Source of the DNA: Candidatus Sabulitectum sp.
GTDB lineage: Bacteria; Fermentibacterota; Fermentibacteria; Fermentibacterales; JCC-6
Length of the DNA stretch: 64,000 nt
Direction: 5' to 3'
Assembly (NCBI GenBank): GCA_023145375.1
Contig: JAGLDY010000012.1
Coordinates: 109,861-173,860, forward strand
The notes below the pieces were generated by a model. That model ran no database searches. It saw only the letters and a program-made list of their open reading frames with translations, and had not been told where the DNA came from. Shown piece after piece: positions 1 through 64,000 of this stretch (positions within the stretch are counted from its first letter, which is position 1; every line of letters begins with the position of its first letter). The translations under genes were made by a program, and so were the position numbers.

Positions 1-920
1 AGTGGCGGAGCTATGACTGTCAGGCTTTCCGGTAGTGAGACCAATTCGATATAACCGGTGTTCTTTCCCGGAACAACTATCTCACCGTCAAGTTCAAGGA
101 TCAGTGACCCTGCTTTTTCTGGTTCAATTCTTATTGCAGTCCCCCGGGCCGAGGTTGCCCACTTGATATCAAGCAGTGTTCCGTCAAACAACCTGGCTGC
201 ATGCTTCATTATTGTAAAGAAACTCATTGGTGAGACCACCGCACAATCAAGAAGTCCGTCGTTGGGGACAGCAGATGGGGAGAGCTGCATACCGCCACCG
301 GAGAACCTGCCAACCCCTGTGGTAAGAGTAAGGTAATCGCCTGAGTAAACCGGTTTACCGTCACATGATATCTTTCCCCGCCAGTGAGGGGGAAAGAACG
401 CGGATACGGCAAGAACGAAAAGATAGTTCATTTTACCGAATGGCAGAAATCTTCTGGAGTTGGTTGTTCTTTTCAGGACGAGAGCATCAAACCCGACGCC
501 GGCTGAGTTGAGAAAGAACCTGCTTCCACCTTGCCATTTGCACAAACCTGCATCTACAGACATTGTTTTTTCTTCTGCGACAGCATCCACACAGCTATCA
601 ATAGATACCGGGTCGAAACCCACGGAATGGATCCAGTCGTTACCTGACCCTGCAGGCAGAAAAGCAAGTACCGGTTTACTCTGCAGGGGAAATACTGCCG
701 CTGCAACATCAGAGATCGTACCGTCTCCGCCAAATGCAATTATCCCTCCATAGCCCATGTTGAGGGCATTTGACGCAAGAAGTCTTGTCTGAGCAGGAGC
801 TTCAGTGAATTTTGCGGTAAACACTATTCCAGCAGTCTTAAGGCTGATTTCAGTTTTTACCCACAGTTTTGCCGCAGAACCGCCACCAGCTTTCCGGTTA
901 ACAATTACAAGCCAGTTCAA
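1..920 (-). CDS. YegS/diacylglycerol kinase-like lipid kinase, C-terminus truncated at window edge
   Basis: Reverse-strand frame with TTG start at 920 after GGAGGT reads LNWLVIVNRKAGGGSAAKLW...IIAFGGDGTISDVAAAV...LPAGSGNDW; GGDGT and GSGND motifs. Missing from the ORF track because of the TTG start and open end. Confidence 0.85.
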   Translation of the reverse strand, partial: MNWLVIVNRKAGGGSAAKLWVKTEISLKTAGIVFTAKFTEAPAQTRLLASNALNMGYGGIIAFGGDGTISDVAAAVFPLQSKPVLAFLPAGSGNDWIHSVGFDPVSIDSCVDAVAEEKTMSVDAGLCKWQGGSRFFLNSAGVGFDALVLKRTTNSRRFLPFGKMNYLFVLAVSAFFPPHWRGKISCDGKPVYSGDYLTLTTGVGRFSGGGMQLSPSAVPNDGLLDCAVVSPMSFFTIMKHAARLFDGTLLDIKWATSARGTAIRIEPEKAGSLILELDGEIVVPGKNTGYIELVSLPESLTVIAPP

Positions 921-1153
921 AGAGACCTCCTCTGATTTTGGTTTCTAGCAAGGGAAGTGCTCAAAGTCAATAGAAATGCGGTAATTTTCAGAGGAGTGTA
1001 AAAGCCGATACTACAGCGAGGTCATGGTATTGTGGAAGCGAACTAAGGTATGCTGAGAAGTAGTTCTCCATCTCGCTGGTGCTTGTTTCTTTTCTTTCTC
1101 CTGTTGCAACAAAGGGATTCTCCGGTACTGGGAAACATTGACGACATTCAGGA

Positions 1154-1986
1154 TCAGGTAAGGGCTCTGAAACTTCCAATATTTATTGCCTGTGTTTTTC
1201 CTGGGTCTGTCCCCTCTGATATCTCAAATTCAAAGACCGCGTCTCTGCCCGGGAGCTTGTAATAGTCCACGCTGTCTGGAAGATTGGAGTCGTGGAAGAA
1301 GATGTTTGAATAGGGAGACAGGGGGTCTCTGTTGTCTATAAGCCACAGCTCTCCCTGGAAAGTATCCATGAATCTGAAGAAGCCGAAACCCTTCTCATGG
1401 CTTACACAAACGCCTCTTACAAAGGAACCTTTTTCTCCCCATCGGGAGTAGTCATCCAGCCCCTTGAACGGGAGAAGATTCGGCACAAGGTAACCTGAGA
1501 TGTACTGATCAGCCTCATCCCGCAATTCCCTGGAGACATTGTCAAAGCCAAGAACTTCCACTCTGCAACCCTTGTTCTGCATGGTACTGATCACCCTGAC
1601 AAAATCCCCGTCTCCAGTTGCAATAAGAACCTTGTCAAGCTTGTCCGACTGGAGCAGGGCATCAACCGCCAGATCAAGATCAACATTTGCTTTTCCGAAT
1701 CTTGCGCCGGTCTCATCTGTGTACCACTTAACTATCTTCCGGATGACCTTGAAGCCCATGTCACGAAGAGCACTGTGAAATCTTCTCTGCTTGTCCCTGT
1801 ATTCAGTATCAGTTCTGGCGCGTACCTCATCAAAACTCACATAAGCATTGAGCCGAACAGGGCGGGCTCCGTTGCGACATGCAAACTCTCTGAGTACCTC
1901 GTAGCGCATGCCGTATCCACCGTTCATGGTCAGATTAGAAACATCAACATAAACACCTACCCTTGTACCAACATTACGATCGAGCA
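1154..1986 (-). CDS. NYN (LabA/DUF88-like) domain protein with C-terminal cold-shock/OB-like domain
   Basis: MLDRNVGTRVGVYVDVSNLTMNGG...KANVDLDLAVDAL...VLIATGDGDFVRVI (NYN acidic motifs), then GVCVSHEKGFGFFRF (CSD-like). Start moved to internal ATG at 1986 with GGAGGT upstream. Confidence 0.8.
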
Positions 1987-2054
1987 TAATATTACCTCCA
2001 TAAATTATCAGAACAGAACAAAAAACAATAAACTCCACCGGTGAAGATGCGGAG

Positions 2055-2606
2055 ATGAATATAGTGAAATACCTTGAATGGTTACGGCAGATACATACTG
2101 ATATCAAATACCCGACATTTACAGAAGAGGACGCAGAGATAGTAGCATTGCCGTTGAAGGATCCCGGTTCCGGAAAAATGAGATCCGTAGTAAGGATCGT
2201 AATACACCACTCAGCCACAGAAACTGGGAATGCTGCGTTCTTTAGAGTGCTTCATAGGCTCGTCAACGGCTGGAATGACATTGGATATCATTTCGTTATC
2301 GGAAATGGCTCCCTGAGTAATGATGGCGAGATCGAGAAAGGGAGGGCACTTCCATTCCGTGGAGCTCATGCAAGAGGTGCAAATGAGGATTCCATAGGTA
2401 TCTGTCTGGTGGGCAACTTCAATACGGCAGAACCTTCCAGGGCACAGATGGAGACTCTGGTAAAGATTCTTCGCAAACTTATGGCTGATTACTCCATAGG
2501 CAGTGACTCTATTACCCTGCACCGATTGGTGTCCGGAAGCTCCACAGAGTGTCCAGGTAGTAATCTGCAACTCAAAGATGTACTGTATCTTGTTGATAAT
2601 AGCTAA
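2055..2606 (+). CDS. N-acetylmuramoyl-L-alanine amidase (Amidase_2/PGRP-like)
   Basis: IVIHHSATETGN...NDIGYHFVIGN...GAHARGANEDSIGICLVGNF motifs. Confidence 0.88.
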   Translation: MNIVKYLEWLRQIHTDIKYPTFTEEDAEIVALPLKDPGSGKMRSVVRIVIHHSATETGNAAFFRVLHRLVNGWNDIGYHFVIGNGSLSNDGEIEKGRALPFRGAHARGANEDSIGICLVGNFNTAEPSRAQMETLVKILRKLMADYSIGSDSITLHRLVSGSSTECPGSNLQLKDVLYLVDNS

Positions 2607-2676
2607 GATGAATCATGGCTTGCCAGATGTTAAAGTCTGTTGTATATATCTGCTTCGAAATAGAGGAGAAAATTAA

Positions 2677-2901
2677 ATGACCACAATACTTACGTTTTTG
2701 CATTCAGTGATCTGTGTTCTTCTGGTTGCAGTTGTTCTGCTCCAGAAGTCTAAAGGTGACGGCCTTTCAGGCGCCTTCGGAGGCGGAGGAGCGCTTACCG
2801 CATCTTTTGGTAACAGAGGTGCAGCCAGTCTTCTCAGCAAGGCTACAACAATTCTTGCTGTGCTGTTTATGGTAGCATCATTTCTGCTGGCAATATTTTA
2901 G
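2677..2901 (+). CDS. secG: Preprotein translocase subunit SecG
   Basis: Two TM helices flanking VVLLQKSKGDGLSGAFGGGG; 74 aa. Confidence 0.92.
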   Translation: MTTILTFLHSVICVLLVAVVLLQKSKGDGLSGAFGGGGALTASFGNRGAASLLSKATTILAVLFMVASFLLAIF

Positions 2902-2912
2902 AAATGATCAGT

Positions 2913-2999
2913 GCCGGGGTGGTGGAATTGGCAGACACGCTAGGTTAAGGACCTAGTGGGCAATAGCCTGTGCGGGTTCAAGTCCCGCCTCCGGTACCA
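2913..2999 (+). tRNA. tRNA-Leu (anticodon TAA)
   Basis: GCCGGGGTGGTGGAATTGGCAGACACGCTAGGTTAAGGACCTAG...GGGTTCAAGTCCCGCCTCCGGTACCA; cloverleaf with long variable arm and encoded CCA. Confidence 0.95.
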
Positions 3000-3007
3000 T
3001 TCTATTC

Positions 3008-3032
3008 AAGGGAGCTTTCGGGCTCCCTTTTT
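3008..3032. terminator. Rho-independent terminator after tRNA-Leu
   Basis: AAGGGAGC-tttcg-GGCTCCCTTTTT hairpin plus T run; touches the stop codon of the opposing gene at 3031. Confidence 0.8.
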
Positions 3033-4158
3033 ACATATCTTCCAACAGGGCAAGAATTGCAGATTCATCATAGCCAGTCACGCTTTGGCAGGAATAGAGA
3101 ACTACGCCATCTTCGGATACAAGGAACACTGAAGGAACCGAATGAACATTGTACACGACTGCCGCATCCTCACCAAAGACCAGAACGGGGAAATCTATCC
3201 CCAGTGAGCTCAAACGGAACTCTGGATCACCTGTTTCCCGGATCGAGATCCCAACCGCCTGCAGTGTTTCAGAATACTGTTCTTCCATGGACTTCAGAAA
3301 ACCAAGGGTTGAGAGGGAGAGAGGATCCCATGAAGAGAAAAAACAGAGGAGAATAGCTCTATCCCCAAAATCAGAAGATCGTCTGGCAAGACCGTCTCTG
3401 TCAGCAAGAAAGAATGAAGGAGCGTCTGTGCCGGGATCCAGAAGCAACTTCCATTTAACAAATGTGTAACCGTCTGCAATAGACGGAGCAGAAGGCAGGG
3501 GTGTGCCGATAGCTATGTCTGTTATCTCCAGCAACTGACCACCCGGGGTCGAAGTCGGTCCATAGTAGCTCATTCTTTCAACTGCCCTGGGAAGAAGGTC
3601 ATCCATTCCCACAAACCACAGGACCTCGGTACCGGGAACATTACGGTAAAAAACATGAAACACGTGGCACATAGTACCGTTCTTGTATACAGGCTCAAGT
3701 ACGGCGATGGATTCAGCCAGGATTTCATCCGCGAAAGGACTTGGTATCACATATTCCATCAACAGCGAAGCCGGGGGGAAATTGAACATGTTATTTGCGG
3801 TTGTGCTGTAATCGGAGAAATAAACCAGAGAGTCATCATGATCCACAAAGTAGACGCTTTCTGCTGTAGCAACAAAAGCAGATGGGACTTTAAGGTCATG
3901 AATGATCCCATCTCTTGTTAAAGATTCAAAGTTGTGGAACATGAGAGGGTGACTGACACCCGGCATCTGGCCAAGAGATGTTGTACCCTGGACATGAGGT
4001 ATTATGTTTGACAGGGCGCCGGTACCGCTGAATGCAAAGCTGTATTCAACCGAATTAATGGCAGAAAGAACAGAATCTGACAGTGCGAATACTCTGAAGG
4101 GGTCCGCAGTGTAGTCTTCCGCGGGATTGGAAAGAATGAGAACCAGCAGCGCAAGCAA
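3031..4158 (-). CDS. Exported protein with C-terminal thioredoxin-like fold lacking CxxC
   Basis: C-terminus DRAILLCFFSSWDPLSLSTLGFLKSMEEQY...FPVLVFGEDAAVVYNVHSVPSVFLVSEDGVVLYS is TlpA/ResA-like, but the CxxC position reads DPLS. Confidence 0.7.
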   Translation of the reverse strand: MLALLVLILSNPAEDYTADPFRVFALSDSVLSAINSVEYSFAFSGTGALSNIIPHVQGTTSLGQMPGVSHPLMFHNFESLTRDGIIHDLKVPSAFVATAESVYFVDHDDSLVYFSDYSTTANNMFNFPPASLLMEYVIPSPFADEILAESIAVLEPVYKNGTMCHVFHVFYRNVPGTEVLWFVGMDDLLPRAVERMSYYGPTSTPGGQLLEITDIAIGTPLPSAPSIADGYTFVKWKLLLDPGTDAPSFFLADRDGLARRSSDFGDRAILLCFFSSWDPLSLSTLGFLKSMEEQYSETLQAVGISIRETGDPEFRLSSLGIDFPVLVFGEDAAVVYNVHSVPSVFLVSEDGVVLYSCQSVTGYDESAILALLEDM

Positions 4159-4266
4159 AGAAAACCTCCATATGTTGCTGAAAACCTTCTTTCAATATAC
4201 TCCTGATTGTTCCGTTCTGCACTGCTCTCTATTGATGTGACCTGGAAATAGGACTGGAGGCATTTC

Positions 4267-4881
4267 TTGATTAAACCAATTGTGAAGAGGGTAATTGTTG
4301 GTGGGATACAGACGAACAGCTATGTTGTAAAATGTCCTGAGACAGGCGCTGTAATGATCATAGACCCTGGAGAGAGAGATCCGGCTCTTGAGGAGGGCAT
4401 ACAGAGGGTTGACACTATTATCTACACACACGGCCACTTTGACCATGTGGGTGGGGCTCTGGGTTTAATCAGGAACTATTCGCCCATGACCATGATCCAC
4501 TCCGCTGATGTTGATATAATGGCCTCCGCTGCATACCATGCTGGGGAATGGGGTTTCAGTATTCAGCAGCCACCGCCTCCTGATCAATTGCTTAAAGACG
4601 GGGATCAGGTTAGAGTGGGGAATATGACTTTCAAGATATTACACACACCGGGCCACTCTCCCGGTTCTATATGTATTCTCGGCCATGGGCTACTTTTTTC
4701 CGGAGACACGCTTTTCGCGGGGTCCATTGGCAGGACCGATCTTCCTGGAAGCTCCCCAGATACAATGAAAGAAACCCTGGAGAATATCATTTTGTTTCTC
4801 GATGATGACCTGACAGTCTATCCAGGTCACGGACCTTCCACTACCATCAGAGAAGAAAAGAGGAACAACCCATTCCTATAG
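4267..4881 (+). CDS. MBL-fold metallo-hydrolase (GloB-like)
   Basis: YTHGHFDHVGG, HTPGHSPGS, LFSGDTLF, VYPGHGPST; TTG start. Confidence 0.9.
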   Translation: MIKPIVKRVIVGGIQTNSYVVKCPETGAVMIIDPGERDPALEEGIQRVDTIIYTHGHFDHVGGALGLIRNYSPMTMIHSADVDIMASAAYHAGEWGFSIQQPPPPDQLLKDGDQVRVGNMTFKILHTPGHSPGSICILGHGLLFSGDTLFAGSIGRTDLPGSSPDTMKETLENIILFLDDDLTVYPGHGPSTTIREEKRNNPFL

Positions 4882-4984
4882 CAATGGAGAAGATTCGGTA
4901 ACCTGAACAGGAACACCTGCCGTGGTTAGTTGTTATGTTACAGCGGACTGTAATCACTTAACACCTGTAACCGGAGGCTATCCA

Positions 4985-7207
4985 ATGATTCTAATGATTC
5001 TCGTTTCTATTCTTGGCTCCTGGATTTCCATGGGAGGGGCAAGTTATTCGGCTCCAGAAGTTGTATTAATAGAGGCAGATGGTGATCACGCGATCGTTCA
5101 GCTTGATCTTACCGGATACACACTGGAGGAACTGTCTCAGTATTCAAGATTCAGCGTGGATGGGTACTTCTGGGACATGGATGCTCCTGTGGGGACTCCC
5201 CAGCTTCCTTTGATCCCTGTTATCGTCGGTGTTCCAGCTGGAATGGAAGCTTCGGTTTCTCTGATGAACGCCGAATGGGCTTCTGCAGGTTCCGGAACGC
5301 CCTACCCCATTCAGCCTGTGCTCATGGAATATGATGAGCCTCCGTTCTTTTTTGCAGAACTTTCAAGCGAACTCCAGGGTGTTTATCCCAGGAGCGCTCT
5401 TAATCTGTTTCAGCCTGGAAAGTGGGCGGGTTTGAACACTGTCGTTCTTCAGATCAGTCCGTTCAAGTGGAATGCTTCCACAGGCGAGTTTCAGGTTGCT
5501 TCTTCCATGACAGCCAGAGTTGATTTTCACGGTGCAAGAGGTTTTCAAGCCTCCGCAAGGCCTGAAACAGCCAGAATGCATGCATCCAGGGTAATAAACT
5601 ATTCTGCCCTGAATGTATTGGTAGATTCGTCACCTGTTACAATTGATGATGATGTTTACATCTGCGTGGTTCCAGCAGAAAATCTCGAGTCCATCACTCC
5701 TCTTCTTGCAATGGTTAATTCTCTTGGACACCATGTTAACATCATAGAGATGGAAGTGGGTTCAACCAGTTACTCCATAAAGAATGCCATAAGCGCTGTT
5801 TACCAGGAGGGAATTACCAGATTTGCACTTATCCCCGCCCGCCATTCTCAGTTGCAATCAAAGAACTACGGTGGTTTTTATGGTGATTTCTACTATGAAC
5901 TGATGAGTCCGGACAACTACCCTGATATTGCCGTTGGCAGATACTCAGGCAACTTCTCTCAACTTGCAAATCAGACTGCAAAAGCCATGTCTTATGTGAC
6001 ATACCAGGGCGTGGCAGGCCAGCCTTCTCTTCCTGCAAGTGTCATTCTTGCCGCCCATCAGGAAGATTACCCCGGCAAATACACGGCGAATTCTGAAGCT
6101 GTGAGAACCTGGGACTACGAGCTTGCAGATATTGTCTTTGAGACTGTTTATCCCCCTGAGGGTGGAACCCCTGAACAGGTGGCAGCAGCAATCGATACCG
6201 GCGTTGGAATTGTGAACTACAGAGGACACGGGTCGAACACCGTCTGGCAGTGGGCAGGAAGCTGGAATGCAGGAGATATATACGGGCTGGAGAATACCTA
6301 TTTCCCGCCTGCTTTCAATGTCTGCTGCAACAACGGTACCCACAACTACACCTACAACTGCCTGTGTGAAAGCTGGATAGAGGCACCGGGGGTAGGGGCA
6401 AGCGGAACTCTGGGTGCAAGTGCTCCATCGGCAACATATTCAAACAACAGGATGCAGAGGGTTCTCTTCTGGGAGCTTTTCGACGAGGGGAATACCTGTG
6501 CAGGTGAGATGTTCTCCGCAACTCAGACAGATCTGATACAAACCCAGGGCGCAGCAGGTCTGAACAATTCAAAGATGTACCACTGGTTTGGTGACCCGTC
6601 AATGGACATCCCCACTAGTGATGCCAGCGGAGCACCTTTCCCTTTAGACTTCTCCGTGCCATCGGCCCTGAATACCGGCTCTAACAGCCTTCACATTACC
6701 GTAACATCAGGTGGTTCTCCTGTTGCAGGAGTGGTAGTTACTATTACAGACGGTATAGGTAATCACTCTTCGTATACAGAGACTTTTTATGAACAACAGA
6801 TCACAGACAGTTCAGGTGAGGTCTGGCTTGATTTTACAGCGGTTGAAGGTAAGGATCTTTACTACGGAGCAAGGTTGCACAACTATGCTTCAGTCACTGG
6901 AACGATAGACGTGGTCACAGAAGGAATTGAAACAGATGATCCACTCACTGCTGAACTATTCCCGGTAACACCAGCCCCTGTTAGCACGGAGGCAAATATC
7001 TCCTTTACCGCACCGGCGAACGGTGAGGTTAAGATAAGCGTTCTAGACATAACAGGCAGAGTTGTAAATACCATTCTTGACAGTCAAACACCTGGAGCAT
7101 TCGGATCTCTGGTTCTTGATGCTTCTGAATTGAACACCGGTATTTACTTCGTTGTAATGCAGACGGCGGATAACATGTTCACAAGGAAAATGGCAGTTGT
7201 ACGCTAA
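4985..7207 (+). CDS. Gingipain-like C25 cysteine peptidase with T9SS-type C-terminal sorting domain
   Basis: VNYRGHGS (His) and FNVCCNNGTHNY (Cys) regions; C-terminus ANISFTAPANGEVKISVLDITGRVV...LNTGIYFVVMQTADNMFTRKMAVVR. Start at ATG 4985 with GGAGG and signal peptide. Confidence 0.85.
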   Translation: MILMILVSILGSWISMGGASYSAPEVVLIEADGDHAIVQLDLTGYTLEELSQYSRFSVDGYFWDMDAPVGTPQLPLIPVIVGVPAGMEASVSLMNAEWASAGSGTPYPIQPVLMEYDEPPFFFAELSSELQGVYPRSALNLFQPGKWAGLNTVVLQISPFKWNASTGEFQVASSMTARVDFHGARGFQASARPETARMHASRVINYSALNVLVDSSPVTIDDDVYICVVPAENLESITPLLAMVNSLGHHVNIIEMEVGSTSYSIKNAISAVYQEGITRFALIPARHSQLQSKNYGGFYGDFYYELMSPDNYPDIAVGRYSGNFSQLANQTAKAMSYVTYQGVAGQPSLPASVILAAHQEDYPGKYTANSEAVRTWDYELADIVFETVYPPEGGTPEQVAAAIDTGVGIVNYRGHGSNTVWQWAGSWNAGDIYGLENTYFPPAFNVCCNNGTHNYTYNCLCESWIEAPGVGASGTLGASAPSATYSNNRMQRVLFWELFDEGNTCAGEMFSATQTDLIQTQGAAGLNNSKMYHWFGDPSMDIPTSDASGAPFPLDFSVPSALNTGSNSLHITVTSGGSPVAGVVVTITDGIGNHSSYTETFYEQQITDSSGEVWLDFTAVEGKDLYYGARLHNYASVTGTIDVVTEGIETDDPLTAELFPVTPAPVSTEANISFTAPANGEVKISVLDITGRVVNTILDSQTPGAFGSLVLDASELNTGIYFVVMQTADNMFTRKMAVVR

Positions 7208-8114
7208 AGCCCGGCTTACTCTGATCCTCTTTCTGCTCCCGCTCACCGGATGTGTGCTGGGAGCAGGTGAGGCTCTGATCTTTCCCACATACCAAGAGGG
7301 GGAGACCTCTTTCCCTTTGAAAGTGGAGGTACCTCCTCTGTTTTCCGGCAACGGGAACTATGGACTTGTTGCTTCCGGAGACACGCTTTACCACATGGAG
7401 CTCAGGCATGGAAGAATACACGGAAAAACTCCGGTAAACGGCGAGATCACCGCTATTGCCGCCGGTTCAGGATCAAATTCATTCCTGACACATGGTGACA
7501 CACTTGTTCTTTTAAGCGGGTTTGATATTGCAGCAACATGCCAGCTTTCAGGGACTGGCCTGGCAATGACAGTCTGCGGCACCGATCCAGTGATTCTTCT
7601 TGATGACGGCACACTTCAACTCTACAGCGGAGCAGATCTTTCTCTTATTGGAAGTTTCACCCCGGAAGATCCTTCAGTAACCTGCATCCAGGGGTTTCCG
7701 GGAATCGTCACTATTGGATACCAGAATGGAACAATGCTCTCACTATCCATTCCGTCGTTCTCGGAAACAGCTTCAGAGAAAGCAAACGGCTCTCTGTTGT
7801 TTCTTGCCGGTGCAGGGGAGAAACTTATATTCGCCTGTGATGCATGGAATGAAGTCGCAGTCTGTTTACCTCAAGACCTGATCATCCAGGAGATGTTTAC
7901 CTTCTCGGAAACGCCGGTTTCCGCATCCTCTGATCCTGAGATATCATGTGTTTATGCAGTTTGCCCCTCGTCGGGTTTACAGGTATGCCTTGCGAATGGA
8001 GAAATTGCCTGGAGGACAGACGAATTTGGTAGAGATATCTTTGTTGTTCTTTCAGACGACCGTGAAAAAGCCCTGGTTACCGAAGGAAATACGGTGTATC
8101 TGCTACTCAGGTAA
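7197..8114 (+). CDS. Predicted lipoprotein, beta-propeller-like
   Basis: Signal peptide with lipobox LTGC; repeated G-D-T-L / V-L-L segments; overlaps the C25 gene by 11 bp; TTG start. Confidence 0.55.
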   Translation: MYAKARLTLILFLLPLTGCVLGAGEALIFPTYQEGETSFPLKVEVPPLFSGNGNYGLVASGDTLYHMELRHGRIHGKTPVNGEITAIAAGSGSNSFLTHGDTLVLLSGFDIAATCQLSGTGLAMTVCGTDPVILLDDGTLQLYSGADLSLIGSFTPEDPSVTCIQGFPGIVTIGYQNGTMLSLSIPSFSETASEKANGSLLFLAGAGEKLIFACDAWNEVAVCLPQDLIIQEMFTFSETPVSASSDPEISCVYAVCPSSGLQVCLANGEIAWRTDEFGRDIFVVLSDDREKALVTEGNTVYLLLR

Positions 8115-8118
8115 AGTA

Positions 8119-8973
8119 TTACAGCTCTGGTATCACTATTTCTGTGATCTCTGAGTCTCTCTGCACAATGAGATTCAAATCGTCTGAGGAGTTAAGTATC
8201 ATAACCTTCAGAGCTTCTGGGTGGTAAACTCTTTCTCCGTCTATCTCCATAATGATATCTCCCTCTTCAAGACCGCACATTGCAGCAGGTGAATTAATTT
8301 CCACATCCAACAGAAGGATCCCTTGAACGACGGACAGGCCGGAAGTCGCAGGCATGGCAGTCACGCCAAACAGCGGAGTGTGCAGGCCAGCGTCTGAAAG
8401 AAGAGTTTCAACCCAGTAATACCATAGATTGCATGGGAGAAGAGCCATCAGCTCGCCTCTACCGTCTCCGGGATCAAATGATCCTGTAACAATTCCAGTA
8501 AGCCTGTCGTATGAATCAAAAACCGGAGCACCCATGAGTTCTGATGCAGGAGGTGTTGCCAGCAGAAGAGCACCATCGGAAAGCTGCTCCATTGGGAAGG
8601 TTCGTATAATGGAAAGACCGGTTGGGTGATCAGCAACAACCATAAGAGCAGAACCGTTTTCTGGAGTAGTATTTCTAGGCTGTTCAAAAGAATCAAAAAC
8701 ATCATCATCAAACACCAGAATAGAAAGTCCCATATCCCTGAAGTCTATTACAGAATCGGGGTAGAGTCTGATGCTGTTGTCAATTACAAAAATATCAGAG
8801 CCCTCGGTAAAAGCGAAAAGTGTTACAGCATGGGACCTGGATACAGCCACGCCAGTACACACTTCAATGAAATTGCTTCCGTCAGCAACTCTTCCAACTG
8901 AGACAGCGGGAGAATTCATAAAAGAGGGGATAAGACCTGATGAGACAAGAACCGTTACGACGAGGTTGAACAT
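8119..8973 (-). CDS. HtrA-like trypsin-fold + PDZ protein, catalytic triad apparently lost
   Basis: PDZ: GILLLDVEINSPAAMCGLEEGDIIMEIDGERV; protease-like N-terminal part CTGVAVSRSHAVTLFAF...ELMGAPVFDSYDRLTGIVTG. Confidence 0.7.
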   Translation of the reverse strand: MFNLVVTVLVSSGLIPSFMNSPAVSVGRVADGSNFIEVCTGVAVSRSHAVTLFAFTEGSDIFVIDNSIRLYPDSVIDFRDMGLSILVFDDDVFDSFEQPRNTTPENGSALMVVADHPTGLSIIRTFPMEQLSDGALLLATPPASELMGAPVFDSYDRLTGIVTGSFDPGDGRGELMALLPCNLWYYWVETLLSDAGLHTPLFGVTAMPATSGLSVVQGILLLDVEINSPAAMCGLEEGDIIMEIDGERVYHPEALKVMILNSSDDLNLIVQRDSEITEIVIPEL

Positions 8974-8979
8974 GATCCT

Positions 8980-9450
8980 CTAGAACGTTGATACAGACGA
9001 AGGTCTGGAATAGGCGACAACAGGTGCTGGAGCGTAGACAAGAGCGGTCTCCTGAATAGTTGTACCTGCAGTTTCCAGAACAGCGGTGCTGTTTACGTTC
9101 TCTGTTGAATTCTCTCCGGTGAAGTTCTGAAGAAAGAAAACAAGGGCAGCGGCAAAGGGAATGACTGCTGCAATGCGCCAGACAGGAAATCTGAATCGTC
9201 CGGACTCTCCCATGGGAGAGCGATCGTAATTCCCGGAAGCAAGTCTTGCCTGTATCTTATCCATGACATCATCCGGGGGATCTACTTCTTCAAGTTCCTT
9301 GATCTTTTTAGAAATTGATCTGTTCAACTGCATGGTCTTCCGGCAGGAGGAACATCCGTTTAAATGGAATCTTAAAAGTTGTTCCTCTTCATGTGTTGCT
9401 CTGGAATCAATAACAAGATCCATAAGGATAAGAGCTTCATTGCATTTCAT
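8980..9450 (-). CDS. Anti-sigma factor with N-terminal zinc-finger (HxxxCxxC)
   Basis: MKCNEALILMDLVIDSRATHEEEQLLRFHLNGCSSCRKTM, then a TM helix (VWRIAAVIPFAAALVFFLQNF); ATGA overlap with the sigma factor. Confidence 0.85.
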   Translation of the reverse strand: MKCNEALILMDLVIDSRATHEEEQLLRFHLNGCSSCRKTMQLNRSISKKIKELEEVDPPDDVMDKIQARLASGNYDRSPMGESGRFRFPVWRIAAVIPFAAALVFFLQNFTGENSTENVNSTAVLETAGTTIQETALVYAPAPVVAYSRPSSVSTF

Positions 9451-10046
9451 TTCCACATCTCCCATACATCCTCAAGAGAGTTGCGAAGACCAGCTCTGGC
9501 TCTGTTTATTCGAGACTTCACAGTTCCTACCTTTATATCAAGCGTTTCAGATATCTCTTCGTAAGTAAGCCCCTGCTTTTCCCTGAGAAGAAAAGGCTCG
9601 CGGTAGTGTTCAGGCAATTCGTTAATTGCTTCCTCGATACTGGCGCCCAGTTCTCTTCTACCCTCTCGGTAGTGAGGAGTCATTTTGTGTGGACCTCTAA
9701 GAACAACCTTCTCGAGGGAGACCATTGACCACCTTGACCTGCGTCTCCACTCTTTCTTTGCCAGATTGCTGGCAATGGTGTACACCCAGGTGATAAGAGG
9801 GCGCTCAGGGTCGTAATTGTGTCTGTACTTGTACACACGGCAAAATGTCATCTGAAGCTGTTCCTCGGCGTCTTCCTCGTTGCCCAGCATACGAATTAGA
9901 TGCGAGAACAAAGGACGCTGAAACCTTTTAACAACAAGACTGAAGGCGTCTTCATCTCCACCGCAAAGATCGATCATAAGCTGAGAATCAGAGCGGGGAT
10001 CCTTTTCTTTGTTCTTCTTCAATACGCCTGTCCTCGTTCTTAGCAT
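9447..10046 (-). CDS. ECF RNA polymerase sigma factor
   Basis: Region 2: NEEDAEEQLQMTFCRVYKYRHNYDPERPLITWVYTIASNLAKKEWRRR; region 4: INELPEHYREPFLLREKQGLTYEEISETLDIKVGTVKSRINRAR. Confidence 0.93.
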   Translation of the reverse strand: MLRTRTGVLKKNKEKDPRSDSQLMIDLCGGDEDAFSLVVKRFQRPLFSHLIRMLGNEEDAEEQLQMTFCRVYKYRHNYDPERPLITWVYTIASNLAKKEWRRRSRWSMVSLEKVVLRGPHKMTPHYREGRRELGASIEEAINELPEHYREPFLLREKQGLTYEEISETLDIKVGTVKSRINRARAGLRNSLEDVWEMWK

Positions 10047-10147
10047 GCTACCTCCGTGGTTCCGCTAATCATAAGTACAATTACCCCGGGAGACCAGATT
10101 TGTTCCAAGGTTGACCGCAAGGAGTTCATTTCGGCAGAATAGGCATT

Positions 10148-12037
10148 ATGAAAAATAATATTTTCCTTAGAATTCTCGCCATGGCAAAAGCGTACAGAGG
10201 CCGATTGGCACTGGCTCTCTTTTTTGCTCTTGTATTTGCCGCCTCCAGCGGGGCTACCCTTGCTATGCTTCTGCCGATATTTGATGATGTATTCAGCGCA
10301 GGACAGGAAAATGGCTCTTCTCTCGACCTTGGCCAGGCGATGTCTCAAACTCTTCTGCCTCACCTTGAAGGGTTCAAAAACTCTTTGTTCAGCTGGGACA
10401 CATCTTCCATGCTGGATAATCTCAGGAGCATTCCCGGGGCCTTTCTTGAGGGTATACACATGGCATCCCCGTCACAAGCCCTGCTGGCAGTAATAATAAC
10501 CATAGTTTCTCTTATTCTTATAAAGAATATTTCCCTCTTTCTCCAGACGTTTTTCATCGCTTCTGTTGAGGAAGGCATGCTCAGGGACCTGAGAGTCAGG
10601 GTCTATTCCCACCTTCTAAAACTTGATCTGGGGTACTTTGCCAGAAGCAGGTCAGGTGAATTGACCACCCGCGTTACCGCGGATGTTGTAAGGATCAAGA
10701 GAACAGTTACTCAGTCCCTTATCACCCTTGTAAGACAGTTCTTCCTTCTGGTTGTCTACTTTGCCATTACCATGTGGGTATCGTGGAGACTGACCCTTGT
10801 GACCATTGCAGTCCTTCCTCCCAGCATGGCCCTGATACTTCTTCTTGGAAAGAGCCTTCGCAGGAAGAGCCACAGAGCTCAGGAAAAGATGGCTGATTTT
10901 GCCAGTTTCCTTACAGAAACAATAACAGGGGTTCGTGTTGTAAAAGCCTTTGCCATGGAGTCTTTTGAGGAAAAGCGATTCCTGAACAGTGTTAATGCCC
11001 ACATGAGATACGAGATCGCTCTCCGCCGGATGAAAGCTCTTTCAGGCCCCATGACGGAGTTCCTTGGAGCTGTTGCAGCCGGTGTTATCCTCTGGTATGG
11101 TGGGAATGCAGTTATAAACGGTACCGGTATGTCACCGGGCAAATTTATGGTGTTTCTGGCCGCTGCGCTCAGTATGATGGACCCGGCGAAAGGTATCAGC
11201 AAGACTTACGCTTCGATTCAGGCAGGACTTGCCGCAGGGGAGAGAGTCTTCGGGATAATTGACACAGCCCCTGCAATAGTAGAGATTGACTCCGCTGTTA
11301 CCCCGGCCCCACTTTCAAGGTCAATCAGGTTCGAAGATGTTTCCTTCGGCTACGATCCTGAGAAACCGGTATTGAAGAACATAACAATGGAGATACGTTC
11401 AGGTGAGATAGTGGCTCTTGTGGGTCCAAGCGGAGGCGGTAAGAGCACTCTGGCTGACATGATTCCCAGGTTCTACGACCCGGATCACGGCAGAATACTC
11501 CTTGACGGGATAGACCTAAGGAAACTGAGTATAGCAGGTCTCCGCAGCCAGCTCGGTGTGGTGACCCAGGAGACAGTTCTCTTCAACGACACAGTGTTCA
11601 ACAACATAGCCTACGGTGATTCTGATATTTCCATTGAGCAGGTAAGAACAGCCGCAAAGGTGGCAAATGCTCTGGAATTCATTGAAGACATGCCTAAGGG
11701 TTTCTCCACTGTGATCGGTGAGAGGGGTATTACTCTTTCCGGAGGACAGAGACAGAGACTGGCAATTGCCAGGGCTGTTCTTAAGAATCCTCCAATTCTT
11801 ATTTTTGACGAGGCCACAAGCGCCCTGGATACCAAGAGTGAAAAGCTGGTTCAACAGGCGATAGATGTACTTGTTGAGGGAAGAACATCCCTTGTGATAG
11901 CTCACAGGCTCAGTACCATCAAAAAGGCTTCAAGGGTCCTTTACATTGAGGATGGCAGGATACTGGAGGAGGGAACCCATGAGTCCCTCCTTGATTTAAA
12001 GGGCAAGTATTCATCTCTGTGGGAGATGCAGTTCTAA
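10148..12037 (+). CDS. ABC transporter permease/ATPase, MsbA-like
   Basis: TM domain plus NBD with Walker A GPSGGGKST, signature LSGGQRQR, Walker B ILIFDEATSALD. Confidence 0.92.
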   Translation: MKNNIFLRILAMAKAYRGRLALALFFALVFAASSGATLAMLLPIFDDVFSAGQENGSSLDLGQAMSQTLLPHLEGFKNSLFSWDTSSMLDNLRSIPGAFLEGIHMASPSQALLAVIITIVSLILIKNISLFLQTFFIASVEEGMLRDLRVRVYSHLLKLDLGYFARSRSGELTTRVTADVVRIKRTVTQSLITLVRQFFLLVVYFAITMWVSWRLTLVTIAVLPPSMALILLLGKSLRRKSHRAQEKMADFASFLTETITGVRVVKAFAMESFEEKRFLNSVNAHMRYEIALRRMKALSGPMTEFLGAVAAGVILWYGGNAVINGTGMSPGKFMVFLAAALSMMDPAKGISKTYASIQAGLAAGERVFGIIDTAPAIVEIDSAVTPAPLSRSIRFEDVSFGYDPEKPVLKNITMEIRSGEIVALVGPSGGGKSTLADMIPRFYDPDHGRILLDGIDLRKLSIAGLRSQLGVVTQETVLFNDTVFNNIAYGDSDISIEQVRTAAKVANALEFIEDMPKGFSTVIGERGITLSGGQRQRLAIARAVLKNPPILIFDEATSALDTKSEKLVQQAIDVLVEGRTSLVIAHRLSTIKKASRVLYIEDGRILEEGTHESLLDLKGKYSSLWEMQF

Positions 12038-12958
12038 ATGAAGAATCTTCTGGTAAGACTTCATTCTCTGGGAGATGTTGTTCTTGCATCGGGAACAGCT
12101 GTATCAATGGCCGGCAGCGGCCCTGTAAGTTTTGCAACCAGGCCTGCTTATGAGCCGGTGATCAGAAGAATCCCTGGAGACATTATTCCTTTCCCCCTCA
12201 GCGGTAACTGGAGAGAACTGAGAGAAGCTTCCAGAGATTTCTCTACAATTGTCGATCTGCAGAACAACCTTGCCACCAGACTGGCATTCACCGGAAAGAA
12301 TGTAAAAAGATTTCATTTCAGCAGAAGAGAGAGAAGAAAGGTGCTCCTTGGCACCGGGAAAACTCTTCCATGGAGAGCAGAGGGATATCTGCGCACCTGG
12401 TCGGATCAAGGGAACCCCGCTCCTGTTCTGGACAGGCTTGAAACTTCTTCTGACGGCCGGTTAACCGTTGGGATAGTCGCCGGGGGAAAATGGCAGATGA
12501 AGACCATTCCTCCCGGGGTTATCACTGAGCTGGCCCGCCTCTTCTGCGATCTGGAGGGGGCAGAGGTTCTCATTCTTGGTGATCCAGGGGAGGCATCTCT
12601 TGCGAAGAATATCGTAGAGGAATGCGGTTACCGTAATGTTAGATCTGTTGCAGGTGAGGGTGGAATATCCCAGCTGATCAGCAGGATAGAGAAACTCAGC
12701 CTTCTTATCTCTCCTGATTCAGGTCCGGCGCATCTTGCTATGGCTCTGGGAGTTCCAGTTCAGGTCATCTTCACTTCAACATCACCTGCTCTTGGATTCT
12801 GGTCAGATACTTTCAAAGGCGCTTACATGGTCAACCCCATTCCCTGCAGACCCTGTCACAAACACGGCGGAAGTAAATGCACCGCTGGAGATGAACAGTG
12901 CAGAAGCATGCTTGTTCCAAGAGATGTCTTTCAGGAGGCAATGTGTCTGGTTCCATGA
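12038..12958 (+). CDS. Glycosyltransferase family 9 (heptosyltransferase-like)
   Basis: LISPDSGPAHLAMALGVPVQVIFTSTSP and N-terminal VRLHSLGDVVLAS. Confidence 0.88.
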   Translation: MKNLLVRLHSLGDVVLASGTAVSMAGSGPVSFATRPAYEPVIRRIPGDIIPFPLSGNWRELREASRDFSTIVDLQNNLATRLAFTGKNVKRFHFSRRERRKVLLGTGKTLPWRAEGYLRTWSDQGNPAPVLDRLETSSDGRLTVGIVAGGKWQMKTIPPGVITELARLFCDLEGAEVLILGDPGEASLAKNIVEECGYRNVRSVAGEGGISQLISRIEKLSLLISPDSGPAHLAMALGVPVQVIFTSTSPALGFWSDTFKGAYMVNPIPCRPCHKHGGSKCTAGDEQCRSMLVPRDVFQEAMCLVP

Positions 12959-15504
12959 ATACTCCCATGATGAAACAGTACCTTGCCATGAAAAAGGAAT
13001 ATCCTGATTCGGTTCTGCTTTTCCGCATGGGAGACTTTTACGAAACATTCCTGGATGATGCCAGAAAAGTCTCATCCATTCTGGGGATCACACTTACAGC
13101 AAGACAGAAAGATAAAAAAACAGGCGGTGGTATACCCCTTGCCGGTTTTCCATATCACGCGCTGGACGGGTATCTTACTAAATTGATAAGAGCAGGTTGC
13201 AGAGTTGCCGTATGCGAGCAGACTGAAGACCCTAAAAAGGCAAAGGGACTGGTCAAAAGGGATGTTATAGAAATAGTTACACCGGGAACGCTGGTAAGTG
13301 GTTCAGCTCTTGATGAACATTCAACTGCCCTTCTTGCATCTGTCTCAGTTATCGGAGCAAGAGCAGCACTGGTATTCTGCGATCTGTCAACAGGTGATAT
13401 CAGGGCAACCGAATTAAAAACTCCTATGCTTTCAGTTGAACTTGCTAGAAAAGCTCCCCGGGAAGTTCTTGTTTCCGAGGATGCGCAGATAACCGTCCCT
13501 GACGGTTGCGAGATAACGCTGCTGGAAAGCTGGAAGTTTGATCCCGAGTCAGGGGAACGGGAAATAGCACACACCTTCGGTAAGGCTTCCGCAGAGGGAT
13601 TCGGTCTTGCAGACAGTCCTGTTCTTCTTTCCGCTATGGGTGCTCTGCTAACTTATATCGGACATACGAAGAGATCGGATGTCTCCCATCTTGATTTTCG
13701 GGGTGTGTACAGGCAAAGTGACTATCTGGTGATAGACAGATCAAGCTCAAGGTCCCTGGGTATTGTAGACTCACCTCCAGGGGAAGAGAGTGCTGTACTG
13801 GCAGACCGAACTGACAGAACACAGACACCTGGAGGCGGAAGACTCTGGAGACAGTGGCTGGTTTCACCCCCGATGGACAGCGCTGTAATTCAGAACAGGC
13901 ATCAAGCTATTGAGGAGCTCATCGCAACTGGACTTCACCACCGTATAAGAGTAATTCTTGAGAAAGCTACAGACCTGGAGCGGCAGGGGGGTAAACTGGG
14001 TACACTCAGGGCCTCACCAAGGGATCTCAGGTCAATCCAGCAGACAGCGGTTCTGATTCCGTTGCTAAAAGAGGAGCTGTCAGGCTCATTATCCCTACTT
14101 CTGGAAGAATTGTCACAGATGGACTCTCTGGAGGTGCTCGCTGGAAGGATCGATGAAACGATCTGTAACGACCCTCCTGCAAGGATATCCGACAGCGGGT
14201 ACATAAGAGAGGGGTATTCAGAAGAACTGGACAGCCTTCGGGTGGTGAAAAAAGGCGGCAGGCAGTGGATGGAGAAAATGCTTGAAAGGGAAAAGGCTGC
14301 CACCGGAATAGCAAAACTGTCAGTGGGATATAACAAAGTCTTTGGTTACTACCTTTCAGTATCTAATTCCTTCAAGCATCTTGTTCCTGACTACTTCATA
14401 AGAAAGCAGACCCTTGTTGGCGGAGAGCGTTTCGTTACCCCTGAGTTAAAAGAGATGGAAGAGAAGATCCTCACCGCAGACGAAAGCATTGCAGTTCTTG
14501 AAGCAGACATCTTCAACAGTCTTCTTCAGGAAGTCGCAACTTCTGTAGGACGGATCAAAATGGCTGGCAGAGGGCTTTCACGACTTGACGTTCTCTCTTC
14601 TCTGGCATCTGTAGCTGCTGAGAGAGGATGGGTCAGGCCAGAGCTTTCAGATGACCCGACGCTGGAGATAACAGAGGGGAGACATCCGGTTCTTGAAGAG
14701 ATGCTGCCCAGGGGAGAGTGTGTTCCGAACGATGTTCTGCTGAATTCTGAGAACAGGATCCTCCTTGTTACAGGGCCCAATATGGCTGGAAAATCCACAT
14801 ATCTGAGACAGACAGCTCTGCTGGTCATTCTTGCCCAGAGCGGGTCTTTTGTTCCTGCGGAATCCATGACATTCAGCCCGGTTGACAGGATATACACCAG
14901 AATAGGGTCTGGTGATCGCCTCTCACGGGGTCAGTCCACATTCCTGGTTGAAATGGCTGAGGCTGCCTCGCTGCTTAACGGCAGTACCCAGCGAAGCCTT
15001 GCTGTTCTTGATGAAGTTGGAAGAGGAACCAGCACCTATGACGGCCTCTCCATAGCCTGGGCCATGCTTGAGTACCTCCACGACAACAGTGAACACAGAC
15101 CCATGGTTCTCTTTGCCACTCATTACCATGAACTCACCTCTCTCGCTTCAAGACTCCCCCTCTGCGCAAATGCAAATGTGGTGGTTCGTGAGACAGGTAA
15201 CAGAATAGCTTTCCTTTACAAGGTGGAGGAGGGTGCTGCGGACAGGTCATACGGAATTCATGTTGCTGCCATGGCAGGTGTTCCTTCTCCGGTTCTAAGG
15301 CGAGCCAGAAAAGTTCTTCAGGACCTGGAATCCGGCAAGCATCTGCTTCCTTCAAGTGGCAGAGACGAGACCGGCCAGATGACCCTGCCCCTTGCCAACC
15401 CGGAACATCCTGTTCTGGAGGAAATTCGAAAGATGGAACCTGACAGTCTGACCCCCCGTAAAGCCCTTGAGCTTATCTACCTTCTACGTGACAGACTTGA
15501 CTAG
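12955..15504 (+). CDS. mutS: DNA mismatch repair protein MutS
   Basis: MKQYLAMKKEYPDSVLLFRMGDFYETF; TGPNMAGKSTYLRQTALLVILAQSGSFVPA; DEVGRGTSTYDGLSIAWA. Start set at ATG 12955 (ATGA overlap), not the longer ORF at 12898. Confidence 0.97.
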   Translation: MNTPMMKQYLAMKKEYPDSVLLFRMGDFYETFLDDARKVSSILGITLTARQKDKKTGGGIPLAGFPYHALDGYLTKLIRAGCRVAVCEQTEDPKKAKGLVKRDVIEIVTPGTLVSGSALDEHSTALLASVSVIGARAALVFCDLSTGDIRATELKTPMLSVELARKAPREVLVSEDAQITVPDGCEITLLESWKFDPESGEREIAHTFGKASAEGFGLADSPVLLSAMGALLTYIGHTKRSDVSHLDFRGVYRQSDYLVIDRSSSRSLGIVDSPPGEESAVLADRTDRTQTPGGGRLWRQWLVSPPMDSAVIQNRHQAIEELIATGLHHRIRVILEKATDLERQGGKLGTLRASPRDLRSIQQTAVLIPLLKEELSGSLSLLLEELSQMDSLEVLAGRIDETICNDPPARISDSGYIREGYSEELDSLRVVKKGGRQWMEKMLEREKAATGIAKLSVGYNKVFGYYLSVSNSFKHLVPDYFIRKQTLVGGERFVTPELKEMEEKILTADESIAVLEADIFNSLLQEVATSVGRIKMAGRGLSRLDVLSSLASVAAERGWVRPELSDDPTLEITEGRHPVLEEMLPRGECVPNDVLLNSENRILLVTGPNMAGKSTYLRQTALLVILAQSGSFVPAESMTFSPVDRIYTRIGSGDRLSRGQSTFLVEMAEAASLLNGSTQRSLAVLDEVGRGTSTYDGLSIAWAMLEYLHDNSEHRPMVLFATHYHELTSLASRLPLCANANVVVRETGNRIAFLYKVEEGAADRSYGIHVAAMAGVPSPVLRRARKVLQDLESGKHLLPSSGRDETGQMTLPLANPEHPVLEEIRKMEPDSLTPRKALELIYLLRDRLD

Positions 15505-15544
15505 TGAAGTGCAACATGTGCTCCCCCTCTTATTTAAGCATTAG

Positions 15545-15560
15545 GTAAACAGGTGTTTAC
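15545..15560. promoter_or_regulatory. Perfect inverted repeat, candidate operator
   Basis: GTAAACA-GG-TGTTTAC; overlaps a candidate -35 (TTTACT 15556-15561), 17 nt from TATAGT at 15579-15584. Confidence 0.5.
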
Positions 15561-15603
15561 TTTGGGTTGAGTATTGCCTATAGTAAGAGTGGAGGTGAGA
15601 ATA

Positions 15604-15987
15604 ATGAGAAACAGATGGACTGTTCAGACGGAAAAGGGAGATCACAGCGTTCAGGCTGTGTGGGGTGCAGTGGAAGAAGCTTCAGGGAAAAGAACAACAG
15701 CAGTGGTGCTGAACACCGAGTCGAAAGCTGCAATGGTAATTCTGGCTTCAGGGATGTTCTACCTGAGCGGGCCAGGTATGGTGAAACCAGTACTGTTCAG
15801 AGTTGACAGCTGCAACAGAGCTCAGTTAAAGAACTGCATGTTTGTAAGAGCAATAGAAACTGCTGACATGGTCAGGGTAATGGAAAACAGCATACTCAGG
15901 GAAATGAGAAAGCTCCTGGAACTTGATATGCTGGAAGCTGCAGAGAGCTCAGTTATGTCAGACGCTCTTCAAATCGCGGCTTCCTGA
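15604..15987 (+). CDS. Hypothetical protein
   Basis: ATG 15604 preceded by GGAGGTGAGAATA; 127 aa, no family recognised. Confidence 0.6.
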   Translation: MRNRWTVQTEKGDHSVQAVWGAVEEASGKRTTAVVLNTESKAAMVILASGMFYLSGPGMVKPVLFRVDSCNRAQLKNCMFVRAIETADMVRVMENSILREMRKLLELDMLEAAESSVMSDALQIAAS

Positions 15988-16066
15988 AGTCATTCATCAG
16001 TTGTAGAAAAATACTTTTTAGCTAATATTCCCCTTTTGGATAAGGTTTTCACTTCTCAGGGGGTAT

Positions 16067-16810
16067 CTGATTTCTAAAGAGGGAATAAGCCTGTTCTTTC
16101 CTGCATACAACGAGGAAGAGAATGTAGAGTACATGGTGCGAAGTGCCTGCAAGGTACTTACCAACGTCGTTGGAGACAACTGGGAGATCATCGTGGTTGA
16201 CGACGGCTCCACTGACTCCACTGCATCATTAACCCTCTCAATGTCGAAGAAGGAACCCCGCATCAGACTTGCTTCTCATAAAGGCAATCTCGGATTTGGA
16301 AGAGCCGTCCGAACCGGGATAGAACGGTCTACTAAAGAATGGATATTCTATACTGATTGCGATGGCCAGTTCGACCTTGAAGAACTGGAGCTGGTGTGGG
16401 CAAGAAGACATGAGGCTGACATTGTTTCAGCATTCAGAAGGAATAGAAAAGACCCCGGTATGCGACTTGGATACTCTCTTCTCTGGACCACTCTCACTCT
16501 TATGCTCTTTATCCGAGGATTCAAGGATGTGGATTCCTCATTCAAGCTCTTCAGGGCGTCCATCTTTCGACGGATAAAACCTCGCTCCACCTGCGGAGTA
16601 ATTGATTTCGAAATACTTACACTAGCCCGTGACATGGGGTACAGGGTGATACAGATGCCTGTAAGCCACTACGAACGGCGGGCAGGTACCGTTTCTTTCG
16701 AAAGTGTCAGGAACGGATTTATCGCATTTGTCAAGTTCGGTCCGATCTATGAAATGTTTCAGCAGTTACTGGCGTTCAGAATAAGAAGCTGGCGGGGTAC
16801 AGGTCAATGA
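16067..16810 (+). CDS. Glycosyltransferase family 2 (dolichol-phosphate mannosyltransferase-like), non-canonical start likely
   Basis: Essential N-terminus ISLFFPAYNEEENVEYMV lies upstream of the first ATG (16133); VDDGSTDST and YTDCDGQFD motifs. No ATG/GTG/TTG between in-frame stop 16019 and 16133. Confidence 0.85.
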   Translation: MISKEGISLFFPAYNEEENVEYMVRSACKVLTNVVGDNWEIIVVDDGSTDSTASLTLSMSKKEPRIRLASHKGNLGFGRAVRTGIERSTKEWIFYTDCDGQFDLEELELVWARRHEADIVSAFRRNRKDPGMRLGYSLLWTTLTLMLFIRGFKDVDSSFKLFRASIFRRIKPRSTCGVIDFEILTLARDMGYRVIQMPVSHYERRAGTVSFESVRNGFIAFVKFGPIYEMFQQLLAFRIRSWRGTGQ

Positions 16811-17934
16811 TCAAAGCTATGCTGGTTTCGCCTTTTCCACCGCAACCAACTGGTCTTGCAGACTATGCTAAAAGAATTCTTTCCCTTACAAAAGATCATG
16901 TGGACTGGACTGTTGCATATCCTGCAACAGCGCTTCCTCTGGACGGTTACCGGTCCATTCCAATATCAGAGATCAAGCAGAAAGATATACAGGGACCTGT
17001 AGTCTACCAGGTGGGCAACTCACCACACTGTGAGGAAGTTATAGAAGCCCTTCTCGCCTTTGGTGGTACAGGGCTCTTCCATGAGACCAACATGCACCAC
17101 GTTCTCCGGAACAGGGCTGCTGACTCCGGGGATTGGGATAAGTATAACGACCATGTGGTTCATGAATACGGGAACAGGTCAGATTCATTTCTAAGGATAA
17201 TGGGCAAAAGATCTAAAAGTTTTTCAGAGTATGACAGAAGGCTCAGAGACAACCCTCTTCTTGGTAAACTGGCTTCAGCATGCGGTAACATCGCAGTACT
17301 CAGTGATACGGCCAAACTTGAAATGGAGAAACTGGCACCTGGAAGGTCCATAGTTAGAATGGGTTTTCTTCCTGATTTTCTGGAAAGAGCAGAGAAACCC
17401 CGTAAGAAAGACAAAACGGTAGTAATTGGAATTGCCGGAACCTTCCACTACGGAAGAAGCTGGGAAGAAATGGTGAAAGCGGTGTCAATGCTGCGAAAAA
17501 CAGTTGACTGCCGACTGCTGGTTACAGGTGGAGGCTGGCCGGAAACGGACCACCCGTGGATAACCGTCACCGGTAGACTGCCTGACAAGGAGTTCAGAGA
17601 ACAGATCGAACTGTTTGACATAGCCCTGGACCTCCGACACCACACTTGCGGCGAAACCAGCGGCTCCATGATGGACATACTCAGAAGCGGCATCCCTGCG
17701 GTTCTCTCAACAGAAGGCACTTTCAGGGATCTTCCTGCGGATGCAGTTCTTAGAATACCTTCCGAATCCGGAGCAGGCGGGGGATACGCAGCTCTAAAGT
17801 ACCTTCTTGATAATGATGAGATACGCCGTAACATCTCTGAAGCAGCTGCAGATTACTTCGCAGAGGTAAGTGACAGAGGAAAGTGTCTGAAAGAATGGCT
17901 TTCCCTCCTTGAAAGAAGCTCAGGTGAACACTAA
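16807..17934 (+). CDS. Glycosyltransferase (GT4-like)
   Basis: N-terminus LVSPFPPQPTGLADYAKRIL; C-terminal half VIGIAGTFHYGRSWEEMVKAVSML; ATGA overlap. Confidence 0.75.
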   Translation: MIKAMLVSPFPPQPTGLADYAKRILSLTKDHVDWTVAYPATALPLDGYRSIPISEIKQKDIQGPVVYQVGNSPHCEEVIEALLAFGGTGLFHETNMHHVLRNRAADSGDWDKYNDHVVHEYGNRSDSFLRIMGKRSKSFSEYDRRLRDNPLLGKLASACGNIAVLSDTAKLEMEKLAPGRSIVRMGFLPDFLERAEKPRKKDKTVVIGIAGTFHYGRSWEEMVKAVSMLRKTVDCRLLVTGGGWPETDHPWITVTGRLPDKEFREQIELFDIALDLRHHTCGETSGSMMDILRSGIPAVLSTEGTFRDLPADAVLRIPSESGAGGGYAALKYLLDNDEIRRNISEAAADYFAEVSDRGKCLKEWLSLLERSSGEH

Positions 17935-19459
17935 ACACCTGATAGCCCTGCTTGCAATCCTCTTTCTCATGCCCTGGGCTGTTACGCTTACAGGCAGCAA
18001 TGAGACCGTGGGAATGTACGCCGGGGACGATCACGCTATTGTTTCAGGAGACAGCGATGTATATGACAGCATCTGGCAAGTGAATTGGATTCACAGAGCA
18101 TTTTCTGAGGGGTTTGATCCCAGGGTTTATGGAGAGATATCACTTGCCTGGCACAACATGGGCTGGCCTGATCTCTTCCTTTCATACATAACAGGCAGCA
18201 GTTACAATCTGATGCTTTTTCTTGGAGCATTGTTCTCTGCCCTAGCGGGATACTATCTTGCCCGTTCCTGGGGTCTTGGCAGGAATGGATCTCTTATCGC
18301 AGGATTCATCATAGCATGGATGCCTGTTCGTGCGATAAGGATGTACCAGCACTACTCTATAGCATCCATAGGTTATGTTTTACTGGCAATGGCGTTCCTC
18401 AGGAGCTGGGTGATTGCAGGAAGAAAAAAGAACCTGATCCTGCTTTTGGTTTTCTCTGCTGTTGCAGTTATGGAAAGCCTGAATCACGGAATAATTATCG
18501 CCTTTGGGTGGCTGATCTCAATGCTGTTTATGGGTAAGAAATACCTGAAAAGATCCATTATTGCCGGTGTAATCGCCGGTGCAGGCTGCATACTTGGATC
18601 TCTCTGGCTTTTTACCGCTCCAGGGGCATTCTCACAGGACCCAGGCAAAGACTGGAAAGAGGCGGTTTTCTGGGCTGCAGAACCTCAGTCTTTTTTTCTT
18701 CCATCATTTGCCGGAAATCCTCTTGTTCCTGACTACATGCCTAACGATTTCGAAGGTATTGTAACCCCAGGGGCAACAGTAGTACTCCTTGCTTTGTTGT
18801 ATTGCTGGAAAAAAAAGTACTGGAAGGCTCTCCTGGCAGTGCTAGCAGTGATGATTCTTTCCATGGGACCGCTTTTAAAGATTAACGGAGTGCCCACGCC
18901 TGTTCCACTGCCCTATATGGTTCTAGCCAAGATGCCGTGGCTCTCTGCTGCCAGGACTCCTTCAAGACTGGCCATCCTCACCGGCATAATGGCGGCAATA
19001 GCTGCCGGTGCATTCATTGAGCAGAGAAAAGCAAGAGCCGGGTGGCTTTTAACAGGTCTGGTTCTTCTTGAGATCGTTCCCCTGCGAGTACGCTCAATTG
19101 AAGCCACTGTACCCGACTTCTATGCAACCACAGGGGATACCGGGATTACCCTTGAAGTTCCGGCTACTAATCTGATAAGAAGATACTCTCTCTTTTCTGC
19201 TGTTGACGGGGCACCCAGAATAGTCAAATTTTTTGCACGGGGTGGAGAGGACCAGATGGGCAGTATTCCTGAGAATCTCCATTGGGGCAGCAGTTCAGCG
19301 CCCTGTGAATCGGACATCATTCTGGCAGGCGCAGAAACTGTCGTTTACAACAGATGGATGTTCACCGATTCCATACGCTCATATTACGACTCTCTCTACG
19401 AAAATATCTTCTCTGAGCAGGACAGAGAAGACAGTGTATGGGTCTGGAAAGCGCTATGA
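17924..19459 (+). CDS. Polytopic membrane protein (GT-C/YfhO-like)
   Basis: Multiple TM segments, TM1 LIALLAILFLMPWAVTLTGS; GTG start 17924 overlapping upstream gene. Confidence 0.6.
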   Translation: MNTKHLIALLAILFLMPWAVTLTGSNETVGMYAGDDHAIVSGDSDVYDSIWQVNWIHRAFSEGFDPRVYGEISLAWHNMGWPDLFLSYITGSSYNLMLFLGALFSALAGYYLARSWGLGRNGSLIAGFIIAWMPVRAIRMYQHYSIASIGYVLLAMAFLRSWVIAGRKKNLILLLVFSAVAVMESLNHGIIIAFGWLISMLFMGKKYLKRSIIAGVIAGAGCILGSLWLFTAPGAFSQDPGKDWKEAVFWAAEPQSFFLPSFAGNPLVPDYMPNDFEGIVTPGATVVLLALLYCWKKKYWKALLAVLAVMILSMGPLLKINGVPTPVPLPYMVLAKMPWLSAARTPSRLAILTGIMAAIAAGAFIEQRKARAGWLLTGLVLLEIVPLRVRSIEATVPDFYATTGDTGITLEVPATNLIRRYSLFSAVDGAPRIVKFFARGGEDQMGSIPENLHWGSSSAPCESDIILAGAETVVYNRWMFTDSIRSYYDSLYENIFSEQDREDSVWVWKAL

Positions 19460-20544
19460 GGACAGTTCTTGATGTTACAGTATGCACACACAGCAAGGGT
19501 GGTGTAGGAAGATGGGTGAGGGGCCTGGCCGGCGGGCTTTCTCAGGTAAGCGCTGACCACATTTCAATTGATCTGCCTGAAACACATCCGGGACTGATCA
19601 GCAATGTACCAGGAGTCACCGTTGTTCCACAGCCTTCTTGGATGAAACTGCCTCTCATAAGACGCTTTCTGCTGAACAGAGGCATGCTTGAATCAACCAG
19701 AGCGGGAAGGATTGAGAAACTCACAGGGAAAACGGACATCATTCACCTCTCCGGAGTTCAGCCGGAAGGCAATGCCAGTCGCAGAGTTGTCACTTTCTTC
19801 GACGATACTCCCTGGGTCACACCGGATTCACATACTGAGGAAACCCTTCTATATGCAGGCAGGTTGAAGTATCTGATTGATTCCGGTGCGGCAGTTCTTG
19901 CAATAAGCAGATGGTCCGCAAAGATCGCTGCAGACCTCTTCAATATCCCACAGGAAAGAACAGGCAGTGCCGGAGGGGCAGCGGATGACATCTTTATACC
20001 AGGGGAACCGGAAGAGAGCGTACTTAAGAAATTCAATCTGAGACCCGAAGAGTACTTCCTTCATGTGGGCAGCTTTGTTCCCAGAAAGAATCTGCCTTTT
20101 CTTATCAGATGCTTCAAAGAAGCCGAAACAGGTAAAAAGCTTGTTCTGGCAGGGGCTGAAAAATGGGGAGATGAAATATCAGAGAATACTCCCGGAGTTG
20201 TATTTTTGAAAGACATATCTGACAATGAGCTTCTTGCGCTATACAGAGGTGCTGCCGCTCTGCTTCTTCCCAGCAGCAGTGAAGGTCTGGGACTGCCTGT
20301 GCTTGAAGCCTATGCCTGCGGTACTCCGGTTATTTCCTCAGATGGTGGGGCATTACCGGAGACTGTAAATAAGTACGGATTGCTTCTTCCCGTACTTGAA
20401 AGAGAACCCTGGGTAAGATCAATACGAGAAATATCATCGGGAGTTAACTACCTGGATCTGAAGGAAAGAGCCGGTAATGCTCCAAGAACCAGGTGGCAGG
20501 ATGTGGGTAACAAAGCAATGGAATTCTACAGGAGTCTGTTGTGA
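19456..20544 (+). CDS. Glycosyltransferase family 4
   Basis: FLHVGSFVPRKNLPFLIRCF, LLPSSSEGLGLPVLEAYACGTPVISSDGGALPE; ATGA overlap at 19456. Confidence 0.9.
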   Translation: MRTVLDVTVCTHSKGGVGRWVRGLAGGLSQVSADHISIDLPETHPGLISNVPGVTVVPQPSWMKLPLIRRFLLNRGMLESTRAGRIEKLTGKTDIIHLSGVQPEGNASRRVVTFFDDTPWVTPDSHTEETLLYAGRLKYLIDSGAAVLAISRWSAKIAADLFNIPQERTGSAGGAADDIFIPGEPEESVLKKFNLRPEEYFLHVGSFVPRKNLPFLIRCFKEAETGKKLVLAGAEKWGDEISENTPGVVFLKDISDNELLALYRGAAALLLPSSSEGLGLPVLEAYACGTPVISSDGGALPETVNKYGLLLPVLEREPWVRSIREISSGVNYLDLKERAGNAPRTRWQDVGNKAMEFYRSLL

Positions 20545-21773
20545 AAATACTGCATCTGATTCACAGAACATGGCCCTACCACGGAGGAGCGGAGAGATAT
20601 GTATGGGAGCATGCTCTGGCTGCAGAGAGGTGGGGGCATACTTCAACAGTGGTGACCACCGACGCCTGGGACATGTCCTGGCTCGTTTCAAAGAAGGGCA
20701 GACATCTTCAACCGGGAAAATTCATAAGAGAAGGCATAGAGATAATCAGGTTCCCGGTAGCACACCCTCCAGCACAAAACCTCTTCAGAGCGCTCTTCAG
20801 AAGGTTTAAGAAGGGCGGCCCGGACAGATTCTTCTATCCAAATCCCTTCATTCCGAAATTTGATAAATGGATAAGTAGAGCAGATGGCTTTGACCTGGTG
20901 CATGCCAATGCCATGCCCTTCCTTCTCCACGGAGGGTACAGATATGCACAAAAGAATGATGTCCCCCTGGTCTCCGTGCCCCACGCCAACCTTGGAAGCC
21001 CCTCTCACAGAATAGAACCACTTCACTACTTTGCAGGGGAACAGCCGGAAGTTCTTCGGGAATCTAAACTGGTTGTTGCCCATAACAGCTTTGAAGCATC
21101 TGTCTACCGGAACGAATGTGGTGTTAAAGAAGAAAATATTCTGATCCTCGGCAGTGGTATAGATCCGGATGAATGGACAGGCGCTGACGGAGAACTGGCG
21201 AGAAGAGCCTTATCCATCCCGCAGAAAAAAAAGATAGTGCTCAGCGTCACTGCCCACTGCAGAGACAAAGGATCCTTTACTCTTCTTGATTCCTCCATCG
21301 ACCTCTGGAAAAGGGGAGAGGATTTCATCCTGGTGCTTGCAGGACCGGTTCAGAGCGATTTCAGAGAGTATCTTGATGCAAGATCAAAAGATGTGCCTCA
21401 AGGGAAGCTCATAGTTACAGGGTACGTTCCTGAAGAGATCAGAAAACACCTTTTCCATGCTGCCTGGATAGTTACGGCTCCGTCAAGACTGGATGCTTTT
21501 GGTATTGTTCTTCTGGACGGGTGGATGGCGGGAAAGCCTGTTATAGGCTGTAATGCTGGAGGGATGCCTGATCTGGTTCACGCCGGTGAGAATGGCTTTC
21601 TGGTTGATTTTGGAGACAAGGAAGACCTTTCAGAAAAGATATCAACTCTCTTAAAGAATGAAGAACTTGCAGTTACCATGGGGGAGAACGGGAAGAGAAG
21701 AACCATTGCTGAGTATACATGGCAGATAGTCACAGACAGGTTCTACAGAGAGCTGCAGGAGCGTCTTAAGTGA
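20541..21773 (+). CDS. Glycosyltransferase family 4
   Basis: HRTWPYHGGAERYVWEHA; TAPSRLDAFGIVLLDGWMAGKPVIGCNAGGMPDLV. Confidence 0.9.
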   Translation: MKILHLIHRTWPYHGGAERYVWEHALAAERWGHTSTVVTTDAWDMSWLVSKKGRHLQPGKFIREGIEIIRFPVAHPPAQNLFRALFRRFKKGGPDRFFYPNPFIPKFDKWISRADGFDLVHANAMPFLLHGGYRYAQKNDVPLVSVPHANLGSPSHRIEPLHYFAGEQPEVLRESKLVVAHNSFEASVYRNECGVKEENILILGSGIDPDEWTGADGELARRALSIPQKKKIVLSVTAHCRDKGSFTLLDSSIDLWKRGEDFILVLAGPVQSDFREYLDARSKDVPQGKLIVTGYVPEEIRKHLFHAAWIVTAPSRLDAFGIVLLDGWMAGKPVIGCNAGGMPDLVHAGENGFLVDFGDKEDLSEKISTLLKNEELAVTMGENGKRRTIAEYTWQIVTDRFYRELQERLK

Positions 21774-22957
21774 AGAATGTAACTGCAGCAGTAGTTCTAT
21801 ACAATGCCGAGAAACTGATCCCGGGACTTGCTGGAACCATCAACTCTCTTCCTGCGGAGATGAAGACCGTTATTTATGACAGCGGGTCAACGGATAACTC
21901 AGTCCGGGCCGCCTCAAATATGCTCCATAAAGCACTCATCATAGAAGGCTCCAACAACGGCTTCGGCTCCGGGAACAACAGGTGCCTGGAAAGGGTTGAA
22001 ACCGAATACACACTTCTTCTTAACAGTGATGCATCAATAAGTGCGGAATCTCTGGAAAAACTGGTGTCATTCCTTGATGAGAACCGGGATTATGCCGGTG
22101 TGCAACCTCTTGTTAGACTATGGGGCTGGAACAAGGTAACTGTTTCCAGCGGGGTCTTTCTTACAGAATACGGTGAAGCATGGGACAGCAGATTCATGCA
22201 TCTTGAACTCTCACCCATGAGAACCGTGCAACAGGTTCCTGCAATAACTGCTGCAGTTTCACTTTGGAGAACTGAAGCGCTTAAAAGCGTAAATGGATTT
22301 GACGAGGGGTTCTTCATGTATTTTGAGGATGCCGATCTTTCCCTGAGGCTTGGGGCAAACCGGTGGAAGCTGGGGGTCGTCAGAGATGCGGAAGCCTCTC
22401 ATATGGTGGGAGCATCAAGCAGAAGAAAAAATGCCCTGGGATGGGAGCTGGAGTCATCCATCCGGATGTTCAAGAGATTTTTCGGTAATGGCAGCCTCAC
22501 AGCCGGATGGTGGAAACGGGAGTTAAGGATAATGCTTAATTCCATCCGGAAGGGCAGACCAGCTCTGTGGAGGACACCGCTTATAGCCAGAGCCATGAGA
22601 AGCAATGTGGAAACAGTATCAATTCCTAAAGAGATCAAAGCAATTCTCTATGGTGATCCTTTGAACCACCCTGGGGCAAGAACTGTGAGCAACTCCCGCG
22701 GACCCGGGTGGGATGGAGATACGATATCCCCCTGGGGCGGTATCCGCACAGAAGGAGCACCACTTACACTCGAGCTCGAAGCGCCGGAACACTCTGTCAC
22801 TGGTGCTCTTTCCAGTGGCCAGGGCGAGCTCCTGCATAGATTCTGCGTTACACCAGGTACCACTCAGACTGTAAAGCTGGCAGAAACTCCTTCTCTTGTT
22901 TACATTCACTGTGACTCTGCTTCAGACAAACTCAAGGTCAAGACAGGTATGCAATGA
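21770..22957 (+). CDS. Glycosyltransferase family 2 (rhamnosyltransferase-like)
   Basis: AVVLYNAEKLIPGL, YDSGSTDNS, LLLNSDASIS, GFDEGFFMYFEDADLSLRL. Confidence 0.88.
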   Translation: MKNVTAAVVLYNAEKLIPGLAGTINSLPAEMKTVIYDSGSTDNSVRAASNMLHKALIIEGSNNGFGSGNNRCLERVETEYTLLLNSDASISAESLEKLVSFLDENRDYAGVQPLVRLWGWNKVTVSSGVFLTEYGEAWDSRFMHLELSPMRTVQQVPAITAAVSLWRTEALKSVNGFDEGFFMYFEDADLSLRLGANRWKLGVVRDAEASHMVGASSRRKNALGWELESSIRMFKRFFGNGSLTAGWWKRELRIMLNSIRKGRPALWRTPLIARAMRSNVETVSIPKEIKAILYGDPLNHPGARTVSNSRGPGWDGDTISPWGGIRTEGAPLTLELEAPEHSVTGALSSGQGELLHRFCVTPGTTQTVKLAETPSLVYIHCDSASDKLKVKTGMQ

Positions 22958-23733
22958 GAACAAGGGATTCGAACGAAGCTGCTGTAATACTCGCAGGGTA
23001 CACTGCATGGGCTGCTGTTAACCTTTTAAGAGGTTTTTCACTGGCTTCACTTCCCATGCTTGCTGTTTTTACCCTGTTGGGAATGTGTATGAACACCGCC
23101 ATGTTCCCGGTACTTCTTGGCAGTGCTCTGCTGGGGTTGATCTCACCTGTGCTTATGCCATGGTCGCTTCTTGTTGCAGGTATGCTTGCAAGCGCCACCG
23201 GCGGTGAAATAAAGATCAGGGTTACCGGTTTTCTGGCAGTTGCTTCCACTCTGTGGCTGATACCTGTTTCCCTTTCCATACCACTTGCCATTGTGTCTGT
23301 TGCTTCCACTGTTCTCGGAAAGAAGAAGCTCAGATATATGTTAATTCCGGCAGGTTTTATTGTCTCAGCTCTTGTTACAGGTCTTCCAGGACCCCTGACA
23401 GTTGAACCGGTAGTAGCGGGATCAGAGATATCAGAAGGTATTCTCAGCTACCATATCCCTGAAGTGAACACCTCCAGAAGGGAAGTGCTCCTTCCTGCTC
23501 CGTTCCAGGGGACATGGGCGGTATGGATAGCCCTCGAGGCCGGTGGCGTTCGTGATTCCATTCCCATGCTGGCTGTTCGTCTGGGGGAGAGTATGCTGCT
23601 GCTTCCGTCAGGCGTGGATACTCTCAGTTTTACAATGGTTCCCGGAGACACACTTGCAGTTACTCTTATGAAAGATTTCATGCCATTCAACCATTCTGTA
23701 ATCCATGCAACTGCAGGAGGTGAAAGGCTGTGA
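22954..23733 (+). CDS. Hypothetical membrane protein in glycan operon
   Basis: Hydrophobic N-terminal half, extracytoplasmic C-terminal half; ATGA overlaps both sides. Confidence 0.55.
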   Translation: MRTRDSNEAAVILAGYTAWAAVNLLRGFSLASLPMLAVFTLLGMCMNTAMFPVLLGSALLGLISPVLMPWSLLVAGMLASATGGEIKIRVTGFLAVASTLWLIPVSLSIPLAIVSVASTVLGKKKLRYMLIPAGFIVSALVTGLPGPLTVEPVVAGSEISEGILSYHIPEVNTSRREVLLPAPFQGTWAVWIALEAGGVRDSIPMLAVRLGESMLLLPSGVDTLSFTMVPGDTLAVTLMKDFMPFNHSVIHATAGGERL

Positions 23734-25730
23734 GAAACACGCTTCGTCAGTATGCACACAGCTTCATCATGGCAATCTTCGGAGTATGGATATTCCTTGT
23801 TTGGCGCCTGGCTGGAATGCCGGATCCCGGTTTTGCAGGCCGAATTATCCCTGCTGCATGGTTGCTTGCGGCAATACTGAACGGCAAAGAAAAGCAGAAT
23901 AAGTGGTTTGTTCCCATTGTGTTGAGTTTCACCACAGGTGCGTGGTTATGGATGCTTTACCCGGACTGCTGGATCATTGCAGCAGCGATCCCGGTTGCAG
24001 GGCTTATTGCCTGGGCATTCTCCATATCTGGAAGTCACCGGGTCATCAGAGCTGTATTGCCTCTTTTACTCCTCTCGGTGATAACAGCAGAAATAAACGG
24101 TGATGAGGTTCGCTTCGCTGAACATGCCGCAGCCGTTTCCGGCTTCTCAAGCGAAAGGTTCTCACAATCTCATTTCCGAACTGGGGATATAAGCCTGGAG
24201 GAGGGGCACCATACTCCGTTCTTTCCAATGCTTATAGCACCGGGGCTGCTTGCCGGCGATACCGGACTGCGGCTCATTCCTCTGATCCTCTCACTCCTGG
24301 GAGTACTTCTTCTGGCGAAACTCACAGAACCTCGAATTGCAGTTGCAGCTGCTCTCCTTTATCCGGGCTTAAGCATTCTCGGGCTTGCAATGACAGGATG
24401 GTTTGCCCTTGGACTTTTCACATTCGGTGTTCTTCTTCCTGAAGGAAAAAAATGGTCAGCCATCCGCTTCTTTATTGCTTTGCTTCTTGTTGCCCTTAAA
24501 ATGAGATACATCGGCCTCTCAGCGGGTATCCTCATCGCCGAGTATTCCTGTATGCCCACTGGCAACCGAAAGAAAAAATGGCTTATCCCGGCTGCGTGGA
24601 TCGGCGGAGGGTTATTTATCCTGGCTCTGGACAGATACATCCTGGGAGGAGTGATATTCTGGAGCAGATACGGCAACATCGAAGCGGTAAGGCTTCTCTG
24701 GGCAAATGTTATCCAGCAGCCTCTGGTCACTTTATCACATGCAGGCTGGAGCCTCTTCGACCCTGAGGCAGGATTGATCCCCAGGGCTCCCTGGGTGCTG
24801 GCTGCCATTTCAGGTCTATTTATCTTTCGCAGAAATCACCCCTCCAGATTTAAAAGACTTTTCATTCCTTCACTCTTTTACTGGCTGTTCCTGATAGCCT
24901 GGTCAGGCCCTTCCTGGCACGGTCTTCCAGCCCCGGCGGGAAGAATTTTCGTACCCATGCTTCCCCTGTTCGCATGTGGCCTGGCTTCCGTATGGAACAA
25001 AAAGGAAACCAGAATTCTCCTTATTCTTTCCATTGCGATCTCAGCTCTGGTCATTGCCTCTCCTGTGTGCAGATACAACTATGCCGATGGGACAGACAGC
25101 ATCCTCACTCTTATTGGAACCTCCAGCGGATTCTCAATGGTAAGAGCAGATCCTCTTCTCCTTCTGGTTCCTCTCTTTCTTGCAGTTTCCATGGTTATTG
25201 TAATTACAAAGGGCGGTAAGTACCGTGGTTTCTCTTATGTGATCATTCTTACAGCTGTATTTCTTATCAGTCTCAGTGCCACTGGATATGAAGCAGAGGA
25301 CTTGCCAACTGAAATGGTTCAGGGAGCACGGCTCTATCCTTACATATCCGACCCGGTTGAAAGATTCTTCTGGTTCGGTAGCAGGGAAAGAATACTTGAG
25401 GTCGCCGAGCCCGGACAATCAATTCTTCTGCCGGGGGTGGAGGCGGGAGATACTCTCTTTATTGAGCTTTCAGGCGGTGGGGGTCTTCTATCAGTGGGAG
25501 AGAACCTCTTCACGGTTGAAACACCTCTCATGGAACTCCCATCTCTCTTTCGCTCCATTGGTAGAACCACAAGAATTCTTCCTGACTGGCCGGAGAACAG
25601 AGCCATTGAGGTATTCACGGTCCCGCTGAATGCTCATGACGTAAACAACTCCACCGTAAGGATATCACATCACAGTGGACCACCGGTTTACATGGACAGG
25701 ATCGATATTTCAAAAAAGCTGATAGAATGA
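23730..25730 (+). CDS. Polytopic membrane protein (GT39/GT-C-like)
   Basis: About 10 TM segments; GDEVRFAEHAAAVSGFS...EEGHHTPFFPMLIAPGLL resembles the first lumenal loop of GT39 proteins. Confidence 0.6.
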   Translation: MRNTLRQYAHSFIMAIFGVWIFLVWRLAGMPDPGFAGRIIPAAWLLAAILNGKEKQNKWFVPIVLSFTTGAWLWMLYPDCWIIAAAIPVAGLIAWAFSISGSHRVIRAVLPLLLLSVITAEINGDEVRFAEHAAAVSGFSSERFSQSHFRTGDISLEEGHHTPFFPMLIAPGLLAGDTGLRLIPLILSLLGVLLLAKLTEPRIAVAAALLYPGLSILGLAMTGWFALGLFTFGVLLPEGKKWSAIRFFIALLLVALKMRYIGLSAGILIAEYSCMPTGNRKKKWLIPAAWIGGGLFILALDRYILGGVIFWSRYGNIEAVRLLWANVIQQPLVTLSHAGWSLFDPEAGLIPRAPWVLAAISGLFIFRRNHPSRFKRLFIPSLFYWLFLIAWSGPSWHGLPAPAGRIFVPMLPLFACGLASVWNKKETRILLILSIAISALVIASPVCRYNYADGTDSILTLIGTSSGFSMVRADPLLLLVPLFLAVSMVIVITKGGKYRGFSYVIILTAVFLISLSATGYEAEDLPTEMVQGARLYPYISDPVERFFWFGSRERILEVAEPGQSILLPGVEAGDTLFIELSGGGGLLSVGENLFTVETPLMELPSLFRSIGRTTRILPDWPENRAIEVFTVPLNAHDVNNSTVRISHHSGPPVYMDRIDISKKLIE

Positions 25731-26554
25731 ATAAACTATCAGTGATCATACCCTCAAGGAACGGACTTCATATCCTTAAGAAATTCCTTCCTGCAATTAT
25801 CCGTGAAACTGAGAGAGCCGGCGGGCAGGTAACTGTTGTTGATGATTGTTCCGGAGACGGCACGGCAGACGAGATACAGATTCTCTTCCCAGAGGTAACA
25901 TTGCTTTCAAGGAGAACGGAACCAGGTTTCTGTCACGCTGTCAACCTGGGAATGGACAAAAGCCATAGCAACTACATCATGCTTCTCAACAACGACACCA
26001 TTCCAGAGGAAGGCTCTTTCAGAAAGCTGGTTGAAGCACTGGAGCAGTCAGAAGAGAATGTTGCAGTTGCAGTACCATCCATAGTAAGACCTGATGGTTC
26101 TGATGACAGCAGCTACCGCTGGGCTTTCAACCACGGCCTTGCCACAACAGGGGAGGATACAGCAGGTGAGGAATACCCTTCCGGAGCCTGTGCCCTCTGG
26201 AAAAAGCAGATATGGACAGAGCTCGGAGGCCTGAGCACTCTCTACGCTCCCATCTACTGGGAAGACACCGACCTGGGCGTAAGAATGCATCAGGCGGGAT
26301 ACACCATGAAGAGATGTGGAGAGATCGTTGTCAGGCACATGCATGCAGCCACCATGGGCTCATCCCTTGAATCCGAGACCCTGAGAGAGCGGAACAGATT
26401 CATATTTATGGACAACCACTGCAGCTCCCCTGCAAAAAGAATTTCAAGGGGCTTGTGGATGCCTGTTCATCTTCTTATTGCTTTTGTTAAGAAGAACAGA
26501 GCTTTTACCGGTGGATACAGGGATTACCTGAAACACAAAAGAGAGCAGAAATGA
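25727..26554 (+). CDS. Glycosyltransferase family 2
   Basis: LSVIIPSRNGLHILKKFL, VVDDCSGDGTADE, MLLNNDTIPEEG, YWEDTDLGVRMHQAGY. Confidence 0.9.
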   Translation: MNKLSVIIPSRNGLHILKKFLPAIIRETERAGGQVTVVDDCSGDGTADEIQILFPEVTLLSRRTEPGFCHAVNLGMDKSHSNYIMLLNNDTIPEEGSFRKLVEALEQSEENVAVAVPSIVRPDGSDDSSYRWAFNHGLATTGEDTAGEEYPSGACALWKKQIWTELGGLSTLYAPIYWEDTDLGVRMHQAGYTMKRCGEIVVRHMHAATMGSSLESETLRERNRFIFMDNHCSSPAKRISRGLWMPVHLLIAFVKKNRAFTGGYRDYLKHKREQK

Positions 26555-28203
26555 AAAGTGGCGCAAGAAGATTTGTTCTTGGAGTAGAGGGGCTTACAGC
26601 CCTTGTGACAGGGGCTTCAGCCCTTGCTGCTGTTGTTGCATTCCTGGTTCTATGGCTTGTTGTCTCGGATGCCCGTACCACACTTGAAAGTGCTTCTTAT
26701 GCGCGGGCGGAGTACATTTCACACGCTCTTGGTGTAAGGCCCACCCAGAGCTCTCTTGAATCAATTGTAAGCTCTTCGATCCCCGGAGGCGGTGTAAGGG
26801 CTGCTGCGGTGATCTTTGATAATTCCGATGTTATCGCTTATCCCTCGGTTTCCCTTCTGGAGCTTGAGCAGTCGGCCAGCGTGACTTTCACCTCAGCCAG
26901 CGGTTACAGGGTCTCCCTTTTATTGGAGATGCCTTCTGTTCTGGGAGAGAGTACCATGATCCTTCTGATATTCGCATTCTTTGCGGCATTACTCACGGTG
27001 GTTGCAATACTGGTTCCCTCTTTTTTAAGACGAACGGTCCTTGACCCCCTTCGTGGAATTCTTGGTGAGGCTGACCGCTTTGAGAGTGGCAGCGGCAGCA
27101 ATGCCAGGGCAGCCAATGTTTCTTTTCAAAAGCTCATCGACCTGCTGAGCAAGAGAGAATCTCAGCTTGATGAAATGAGGATGGATGCTCTGAACAGAGC
27201 AGAGGCTGCTGAATCAAGGTCAGGTTCTGTTCTTGAAGCCATGGCTTCCGCGGTGATGGTCATTGACCCTGATGGTAACCCCTCACTTTGGAACAGACAG
27301 GCAGCAGAGTTCTTCCAGCTTGAAGAAAATGATGAGACTGAAGTGGATAACAGCAGTTTCACAGAACAGATGGAACCCTATTTGAAAAGCAATACCACTG
27401 AGTGGGAAGGCGAAAAGAACGGCAGAATATTCCGATTCAAGGTTACCCCTGGTGAGAACAGCGAGGTGATAGCACTGGTTACCGATGTCACAACCCCTGT
27501 CATGCTTGAAAGAAGGCTTGCCGAGGAAAGCGCCCTGGCTGACCTGGGTGCTTTCTCAGGAGGTGTGGCCCATGAGATCGGTAATGCCCTCTGTGCCCTT
27601 GACGGATTTCTTGAACTCCTGGGCAGAGGAGGGGATGCAAAGAGAGTAGCTGGAATTCTTAATGAAGCTGGACTGGAGCTGGATTCTGCCAGGAAAATGG
27701 TTGAATCTTTCAGAAGCCTTGCACAGCATAACTCAATCGAGAGTACCATAACAACAAAGACCGCACAGACAATAGTAAAGGACATGTGTGAAAACCGGTC
27801 AGTTAGATACATAACAGATGAAGGACCCTCTTTAAGTGAAGATAACATAGATGCGCTGATACCAGGTGGAGAGATCCTCATAACAAGAATAATGGAGAAT
27901 CTTTTATCCAATGCAAAAAGATTCGCACCTGTATCAACTGTGGAAGTAGCTGTCTCTGATTCTTCTCTGGAACATGCTTTTATATTCAAGGTGCTTGACG
28001 GAGGCTCAGGCCTGCCTGAACCACCGGAAACAGTATTCAGACCCATGTACACCACTGCTGAAGCAGACGGAGGCATGGGGCTGGGTCTTACCATTACCAG
28101 GAGGCTTGTTAGAGCCATGGGCGGTTCTATCAAGGCAGAGAACAGGGAACAGGGCGGAGCAGTGTTCACAGTGATCATTCCCCATCTGGAGAGAGTGTTA
28201 TGA
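26551..28203 (+). CDS. Sensor histidine kinase with PAS domain
   Basis: H-box GGVAHEIGNALCALDGFLELL; N-box IMENLLSNAKRFAP; G-box GGMGLGLTITRRLV. Confidence 0.92.
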   Translation: MKSGARRFVLGVEGLTALVTGASALAAVVAFLVLWLVVSDARTTLESASYARAEYISHALGVRPTQSSLESIVSSSIPGGGVRAAAVIFDNSDVIAYPSVSLLELEQSASVTFTSASGYRVSLLLEMPSVLGESTMILLIFAFFAALLTVVAILVPSFLRRTVLDPLRGILGEADRFESGSGSNARAANVSFQKLIDLLSKRESQLDEMRMDALNRAEAAESRSGSVLEAMASAVMVIDPDGNPSLWNRQAAEFFQLEENDETEVDNSSFTEQMEPYLKSNTTEWEGEKNGRIFRFKVTPGENSEVIALVTDVTTPVMLERRLAEESALADLGAFSGGVAHEIGNALCALDGFLELLGRGGDAKRVAGILNEAGLELDSARKMVESFRSLAQHNSIESTITTKTAQTIVKDMCENRSVRYITDEGPSLSEDNIDALIPGGEILITRIMENLLSNAKRFAPVSTVEVAVSDSSLEHAFIFKVLDGGSGLPEPPETVFRPMYTTAEADGGMGLGLTITRRLVRAMGGSIKAENREQGGAVFTVIIPHLERVL

Positions 28204-29465
28204 AAGAAATTCTCCTTGTTGAAGACAAAAGAGGAATGAGGGTAATGCTTTCCACTGCCCTTGAGGAAGATGGCTGGACTGTTACCGCAGCTCCGGATGG
28301 TGATTCAGCTGTAAAGCAGATCCTCAAGAACAGATTCGACGCCGTACTCACCGATGTCTGTATCCCCGGGAAGTTCAACGGTATTGATGTTCTTGAAAAG
28401 ACCCCTGCGGGAACGCCTGTTATTGTCATGACTGCTTTCGGCACCATTGATATGGCTGTGGATGCAATGAAAAAAGGTGCAGCTGACTTCATAAGCAAGC
28501 CCTTTAAACTCAATGAACTCCTTGAAAAGCTCACCTCAATATCATCTCATCACGCTGACTCCATGCTTGGTCAGTCTCCCGCCTACCTGGAAACGATAAG
28601 CAGAGCAGAGAGAGCAGCTCCAAGCGGCATGAACATCCTGATTCTGGGTGAGAGTGGCACCGGCAAAGAACTGCTTGCAAGAAGAATTCACGAGTGCAGC
28701 GGCAGAGCAGAAGGTCCCTTTATACCGGTGAACTGTGCTGCAATTCCTGAGAATCTCATGGAAAGCGAACTTTTCGGAGCTGAAAAAGGAGCATACACAG
28801 GCTCCACAGAGGCAAGACCAGGCAGATTCACCATTGCAAATGGTGGAACCATCTTCCTGGATGAGATCGCCGATCTGGACATTACTCTTCAAGGAAAACT
28901 CCTGAGAGTGCTGGAGTCAGGTACATATCATTCTGTAGGCGGCACGGAAGAGCTGAGATCGGATGCCATGGTCATAGCTGCAAGTAACCGCGATCTTAAA
29001 GAAATGGTTGACAAGAAGCTTTTCCGGGAAGATCTTTTTTACAGGATCAGTGAATTCCCGGTAGAACTGCCCCCTCTCCGTGAAAGAGGTGGTGACATCC
29101 AGCTTATCTCCCGGCACTATCTTGGACAGTACTGTGGTAATTCCTTCACAGACAGCGCTCTGAATGCGCTCGTCAATTACGAATGGCCTGGAAACATCCG
29201 AGAGCTGAAAAACCTTATCAGGCGTGCATGTGTTAATTCCGGTACAGATGAGATAACAAAGGAAATGCTGGAATTTCCGGGACATATACCTGAAGGCTCT
29301 CTGGTGGAGCAGGCTGCTGCTGCCGCCAGGACCAGAGAAAGATCCCTCATACTCTCGGCCCTTGCGGAAACCGCAGGCAACCGCAGGAAAGCCGCAGAGA
29401 TACTGGGAGTGAGCTACAGAACACTTCTCACCAAGATCAAAGACATGAAGATCATTGTAGAATGA
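28200..29465 (+). CDS. Sigma-54-dependent response regulator (NtrC family)
   Basis: Receiver DVCIPGKFNG; AAA+ GESGTGKELLARRIHE; GAYTGS loop; C-terminal Fis-type HTH AGNRRKAAEILGVSYRTLLTKI. Confidence 0.93.
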   Translation: MKEILLVEDKRGMRVMLSTALEEDGWTVTAAPDGDSAVKQILKNRFDAVLTDVCIPGKFNGIDVLEKTPAGTPVIVMTAFGTIDMAVDAMKKGAADFISKPFKLNELLEKLTSISSHHADSMLGQSPAYLETISRAERAAPSGMNILILGESGTGKELLARRIHECSGRAEGPFIPVNCAAIPENLMESELFGAEKGAYTGSTEARPGRFTIANGGTIFLDEIADLDITLQGKLLRVLESGTYHSVGGTEELRSDAMVIAASNRDLKEMVDKKLFREDLFYRISEFPVELPPLRERGGDIQLISRHYLGQYCGNSFTDSALNALVNYEWPGNIRELKNLIRRACVNSGTDEITKEMLEFPGHIPEGSLVEQAAAAARTRERSLILSALAETAGNRRKAAEILGVSYRTLLTKIKDMKIIVE

Positions 29466-30160
29466 GCGGAAACAGAGCAGTAGTACTTCTTAGTGGGGGT
29501 CTTGATTCCACAACTATCCTTGCGATTGCTTCAGCAGCGCAGATGGAAGTCACTGCTCTTTCGTTCAGTTACGGGCAGAAACACACACAGGAGATAAAAA
29601 GAGCAGAGATCATTGCTGAGTACTTCAAAGTGAAAGAACACCTAATCATAGACCTTGACCCTGAGCCATTCAAAGGATCGGCTCTCACCGGCAGCAACCC
29701 GATCCCGGAGAATAGAGACCACATAAACAAGCATATACCGGATACCTACGTTCCTGCCAGAAACACCATCTTCCTCTCAATTGCCCTTGGCATAGCGGAA
29801 ACAAGAAAAGCAGACCACATTTTCATCGGGGTCAACTCCCTTGATTACAGCGGCTATCCCGACTGCAGACCGGAGTACATTGAGGCTTTCCAAAAGCTTA
29901 CCAACCTTGCAACAAGAACTGCAGTCAATGGTAACCCTCCCGCAATAGAAGCTCCGCTCCTGCATATGACCAAAGCAGAGATAATTAGAAAGGGAATACA
30001 ACTCGGTGTAGACTACGGTATGACACTAAGCTGTTACCAGCCAAATACAAAAGGGGAGAGCTGCGGTGTTTGCGATGCATGCTCCCTCAGACTGGCAGGT
30101 TTCAAAGCAAATAACCTCACAGACCCTGCATCATACCGAAAAGAATCAGATGTCAGATAA
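29462..30160 (+). CDS. queC: 7-cyano-7-deazaguanine synthase QueC
   Basis: VVLLSGGLDSTT; zinc site CYQPNTKGESCGVCDACSLRLAGF. Confidence 0.96.
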   Translation: MSGNRAVVLLSGGLDSTTILAIASAAQMEVTALSFSYGQKHTQEIKRAEIIAEYFKVKEHLIIDLDPEPFKGSALTGSNPIPENRDHINKHIPDTYVPARNTIFLSIALGIAETRKADHIFIGVNSLDYSGYPDCRPEYIEAFQKLTNLATRTAVNGNPPAIEAPLLHMTKAEIIRKGIQLGVDYGMTLSCYQPNTKGESCGVCDACSLRLAGFKANNLTDPASYRKESDVR

Positions 30161-30752
30161 ATACCGTGTAAAGGAAATGGTGCTTACTCTTCAGGGTGAA
30201 GGAGCCATGGCAGGCACACCGGTGGTTCTCCTGAGGTTTGAAGGATGCAACCTGAGCTGTGACTTCTGTGACACTGACTTTACCGGTACAGACGGTATAG
30301 GCGGTGGCATCTTCACCACACCCGGAAACCTTGCAGATGCAATAGAAGAAAAGTGGATATCAGATACACAAGTGAATATCCTCTGCACCGGTGGCGAGCC
30401 CCTGCTGCAGCTGGACCCGCCGCTGATCAAAGAACTCAGAGCAAGAAGCTGCAAGATATTACTGGAGACGAACGGAACTCTGAAAGCCCCTGACGGGATC
30501 CACTGGATATGCGTCAGCCCAAAAACAAACACGATCCCGCTCCAAAACAGCGGTGATGAGATAAAGATAGTATGGCCACAAAAACACATGAATCCAGAAA
30601 CATTCAAAAAACTGAACTTCAACCACTTCTGGATACAACCTATATTCGATAAAAATTATAATGAGAACCTTGAAACTTCGATTGAGTACTGCCTTACCCA
30701 CCCCGGATGGCGACTCAGTCTTCAGACACACAGGTTCACAGGTCTTCCTTAG
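30150..30752 (+). CDS. queE: 7-carboxy-7-deazaguanine synthase QueE (radical SAM)
   Basis: LQGEGAMAGTPVVLLRFEGCNLSCDFCDT; CTGGEPLLQ. Start at ATG 30150 overlapping queC. Confidence 0.93.
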   Translation: MSDKYRVKEMVLTLQGEGAMAGTPVVLLRFEGCNLSCDFCDTDFTGTDGIGGGIFTTPGNLADAIEEKWISDTQVNILCTGGEPLLQLDPPLIKELRARSCKILLETNGTLKAPDGIHWICVSPKTNTIPLQNSGDEIKIVWPQKHMNPETFKKLNFNHFWIQPIFDKNYNENLETSIEYCLTHPGWRLSLQTHRFTGLP

Positions 30753-30760
30753 GAGATAAA

Positions 30761-31114
30761 ATGGAGATATACAGAGAATTCAAGTTTGACGCTGCCCACA
30801 GACTTCCCAACCTGGAAGAAGCTCACAAGTGTGGTAATCTGCATGGACACACATTCACTGTGACAGTCCATATTGAAGGCACTGTGGGGCACACGACAGG
30901 CTGGGTAAGAGATTACAGCGAAATAAAAAGCATCTGCAACCCTGTAATAGACCTCCTTGATCACCGGTACCTCAACGACATAGAGGGTCTTGAAAACCCC
31001 ACCAGTGAAATTATTGCAGAATGGCTCTGGAATAGGATAAAACCGGAACTCACCGAGCTCACAATGATCGAAGTTAAAGAGACTGCATCCACCGGATGCC
31101 GTTACAGAGGATAA
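30761..31114 (+). CDS. queD: 6-carboxytetrahydropterin synthase QueD
   Basis: FKFDAAHRLPNLEEAHKCGNLHGHTFTV; DHRYLND; AGGAG RBS upstream of ATG 30761. Confidence 0.95.
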   Translation: MEIYREFKFDAAHRLPNLEEAHKCGNLHGHTFTVTVHIEGTVGHTTGWVRDYSEIKSICNPVIDLLDHRYLNDIEGLENPTSEIIAEWLWNRIKPELTELTMIEVKETASTGCRYRG

Positions 31115-31121
31115 CAATACA

Positions 31122-31934
31122 ATGAAAGATATTCAGAACTCTCCTGATCACAGAAACATCGATCTCCGGGAAGCCGGCATAAAAGACCTGAAGTACCCCA
31201 TAACCATCCTGGACAAAGAGGAGAGAGAGCAGACCACTGTTGCAGATATCTCCATGTCTGTAAGCCTTCCTCATCATTTCAAGGGCACCCACATGAGTCG
31301 CTTTCTGGAGGTTCTCACAAGCAGCGGATGCAGGTTCACCGGCAGTACCATACCGCAAGTGCTTCAGAAGCTTAAACTAGCCCTTGATGCTGAATCCGCA
31401 AAGATCAGGATCGAGTTCCCGTACTTCCTTACAAAACAGGCTCCAGTCTCAAAGGCTGAAGCCAAGATGAGTTATGCCTGCGCCTTTACTGGAGAATCCT
31501 GCAGTGACAAAGAGGATTTCATTCTAACAGTAACAGTTCCAGTAAGCACTCTCTGTCCATGCAGCAAAGAGATCAGCACCGAAGGGGCACACAACCAGCG
31601 TGGTTACATTACAATGGATGTACGAACAAGGATGAATAAAGACGGCACCTTCGCCATGCTCTGGATAGAGGAACTTGTAGCCATTGCAGAAGCCTCAGCA
31701 TCCGCCCCCCTATACACCATACTGAAGCGCCCTGACGAAAAGCATGTCACTGAACAGGCCTACAACAACCCTGTATTCGTTGAAGACATCGTTAGAAATG
31801 TAGCTGAAAAACTCAGGAAAGACCCAAGAATAACCCAGTTTACAGTCACAGCCGAGAACCACGAGAGCATCCACAACCACAACGCCTATGCCGTTGTCAC
31901 CTGGACAAGACCAAACCCGCAGGATTACACTTAA
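31122..31934 (+). CDS. folE2: GTP cyclohydrolase FolE2 (type IB)
   Basis: CPCSKEISTEGAHNQRGYITMDVR hallmark; ENHESIHNHNAYA. Confidence 0.94.
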   Translation: MKDIQNSPDHRNIDLREAGIKDLKYPITILDKEEREQTTVADISMSVSLPHHFKGTHMSRFLEVLTSSGCRFTGSTIPQVLQKLKLALDAESAKIRIEFPYFLTKQAPVSKAEAKMSYACAFTGESCSDKEDFILTVTVPVSTLCPCSKEISTEGAHNQRGYITMDVRTRMNKDGTFAMLWIEELVAIAEASASAPLYTILKRPDEKHVTEQAYNNPVFVEDIVRNVAEKLRKDPRITQFTVTAENHESIHNHNAYAVVTWTRPNPQDYT

Positions 31935-32194
31935 AAAAAAGAAACTCCACTCTTTAAGATCAAATCATTTAATGGCGCCAAACTTACATTAATCAAGTTT
32001 GTCAAAGGAATCAACTACTTATGAAGATTCTGTCTAACATCACCATATACGTAGTTCAAAAGTGAAATGAACACCGGAGCGACCCGGAAAGAAAAGACTC
32101 ACGGACGATGATCATCAGTATATGACTGATACAGCAGATTCAACGATAATCGTGTTGTGCGTTGCTGTAGGGAAATTCTCAGATTTGCAATTGC

Positions 32195-32488
32195 CTATTT
32201 TGCGTGAAGAGCCTCAAGAACAGCATTGGGATTCTTTGATGCTATTCGCAATAATGCTTTGGCTGGGCCTTCCGGTTTTCTTCTGCCTTGTTCCCAATTC
32301 TGAAGAGTTCGAACACTTACGCCAATCATCAAGGCAAACTCACGTTGAGAAACATGAAGTGTACTTCGAATTTCCTTAATCTCAGGCGGATTCATCTCAA
32401 AAACACGAGCTGGCTTCTTACGCCCAGCCTTAATATCACCGGCCTCTTCAATGCTGGCGACCAGCAGATCAAAATCTTCGCTTCTCAT
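32195..32488 (-). CDS. Antitoxin, NadS/HigA-type XRE HTH
   Basis: LHVSQREFALMIGVSVRTLQNWEQGRRKPEGPAKALLRI; ATGA overlap with upstream toxin. Confidence 0.88.
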   Translation of the reverse strand: MRSEDFDLLVASIEEAGDIKAGRKKPARVFEMNPPEIKEIRSTLHVSQREFALMIGVSVRTLQNWEQGRRKPEGPAKALLRIASKNPNAVLEALHAK

Positions 32489-32799
32489 ATCAAGTTCTCC
32501 TTAACTAATTTTTTAAGCGTTTTCAATTGAGCAGGGGTTATGCTCTCTTGCTTTGTTTTCTTGTAAAGAAGGATCATGTAAATATCCTCTGGAGGATCCC
32601 AATAATAGATCAGTCGCAAAGATCCTCTTTTTCCAGCACCAGGCAAATTCCATCTCATTTTGCGCAATCCTCCACTTCCGGTAATTATGGGGGCTGCGTC
32701 AGGTTTAAACATCAAAGCAGACTGAAGCATACGGTAACTATCATCAGTGAGTAGTTTCTGAACCTGCTTCGTAAATATTTGTGTTTCTATGAATTTCAT
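32485..32799 (-). CDS. RelE/HigB-type toxin
   Basis: MKFIETQIFTKQVQKLLTDDSYRMLQ...GSGGLRKMRWNLPGAGKRGSLRLIYYWDPPEDIYMILLYKKTKQE. Preferred start MKFIE at 32799 (the longer ORF start at 32817 lies inside the operator). Confidence 0.88.
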   Translation of the reverse strand: MKFIETQIFTKQVQKLLTDDSYRMLQSALMFKPDAAPIITGSGGLRKMRWNLPGAGKRGSLRLIYYWDPPEDIYMILLYKKTKQESITPAQLKTLKKLVKENLI

Positions 32800-32805
32800 G
32801 AACTG

Positions 32806-32834
32806 TATATACGCCATTGGCGTATGTTAGTCAA
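32806..32834 (-). promoter_or_regulatory. Promoter plus operator of first TA module
   Basis: Reverse strand: TTGACT (32829-32834), 17-nt spacer, TATATA (32806-32811), 6 nt, ATG. Perfect palindrome ATACGCCA-T-TGGCGTAT at 32809-32825. Confidence 0.7.
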
Positions 32835-33281
32835 GTCTATGCCGAAAAGATATCTATGAGCGACAATCACTTTTTCCGTGCATACAATCCACTGAGTAGA
32901 TAATAGCTTTTACGAGCTTCTATTCCGGACAAATAATCCGAGCATAATAATTGATAATCGAGTAACCCCTTGTGATTGACGTATTGGTACATTATCATTC
33001 CCTTAGTAATTCTGAAACAAGGGTATAGAGCAATAAAATTTTGAACAACTGAATGAACCAGAAACAGCGCGACGCTCTTGGCCTTGTGAGTACTGTTCTG
33101 GTTATTCAGAACGTTATATAGACATCTGTAGAAATTTATGGCAAAAATAACACCTGTTGACAATGATAGATACACTATGCATCTTCTCAAAGCAGCAATT
33201 CGCCCGGATTATACCGAGTCAGTACAATCATTGTTCTACTTTTAAGCCCGAGCCATTCAAAACAAAAGCGAAAAGAATCCC

Positions 33282-33311
33282 TTGACTACATATATCACAT
33301 TGTGGTATAGT
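33282..33311 (+). promoter_or_regulatory. Promoter plus operator of second TA module
   Basis: TTGACT (33282-33287), 18-nt spacer, TATAGT (33306-33311), 6 nt, ATG 33318. Near-palindrome TATATCACA-T-TGTGGTATA (33291-33309, 8 of 9 arm pairs). Confidence 0.7.
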
Positions 33312-33317
33312 TGCATC

Positions 33318-33692
33318 ATGAAAAAGCTCACCACCAAATGGTTCCGAAAGTGGTCTCGAAAAGCCAATCTAAGTGATGAAAGGCTTCTCCACTCGGTATC
33401 TGACTTGGAGAAGGGATTCTCTACAGCTGAACTTGGTGGTCACTTATACAAGATTCGTGTTAAGCGTGATGACGGAGGGAAAAGAACTGGATATCGAACA
33501 ATTATTGTTTTCCGGAAAAATGATCGGGCAATTTTCCTCTATGGGTTTGGAAAAAATGAGAAAGGAAACATTGATAAAAAAGAACTGCTTTACTTCAAAA
33601 AGCTAGCAGGCGATCTTCTTACCCTCAGTTCATCTCAGCTTATTAAAGCAATAGAAGAAAAAGTCTTATTTGATCTGGAGGATTCAAAATGA
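33318..33692 (+). CDS. RelE/HigB-type toxin
   Basis: KWSRKANLSDERLLHSVSDLEKGFSTAELGGHLYKIRVKRDDGGKRTGYRTIIVFRKNDRAIFLYGFGKNEKGNID; start ATG 33318. Confidence 0.85.
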   Translation: MKKLTTKWFRKWSRKANLSDERLLHSVSDLEKGFSTAELGGHLYKIRVKRDDGGKRTGYRTIIVFRKNDRAIFLYGFGKNEKGNIDKKELLYFKKLAGDLLTLSSSQLIKAIEEKVLFDLEDSK

Positions 33693-34009
33693 GAAAATCA
33701 ATGAAAGAAGCAATTGGAGCAACTGTAAGAGATATGCTTAACTCAGATTTAAAGACATCTTTTACAAAGAAGGATTTCGATGAACTGGGTGTAGAATTCT
33801 CGGAGATAAAAATTACATCTAATGATATTCGGGCAATTCGGAGAAAGACAAAATTAAGTCAGGCAGTATTTGCTAAATTACTTAATGTTAGCCCATCATC
33901 AGTAAGACAATGGGAGCAGGGGAAACGAACACCCACCGGTTCAACAAAAGTATTGCTTGACTTGCTAGAGAAGTCCCCACATGTTCTCGATTATAGAATT
34001 AAAGCATAG
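33689..34009 (+). CDS. HigA-type antitoxin, XRE HTH
   Basis: IRAIRRKTKLSQAVFAKLLNVSPSSVRQWEQGKRTPTGSTKVLLDLL; ATGA overlap with toxin. Confidence 0.88.
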   Translation: MRKSMKEAIGATVRDMLNSDLKTSFTKKDFDELGVEFSEIKITSNDIRAIRRKTKLSQAVFAKLLNVSPSSVRQWEQGKRTPTGSTKVLLDLLEKSPHVLDYRIKA

Positions 34010-34098
34010 AATAATTCGTAGAACAACTAAATTCAACAGAACTGCGGCTATGCTCTTCTAAAGCTATATTATTGCAGTCTGCTGATTTAGGGCATTCA

Positions 34099-34494
34099 TT
34101 ACTCTTTTGAATACTCCGCATCTACAGTAATAGCGATACCGCCTCTTATACCGAAGTTGGCCTGTACTCCGCACCATCTGGGATGGATGGCCTCCACAAT
34201 GTCATCCAGTATCTTGTTTGCGGCGTGTTCGTGGAAGACGCCCTTGTTCCTGTATGACTGGAAGTAGAGTTTCAGCGATTTTGATTCCACTATCTTTTCA
34301 TCAGGGATATAGCTGATGGTGATCTCTGCAAAATCCGGCTGTCCTGTTTTGGGGCACAGGCAGGTGAATTCATCGGTGGTGAGGGTTACGGTGTAATCCC
34401 TGTTGGGGTTTTTATTTGGAAAAGCTTCCAGACCCTTGAATTCATTGTTGCTTCCAAGAAGGGAAAGATCGCTCAGGTCTTTGTTTTGTGTCAT
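34099..34494 (-). CDS. queF: NADPH-dependent preQ0 reductase QueF
   Basis: EFTCLCPKTGQPDFAEITISYIPDEKIVESKSLKLYFQSYRNKGVFHE. Confidence 0.95.
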   Translation of the reverse strand: MTQNKDLSDLSLLGSNNEFKGLEAFPNKNPNRDYTVTLTTDEFTCLCPKTGQPDFAEITISYIPDEKIVESKSLKLYFQSYRNKGVFHEHAANKILDDIVEAIHPRWCGVQANFGIRGGIAITVDAEYSKE

Positions 34495-36215
34495 TTGTCT
34501 TCTCCTGTTACCGCCTCAGCCAAAGGCTTTACTGCTGTCAGAGCCTCTTCCGGGGTGGAGGTCGGGTTCCCGGATAACCAGTCCAGGATGTACCTGGAGC
34601 CTTTTGCTGTTATACCATTGGTGGAGCACCATACGATGGTGTCTTTGATCCTCTCTTCGCCCAGAGCTTTCATCCAGTCTTTACCAGCTCTTCTTGAACC
34701 CCTCATGCGATCAGCAAGCAGACTTGCCATTGATTTCGGTTTGAGTTCTGCGGTGTTGAGCAGATCATCGTAGAGGTCGCACAGCTCGAGGTTGAAGAGG
34801 CGGTCCATAAGATGGTCGCTTAGTCCGAGGTTCCTGTAAGAGATCCGCCTTTCCCACGGCTTTTTCGGCAGAAGTTTCTGGAGCCTCTCGAAAGTATCAG
34901 CAGGGATGGGTTGTGGGGGAAGATCAGTGTCAGGGTACATTCTATCCGCGCCTGGAAGAATACGCTCGAAATCAGTGTTGCCGCCGGGAAGAGCCTGTCT
35001 GGTCTCCGGGGGGACGCCCTGATAAGCTTCTTCAATTCTTATCTTAACTTCTTTTACTGTTGTTTCCAGATCCTCTTGTGGACCGGCAAAAACAAGAACT
35101 GCGTCGTCAGGGGAGAGGCTCATGCCAAGATTTGCTTTTAATGCCTCTGTGGCCTCAGTGAGCGTCGGGTCATACTCCAGGCAGGCAATGACCCTGACCC
35201 TGCCGCGAAGCTCATCCATGAAGGTAAGACCGGGCTGTGTTGGCCAGTTAATGAATTGCTTGAAGTTCTTGAGGATCATTGCTGCAGCTTTGTGATCTTT
35301 TGTTTCAAGTTGCCCGGGATCAAAACCCTCTCCAGCAGCCTGGACCTTTGTGAGTTCGGTGTATTCAGCTTTTATTCTATCAGCAGTGAGGTCTGAGGTT
35401 TTGAGTAAGTGGCGGAGGTCAAGGAGAGCTTTCTGTCTGTAGGCTTCTATTTTTGAGAGGTCCTCAATGTATCCTATTTTTGCAACACCTTTTATCTCAA
35501 TTCTGGTACCGCCTCTGATGGATACGTTCACATCCTGTCTTACAGAACCGATACCTCTTCTTACAAGGTGAGTGGAACGCATTGTCTCGCCAATGAGTTT
35601 AGCGGCAATGGCCATCTCAGCCGGTGTGTAGAGCTCCGGAGCTGTTACAGGCTCCACAAGGGGAATTGAAAGACGATCGGTACGGTAAACCACATGGTGG
35701 CCGATATCAGAAACTTCCCGGCAGGCATCCTCCTCCATGCTCATCTGTATAAAATTAAGCTTTCTTCCAAGAAAAGGAATTGAACCGTTCACTCCCACAA
35801 TAGCAGTCCTCTGAAATCCTGTGGGAATGGAGCCATCCAGGTATTGTTTCCTGGTAATGTGAAGCTCATCAACCAGGGACATGTTGAACATCATTGCAAG
35901 CTGAAGCGCCGTTTTTATTGCTTCTGGATTCGTCTGAAAAGGGGGAGTATCATCCATTTCATAGGTACATACAGAATCATTGTAAAGAAGGTAATGCACC
36001 TGTTTCTTTGTTTTGAACTCCATAAGAGCCGTACCGTCATACTCGCCAAATTCACTGAGGGTGGGACGCATGTGACGGAGAATTTCCTGATGATGCTCGT
36101 CATTTCTAATCCTGGTTGGGCAATGGCAGAACAGTTTTTTTGCAGTGGCAAGTTGCTGGTGGGTCTCAAGCCCCCCTCTGAAGCCCAGTTCACGCAGTTC
36201 AGTGTAATCCTGCAA
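34491..36215 (-). CDS. gatE: Glu-tRNA(Gln) amidotransferase subunit E (GatE), archaeal type
   Basis: GLETHQQLATAKKLFCHCP; EYDGTALMEFKTKKQVHY; GSVRQDVNVSI; GAD-type insertion ending ETRQALPGGNTDFERILPGADRMYPDTDLPP. Confidence 0.88.
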   Translation of the reverse strand: MQDYTELRELGFRGGLETHQQLATAKKLFCHCPTRIRNDEHHQEILRHMRPTLSEFGEYDGTALMEFKTKKQVHYLLYNDSVCTYEMDDTPPFQTNPEAIKTALQLAMMFNMSLVDELHITRKQYLDGSIPTGFQRTAIVGVNGSIPFLGRKLNFIQMSMEEDACREVSDIGHHVVYRTDRLSIPLVEPVTAPELYTPAEMAIAAKLIGETMRSTHLVRRGIGSVRQDVNVSIRGGTRIEIKGVAKIGYIEDLSKIEAYRQKALLDLRHLLKTSDLTADRIKAEYTELTKVQAAGEGFDPGQLETKDHKAAAMILKNFKQFINWPTQPGLTFMDELRGRVRVIACLEYDPTLTEATEALKANLGMSLSPDDAVLVFAGPQEDLETTVKEVKIRIEEAYQGVPPETRQALPGGNTDFERILPGADRMYPDTDLPPQPIPADTFERLQKLLPKKPWERRISYRNLGLSDHLMDRLFNLELCDLYDDLLNTAELKPKSMASLLADRMRGSRRAGKDWMKALGEERIKDTIVWCSTNGITAKGSRYILDWLSGNPTSTPEEALTAVKPLAEAVTGEDK

Positions 36216-36304
36216 AGCTCGTCCTTTCCGTAAATGTTTCGGACAAAAAAATTGATGGCGGGAAAATAACGAATACAGTTCTCGGGGTAAACAACCAGCA
36301 GGTA

Positions 36305-36333
36305 TTGACCAACTGAACAGGGGAGGCTATTAT
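36305..36333 (+). promoter_or_regulatory. Candidate sigma70-type promoter for hpf-hprK-ptsHI
   Basis: TTGACC (36305-36310), 17-nt spacer, TATTAT (36328-36333). Confidence 0.55.
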
Positions 36334-36367
36334 CCTATTGTGAGAGTGGAAGCATTACCTTACGTAA

Positions 36368-36406
36368 CCGCTTTTCCCGTTAGTTCGGGAGGGCGGTATT
36401 TATTTT
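36368..36406 (+). promoter_or_regulatory. Leader hairpin with following T-rich tract, possible attenuator
   Basis: CCGCttttCCCG-ttagtt-CGGGagggCGG then TATTTATTTT, between the candidate promoter and the hpf start at 36437. Confidence 0.45.
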
Positions 36407-36436
36407 AGCTTCCGTTTAACATGAAAGGAGCTACAT

Positions 36437-36985
36437 ATGAACGTCGAGATCAGCGCAAGACATTTTGAACTAACAGATTCCCTGAGGGAACATGTTGATG
36501 AGAAGCTGTCCATACTGGATAAATTCTACGATGGGATAGATGATGTACACGTTATTCTCGAACTATCTTCTGGTTTAAGCAGATCACATGTCCAGTTGCG
36601 GGGAGACAGACTGAGACTCGACTCCAGGGCCAAGGGACATGATATGTATTTTTCATTCGACGACTGTGTTTCTTCTCTTGAAAGACAGTTAATAAAATTT
36701 AAAGAGACACGTCACAACCACCCTCACAGAGAACTCAACGAAAGAAAACCTGTTTCAGGGGCCTGGTACATTGCCGCAGAGCCTTCCGAACTGGTCAAAC
36801 CTCTTCTTCTTGAGGATGCTGCTGAACTGAAGAAATACACCACCAATGCTGCCATGACTGAATTCGAGGTCAGCGGTACCGACGACAACCTGATATTCTT
36901 CAATACAGAAACTGACAGTTTCAGTGCCGCCTACAGAACATCAAGCGGAGCTACACAGGTGGTAGAACTTACCCGTAAGGAATAG
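36437..36985 (+). CDS. hpf: Ribosome hibernation promoting factor, long form
   Basis: MNVEISARHFELTDSLREHVDEKLSILDKFYDGIDDVHVILEL; C-terminal domain EFEVSGTDDNLIFFNTETDSFSAAYR. Confidence 0.92.
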   Translation: MNVEISARHFELTDSLREHVDEKLSILDKFYDGIDDVHVILELSSGLSRSHVQLRGDRLRLDSRAKGHDMYFSFDDCVSSLERQLIKFKETRHNHPHRELNERKPVSGAWYIAAEPSELVKPLLLEDAAELKKYTTNAAMTEFEVSGTDDNLIFFNTETDSFSAAYRTSSGATQVVELTRKE

Positions 36986-36989
36986 ACAA

Positions 36990-37955
36990 TTGCAGGATCG
37001 CTACCCTGATCCGGAGACTTTTTCCACAGGTATTCTTTTTGAATCCCTGGGGAGGAAACTGGAGTTGGAGCCGGTTACCGATACCGGAGGATACAACCGT
37101 ATGGTCGTTTCCCCGGACATCAGTCGCCCTGGTCTGTGCCTTTCCGGTTACACATACAAGTTCATGCACGATAGAATACAGATATTCGGGGAAACCGAAA
37201 TAACCCTTCTTAAACAGCTTTCTCCGGCAGAAAGAACTGCAGCAGTTGCCAACGTTTACAGTTTCTCAGTGGTCTGTGCTATTGTTACCAAAGGACTCAC
37301 GCCTCCGGATGAACTTGTGGCAGCAGCTCTTGAATCCGGTTCCGCACTCTTTTCTTCTCCCCAGGATACCACTCCGCTCATTCATGACCTGACACACTAT
37401 CTCGGTGAGGTTTTTGCCCCGCATGTTTCCCTCCACGGAACACTTGTGGACATCTACGGAGAGGGAGTCCTTGTTATGGGCAGAAGTGCTATCGGGAAAA
37501 GCGAAGCCGTCCTTGGTCTTGTGGAGAGGGGTCATCGACTTGTAGCTGATGACCTTGTGCGGGTAAGAAGGGCAGGAAACCGGCTAATCGGTACCGGAGA
37601 CGCCCTGATCGGCTTCCATATGGAAATAAGGGGGATCGGGTTTGTCAGCATAGCAGAGCTGTTCGGAGTGGGCGCAACAAAGGAAATGCAGTCAGTGGAC
37701 CTGGTTGTAAGACTTCTGGATGCTGATCTTACGGATGAAACTGATAGATCCGGACTTGAAGAAAATTTGATGGCCGTTCTGGGAGTTGACATTCCGCTGG
37801 TGGAGATACCTGTTCTACCTGGGAGGAATATCACACTTCTTCTGGAAGTGGCGGCAATGATGAACATCCAGGCAAAGGATACCGGATGTACTTCTGCAGA
37901 GAGACTGAACAGAAAACTGATAGCTCGAATGGGCAGAAAAAGACTGAGAGATTAA
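36990..37955 (+). CDS. hprK: HPr kinase/phosphorylase
   Basis: GVLVMGRSAIGKSEAVLGLVERGHRLVADDLVRV; EIRGIGFVSIAELFGVGA. TTG start. Confidence 0.95.
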   Translation: MQDRYPDPETFSTGILFESLGRKLELEPVTDTGGYNRMVVSPDISRPGLCLSGYTYKFMHDRIQIFGETEITLLKQLSPAERTAAVANVYSFSVVCAIVTKGLTPPDELVAAALESGSALFSSPQDTTPLIHDLTHYLGEVFAPHVSLHGTLVDIYGEGVLVMGRSAIGKSEAVLGLVERGHRLVADDLVRVRRAGNRLIGTGDALIGFHMEIRGIGFVSIAELFGVGATKEMQSVDLVVRLLDADLTDETDRSGLEENLMAVLGVDIPLVEIPVLPGRNITLLLEVAAMMNIQAKDTGCTSAERLNRKLIARMGRKRLRD

Positions 37956-37956
37956 A

Positions 37957-38229
37957 ATGGTAGAACTAGTGGTAACTGTTCCCAACAAACTGGGCATTCA
38001 TGCCCGGCCGGCTGCAATGATAGTAAGGGCGGCAGTGGAATTCGACTCTGAAATATGGTTGGAAAGCCCTGCTGACAAGGTCAATGCTAAGAGTATTATG
38101 GGAGTTATGACCCTTGCAGCCTCCGGAGGAACTTCTGTAACTGTTTCAGCTGCAGGTGATGACGAGACCACGGCTGTTGAAGCAGTAGCTGATGTCATTA
38201 AAAGCGGCTTCGGGGAAGAGATGATCTGA
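37957..38229 (+). CDS. ptsH: Phosphocarrier protein HPr
   Basis: NKLGIHARPAAMIVRAA (His15 site), NAKSIMGVMTLAAS (Ser46 site). Confidence 0.95.
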   Translation: MVELVVTVPNKLGIHARPAAMIVRAAVEFDSEIWLESPADKVNAKSIMGVMTLAASGGTSVTVSAAGDDETTAVEAVADVIKSGFGEEMI

Positions 38230-39989
38230 TGTTGTTCAAGGGAATACCGGCTTCACATGGAATAGCCATCGGCCCGGCTTTCCTGCTTAAAGTCGAGGAA
38301 CTCAGGCACGCAAGAAGAACACTGGATTCTGACCACGAAGCAGAACTGGAAGTGCTTAGATTCCAGAAAGCCATTTCTGATGTCAGACATGATCTGGAGA
38401 ACATAGCTGACTCTATGGGTAATGTAGTAGAGGGCAGACAGATCCTTGAATTCCTCCTGTTACTGCTTCAGGACCCCACCATCAATAAAGAGGTGGAAAG
38501 CAGGATTCGCTGCGGGCTTGTCAATGCAGAATATGCGGTAAGCACCGCTCTGCGCGGTGTCATGGATAAATTCGAGGTCATGGCGGACCCATACATTCGC
38601 GAAAGAGTGGCTGATGTAAGGGATGTGGGCCGACGAGTTATTGAGAAACTCATTGGTACTGAGAAAGAAGCGCTGAAAAATCTTGACCAGCCGGCAGTTC
38701 TTGTTGCCAAAGACCTCGACCCATCGGAAACCGCAGGTCTTAAACCCGGTCAGGTTCTGGCATTTGTCACCGACATGGGTGGCAGAACTTCACACACTAC
38801 AATTCTTGCAAGGAGTCTCGGCATCCCCGCAGTGGTTGGATTGCAGAAGATAACTGCAGAGATCAACCCCCGTGATATACTTATAGTGGATGGAATACAC
38901 GGCCATGTAATAGTTAACCCCACGAAAAAAGAGCTGAAGTACTACCGTAATGTAAGAAACAGATTCTTTGAAGCAGAAGATCTTATACAGAGAAACAACC
39001 CGGGACCTGCTGTCACAGAAGATGGTGTAGAGTTTGAACTTGCAGCAAATATTGAACTGCCCCACGAGGTGGAACTGGTAAATAAACTTGAGGCAGACGG
39101 GATCGGCCTTTTTAGAACCGAATTTCTCCGACTTGTGCAGGAGAAAGGCGAGAACGAGAAAGATCACTATGAGATCTACAACAAGGTCGCCGTTCAAATG
39201 TTGCCCAAACCGGTGATCATCCGAACATACGATATGGGTGGAGATAAGTTCAGAACCGGGCTTGACACAGATGATGAAGCAAACCCGTTCCTTGGATACA
39301 GAGCTGTAAGAATAGGTTTGGACAGGCCAGAGGAGTTTTCAATACAACTTCGAGCCATTCTTCGAGCTTCTGTGCACGGCAATATCAAGCTGATGTTTCC
39401 AATGGTAACTCATATTGAACAATTGCGCAGACTTTTAGACCTTCTGGACCTTGTTAAGAATGATCTGAGATCCAGGGGAGTGCCTTTCAATGAAGAAATG
39501 CAAGTAGGTATAATGGTGGAGACTCCTGCAACCGTCATCGTCCTTGACCTGATCCTTCCATACGTTGATTTTGTTTCCATAGGAACCAATGACCTTACAC
39601 AGTATACACTTGCTGTGGACAGGGGGAACCCGAAGGTGGCTGATCTGTACGATTCCTTCCACCCCGCCGTGCTGAGGCAGATAGATACAATTGTAAAGCT
39701 CTGTCATTCCAGAGACAAATGGGTTGGCATCTGCGGATCAATGGCAGGCGACCCGCTGGCTGTTCCGCTTCTTATCGGATTTGGTGTTAACGAGTTGAGC
39801 GTTGCTCCAACGCTGATCCCGGATGTAAAAAAAATGATCGGTGTGGTTACTACCACCGCCGCCCGCGAAATGGCAGTAAAGTCTCTTTCAATCGAGACAG
39901 GCCTCAGGGTGAGAGCCCTTGTACACTCTTATGTTGTGGGTAAATATCCGGAGATCCTTCTGGATGAGAACGACTGGAGGCTTACATAA
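38229..39989 (+). CDS. ptsI: PEP-protein phosphotransferase, enzyme I
   Basis: DMGGRTSHTTILARSLGIPAVVGL; GIGLFRTEFL; FVSIGTNDLTQYTLAVDRGN. Confidence 0.96.
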   Translation: MLFKGIPASHGIAIGPAFLLKVEELRHARRTLDSDHEAELEVLRFQKAISDVRHDLENIADSMGNVVEGRQILEFLLLLLQDPTINKEVESRIRCGLVNAEYAVSTALRGVMDKFEVMADPYIRERVADVRDVGRRVIEKLIGTEKEALKNLDQPAVLVAKDLDPSETAGLKPGQVLAFVTDMGGRTSHTTILARSLGIPAVVGLQKITAEINPRDILIVDGIHGHVIVNPTKKELKYYRNVRNRFFEAEDLIQRNNPGPAVTEDGVEFELAANIELPHEVELVNKLEADGIGLFRTEFLRLVQEKGENEKDHYEIYNKVAVQMLPKPVIIRTYDMGGDKFRTGLDTDDEANPFLGYRAVRIGLDRPEEFSIQLRAILRASVHGNIKLMFPMVTHIEQLRRLLDLLDLVKNDLRSRGVPFNEEMQVGIMVETPATVIVLDLILPYVDFVSIGTNDLTQYTLAVDRGNPKVADLYDSFHPAVLRQIDTIVKLCHSRDKWVGICGSMAGDPLAVPLLIGFGVNELSVAPTLIPDVKKMIGVVTTTAAREMAVKSLSIETGLRVRALVHSYVVGKYPEILLDENDWRLT

Positions 39990-40970
39990 ATGCACTGTAT
40001 CATACCTGCTGCAGGCAAGGGAACCAGAATGAGACCACTCACATGGTCAATTCCCAAGCCACTGATCCCCGTTGCCGGTCGTCCCATGCTCGCCCATGTG
40101 GTGGATTCCCTCCTTGAAGCGGAAGTAGATCACATAACTCTGATAGTGGGTTACCTTGGAGATGATATTGTATCCTGGGCCAGGAAAGCGTATCCACACA
40201 TCAAGGTTGATTTTGCTCTGCAGGAGAAAGCAGACGGCCTTGCCTCAGCTGTGCTTCTTGCTGAACAGTTCGTAGACGATGGCCCATCAATGATCGTTCT
40301 TGGAGATACTCTTTTTTCAGCGGATCTCTCTGTACTCAAAGGGGAGACCAGGAACATGATAGTAACAGCCCCGGTAGATGATCCTTCCAGGTTCGGCGTT
40401 GTCATCATGGATGGCAGCAGCGTGGTAGAACTCGTGGAGAAACCTGCCGAGTTCATCAGCAACCTTGCCATTGTTGGTGTCTACTATTTCGCCTCCGGAA
40501 GCAAACTTATGAAGTACTGCAGAGAATTAATGGATAGAGATTTAAAGACCAGGGGCGAGTACCAGTTAACGGATGCCATGCAGCTTATGCTTCAAAATGG
40601 AGAGCCCTTCGGGATACTCGATATTGACGGATGGTACGATTGCGGAAAACCAGAAACTCTTCTTGAGACCAACAGAGCACTTCTTGAAAGCAACGGAGGT
40701 TCCGGTACACCTGTACTTGAGAATTCACAGGTGATAGAACCCTGTTTTTTCGGCGCAGGTACTGTTATCAAAAACTCTGTGGTAGGCCCGTGGTTTTCCG
40801 GTGGAGCAGGTGTTCTTATAGAAAACTCAAGGATCACAAACACTATAGCCGGAGCTGATTCAGAGTTCCTTGATGTGATATTGACTAAGACAGTTACCGG
40901 AGAGAGATCAAAGGTTCAGGGGTCTCCATCACAACTATTCACAGGCGACGATTCTGTTGCGGAGATATGA
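39990..40970 (+). CDS. Sugar-phosphate nucleotidyltransferase
   Basis: IIPAAGKGTRMRPLTWSIPKPLIPVAGRPMLAHVVD; GVVIMDGSSVVELVEKP; left-handed helix-like C-terminus. Confidence 0.9.
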   Translation: MHCIIPAAGKGTRMRPLTWSIPKPLIPVAGRPMLAHVVDSLLEAEVDHITLIVGYLGDDIVSWARKAYPHIKVDFALQEKADGLASAVLLAEQFVDDGPSMIVLGDTLFSADLSVLKGETRNMIVTAPVDDPSRFGVVIMDGSSVVELVEKPAEFISNLAIVGVYYFASGSKLMKYCRELMDRDLKTRGEYQLTDAMQLMLQNGEPFGILDIDGWYDCGKPETLLETNRALLESNGGSGTPVLENSQVIEPCFFGAGTVIKNSVVGPWFSGGAGVLIENSRITNTIAGADSEFLDVILTKTVTGERSKVQGSPSQLFTGDDSVAEI

Positions 40971-41979
40971 CAGACGAATAGCTCTGTACGCGTCATCCTC
41001 CGCCAACAGGGGAGGAACAGGTGTTTACACAAGAAGATTGATCAACGGCTTCAGAGAAGCAGGGATAACTTCCGTTATTCCTTTTTCGTCTGACTGCTCG
41101 AATGTAGCTGAGAAACTGATCTCTGAACACTTTACGATACCACGCCTGGTGAAAAGAGGGGGATTTGACCTCCTTCACCTGCCTGCTTTCGGTGGAAAGC
41201 CCCCAAAAGGGATCTCTTATGCCGTAACCGTTCATGACATGGCCTTTATGGCACGCAGAGACTGGTTCCCACCACTCAGATCCCTCTATTACAGGCTTCA
41301 TTTCCCCAGGGTGGCTGGCGGTGCGGCTGTGATAATAGCAGATAGTGACTTCACTGTCTCAGAGATCAGAAAATACCTTGATCTTCCTGCGTACAGGGTA
41401 TATCTGTCGGCTCCTGAAAATAATTCGGACGATACTCTTTTTAGAAGGACATACGGCGTAGATGGTAAGTACATTCTTTCCACCAGCACCATAGAGCCCA
41501 GGAAAAATACCGGTTCTCTCTTAAAGGCCTGGCCTTTGATAAAAAGGGAACATCCCGATATGACCCTTGTTGTGGCAGGAAGATGGGGCTGGGGACAGAA
41601 AGAAACAAAGCACGCTCTTGTGAATACACCAGGTGTAAAATGGGTGGGTTCAATCCCTGACGATCAACTAATGAGTGCTTTCGCCGGAACCCTTTTACTG
41701 GTCTATCCCTCCCTCTACGAGGGTTTTGGTCTTCCTCCACTGGAATCAGCAGCTTCAGGTGTTCCTTTTGTGATCGGGCCTTCAGAGGCTCTGTATGAGG
41801 TATTTGGGTCTGTTGCGGCTGCAATTACAGGAGAGACTCCGGACTCCATCGCCGGTGCGGTTCTTAATGCTCTGAAAACACCTTTCGACCCCGGTGATCT
41901 TCGAAAATTTGCCAGGGAGTTCAAAGACACTACAATGGCAGAGAACACATACGCCGCCTACGGAAGAGCATTCTCATGA
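40957..41979 (+). CDS. Glycosyltransferase family 4
   Basis: ILSTSTIEPRKNTGSLLKAW; VYPSLYEGFGLPPLESAASGVPFV; TTG start. Confidence 0.9.
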   Translation: MRRYDRRIALYASSSANRGGTGVYTRRLINGFREAGITSVIPFSSDCSNVAEKLISEHFTIPRLVKRGGFDLLHLPAFGGKPPKGISYAVTVHDMAFMARRDWFPPLRSLYYRLHFPRVAGGAAVIIADSDFTVSEIRKYLDLPAYRVYLSAPENNSDDTLFRRTYGVDGKYILSTSTIEPRKNTGSLLKAWPLIKREHPDMTLVVAGRWGWGQKETKHALVNTPGVKWVGSIPDDQLMSAFAGTLLLVYPSLYEGFGLPPLESAASGVPFVIGPSEALYEVFGSVAAAITGETPDSIAGAVLNALKTPFDPGDLRKFAREFKDTTMAENTYAAYGRAFS

Positions 41980-43049
41980 AGATACTTCAGGTCTATAAGG
42001 ATGTATTTCCCGAGGTTGCAGGTGGGATAGAAAGGTACATTCACGATCTCTCTCTGTTTCTGAAGAAAAGAGGACATACCGTAAAGATCCTGGTTGCAGG
42101 GGGTGGTAGAAGAACGATCGAGGGGATTGAGATCACAGGCTTATGGTCTCCTATGAGAATACTGTCAAACCCGGTAGCCCCGGGCTACACAAGAGCTCTT
42201 TCAGATACAGATGCAGATGTTATCCATTTTCACCTGCCTCTCCCGGCAGCTGTCATTGGATGGGAACTGGTAAGGAAGAGCAAAAGAAAACCGTACATAG
42301 TTACATACCACAGCGATATAGTCCGTCAGGCTTTCCTGCTGCCGATCTACGGACCAATCCTCCGGAGGTTCCTCAGAGGCGCAGAGAAAGTCATTACCAC
42401 TTCGGAGAACTACAGGAGAACCTCAACTTATCTGAAGGATTTGGAAAACTCAGAGATAATTCCCATCGGGGTAGACCTGGAACAATTCAAACCTGACAGC
42501 GACACAGGCAAAGACTACTATCTTTTTGTGGGAAGATTCAGGAGATACAAAGGCATATTTGTTCTACTCGACGCCTGGAAAAAGATGTCAGACCCGCCCC
42601 GGCTGATACTGGCAGGAGGAGGAGGTCTCATTCATAAGATCAGAGAATTTGTCGAAACGAATGAACTTCCTGTAACTGTAAAATCAGATATCACTGACAA
42701 CGAGTTGATCAAGCTCTACCAGGGAGCCAGAGCCCTTATTCTCCCTTCTATTCAGCGGAGTGAGGCATTCGGTATGGTTCAGGTTGAGGCCATGGCCTGC
42801 GGAACCGCCCTTATCAGCAGTAACCTGCCAACAGGGGTTTCCTGGGTGAATCAGAAGGATGAGACTGGTCTTCTTTTTCCCCCTGGCGATTCAGCATCTC
42901 TATGCGGCGTTGTGACCCGGATGGAGGAATCACCTGGTATCAGAAAAGAAATGAGCCTCAATGCCCGGAAAAGAGCCACTGATGTATTCAACAGTGAAGC
43001 ATTGTTTGAGAGGGTTGAGAAATGCCTGATAGGGGTGGAAAAGACCTGA
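41976..43049 (+). CDS. Glycosyltransferase family 4
   Basis: VFPEVAGGIERYIHDLSLFLKKRGHTVKILVAGG; LPSIQRSEAFGMVQVEAMACGTALIS. Confidence 0.92.
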   Translation: MKILQVYKDVFPEVAGGIERYIHDLSLFLKKRGHTVKILVAGGGRRTIEGIEITGLWSPMRILSNPVAPGYTRALSDTDADVIHFHLPLPAAVIGWELVRKSKRKPYIVTYHSDIVRQAFLLPIYGPILRRFLRGAEKVITTSENYRRTSTYLKDLENSEIIPIGVDLEQFKPDSDTGKDYYLFVGRFRRYKGIFVLLDAWKKMSDPPRLILAGGGGLIHKIREFVETNELPVTVKSDITDNELIKLYQGARALILPSIQRSEAFGMVQVEAMACGTALISSNLPTGVSWVNQKDETGLLFPPGDSASLCGVVTRMEESPGIRKEMSLNARKRATDVFNSEALFERVEKCLIGVEKT

Positions 43050-43540
43050 CGGTGCTGATCTTAATGGCGACTGCCCTGGGAGTAATAGACAGCTTTATTC
43101 CAAGACCGTTACCGTTCATGAAGATAGGGCTTGCCAATGTGGCTGCAGTAATTGCCGTGGTTCGGTACGGATTCCTTAAAACTCTGGAGCTGAATCTTTT
43201 AAGGGCTTTTGCTGTCGCGCTGATAACCGGGTTGCTTGCTACGCCCTCATTTCTTCTCTCTGTCGCAGGAGCCGTTGCAAGTGCTGTGGTAATGGGAGGG
43301 TTGAGAAAAGTGCTTTCTGGAAAATTATCAATTACAGGGTTGTCTGTTGCAGGGGCGGTGGCATCACTGTGGACACAGCTTCTTTTAGCGACTCTTATCC
43401 TCGCGGGACTTCCCCTTCAAAATATTGTATTGTTCCTTACTCTATGGGGAGTGATCTCCGGCGGAGCAGTTGGCCTGCTGGCGCAAAAGACGGTGAACCG
43501 GAGCTTTAATATTGGAGTATTGCGCAAAGCTGAGGGTTAA
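43022..43540 (+). CDS. Gx transporter / heptaprenyl diphosphate synthase component I-like membrane protein
   Basis: ATALGVIDSFIPRPLPFMKIGLANVAAVIAVVRYG...LNLLRAFAVALITGLLATPSFLLSVAGAVAS. Confidence 0.85.
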   Translation: MPDRGGKDLTVLILMATALGVIDSFIPRPLPFMKIGLANVAAVIAVVRYGFLKTLELNLLRAFAVALITGLLATPSFLLSVAGAVASAVVMGGLRKVLSGKLSITGLSVAGAVASLWTQLLLATLILAGLPLQNIVLFLTLWGVISGGAVGLLAQKTVNRSFNIGVLRKAEG

Positions 43541-43570
43541 ATTAAGATACAGTGGTAGAAAGGAAGACCA

Positions 43571-43843
43571 GTGTTACATGGAAGGTCCACGGGTTTCTGG
43601 ATTTTCATTGCACTTGCAGGCATGATGACCGGTACTGTTTTCGGTGAGGCCATAGGTGCCATCCTGCCGGATAACTCTGTGGCTCTCAGGCAGTTCTTCA
43701 GCGGAGGGGCTGAGTTCAGTGTTGGACCTATAGGGTTCGATCTTCACATACTCAGACTCCACCTGACTGAGATTGCTGTTAAGCTTAACATCATGACTTT
43801 TGCCGGTCTTCTTGCGGTGGGTGTTCTCTACAAATGGTTCTGA
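43571..43843 (+). CDS. DUF4321-like small membrane protein
   Basis: FIALAGMMTGTVFGEAIGAILP...FDLHILRLHLTEIAVKLNIMTFAGLLAVGVLYKWF. Confidence 0.7.
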   Translation: MLHGRSTGFWIFIALAGMMTGTVFGEAIGAILPDNSVALRQFFSGGAEFSVGPIGFDLHILRLHLTEIAVKLNIMTFAGLLAVGVLYKWF

Positions 43844-43862
43844 CAGCACAAGGGGGTTGATT

Positions 43863-44066
43863 TTGGGCAGGATTGGAACAACGGAACTTATTCTGATTCT
43901 TGTTGTGCTTCTTCTTCTTTTTGGAGCAAAGAGGATACCTGACATTGCCAGAGCCGTGGGTAAATCTATGAATCAATTCAAGAAGGGTCTTCGAGAGGCC
44001 GATGTTAATACTGATGATGACGAAGAAAAAGATGTAAATGATGTAAATAAGGAGAGCGAAGGGTAA
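43863..44066 (+). CDS. tatA: Sec-independent translocase TatA/TatE-like
   Basis: GTTELILILVVLLLLFGAKRIPDIARAVGKSMNQFKKGLREA; TTG start 43863. Confidence 0.9.
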   Translation: MGRIGTTELILILVVLLLLFGAKRIPDIARAVGKSMNQFKKGLREADVNTDDDEEKDVNDVNKESEG

Positions 44067-44073
44067 TCAGCTT

Positions 44074-44676
44074 ATGGCAACAGTTAGTTACAGTGCTAAG
44101 GAAATTGACTGCAAGATAGTCTATGCAGGTCCGGGGTTGTCTGGGAAAACCACAAATGTCAAGTACATTCATGGTCAGGTTGCATCCGATTCAAGAGGGA
44201 AATTGATCTCCCTGGCTGCCGGTAATGACAGAACTCTGTTCTTCGATTTCCTCCCTCTGGATTCCGGTGAGATCAATGGTTTTAAGATCCGTCTTCATCT
44301 TTACAGCGTACCTGGACAGGCAATGTATTCCGATAGTCGCAGACTGATCCTTCAAGGGGTTGATGGACTGGTTTTTGTGGCCGATTCCCAGAAATCAAGG
44401 ATGGACGCCAACATTGCCAGCCTGAGGGATCTGAAGGAAAACCTGCTGGGACAGAAAAGAAAAGGCGTGAGCCTTGTTCTACAGTGCAACAAGCGGGATC
44501 TTCCCGATGCCATTCCAGTATCTGAGATAGTCAAAGAGCTGGGTTTGTCCCGGGTAGCTTGCCTTGATGCCGTTGCATCGGAAGGCAAAGGTGTTTTTGA
44601 AACACTGCGCAGAGTCAGTAGAATGGTAATAGGTAGACTTCACAGACAATTCGAAATACTGGAGGGTAGAGCCTGA
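44074..44676 (+). CDS. MglA-like small Ras-family GTPase
   Basis: KIVYAGPGLSGKTTNVKYIHG; DRTLFFDFLPLDSGEINGFKIRLHLYSVPGQAMY; VLQCNKRDLPDA. Confidence 0.93.
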   Translation: MATVSYSAKEIDCKIVYAGPGLSGKTTNVKYIHGQVASDSRGKLISLAAGNDRTLFFDFLPLDSGEINGFKIRLHLYSVPGQAMYSDSRRLILQGVDGLVFVADSQKSRMDANIASLRDLKENLLGQKRKGVSLVLQCNKRDLPDAIPVSEIVKELGLSRVACLDAVASEGKGVFETLRRVSRMVIGRLHRQFEILEGRA

Positions 44677-46133
44677 TGTCAGATTCACTGGTAGATCTGC
44701 TCCTTGTAAGACTTGGTAAGGAAGACGAAAAAAAGAAAGTCCTCAAACTCCTCATAAGTAATCTAGATCTTTCTGTGACAGATGCCGAAGCTGCTGTAAA
44801 GAATTCTCCTTCAGTAATAAAGGAAGCCGTGCCCATGAATCAGGCAAGGATCTTCCAGAAAGACCTTTACCCTTACATAGATCTATTGCCAAGGCTTGAG
44901 GATGAACCTGTGGTAGAAAAAACTGAAACCGACAGCGCAGCAGCTCCAGTAGTCAAGAAGGAGACCGTTTCAAAGCAGGCTTCTTCTCCTGAAGACGATG
45001 ATGATGACCAGGGTGATCCTGTCAAACTGGAAAATTACAGTAGAGATGCTGATACAGAGAAAGAGATCTCTGAAGATGATAAACCTGATGGTGATAATGA
45101 TGAGCCTGTTTCAATCACCTCAGCCAGCGAAGAGATCAGAGTAACTTCCAGGTGTCATATTTGCGGTAGAACTCCAACTGATGGTGAAAGACTTGCGCCA
45201 TGCAGAACCTGTGGGGAACTAACCTGCCGAAACTGTTTCGACAGAGTTGCCCATGTATGCAATCACTGTGCTGATAAAGGAAAAACAGTCGACAGGGTGA
45301 ACGAGGGGATAGAAAAAGACCATGTAGAAGAACGGCTGGAATTCGATGCCGAAGGGTCTTCGAAAAATAAAAAGAAGAACAGCGGATCCAACGGTCTGCG
45401 CGTAGTCGCTGTTGTTGCTGTTGTTCTTGCACTCTTTGCGGGCTTCTACTTTATGGATCCTCTGGGTATGTTCTCCAGCGACCAAACTGCTGTTGCAACC
45501 GATATAGACACAACAGAGAACGACACACTCAATACCGGCATAACAGAAACCTCTGAGGACTCAACTGATTTAATAGAAGTAGCAACGGACACAGTTGAAA
45601 TTGTGCCGGATCCTTTTATTCTGGAAGAAGATCCTTTCGGTTTACGGTACCTGACCCTTCCTGAAGGACTGGTTCCGGATGAGGATGTAGCTCCATTGAG
45701 TTTCCATCTGACACTTCCAAGGGATGTACACGCAGAAATTCCTGCAGAGGAGAGTGAGATCCTCTTTGACCGGATAGGGATAATCGCTTCTTCAATTCCC
45801 GTGGTTGTTGATGATGGAGTGTTTCTTGTCTATCATGATACCACAAGCGTACTGGTAATGGTTCTTCTTCACCCTGAGGATGCAGGAACTCGAATCAGAC
45901 TTATGCGTGAGATCGCTTCCTGGCTTGCTCCCAGCGAGATCGATCAGATGGTACTCATTTACAGAGAAAATCGCTACCAGAGCGCCGTTCCTTACAGTCT
46001 TCTGAAAGAAGCGTTCCCGAATGTGGAAGGCGTTGTTAGTCCCAGTCAGTTCCAGGGGGTCTTAGGTTACAGCGAAGATTGCTGGGAATCAGTCAGTGGT
46101 CCTGTAACTCAGTGGCTTTCCGATTTGGAATAG
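44676..46133 (+). CDS. Membrane protein: L7/L12-CTD-like segment + acidic linker + 8-Cys zinc module + TM + C-terminal domain
   Basis: EDEKKKVLKLLISNLDLSVTDAEAAVKNSPSVIKEAVPMNQARIFQKDL (L7/L12-CTD-like); CHICGRTPTDGERLAPCRTCGELTCRNCFDRVAHVCNHC; TM VVAVVAVVLALFAGFYFM. Confidence 0.75.
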   Translation: MSDSLVDLLLVRLGKEDEKKKVLKLLISNLDLSVTDAEAAVKNSPSVIKEAVPMNQARIFQKDLYPYIDLLPRLEDEPVVEKTETDSAAAPVVKKETVSKQASSPEDDDDDQGDPVKLENYSRDADTEKEISEDDKPDGDNDEPVSITSASEEIRVTSRCHICGRTPTDGERLAPCRTCGELTCRNCFDRVAHVCNHCADKGKTVDRVNEGIEKDHVEERLEFDAEGSSKNKKKNSGSNGLRVVAVVAVVLALFAGFYFMDPLGMFSSDQTAVATDIDTTENDTLNTGITETSEDSTDLIEVATDTVEIVPDPFILEEDPFGLRYLTLPEGLVPDEDVAPLSFHLTLPRDVHAEIPAEESEILFDRIGIIASSIPVVVDDGVFLVYHDTTSVLVMVLLHPEDAGTRIRLMREIASWLAPSEIDQMVLIYRENRYQSAVPYSLLKEAFPNVEGVVSPSQFQGVLGYSEDCWESVSGPVTQWLSDLE

Positions 46134-46163
46134 CCTGGTCTAGAAAGCGGGAGTTCTTCACTC

Positions 46164-48356
46164 ATGCCAAAAAATTCTGATAGAAAACTTGTTATCATAG
46201 AGTCCCCGGCCAAAGCCAAGAGTTTAAAAAACTACCTGGGTAAGGGCTGGGATGTTGTTGCATCCTATGGTCATGTAAGAGATCTTCCCCTTAATCGTAT
46301 CGGGGTTAACAGTGAGACTCTTGAACCTACCTATACTGTTCTGCCCCAGAAAAGAGCTGCAGTAGCCAAACTCAGGAAGATAGCTTCCGGCTACAAGCAT
46401 GTATATCTTGCAGCAGACCCTGACCGGGAAGGTGAGGCCATCTGCTGGCACATCTACAAACTTCTTCTTGGCAAGGGTATCTCCTTCAAAAGGATCAGGT
46501 TCAATTCCATAACCAGAGAAGCCATTAGAGCAGCTTCAACTGCAGCAACAGACATTGATATGGATCTTGTTGATGCACAGCAGGCTCGTCGAGTAATGGA
46601 TCGCCTTGTAGGATATAAGATCAGTCCATACCTCTGGCGAACCGTAGGGAAGGGATTAAGTGCAGGAAGGGTGCAAACTGTTGCATTAAGATTGATCGTG
46701 GAAAGGGAACAGGCCATTAGCAGCTTTGTTCCCAGAGAGTACTGGCCGGTAACTGCAGATTTTTCACAGAATGAGGTTCAGTTCCAAACCAAACTGTTTA
46801 AATTTCATGGAAAGAGATCTGAAGGAGACAAATACTCCCCGGGCAACAAGGAAAAGGCAGACAGTATCCTTGACAGGATCAGAGATGCCCAATGGAACAT
46901 CACTTCTGTAGACGATAAGGAAAAGACCAGGAAGCCCGTTCCTCCATTTATAACCAGCTCTCTTCAAGTTGCCGCATCCGGCCGGTTGTCTATGCCACCT
47001 TCGGTTACAATGAGGATAGCTCAGGACCTTTATGAAGGTTTTGTTGTGGATGGAGAAACCACCGGTCTTATCACCTACATGCGTACAGATTCAGTTCGTA
47101 TAGAACCTGTAGCTACCCAGGAATGCCGCAGTTTCATTGCAGAAAAATGGGGCAATAAAAAACTCTCACCAAAGCCAAGAAGATACAGGTCAAGCGGTGG
47201 TGCGCAGGATGCTCATGAGGCAATAAGACCCACAGATGTAAAAAGAACACCTGATTTAATGACGGGGATTCTCGACGCAAGACACCTGAAGCTCTATTCT
47301 CTTATCTGGAACCGGTTCGTTGCCACTCAGATGGCTGATGCTGTCGTAGCTGAAACGGTTGTACTGGTCTCGGGAGCAGATGCCATTTTCAAAGCCGCGG
47401 GGCAAAAGATAAAAGAGCCCGGGTTTTCCATTGTTGACCCCGGACAGCTAAAGGTGAACAGCGAGATCCCGGCTCTTGTTCAGGGTCCTGTTGCCCTTGA
47501 TAAAATTTCAGCAGAGCAGAAATTCACAAAACCACTGCCACGGTATTCCGAAGCAGCACTTGTCTCTGAAATGAAGAAGAAATCCATTGGTAGACCTTCC
47601 ACCTATGTTTCTATCATTGCAACACTTAAGAAACGCAGTTACGTAGAACTCAAGGATAAAAAACTTGTTCCCACCGAGGTTGGCACAGTTACAACAGATC
47701 TTCTTGTTCGGCTTTTCCCGCACCTTTTCGATATTGGATTCACAGCCAGACTGGAGGAACTGCTTGATCTAGTGGCTTCCGGTAAAAAATCCTACAGAGA
47801 AGCGGTAACTCAGCTTTACACACCTCTCGCAGCTTCACTGGAAGAGGCAATGAGGCGCCTGCCCGAGATAAAAGCTTCAATGGTGAAGGAAACAACCGAA
47901 AAATGCCCGGTTTGCGGAAAGCCTCTCCTTGAAAAGATGAGCAAATTCGGGAAATTCCTTGCATGCAGCGGATTCCCCGGGTGTACATACACCCGACCTC
48001 TGGAGGAAAAGGAAGATGCAGTAACCTCAGATGTTAAGTGTTCAAAATGCGGTAAGGACATGTTGCTGCGAAAAGGTCGATACGGTAGATATCTTTCCTG
48101 TTCCAACCCATCGTGTTCTCATACACAACCTGTTCCAGTAGGCGTTCCATGCCCTGTGGAGAAGTGTACCGGAGAACTGGTTGAAAGGAAGTCACGGAAG
48201 GGCAAATTGTTCTATTCCTGTAGCAGATACCCGGACTGTGATTTTGCCATGTGGAACAAACCTATAGCGAGAGAATGTCCCAGATGCGGATTCCCTCTAC
48301 TGGAGGAGAGAAAGAAAGGGGTGTTCTGTCCCAGTTGCAAGAAGAAGATAGATTGA
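46164..48356 (+). CDS. topA: DNA topoisomerase I
   Basis: LVIIESPAKAKSLKNYLGKGWDVVASYGHVRDLP; AADPDREGEAICWHI; GLITYMRTDS; three C-terminal CxxC zinc ribbons. Confidence 0.97.
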   Translation: MPKNSDRKLVIIESPAKAKSLKNYLGKGWDVVASYGHVRDLPLNRIGVNSETLEPTYTVLPQKRAAVAKLRKIASGYKHVYLAADPDREGEAICWHIYKLLLGKGISFKRIRFNSITREAIRAASTAATDIDMDLVDAQQARRVMDRLVGYKISPYLWRTVGKGLSAGRVQTVALRLIVEREQAISSFVPREYWPVTADFSQNEVQFQTKLFKFHGKRSEGDKYSPGNKEKADSILDRIRDAQWNITSVDDKEKTRKPVPPFITSSLQVAASGRLSMPPSVTMRIAQDLYEGFVVDGETTGLITYMRTDSVRIEPVATQECRSFIAEKWGNKKLSPKPRRYRSSGGAQDAHEAIRPTDVKRTPDLMTGILDARHLKLYSLIWNRFVATQMADAVVAETVVLVSGADAIFKAAGQKIKEPGFSIVDPGQLKVNSEIPALVQGPVALDKISAEQKFTKPLPRYSEAALVSEMKKKSIGRPSTYVSIIATLKKRSYVELKDKKLVPTEVGTVTTDLLVRLFPHLFDIGFTARLEELLDLVASGKKSYREAVTQLYTPLAASLEEAMRRLPEIKASMVKETTEKCPVCGKPLLEKMSKFGKFLACSGFPGCTYTRPLEEKEDAVTSDVKCSKCGKDMLLRKGRYGRYLSCSNPSCSHTQPVPVGVPCPVEKCTGELVERKSRKGKLFYSCSRYPDCDFAMWNKPIARECPRCGFPLLEERKKGVFCPSCKKKID

Positions 48357-49225
48357 TCCTGAAGTCTTTCAGAGATGAACTTCAATTTGGCAGGGGACTT
48401 TCTCCACTCACCGTAAGGGCATATTCTGCTCAAATGACAGATTATATCCGGAGCGGCAGGTCGTTCACTAATGGGTTTAATTCCGCATCCATGCGGGGAT
48501 ACCTTATGGAACGCGCATCCAGAAACCTTTCGCCCAGGACAATGGCTAGAATGGTAAGTTGTTTTCGCACATTCTCCAGATGGTTTATGGAAACAGGCCG
48601 CGCAGAGGTAGACCACTCACAACTGCTTCAGCCACCCAGGGTCCCGCGGAGTCTTCCCGGTTTTCTCGGCATCAGCGAGGTAAAGAGTGTTCTTAATGCA
48701 TATGACATTTCAAACCCTAAAGGAATTCGGGACAGAGCGGTTGTTGAGCTTCTTTACGGTGCAGGTCTCAGGGCTGCAGAGGTAGCTTCTCTCACGCTTC
48801 AAAACACGAACACTACCGGTGGAACGGTTAAAATAATGGGAAAAGGGCGCAGAGAAAGAATAGTTCCTCTTCCTGCTGGAACATCTGATTTTCTTGACAA
48901 ATGGATACAGGTCCGGCCTGATTTTGTTTCTGAGAATGAAGCAGACACGCTTTTTGTCAGCGTCAGAGGAAGAAAGCTTGACCCCAGAGATATCCGTCGT
49001 ATTGTTTCAGCTGGTGTGGCAGTAGCAGCCAGGGCGGCGGGAGCCACTCCTCATACATTCAGACACAGTTTCGCTACCCACCTGCTGAATGGAGGAGCCG
49101 ATATCAGAACAGTTCAGGAACTACTTGGCCATGCTGGAATAGGAACAACACAGATTTACACACACCTGACAACTGAGAAACTGAAAGGTGTTTACATGAA
49201 GTCACACCCCAGGGGGAAAAAGTGA
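48353..49225 (+). CDS. Tyrosine recombinase XerC/XerD
   Basis: LYGAGLRAAEVASLTL; HTFRHSFATHLLNGGADIRTVQELLGHAGIGTTQIYTH. Start probably TTG 48353 (TTGA overlap with topA). Confidence 0.93.
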   Translation: MILKSFRDELQFGRGLSPLTVRAYSAQMTDYIRSGRSFTNGFNSASMRGYLMERASRNLSPRTMARMVSCFRTFSRWFMETGRAEVDHSQLLQPPRVPRSLPGFLGISEVKSVLNAYDISNPKGIRDRAVVELLYGAGLRAAEVASLTLQNTNTTGGTVKIMGKGRRERIVPLPAGTSDFLDKWIQVRPDFVSENEADTLFVSVRGRKLDPRDIRRIVSAGVAVAARAAGATPHTFRHSFATHLLNGGADIRTVQELLGHAGIGTTQIYTHLTTEKLKGVYMKSHPRGKK

Positions 49226-52167
49226 AGATCAATGTTAAAGAAATGCTGACCACTGACAGAATCGTAGCACTTGCTGCTGCTCTGGCTGCATTCACCGTTT
49301 ACATCATTACTCTGGCACCTTCTGTAAGCTTCTGGGACAGTGGGGAATACATAACCTGTTCCTGGGTCGTAGGGATACCGCACCCTCCTGGTGTACCCTT
49401 CTTTGTACTTCTGGGAAGAGTCAGTACACTGATATTCAGCTTCATCCCATCTATTGCTGCCAGGGTGAATCTTATGTGCGCCATCGCCGGGACTGTCACC
49501 ATTGGTCTGGTTGCAAGACTGATCCAGAGGTGGAGTATAAGACTCAAATATGAGCCCTGGCTTTACAGGCCTGTATCTGTAGCAGGTGCCCTCATGGCAG
49601 CCTTCAGTTATACAGTATGGAGAAACAACAATGCCACCGAGACCTATGCCATGGCAGGTCTGCTTTCCCTTCTGATCTTATGGATCTTTGACATGTGGCT
49701 TGAAAGACGGCTCCACGGGAAGCCCGCAGGCAGACAGTTGCTTCTCACAGGGTATCTTATGACCCTTGCCATAGGCAACCACCTGAGTGCTCTTATCGTC
49801 ACCCTGCCTATCATAGCGATGTATGTTCTCTACGCATTCAGAAAAAAGGCTTTCGAGTGGAGATCTCCCGGCTTCATCGTAATGTTCATGGGACTCATGG
49901 TTCTGGCTTTCAGTATTCACCTTTACATGCCCCTCAGAGCAATACAGAACCCCGAGATCAATGAAACGAACCCATCAGTCTGGACGGAATTCAAGGAAGC
50001 TATTGAAAGAAAGCAGTACGGCCAGGTTTCCATATTCAGCAGGAAAGGACCATTCCAGGATCAACTGGGACTGTTTGCTGAATATCTTTCATGGCAGGTG
50101 GGAAGACCTGAATCCTGGATTGGCTCATTGGGAAGTGTCGGAGGGGTCATGTGGGCATTCCTCTGGATGGGCACGTCCATTCTTGCAGTGACCGGTCTTG
50201 TAACCCTTGGCAGGAGGCGGCCTGATCTGCTTCTACTGGTCGGACTTTCCTTTATTATGGCCAGTCTGGCTTTTGTGATCTATCTGAATTTCAAGACAGG
50301 ACCGGAAGGTACCTCGTTGGGAGAGGTCCGTGAAAGAGACTATTTCTTTGGTGCTTCATTCATTTTCTTCGCGGTGCTGTCCATGATCGGGCTGGGTTCT
50401 CTATTTGCCTCTGCAAAAACAAGAACGGCTAGAAAAGCTGTTTGGGCTATATTGATCTTTCCAATGATCTCACTGGGGATGAACTGGTATCACTGCGACC
50501 GCTCAGGTGACTACGTTGCGAGGGATTACGGCATCAATCTTCTGGAATCATGCCCGGAGAACAGCGTGATCATAACCAACGGTGACAATGACACTTTCCC
50601 TCTGTGGTTCGCCCAGGGGGTTCTTGGAGTACGCAGGGATGTTATCATCTCCAACCTGAGCCTCATGAACACCAGATGGTACGTAAAACAGCTTGTTATC
50701 AAGGACCCTGCACTTCTCAGCTATTCTGACTCCACGATTGATGAAATGCAGCCAGTGTTCATATGGGGGCCAAACTTCTTTCATGTCTCATCTGACGGGT
50801 TACCTTTGACCGGTGAAATAGACCGTCAGACCCTGGACGACACTTTCAACGGCCAGTGGCCTTGGACTTTGAACAGCAATGATATCTGTATACCTGTTCC
50901 GTCCATGGGTAAAGGTAACCAGGGATCGGTTCCCATGCAGGATCTTCTTTTGATAGACATGATAGGGAACAGAAGTATACACAACAGAGACATCATGATA
51001 GCTGGTACCGTTTCAGGAGAGAACAGACAGTATGTAGAAGATTATCTCCAGATGCAGGGAATCGCATTCCGTGTGATGGACAGCCCTGTCAGAGAGCTGG
51101 TAAACACTGAGATCGGCTTGGCCCTTGCGGACAATTTTCTAACAACAGGTCTACGAGACCCTGCCGTATACAAGGATGACCAGGCAATCCAGATAGCCAG
51201 AAACTATGTAAGTGCATACAACAGGTTGGCATATCAGTTCATGGCTGAAGGGGATGGCGAAATGGTGGAGGTCTGCCTCCTCCGTGCGGAATCTTTGTTT
51301 TCCGCCATGCCTGAGGAATGGCTTACCATTATGCCCAGTTTTGTACTTCTGAAGGCAAGGTTCCTTCACGGCTCTGAAGGTTCTGACGCCGCCATTTCCT
51401 ATGTGGGGGAAGCCACATCCTATATGGACAGCATGGCTGTGGTATACGGTAACCCCAGTGTCTCCACTGCTGCAGCACAACTCACAGCTGTTGCCAGGGA
51501 GTTTGAACAGGAAGCAGCATTTGATTCGGTTATTAACCTTATAAGCGATGGAACCCCTGCACAGGAGTGGATGCGGATAGAGAAGGACCTTTCTTTCGGG
51601 AATTACATTGCCGCAAGAAGAAGGCTTGATGAACTCTATATTGAATGGGGCACATCCCACGAGCCCTTACTTGAGCTCATGGAACAAACAGTTGACAGAT
51701 TCACCATATACAGCCCTGTTAACAGCGGCATGAGTATGATGGAAACCGCTCTCGCTTCTGTTTTCAGTCACATGGATCAGACCTCTGCTTCCCTTCAGTG
51801 GAATAATGATGTCTCTACTGCTTCAATCGTGATTGAAATGGCGGGACTTGCGTCGAGGGGAGGCGTCATGTCAGCTGTTTCTCTGGGGAGTACGATGGCA
51901 TCGGCTGTTGATTCGGAACAGCAGGCTCAGGTTCTTACAGACCTGTGCGGAGTGTTTGTGGCAGATCCGGAAAAGGCAGAAGAAATCTCTCTCTGGTTCA
52001 TTCTTTCCACTGCAACCTTCTCCCCGGAAGCCAGAGCAGTAATCCTTGCAGATGGCGGATTCCCAGGACTCAGTTATGCGATACTGGTAAGTAACCTGGA
52101 AATTACGCCGGAGAGTGCGCTTACTCTCTGCCACTCAGGCGGGTCTATCGCCGATCATATAAACTGA
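49222..52167 (+). CDS. DUF2723 (PMT-like) membrane protein
   Basis: YIITLAPSVSFWDSGEYITCSWVVGIPHPPGVPFFVLLGRV; GTG start with 4-bp overlap. Confidence 0.85.
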   Translation: MKINVKEMLTTDRIVALAAALAAFTVYIITLAPSVSFWDSGEYITCSWVVGIPHPPGVPFFVLLGRVSTLIFSFIPSIAARVNLMCAIAGTVTIGLVARLIQRWSIRLKYEPWLYRPVSVAGALMAAFSYTVWRNNNATETYAMAGLLSLLILWIFDMWLERRLHGKPAGRQLLLTGYLMTLAIGNHLSALIVTLPIIAMYVLYAFRKKAFEWRSPGFIVMFMGLMVLAFSIHLYMPLRAIQNPEINETNPSVWTEFKEAIERKQYGQVSIFSRKGPFQDQLGLFAEYLSWQVGRPESWIGSLGSVGGVMWAFLWMGTSILAVTGLVTLGRRRPDLLLLVGLSFIMASLAFVIYLNFKTGPEGTSLGEVRERDYFFGASFIFFAVLSMIGLGSLFASAKTRTARKAVWAILIFPMISLGMNWYHCDRSGDYVARDYGINLLESCPENSVIITNGDNDTFPLWFAQGVLGVRRDVIISNLSLMNTRWYVKQLVIKDPALLSYSDSTIDEMQPVFIWGPNFFHVSSDGLPLTGEIDRQTLDDTFNGQWPWTLNSNDICIPVPSMGKGNQGSVPMQDLLLIDMIGNRSIHNRDIMIAGTVSGENRQYVEDYLQMQGIAFRVMDSPVRELVNTEIGLALADNFLTTGLRDPAVYKDDQAIQIARNYVSAYNRLAYQFMAEGDGEMVEVCLLRAESLFSAMPEEWLTIMPSFVLLKARFLHGSEGSDAAISYVGEATSYMDSMAVVYGNPSVSTAAAQLTAVAREFEQEAAFDSVINLISDGTPAQEWMRIEKDLSFGNYIAARRRLDELYIEWGTSHEPLLELMEQTVDRFTIYSPVNSGMSMMETALASVFSHMDQTSASLQWNNDVSTASIVIEMAGLASRGGVMSAVSLGSTMASAVDSEQQAQVLTDLCGVFVADPEKAEEISLWFILSTATFSPEARAVILADGGFPGLSYAILVSNLEITPESALTLCHSGGSIADHIN

Positions 52168-52182
52168 TAGTTGGAGGAGCAT

Positions 52183-52731
52183 ATGGATATAAGATCAACA
52201 ACAGTTATTGGAATAGTGAAGAATGGCAAGGCGGCCATGGCTGCAGACGGCCAGGTAACCATAGGTGACACCATAATGAAAATGAGTGCTAAAAAACTCA
52301 GAAAGCTATGTGGCGGAACGGTGCTTGTAGGGTTCTCCGGTACAGGAGCTGATGCTTTTACGCTTGTCGAAAGACTTGAGGAAAAACTGGATGCATTCCG
52401 AGGAAATCTTCCCAGAGCCTGCGTGGAACTGGCCAGGGAATGGAGGGCTGATAAATACCTCCGGGAATTGAATGCAATGCTTGCTGCAGTGGACAGCCGG
52501 CATGCTTTGATAATTGGTGGTTCCGGTGAGGTAGTGGAATCCCCGGACGGCATTGTTTCCGTAGGCTCCGGATCACCCTATGCTATCTCTGCGGCAAGAG
52601 CTCTTATGAAACACACAAGAATGGGACCACTGAAACTTGCCCGGGAGTCCATTACAATAGCAAGTGGTATATGCATCTATACTGGGGGAAGCCTGCAGTC
52701 GGAGGAGATATGCGAAAAAAGAAGATCATGA
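52183..52731 (+). CDS. hslV: ATP-dependent protease subunit HslV
   Basis: RSTTVIGIVKNGKAAMAADGQVTIGDTIMKMSAKKLRKL; start ATG 52183 after GGAGGAG. Confidence 0.96.
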   Translation: MDIRSTTVIGIVKNGKAAMAADGQVTIGDTIMKMSAKKLRKLCGGTVLVGFSGTGADAFTLVERLEEKLDAFRGNLPRACVELAREWRADKYLRELNAMLAAVDSRHALIIGGSGEVVESPDGIVSVGSGSPYAISAARALMKHTRMGPLKLARESITIASGICIYTGGSLQSEEICEKRRS

Positions 52732-54029
52732 CACCGGCAGAAACTGTGAATTGGCTTAACCGGCATGTTATCGGGCAGGATCAAGCCAAGAGAACAGTTT
52801 CCATCGCCCTGAGAAACAGATACAGAAGAAAACAAGTACAAGAGCCCATGCAGTCTGAGATATATCCCAGTAATCTTATCATGATGGGACCAACCGGGGT
52901 AGGGAAGACAGAAATTGCCCGTCGGATGGCCAATCTTGTGGGAGCCCCCTTCGTAAAAGTTGAAGCCAGCAAGTACACTGAAACAGGTTATGTGGGCAGA
53001 GATGTGGAAGGCATTATTAGAGATCTTGTCCGCTCGGCGGTTAACCTCGCCACCAGCAGTGCCAGAGAAGAAAAAAGTGAAGAAGTGCGCACCAGAGTAA
53101 ACAAAAGGCTACTGGATGCTCTTTCCAAAACCGGTGTCGATTACGGGTCATCCGGAGAACTTGCTGACTTACTGGATCAAGGCAGGCTTGATCCCATTGA
53201 GATAGAGCTTTCGGTCACAGAGCAGGCTATTGGTGTAGAAGTATTCCCAATGATACCGGGTCAGGGATTCGATAATCAGATAAATGACCAGATGAAAAAA
53301 ATGCTGGACAAGGTCATAGGAAAGAGGCGAAAAAAGATAACGCTTCCAGTATCGGAAGCCAGAAAAAAGATCTTTGATGACGAGATGGCCAGAGTACTGG
53401 ACGGGGGAGACCATATCCAGGAAGGGCTGAAACTTGCCCAGGAAGAAGGCATCGTTTTCATTGACGAGATCGATAAGATAATCGGGTCTGAGGGCGGGAG
53501 TGGACCGGATGTCTCCAGAATGGGAGTTCAGAGAGATCTTCTACCACTGGTAGAAGGAAGTACCGTCGGAACCAGATACGGGCCTGTAAAAACCGATCAT
53601 ATTCTCTTTATTGCTGCCGGTGCCTTTCATGGAAGCAGCCCTGCTGACCTGATCCCTGAGCTTCAGGGAAGATTTCCACTTCGAGTTTCTCTTGACCCGC
53701 TTTCAGAAGATGATCTTCTCCGGATACTCACAGAGCCTGAAAGTTGCGTACTTGACCAGTACGTGCAACTTCTTGCAGCAGACGGGCTGGAACTGATCGT
53801 AGAGGATCAGGCGAAAAGAAAGATTGCATCTACAGCCAGGTTCCTGAATGAGGAGAAGGAAGATATTGGAGCCCGGCGTTTACGGTCCGTTCTCTCATTC
53901 CTTCTGGATGAATATCTATTCGGTGCCCCTGATATTATAAAGGGGAAAGTCAGGCTGACAGGAAAGAAGGCCACTTACAGACTTGGTACACTGGTTGAAA
54001 GAAAGAGCGAAGAGGGTTATATTCTTTAA
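52710..54029 (+). CDS. hslU: ATP-dependent protease ATPase subunit HslU
   Basis: MTPAETVNWLNRHVIGQDQAKRTVSIALRNRYRR; GPTGVGKTEIARR; GIVFIDEIDKI. Confidence 0.97.
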   Translation: MRKKKIMTPAETVNWLNRHVIGQDQAKRTVSIALRNRYRRKQVQEPMQSEIYPSNLIMMGPTGVGKTEIARRMANLVGAPFVKVEASKYTETGYVGRDVEGIIRDLVRSAVNLATSSAREEKSEEVRTRVNKRLLDALSKTGVDYGSSGELADLLDQGRLDPIEIELSVTEQAIGVEVFPMIPGQGFDNQINDQMKKMLDKVIGKRRKKITLPVSEARKKIFDDEMARVLDGGDHIQEGLKLAQEEGIVFIDEIDKIIGSEGGSGPDVSRMGVQRDLLPLVEGSTVGTRYGPVKTDHILFIAAGAFHGSSPADLIPELQGRFPLRVSLDPLSEDDLLRILTEPESCVLDQYVQLLAADGLELIVEDQAKRKIASTARFLNEEKEDIGARRLRSVLSFLLDEYLFGAPDIIKGKVRLTGKKATYRLGTLVERKSEEGYIL

Positions 54030-54074
54030 CGGTTGTGCCTGTGATTATTTTGGCCAGTCTGGATAGGGGGAGGA

Positions 54075-54653
54075 ATGCACAGATCAGGTAACGAAGTTGC
54101 TTACAAAATTGTCTACTATGGTCCTGGTCTTTCAGGGAAAACAACTAACCTGAGGGGCATTCGTGATATCATAGCTCCAGAGAACAGAGGAAGACTGGTT
54201 ACCCTTTGCACAAGGTGCGAGAGGACTGTTTTCTTTGACTTTCTCCCTGTGAATTTCGCAAGGATCGGAGACATGCAGGTTAAGCTTCACCTGTACTCTG
54301 TTCCCGGTCAGGCATACTACGCTCTCAGTCGAAGGGTTATCCTTGACGGAATTGACGGTATCGTTTTCGTTGCCGACAGCCAGAAAGAAAGAGCAGAGGC
54401 TAATCTCAGCACCATAGATGACCTTGAACACAACTTGAAGAGCTATGGCCTGGATATGTCCACGATCCCAATGGTTCTTCAATTCAACAAGAGAGATCTG
54501 CCCGGAATAATGTCCACAAGCAGAATGAATACTGATCTGAACAAGTTCGACTGGCCCACTGTAGAGTCAGTGGCCATTGGCGGAACCGGTCCCGCGGAGA
54601 CTCTTAAGATCATAGCCACACATATTGCCAAGCGCCATGCGCGCACAGGCTGA
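54075..54653 (+). CDS. Second MglA-like small GTPase
   Basis: KIVYYGPGLSGKTTNLRGIRD; ERTVFFDFLPVNFARIGDMQVKLHLYSVPGQAYY; VLQFNKRDLPG. Confidence 0.93.
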   Translation: MHRSGNEVAYKIVYYGPGLSGKTTNLRGIRDIIAPENRGRLVTLCTRCERTVFFDFLPVNFARIGDMQVKLHLYSVPGQAYYALSRRVILDGIDGIVFVADSQKERAEANLSTIDDLEHNLKSYGLDMSTIPMVLQFNKRDLPGIMSTSRMNTDLNKFDWPTVESVAIGGTGPAETLKIIATHIAKRHARTG

Positions 54654-56778
54654 TACCAGAAATCTCTTAACAGTTTCTTTCCTCCTGCTGTTCCTTATTG
54701 CAGGAGGGTACGTCTTTCGAACTGTCTTTGCGCAGATCGTAATGCCTCCTCCTGCAAGGATGCAGGGAGAAACAACCCAGGCCTACAGGTACACCAGGAT
54801 GGTCTCACAAGGCCATGGGATACCTGCTGTGGATTACCTCGTCATGCGCCCCGAGGGTATGGTAACATCAGAGAACTCTATTTTTGAGGAGTATATAACA
54901 GGGGGAATTCATAGATTGCTCGGAGGGGACTTGAACAGCTTCCTTGTATTGTTTTGTCGTCTTTTCCCTCTGTTCACCGTGCCGGTGATCTTCCTGTGGA
55001 TGCGCAACTCAACTTTCTCTATTGGTGAATCTCTTTCCGGCGCCGGACTTTATGCAGTTTTCCTTCCAGCTCTTCTCAGAACCAGAGGAGAAAGTCTTTA
55101 CAGAGAGACTGTGGCCCTGCCACTTATTACACTGACCCTTGCACTTACCGACATGGGTATACGAAGCGAAAAGAAAAATACTCTTAAATACACTGTTTCT
55201 GCGGCTATAGTTCTGTTTCTTGCACTTGCATCCTGGAAAGTCACCGGATTCATATCTTTCTTTCTTTTCACATGGCTGGCTTTCAGAAAGCCCGGGATCC
55301 GTGCGGTTCTTCCTCTGGCAATAAGCCAGCTGGCTGCTTCTCTATTCCTGGCCCACATGCGTCATGAAGGAGCGATTCTTTCTCCAGGCAGTATCATGGC
55401 TGTTGCAGCTGTTGTTTCATCGGCGTTTCACCACAGGGTGCTTCCATGGACAGGACTAATTGGGTCTCTTGCTACTGGAGCATTTATTCGTTCTTCGTCA
55501 TCAGGACATGTTGCTTCGGTAATTGCAGCGAAATTGAGATTTTTCTTCAGTCATCCTGAAGACCCATCCCTTCTTTCAGGCGACGCCCGTCTTTTCTGGG
55601 TAAGCGGGTATACCACTCCTTCAATCGGGCAGATCATTCTGCTTTTCGGTATTGCAATTGCTATGGCCTTGTGGGGATGGAAACCATTCCGTAAAAAAAC
55701 CGGCAGTTCCGCCATGTTCTTTTTTCTACCACTCTCCTTTGCGGGATATCTCTTCTTTGACAGACTTCATGTGCTTCTTGCAATCGGTATCATTCCTGCG
55801 GTAATTGCTGCTTCCCGAGGTCGCAGGTGGATGCTTCCGGTGATTCTTGCTGTTTTTGGACTTCAATCCATGTTTTCCCCGGGGCTTGTTACAATGCTTG
55901 CTTCCGCCGGTATTCACCTGGAGGATTCTTCCTCTCTTCTTGCAGATCCAGAACTGGATGACCTGATAGACTGGGCAGAAGGAAAGCAGGGAACCATGCT
56001 GTCTTTCTGGCATATTTCCGGACTGCTTTCCGCATACGCCGGGATGCCTGTGGTCACCCACACATTTTTTGAGAACAACAAGAACCGTGAAACAATTATC
56101 AGGTTTGCTGAATTGATGTACGGCACAGAAGAGGAAATGATAGGCTTCATGGAGGAAAAGGAAGCAGATTATCTTGCTTATCAGGCAGATTTCATTTTCG
56201 ACAGAACCCCCCAGGGACTTCTATATCTTGCAGGTTTAAAAGACATTGCTGACGGTTCTCTCGCAATAGGGCTTCACTACTACCCCCATTCTCTTGAAAG
56301 GCTTAAGATCGTCTGGCAGGGACCGTCCATCAGAGTATTTCAGCTTGATGGAGATTCATCCCATGTGAACAGGCAACCCCTCTGGGAAACCCGTTATGCT
56401 TCCTTCCTTCACGACAGAGATCTGGCAGGATTTGTTGTAAACTCCCCGGTTGAGGCCGGCATCCTTCTTGCCGATCAGGGAATCAACTCCGGGGAGCTGG
56501 AAAAGATATCCGCCGCTCTCCTGATCTTCTCAAATTTCAAGAACGATGTACCTTCAGACGCAGCTATCGGCCTTCTGCAGGAGCTTCTCATCAACCATCT
56601 TAATGGTGAATATCCTATTGAGTTCCTTGAAGAAGATTTTATCAGCTACCTTGAAGCCTGGGGGCCTGATCCCCAGATCCGTCTTGACCTGGTGAGACTT
56701 CTCAGAGCAGAAGACCTTACTGAAAGAGCAGAATATCACATGCAGATAATAGAAAGATCCGGAAGAAGCAGTCCATGA
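54637..56778 (+). CDS. Polytopic membrane protein, STT3/GT-C-like
   Basis: GETTQAYRYTRMVSQGHGIPAVDYLVMRPEG, RLFPLFTVPVIFL, ALLRTRGESLYRETVALPLITLTLALTD; about 10 TM then soluble C-terminus. Confidence 0.6.
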   Translation: MRAQADTRNLLTVSFLLLFLIAGGYVFRTVFAQIVMPPPARMQGETTQAYRYTRMVSQGHGIPAVDYLVMRPEGMVTSENSIFEEYITGGIHRLLGGDLNSFLVLFCRLFPLFTVPVIFLWMRNSTFSIGESLSGAGLYAVFLPALLRTRGESLYRETVALPLITLTLALTDMGIRSEKKNTLKYTVSAAIVLFLALASWKVTGFISFFLFTWLAFRKPGIRAVLPLAISQLAASLFLAHMRHEGAILSPGSIMAVAAVVSSAFHHRVLPWTGLIGSLATGAFIRSSSSGHVASVIAAKLRFFFSHPEDPSLLSGDARLFWVSGYTTPSIGQIILLFGIAIAMALWGWKPFRKKTGSSAMFFFLPLSFAGYLFFDRLHVLLAIGIIPAVIAASRGRRWMLPVILAVFGLQSMFSPGLVTMLASAGIHLEDSSSLLADPELDDLIDWAEGKQGTMLSFWHISGLLSAYAGMPVVTHTFFENNKNRETIIRFAELMYGTEEEMIGFMEEKEADYLAYQADFIFDRTPQGLLYLAGLKDIADGSLAIGLHYYPHSLERLKIVWQGPSIRVFQLDGDSSHVNRQPLWETRYASFLHDRDLAGFVVNSPVEAGILLADQGINSGELEKISAALLIFSNFKNDVPSDAAIGLLQELLINHLNGEYPIEFLEEDFISYLEAWGPDPQIRLDLVRLLRAEDLTERAEYHMQIIERSGRSSP

Positions 56779-57590
56779 AAAAGAAAATACAATTTCTGAA
56801 GATGAGCGGTGCAGGAAATGATTTTATCATGGTTGACAACCGGGACGGTCTTTACTCCCTTTCTCTTCAGAAAAAGAATATTGCTGATCTGTGCAGAAGA
56901 GGGCTTTCCGTGGGAGCCGACGGACTTATTGAGATCCGGAACGATCCTGAAGAAGAGCACGCTTTCGCCATGAAGTACTACAACTCCGACGGTGGAGTCG
57001 CAGAAATGTGCGGCAATGGCGCCAGATGCATTTGCTGTTTCGCCGTGGATCTTGGAATTGCGAGGTCAGGGGTTGAATTCCTCTTTTCCAGCGATGCCGG
57101 CATCCACCGTGGCCTTGTTACAGGTAAAAATGAGGCCAGGGTCTGGCTCACAGAGCCTGTTCTCTACTTTACTGAAAAGTCCATTCGCACAGACAGAGAG
57201 ATCAATACAGGATTTGCTGACACAGGAGTGCCACATGCGGTGGTCTTTACTGATGATCTTGAAGATGGGTCCTTCGAGGAGAATGCATCAATACTTAGAT
57301 CACATCCCGAATTCGGCTCGAGAGGGGCAAATGTCAACTGGGTCAGTGTACTGGATGACGGTTCTATGAGTATGAGAACTTTCGAGAGAGGGGTTGAGGC
57401 AGAAACTCTTGCATGCGGTACAGGAGCAGTAGCTTCTGCTCTAATTGCCTCTGAAAGGTTTGATTCGATAACCCTTCCTGTTAGAATAGTCGCACGCAGC
57501 GGTCTTACTTTGACCGTAGGCAGAGACTCCATGGGCTGGTGGCTTCAGGGAGAGGCAAGGATAGTATACAGAGCGGAGATAGTAATTTGA
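56775..57590 (+). CDS. dapF: Diaminopimelate epimerase
   Basis: KMSGAGNDFIMVDNRDG; YYNSDGGVAEMCGNGARC; FERGVEAETLACGTGAVASAL. Confidence 0.96.
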   Translation: MKKKIQFLKMSGAGNDFIMVDNRDGLYSLSLQKKNIADLCRRGLSVGADGLIEIRNDPEEEHAFAMKYYNSDGGVAEMCGNGARCICCFAVDLGIARSGVEFLFSSDAGIHRGLVTGKNEARVWLTEPVLYFTEKSIRTDREINTGFADTGVPHAVVFTDDLEDGSFEENASILRSHPEFGSRGANVNWVSVLDDGSMSMRTFERGVEAETLACGTGAVASALIASERFDSITLPVRIVARSGLTLTVGRDSMGWWLQGEARIVYRAEIVI

Positions 57591-57595
57591 AAAGA

Positions 57596-57671
57596 GCGGG
57601 CGTAACTCAGTTGGCAGAGTGTCAGCTTCCCATGCTGAATGTCGCGGGTTCGACCCCCGTTGCCCGCTCCA
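57596..57671 (+). tRNA. tRNA-Gly (anticodon CCC)
   Basis: GCGGGCGTAACTCAGTTGGCAGAGTGTCAGCTTCCCATGCTGAATGTCGCGGGTTCGACCCCCGTTGCCCGCTCCA; anticodon stem TCAGC/GCTGA. Confidence 0.96.
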
Positions 57672-57690
57672 GCATATCGTCTGGAAAATC

Positions 57691-58290
57691 ATGATCCTTC
57701 TAATTATGACAATCCTTACCTCCCTGCAAACTCCCGCTCAGGATATGTGGGCACTGAGGGCAGGGCGGGAAACCGCTGGGATCCCTTCTGCTGCAGGTGC
57801 ACTTGTTTACTACAACGCAGTTCACTCTCTCACCAGGGAATTCTCAACTGATGAGCTTATCAGGAGAATTGGCGGGGGAGACAGGTCATTGATAGTTCCT
57901 CTAACAGCACTTCTTGTTTCAGAAGGCAGGACTGATCTTGCAGAGATCTACTGGGGACTTGGCGGAATGGATCTCCCTGCAACAAGGAATGATCTTCTCA
58001 ACGCGCTGGCCTGGTTCGGTCGATACGAGCTTTACCCTCTCATGGCACTTGAGTCACCTGCTCCACCGGACATGGAAGGAACCCTCCACGCGGATCAATG
58101 CGGTGCTGTTTGTGCTCTTGGCTGGATGATACCAAGAGAGGACGGTTTGTTTCACCGTGAGGAACTGGTTTCATCTGCAGATATTCAGAGACTGGCAGGA
58201 TTTCTTTCTGTGATCGATCCGGGAATAACATACCTTTCCAAAAGATCACTGGACCACATATTCCAGACAACATCCAGGGATCCCCGATGA
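57691..58290 (+). CDS. Hypothetical exported protein
   Basis: ATG 57691 with signal-like MILLIMTILTSLQTPAQ; ATGA overlap with pgsA-like gene. The longer ORF start at 57619 lies inside the tRNA. Confidence 0.6.
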   Translation: MILLIMTILTSLQTPAQDMWALRAGRETAGIPSAAGALVYYNAVHSLTREFSTDELIRRIGGGDRSLIVPLTALLVSEGRTDLAEIYWGLGGMDLPATRNDLLNALAWFGRYELYPLMALESPAPPDMEGTLHADQCGAVCALGWMIPREDGLFHREELVSSADIQRLAGFLSVIDPGITYLSKRSLDHIFQTTSRDPR

Positions 58291-58916
58291 ATCCAATCGA
58301 ATCTCAGCACAAACATCTGGAACAGCTGTCCCGGGGCATTGCAATGGTTAAAAGAACGCAGGAACATCTGCCTGTTCTGCCGGCCCTTGTATCCTGGGTT
58401 CGTATTGTTCTTCTTCCTTTCTGTTTATGGGCAGGATGGAATGAACATTACATCATTATGTTCTGGCTTTGTCTTGTGGCTGCTTCAAGCGACTATTTTG
58501 ATGGCTGGCTCGCCAGAAAACTAAAAAGATCAAGCACGCCGGGTAAAACACTGGATATCCTGGCTGACAAACTCTTCCTTTCGGTGATGCTGATCTTTCT
58601 GGCAAGGCTGGGTATTCCGAACGGATTACTTGCCATGATCCCCGCATGGTATCACATCACGGTTGTGCTTGGTCTGCTGGTAGTATCCTGGAGCATAAAA
58701 ATACCAGTTGTGGCAATAACCACAAGCGAGAGACTAACAATAATCCTCAGTTATGTACTGGTTCTAACCGCTGCAGGAACTTTTGCTTACGAGGACAAGA
58801 CTATCTTCAATAAACTCTTGTGGGTTGCTCAGATACTTACGCCCATCTCCGTAATATTCGGTGTGGTCAGCTACTTCAGATTCTCCAGGAGGCTCATTCA
58901 AAGGTATATGCAATGA
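58287..58916 (+). CDS. CDP-alcohol phosphatidyltransferase (PgsA-like)
   Basis: SSDYFDGWLARKLKRSSTPGKTLDILADKL matches DGxxAR...GxxxDxxxD. Confidence 0.92.
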   Translation: MNPIESQHKHLEQLSRGIAMVKRTQEHLPVLPALVSWVRIVLLPFCLWAGWNEHYIIMFWLCLVAASSDYFDGWLARKLKRSSTPGKTLDILADKLFLSVMLIFLARLGIPNGLLAMIPAWYHITVVLGLLVVSWSIKIPVVAITTSERLTIILSYVLVLTAAGTFAYEDKTIFNKLLWVAQILTPISVIFGVVSYFRFSRRLIQRYMQ

Positions 58917-59584
58917 TCTTTATTGTTCTGACCCTGTTAACAGGTCTTTCTCCGCTGGAGATGGAACATGCGGGACTGCTTCCAGAAGCTGGAGCTGCCT
59001 GGGGAACAGAGAACGATCTGCCCGGACAGGTACGGATCATGGGCAGACTTATCGAGGAAGCCATTTATTCCGGCGATGGCAGAAGAGCGTTGCTTCTTGT
59101 CCTCGAGTTACAAAGTGTCCACAGTGATAATGACCTGGCTGATTTCTGGATGGCCAGGATCGCATGGACAACCGGTCTTTCGGAATACGCCGCAGATGAG
59201 TTGATGCTCATTTCTTCGTCGGATTCATGGCTTCTTCATCGATCCCGGGGCTTGTCTGCTCTATTCAGAGAAGACGGCGAGACGGCTGTGGAGGAACTGA
59301 CTATCTCAATCGCCAGTGCATCCACATCGAGAAGAGCTTTCTGGAGCGCGATCGACCTGTGCTCAGCGTATTTAAACACTGGTCAATACGAAGAAGCTCT
59401 TCATCTTTCCAGACTGATACGGGTACATTACCCCGGTGATGCTTTCGGTGATGTGATGTACGGTCTCTGTCTCCAGGTATCAGGTCAGTTTGGTGAATCG
59501 TCCAGAGTGTTATCCACTGTTGATCCATCAAACCCTGCAGCGGAACTTATGGCAAGAAGAATTATGGAAGGATTTGAGCAGTGA
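58913..59584 (+). CDS. Hypothetical TPR-like exported protein
   Basis: MIFIVLTLLTGLSPL signal; helical repeat pattern; ATGA overlap. Confidence 0.55.
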   Translation: MIFIVLTLLTGLSPLEMEHAGLLPEAGAAWGTENDLPGQVRIMGRLIEEAIYSGDGRRALLLVLELQSVHSDNDLADFWMARIAWTTGLSEYAADELMLISSSDSWLLHRSRGLSALFREDGETAVEELTISIASASTSRRAFWSAIDLCSAYLNTGQYEEALHLSRLIRVHYPGDAFGDVMYGLCLQVSGQFGESSRVLSTVDPSNPAAELMARRIMEGFEQ

Positions 59585-60477
59585 AGTTGTTCAAGAAATT
59601 GTTCGGCACAGACAAACGGAGAGAAAGCAGGGTAATTTCAAACTGGCAGCCTTTCATATTCCCTTCAGATATTGAAAAACCGCAATCTCTTGGAGTCTTT
59701 ACTTCTTCCGACTTATCGGACGCGTGGTCTTCTGTCTACATGGCAAAAGCTCTTCAGGATGCTTACCCTGGTATACAGATCCATTTTGTAGCGCATCAGG
59801 AAGTGTTCGAACTTGCGGGGTTTCTCCCATGGGCACCAGAGATGCACATTTACTCAGGTGATCCCGGCTCTCCGGAACCATTGCCTCCTTCGGAGTTGCT
59901 CTTCTTCTGCCCCTGCCCTGGAGAAGACTTTCTGAAATTTGTTGAAAAGGCTTCTCCAAAGGCCTCTGTTTCTTCAGTTGACCATCCTGCTGTAAACATC
60001 AGGGTAAAAACAGCTGCTGATGTGTTTCCAGATAAGATTCATGGTATTTTGAATGTTCTGAAGATGAAAACCCGGACAGACTGGAAACCCGTTGTACCCA
60101 GAATTCTCGCAGAAAAAGCTTCAGCAATCCTTTCACCTGTTTCCCACAGAACACTTCCATACATTCTGGCAACAGAAGCTGCTGCTTCCATTTTCGATAA
60201 AAAAAGAGCAGAAGTTCCCTTGAAGATAGTTCTGGTTGACGGCAGGAACAGCAATGTCCCTTTGGACACTGGAGAGGGAACCATAGCGGGTATAGTAGCC
60301 GGTGCATCCGCTGTTGCCACAACACACAGGGATTTGTGGATCCATGCTCGGGCTCTTGGGATCCCGGTCATCGGACTGGACAGAAAAGGTACCTTTACCG
60401 GTTGGGGAGGCGAACCGGCAACCGGTGACACGCAGTTCCTTGAACAATGGGCCAGGCTCATAAGACACGGGTGGTAA
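59581..60477 (+). CDS. GT9/heptosyltransferase-like protein (divergent)
   Basis: SSDLSDAWSSVYMAKALQDAYPGIQIHFVAHQEV; GIVAGASAVATTHRDLWIHARALGIPVIGL; GTG start. Confidence 0.55.
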   Translation: MKLFKKLFGTDKRRESRVISNWQPFIFPSDIEKPQSLGVFTSSDLSDAWSSVYMAKALQDAYPGIQIHFVAHQEVFELAGFLPWAPEMHIYSGDPGSPEPLPPSELLFFCPCPGEDFLKFVEKASPKASVSSVDHPAVNIRVKTAADVFPDKIHGILNVLKMKTRTDWKPVVPRILAEKASAILSPVSHRTLPYILATEAAASIFDKKRAEVPLKIVLVDGRNSNVPLDTGEGTIAGIVAGASAVATTHRDLWIHARALGIPVIGLDRKGTFTGWGGEPATGDTQFLEQWARLIRHGW

Positions 60478-60483
60478 TTTTCT

Positions 60484-60888
60484 ATGAAGAGAGTAATTAC
60501 TTACGGAACATTTGATCTTTTTCACATAGGTCATCTGAACATGCTCAGTCGTGCAAGAGCGCTTGGCGATTTTCTTGTTGTGGCAGTCTCAACCGATGAG
60601 TTCAATACAGGCAAGCACAAGCAGTGTGTTTACCCATACTCACACAGAGCGCAGATAGTAGAAGCGATCAGATTTGTTGACCTGGTCATTCCTGAGAACA
60701 ACTGGGAGCAGAAGATCGAGGATGTGAAGAAGCATTCCATTGACCTTTTTGTTATAGGACAGGACTGGGAAGGAAAATTTGATTTTCTTAAAGACTATTG
60801 CGAAGTGGTCTACCTGCCCAGAACCAGGAATATTTCAACAACATCCATAAAAAATACCCTTAAGAACGGTAGATCCATATCCAGATGA
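60484..60888 (+). CDS. tagD: Glycerol-3-phosphate cytidylyltransferase
   Basis: YGTFDLFHIGHLNMLSRARALGDFLVVAVSTDEFN...PENNWEQKIEDVKKHSIDLFVIGQDWEGKFDFLKDYCEVVYLPRTRNISTT. Confidence 0.94.
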   Translation: MKRVITYGTFDLFHIGHLNMLSRARALGDFLVVAVSTDEFNTGKHKQCVYPYSHRAQIVEAIRFVDLVIPENNWEQKIEDVKKHSIDLFVIGQDWEGKFDFLKDYCEVVYLPRTRNISTTSIKNTLKNGRSISR

Positions 60889-61922
60889 AGCTGCTCTTTT
60901 ATGTATCAAAACTCTACTCTCTCCCTGTGGTCCAGCCTCTGATAACTGAGGCGGCTGCAGGGAAAGCAGAAATAGCCCTGTTTGTGAGTGCCAAGGTAAA
61001 GAAGAAGCTCCCGGAAGCATTTTCAGATATAAGAGTCTATACAGAGCTGAAAAATGCTGTCACCTATAACCCTGACTTTGTTCTCTCCCCGGGGAATTTT
61101 GTTGATTTCCGATTGCCGGGAATGAAGGTGGAGCTGTTCCACGGCATTGGAATAGAAAAACCGTCTCATTACAGGATCAGACATTTCTTCGACCTCTACC
61201 TTACTTCAGGTCCGGTGGTAACAGTCAGGTTCAAGAAAATGCAGGATAAGTACCGGTACTTTAATGTGATTGAGACCGGGTGGCCAAAGATGGACCACAT
61301 CCTTAATTACGACACAACTGACATTAGAAAAAAATTCCACATTACACCGGGGAAGAAGGTAATTCTCTACGCCCCTACTCACAGTAAAACCATGGAATCA
61401 GCAAAAGAACTGCTGCCTGTAATTGATTCAGTTATGAGATCAGACGAAGTCTGGTTCTGCAAACCCCACGAATTCATGGATAGAGAACTTCTCCAAAGCC
61501 TTCAGAACAGTCACTTCCGGATGATAGACCACTTTGATATTACGCCGTATCTTCACCTTGCTGATGTAATGGTCTCGGACACTTCTTCAGTTGTCTATGA
61601 ATTCATGGCTCTTGACAAACCGGTTGTGACCTTCAGGACAATGTCCAGACCGGACAAGGGTATTGACATCCATTCATCTGATGAACTCAGGGCTGCTCTG
61701 GACCGATCATTTGCATCACCGGGAGAGTTCTCTGATATGAGGAAAGAACACCTTCAGGAAGTTAACCCGCTGCTTGACGGGTCCATTTCCAGTGGAATAA
61801 TTGAATTGCTTCTGTCCATTGATCCCCACCGTCCAGCAGGTACAAGAAAAAAACCCCTTAATCTCTTTCGCAAGTTGCAGATACTCTACCACAGCCACTT
61901 CCGAAGCGGGTATCTCAGATAG
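60885..61922 (+). CDS. CDP-glycerol glycerophosphotransferase family (TagB/TarF-like)
   Basis: VELFHGIGIEK; KKVILYAPTHSK; YLHLADVMVSDTSSVVYEFMALDKPVVTF. Confidence 0.88.
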   Translation: MKLLFYVSKLYSLPVVQPLITEAAAGKAEIALFVSAKVKKKLPEAFSDIRVYTELKNAVTYNPDFVLSPGNFVDFRLPGMKVELFHGIGIEKPSHYRIRHFFDLYLTSGPVVTVRFKKMQDKYRYFNVIETGWPKMDHILNYDTTDIRKKFHITPGKKVILYAPTHSKTMESAKELLPVIDSVMRSDEVWFCKPHEFMDRELLQSLQNSHFRMIDHFDITPYLHLADVMVSDTSSVVYEFMALDKPVVTFRTMSRPDKGIDIHSSDELRAALDRSFASPGEFSDMRKEHLQEVNPLLDGSISSGIIELLLSIDPHRPAGTRKKPLNLFRKLQILYHSHFRSGYLR

Positions 61923-62029
61923 TTCTGTTTTCTTGCAGATCAAGCTGAGTATGATTATAGTTCTCTTCGATAATTCTGGTAATGTATTTTATAACAGCTA
62001 TAACCACAGGAAGTTACGCGCAGTAAAGA

Positions 62030-62764
62030 GTGAAAGCAGTAATAATTGCCGCAGGGCGAGGCTCTCGTCTGGAATCTCAACACAGAGGAATGCCTAAGAC
62101 GCTATTGAAGGTCGGAGACCGGAGGATCATAGATTCTATTCTTGATGGGATTCATGATTCCGGTATCAGGGAAGTGGTGATCGTCACAGGTTTCCAGGCG
62201 GATATTCTGAAAGATCAGCTGAGAAACACAGTTCCTGCTTCCATCAGCCTAGAATTCTGCTTCAATCCGGAATGGAAACTCTCCAACGGAATATCTGTTC
62301 TCAGTGCAGAAAAGTTCATCACCCCCGGGGACGAATTCATTCTGCTCATGAGCGATCACATTTTCCAGTCTGAGATGCTGAAAATAACTGTAGAAACTCC
62401 GATAGAGCCAGACCAGGCACTGCTTGCTCTTGATTTTAAGCTGAACAAAATACCTGACCTGAATGACGGCATGAAAGTTCGATGCAGAAGAATAGCAAAG
62501 AGCAGATTTCAGATCACCGGACTGGACAAGAAGTATGAGGACTATCAGGCGATCGACTGTGGAATGTTCAAGCTGAACTACGGATTTTTTCAGGAGTTAA
62601 GAAACTGCATAGAACTGGGTAGAGACTCACTCTCTGATACATGTAATGCTTATGCAGCAGAGAACAGGATGATAGGCATTGATATCGGAGAGAGCAGGTG
62701 GATAGATCTGGACTCTCCGGAACTGTTCGACCTGAAAAACCTTATCAGCAGGATCACAGAGTGA
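62030..62764 (+). CDS. NTP transferase (LicC/IPCT-like sugar or alcohol-phosphate nucleotidyltransferase)
   Basis: AVIIAAGRGSRLESQHRGMPKTLLKVGDRRIIDSIL; LLMSDHIFQ; GTG start. Confidence 0.85.
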   Translation: MKAVIIAAGRGSRLESQHRGMPKTLLKVGDRRIIDSILDGIHDSGIREVVIVTGFQADILKDQLRNTVPASISLEFCFNPEWKLSNGISVLSAEKFITPGDEFILLMSDHIFQSEMLKITVETPIEPDQALLALDFKLNKIPDLNDGMKVRCRRIAKSRFQITGLDKKYEDYQAIDCGMFKLNYGFFQELRNCIELGRDSLSDTCNAYAAENRMIGIDIGESRWIDLDSPELFDLKNLISRITE

Positions 62765-63828
62765 ACATCTACTACTTTGCCAATCAGATCTATCAGCTTT
62801 CATATGCATGGCCTCTCTACACTGAAATAGGAGGCTCCTTCATCGTCAGAAAGTACAAAACCCTTTTAAAATTCCAGAGATTTCTCCGGGGAAGCAGTTC
62901 CTTTGCAGGAAGGTCTTTCACCGGAGCGCCCACGGTACAGAGAAGGAAGCTGAAATATGTTTCTGATCTCAGCGGTGTCATTCTTTCCCAGTCAAATGCA
63001 AGAGTGCGAAATGACAGAGCAATTTCAAAAAGTGTGTTTATCGGTCATGGCACCGGAGACAAGAAGTACGGAGGGAAAGCCCATACTCTGGAGACTTATG
63101 AGTATCTGTTTGTCTCCGGCCCAAAGCATATGGAGAAGTTCAAAGACAGTGGACTGAATTTCTCTGAAGAAAAGCTGGTGAAGATCGGTAATCTCAGATT
63201 TGACGATTATGTCAACGGGAAGTACACACGAAACACGCTTATGAGCAGAATGGGTATTCCTAAAAAGGACCATGCCAGAAAAACAGTTCTCTACGCTCCC
63301 ACATGGGAATGGGGAAACGGTACTTTGAACAGGTACGCAAAACTTTTCTGTAAAGAAGTAACAAAAGAGCACAACCTCATAATAAGACCGCACCATTTTG
63401 ACTCACACAAAGTGCCTCGCCTCAAACTCTGGGCGAAATTGAACGGAATAGAGAGAGTATACTTCTCCAATTCCAACAGGATCACAAAAAGCGATACAAT
63501 GCATGATTTTCAGGTATCAGACATCCTGATCAGTGACACATCTTCTGTTCTTTATGAATACCTGATAACCGGCAAACCAATAATTGTGGCTAACACTGAT
63601 TTCAGCGGTCTGCACAGTATGCCTGACAGCATGAACATAATGAAGATAGCTGACCTATTTCAGGACTCACAGAGCATTCTTGATGTTGTGAACCGGAATC
63701 TTTCAAGTGCTACAGACAATTCCCGGCACAAGAAAATGCTGAATGACTGCTTTTACTTCAATGATGGTAAATCTGTACAGAGAGCAAAGGAATTTGTAAA
63801 CCGCATAGCCGGAGAGTTAAACCAGTGA
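62761..63828 (+). CDS. CDP-glycerol glycerophosphotransferase-like protein
   Basis: FIGHGTGDKKYGG, KTVLYAPTWEWGNGTLN, DFQVSDILISDTSSVLYEYLITGKPIIV; GTGA overlap at 62761. Confidence 0.85.
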   Translation: MNIYYFANQIYQLSYAWPLYTEIGGSFIVRKYKTLLKFQRFLRGSSSFAGRSFTGAPTVQRRKLKYVSDLSGVILSQSNARVRNDRAISKSVFIGHGTGDKKYGGKAHTLETYEYLFVSGPKHMEKFKDSGLNFSEEKLVKIGNLRFDDYVNGKYTRNTLMSRMGIPKKDHARKTVLYAPTWEWGNGTLNRYAKLFCKEVTKEHNLIIRPHHFDSHKVPRLKLWAKLNGIERVYFSNSNRITKSDTMHDFQVSDILISDTSSVLYEYLITGKPIIVANTDFSGLHSMPDSMNIMKIADLFQDSQSILDVVNRNLSSATDNSRHKKMLNDCFYFNDGKSVQRAKEFVNRIAGELNQ

Positions 63829-64000
63829 AAAAGATACTCTTTGATCTGAAAAAGGAATACTATTTCAATTCTCTATACCCCCTTTACGCCGCACTTAAAG
63901 AGGATACTGACTACCAGTTGTGGATCAGAGTGGGGAAGGACCAGCGTCGTTTTCTGGGACTCTTTCTTATCTCCAGCAGATCCAGGATCGAAGACGATCT
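63825..64000 (+). CDS. Partial CDS, likely another glycerophosphotransferase-like protein
   Basis: GTGA overlap; VKKILFDLKKEYYFNSLYPLYAALKEDTDYQLWIRVGKDQRRF, runs off the window. Confidence 0.55.
   Translation, partial: MKKILFDLKKEYYFNSLYPLYAALKEDTDYQLWIRVGKDQRRFLGLFLISSRSRIEDD

Follow-up and report, generated by a model that had tools for sequence, protein, structure and literature searches.

MglA GTPases control the polarity and motility of cells, and are rarely discussed apart from MglB. The locus described here raises the question of what such a GTPase may work with when the gene beside it encodes a membrane protein instead of an MglB. It lies in a 64,000-nucleotide stretch of DNA (the window) taken from a 242-kb contig of the draft genome of Candidatus Sabulitectum sp., phylum Fermentibacterota (2.6 Mb, 145 contigs, 92% complete). 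The first gene (44074..44676, + strand) encodes MglA paralogue A (MglA-A), a small Ras-like GTPase of 200 amino acids and of the Group 1 type. The second (44676..46133, + strand) encodes a single-pass membrane protein of 485 amino acids, made up of an L12-like domain (the N-domain), a zinc module, a transmembrane (TM) helix and a C-terminal domain (the C-domain), which is a candidate dedicated partner of MglA-A. The positions of both reading frames in the earlier note, and their overlap at 44676, are exact, given that the A of the MglA stop codon TGA (44674-44676) is also the A of the next ATG (44676-44678), the one base common to both genes. A plasmid search returned no match, and a scan for promoters and terminators found nothing beyond the level of shuffles.

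MglA-A is assigned to the MglA GTPases by its sequence. In phmmer searches it matched the MglA entries of the PDB with E-values ranging from 5e-64 (3t12) to 7e-63, far above those of the Arf and Ras proteins, and the MglA of Myxococcus xanthus with an E-value of 6e-63. The Mgl-type active site is kept, with Arg53 beside Thr54, SVPGQ at G3, and NKRD at G4. The R53-T54 pair, that is, the intrinsic arginine beside the G2 threonine that defines Group 1, is conserved in clade A, where G3 reads SVPGQ throughout, one conservative change from the TVPGQ of Group 1. The same genome encodes three MglA proteins, A, B (54075-54653 in the window) and C (on contig 92), each of which falls into a single clade of the tree with 100% support (100/98 for clade A). 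MglA-B, directly 3' of hslVU (52171-54029), also carries SVPGQ, has no MglB nearby, and keeps its place approximately 10 kb from MglA-A in many genomes of the phylum. A 717-aa membrane protein encoded at 54625-56778 resembles a glycosyltransferase by eye, with no Pfam match at 0.01.

No MglB (roadblock) gene lies within four genes of MglA-A. In its own genome, roadblock genes were found only on contig 92, where MglA-C alone has MglB neighbors, accompanied by a DUF4388 protein and a DnaA-like ATPase. This canonical-looking locus (L041:7061-10846) reads roadblock, MglA-C, DUF4388 protein, DnaA-type AAA ATPase and roadblock, and the presence of a DnaA-like ATPase within an MglAB operon is unusual. 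Across the phylum, MglB is present in 27 of the 42 genomes (16 of the 24 of good quality), no roadblock gene being found in the other 15, and MglA-A persists in genomes that have no MglB. The well-covered genomes of this kind (G004, G005, G011, G012, G014, G028, G029 and G041) each have only two MglA genes. Outside the phylum, 19 of the 20 closest MglA homologues have MglB directly upstream, and an L12-like, TatA or TopA neighbor is found beside none of the 20.

Clade A is separated from the MglAs outside the phylum by 18 fixed differences, 10 of which, by plain count, fall in beta0, beta2, switch II/G3 or alpha5. These are A2, V4 and S5 (the last two in beta0), G50 (beta2), S78, A83, M84 and D87 (G3/switch II), and R179 and R183 (alpha5), the assignment of residues to elements in MglA-A having been made in this analysis. 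In the M. xanthus complex, MglB contacts beta0, the switch loops, and a pocket formed by alpha5 and beta2-beta3 (PMC11016934). Position 78 is a serine in the MglB-uncoupled clades A and B, and a threonine in the MglB-coupled clade C and in all the outside MglAs, a pattern of residues by which Ser78 may be a marker of MglB independence.

The 485-aa protein is encoded with open frames in 40 of the 42 Fermentibacterota genomes, including all 24 of good quality, and is therefore more than a chance reading frame. The two genomes that lack a match are G018, which is 61% complete, and G006, in which the contig stops 14 bases past the MglA match. MglA-A is present in 38 of the 42 genomes, one copy being partial, and in G023, G026 and G034, where it was not found, the gene of the 485-aa protein is itself cut by the end of the contig. 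In none of the 42 genomes are the two genes apart where the contig is continuous. A full-length match was found in none of the 343 sampled genomes of other phyla, where the N-domain matches inspected were bL12 genes, except for one Zn-ribbon/L12 protein. The mean pairwise identity is 66% in the N-domain, 71% in the zinc module, 42% in the C-domain, and 23-28% in the linkers, against 80% in MglA-A, and the modules predicted to be cytoplasmic are thus the most conserved parts of the protein, as would fit a conserved partner in the cytoplasm. Almost every genome of the phylum encodes PilT. In G014 (98% complete), no match exceeded the PilT cut-off, and MglB and MglA-C are also absent, while MglA-A and the 485-aa protein are both kept; on the weak evidence of this one genome, a role restricted to twitching by type IV pili is unlikely.

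The conserved linkage to MglA that the earlier note called for is found in all 35 loci that span both genes, the gene of the 485-aa protein lying directly 3' of mglA-A in each. The gap between the two measures -8 to +2 nt in 33 loci (-1 or +1 nt in 30 of these) and +85 nt in the other two. In the loci with flanks, the gene order is heptaprenyl-diP synthase I, DUF4321, tatA, mglA, the gene of the 485-aa protein, and topA. In the window, the TatA/Hcf106-family gene directly 5' of mglA occupies 43800..44066 (+ strand; PF02416, 1.3e-18) and topA, the next gene 3' of the pair, 46164..48356 (+ strand; PF01131, 6.8e-113). The called start of an xerC-like reading frame lies approximately 105 nt inside the end of topA (48251-48356), and the true start is probably further in. 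The gap between tatA and mglA-A is -14 to +7 nt in 32 of the 35 loci, and topA begins 30-82 nt past the gene of the 485-aa protein in every locus measured, so the tight unit consists of tatA, mglA and the gene of the 485-aa protein. Since tatA lies as close to its neighbor as mglA does, adjacency alone cannot tell whether the partner is MglA, TatA or both.

This arrangement also agrees with the strongest of the alternatives, in which the genes are operon neighbors only, and the 485-aa protein, a membrane protein of general envelope or stress function, is co-transcribed with tatA, mglA and topA but works independently of MglA. The wider gene order is conserved as well, housekeeping genes included, and proteins that combine L12-like, zinc and TM elements exist elsewhere without MglA, as at the locus L084 described below. 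Even so, the gap between mglA and its neighbor stays close to zero across families, while that before topA is larger, and the same lineage has lost its MglB linkage, which leaves this alternative a rather unlikely one.

The proposal that the 485-aa protein begins with a domain like the C-terminal domain (CTD) of ribosomal L7/L12 was upheld by structure prediction, profile comparison and reciprocal searches. The N-domain (residues 5-75; 44688..44900, + strand) is matched by Pfam Ribosomal_L12 (PF00542) over residues 16-64 with an E-value of 5e-4 and 20.7 bits, under the gathering score of 25.9, and 19 of 28 homologues match the same family at E<=0.1 (best 1.1e-5). The domain is thus related to PF00542 in sequence but not a formal member, as it falls below the curated cut-off. 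Its profile recovers E. coli L7/L12 as the best PDB sequence (E 0.015) and, in the reverse direction, genuine bL12 genes in other genomes, with E-values down to 3.5e-7 per genome, while hhalign aligns it to a bL12 alignment at 93% (P 4.6e-8), compared with 0.06% for an unrelated control. AlphaFold2 predicted the L7/L12 topology, beta-alpha-alpha-beta-alpha-beta, in two runs with a pLDDT of approximately 85 (E5-10, H16-30, H34-42, E46-53, H54-64, E68-72). In Foldseek searches of the PDB, L7/L12 structures occupied the top 12 places, followed by ClpS, and the best match was the E. coli structure 1ctf (prob 1.00, TMt 0.81, rmsd 1.6 A); the modest E-values (5e-3) are in line with a domain of only 77 residues. 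It is the agreement of several methods on which the L7/L12 assignment rests.

The N-domain is not, for all that, a ribosomal bL12, as it opens the sequence of a membrane protein, with none of the N-terminal dimerization domain and hinge that bL12 has, and scores 12.7 bits against TIGR00855, where 84.4 are required. Two family-specific motifs are invariant, VDLLLVR in the first strand and YP[YF]xDLLPR in the last one. The residues K70, R73 and K84, which we take to be the numbers of the basic GTPase-binding positions of L12, are not conserved here, R73 being replaced by I, V or M in 20 of 20 sequences, and K70 and K84 being mixed with acidic residues, in a domain with a net charge of -1 to -6. 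In L12 CTDs, a conserved basic site formed by helices 4 and 5 meets the G4-G5 helix of the translational GTPases that they bind (PMC6753160), and the G4-G5 helix of MglA-A is variable. Docking of the N-domain on MglA-A in the manner of L12 is thus unsupported, and any binding of MglA-A needs another surface, for which the invariant VDLLLVR/YPxxDLLPR patch and the zinc module are candidates. The same substitutions and the same charge argue against a translation-linked tether, in which the L12-like domain would recruit EF-Tu, EF-G or IF2 to the membrane in the fashion of the ribosomal stalk, and which we regard as improbable, although the fold is real and the homology detectable in the sequence. 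Still less credible is a ClpS-like adaptor that passes substrates to a protease: ClpS is the second family among the Foldseek matches, and hslVU is encoded 6 kb downstream, but the L7/L12 structures come ahead of those of ClpS and have the higher identity, and no ClpS family of Pfam matches the sequence.

An acidic, low-complexity linker follows the N-domain, as the earlier note described (residues 76-150; 44901..45125, + strand; 34% D/E, mostly with pLDDT < 50), and leads into the eight-cysteine zinc module (residues 157-200; 45144..45275, + strand). The cysteine spacing given in the earlier note, CxxC-x12-CxxC-x4-CxxC-x7-CxxC, is exact and is that of the four CxxC knuckles of a FYVE cross-brace (a treble clef), and all eight cysteines are kept in 28 of 28 homologues. 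The likeness to FYVE domains, one of the types that the note named for the spacing, does not extend to family membership, given that the Pfam FYVE match is not significant (E 0.17, 12.5 bits against 27.8). Foldseek paired the predicted module with the FYVE domain 1vfy (prob 0.95) and with rabphilin from its complex with Rab3A (0.66), the E-values of the two matches being poor. The term is limited here to FYVE-like spacing, which the predicted fold weakly reflects. A similar eight-cysteine module occurs in other surroundings in short membrane proteins of second-family genomes (L127, L128 and L129), and the module is thus common to several proteins within the Fermentibacterota.

The single TM helix that had been proposed corresponds to one strong segment (residues 240-262; 45393..45461, + strand), evident by hydropathy in 31 of 31 sequences, helical in the model, and ending in an invariant Asp-Pro (261-262). 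The flank on its C-terminal side is net negative in all 31, whereas that on the N-terminal side is positively charged in the second genus and in some others, with a charge close to zero or below in most members of the window's own genus. An N-in topology, with the N-terminus in the cytoplasm, is favored by these sequences, though not settled by charge alone. Beyond the helix, a Thr/Ser/Asp-rich linker, predicted to be periplasmic (45462..45707, + strand; low pLDDT, 28% mean pairwise identity), leads to the C-domain (residues 345-485; 45708..46130, + strand), a predicted periplasmic alpha/beta domain with pLDDT of 80-97. The earlier note did not recognize this domain, and it still has no assigned family after profile searches and Foldseek. 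Its profile recovered a single, chance-level match in the PDB (topoisomerase I, E 0.053). An assignment to the PD-(D/E)XK nucleases was rejected, as the Foldseek matches to this superfamily are weak (prob 0.14-0.6, E > 0.06, low TM-scores), no (D/E)xK is found among the conserved residues, and the domain is predicted to be periplasmic. The helix and strand order of the C-domain loosely resembles that of a roadblock domain, but that it is a degenerate roadblock, and hence a built-in MglB, can be set aside as barely plausible, since hhalign gives 0.06%, equal to the negative control and compared with that control only, no roadblock is found among the Foldseek matches listed, and the membrane is predicted to separate the domain from MglA-A.

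The domain layout, the conserved adjacency, the absence of MglB linkage and the distribution of the family are direct results of the tools applied. The explanation that we consider probable is that of a Fermentibacterota-specific, MglB-independent MglA module, in which the 485-aa protein is the dedicated membrane partner of MglA-A, acting as its effector or regulator. It is favored by the domain anatomy, the constant place of the gene directly 3' of mglA-A at a gap close to zero, the MglB genes beside the closest outside MglAs, the fixed changes of clade A in elements that contact MglB in M. xanthus, the strong conservation of the two cytoplasmic modules, and the presence of the gene in 24 of 24 high-quality genomes, compared with 16 of 24 for MglB. 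Counting against it are the synteny of the whole block from DUF4321 through tatA, mglA and the gene of the 485-aa protein to topA, the weak positive-inside signal in the window's own genus, and the lack of conservation, in the N-domain, of the L12 surface for translational GTPases.

The mechanism that we infer, including direct binding of MglA-A, the topology, the direction of signaling and the process controlled, would run as follows. MglA-A would be a GTP/GDP switch that keeps the Mgl-type active site, and the 485-aa protein a single-pass protein of the inner membrane with its N-terminus in the cytoplasm. The L7/L12-CTD-like head, the zinc module, or both would dock one nucleotide state of MglA-A at the membrane, and the TM helix would connect this docking to the periplasmic C-domain, so that the protein may serve MglA-A either as an effector or receptor at the membrane, or as a regulator in place of MglB. 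A bolder form of this proposal, which we offer only tentatively and regard as doubtful, is that an L7/L12 CTD fold of the ribosomal stalk has become a membrane-anchored dock for a Ras-like GTPase by way of a new surface (VDLLLVR / ARxxQxxxYPxxDLLPR), replacing MglB phylum-wide, and that the MglA switch is thereby coupled to a periplasmic domain on the far side of the membrane.

The closest known system is the MglA/MglB module of M. xanthus and Thermus thermophilus (Group 1, PMC4316618), which has in common with the present locus the GTPase sequence, the intrinsic arginine beside the G2 threonine, VPGQ and NKRD. Here, by contrast, no MglB lies near clade A, G3 is SVPGQ rather than TVPGQ, and the neighbor is a membrane protein with an L12-like domain and a zinc module, with no roadblock. 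MglA family GTPases that are orphans, 59 of 449, include SofG of M. xanthus and the MglA of Bdellovibrio (PMC4316618), and resemble MglA-A in having no coupled MglB, but differ from it in that one dedicated neighbor is found here throughout the phylum. The neighborhoods of the Group 1 Rup GTPases (PMC4316618) also place a small GTPase beside a protein that combines an unknown domain with a single inner-membrane helix and a periplasmic domain, although Rup is another GTPase family, the C-domain there is of the OmpA type that binds peptidoglycan, and no L12-like domain or zinc module is reported.

The Skillet-2 lipocone systems, which are two-gene systems, include single-TM proteins with a cytoplasmic region that contains either a Zn ribbon, or an HTH and a ClpS/L7-L12 domain (PMC12419801). 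The likeness lies in an L12-ClpS domain or a zinc element in the cytoplasmic part of a single-TM protein, but the partner in those systems is a lipocone enzyme, the Zn ribbon and the L12-ClpS domain are alternatives, and the type of zinc module differs. In another phylum, a protein encoded at L084:8331-9173 (minus strand) has a Zn ribbon, two L7/L12 CTDs (PF00542, 7e-26), an acidic linker and a C-terminal TM segment. It has in common with the 485-aa protein a non-ribosomal L12 CTD, a zinc element, an acidic linker and a TM segment, but their order is reversed and there is no periplasmic domain. No MglA was found near it among the reading frames of the 17 kb read. The claim that no protein with the present layout had been described therefore stands for the combination and not for its parts, given that single-TM proteins with a Zn ribbon, an L12/ClpS domain or both have precedent. 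Neither this combination, nor its pairing throughout the phylum with an MglA free of MglB, nor the zinc module appeared in the freely accessible papers searched, and to our knowledge all three are new.

At this locus, a fold best known from the binding of translational GTPases, that of the L7/L12 CTD, stands beside a Ras-like GTPase. An MglA with no linked MglB, encoded beside a TM protein throughout a phylum, represents a testable case of how a bacterial Ras-like switch may gain a new partner and act across a membrane.
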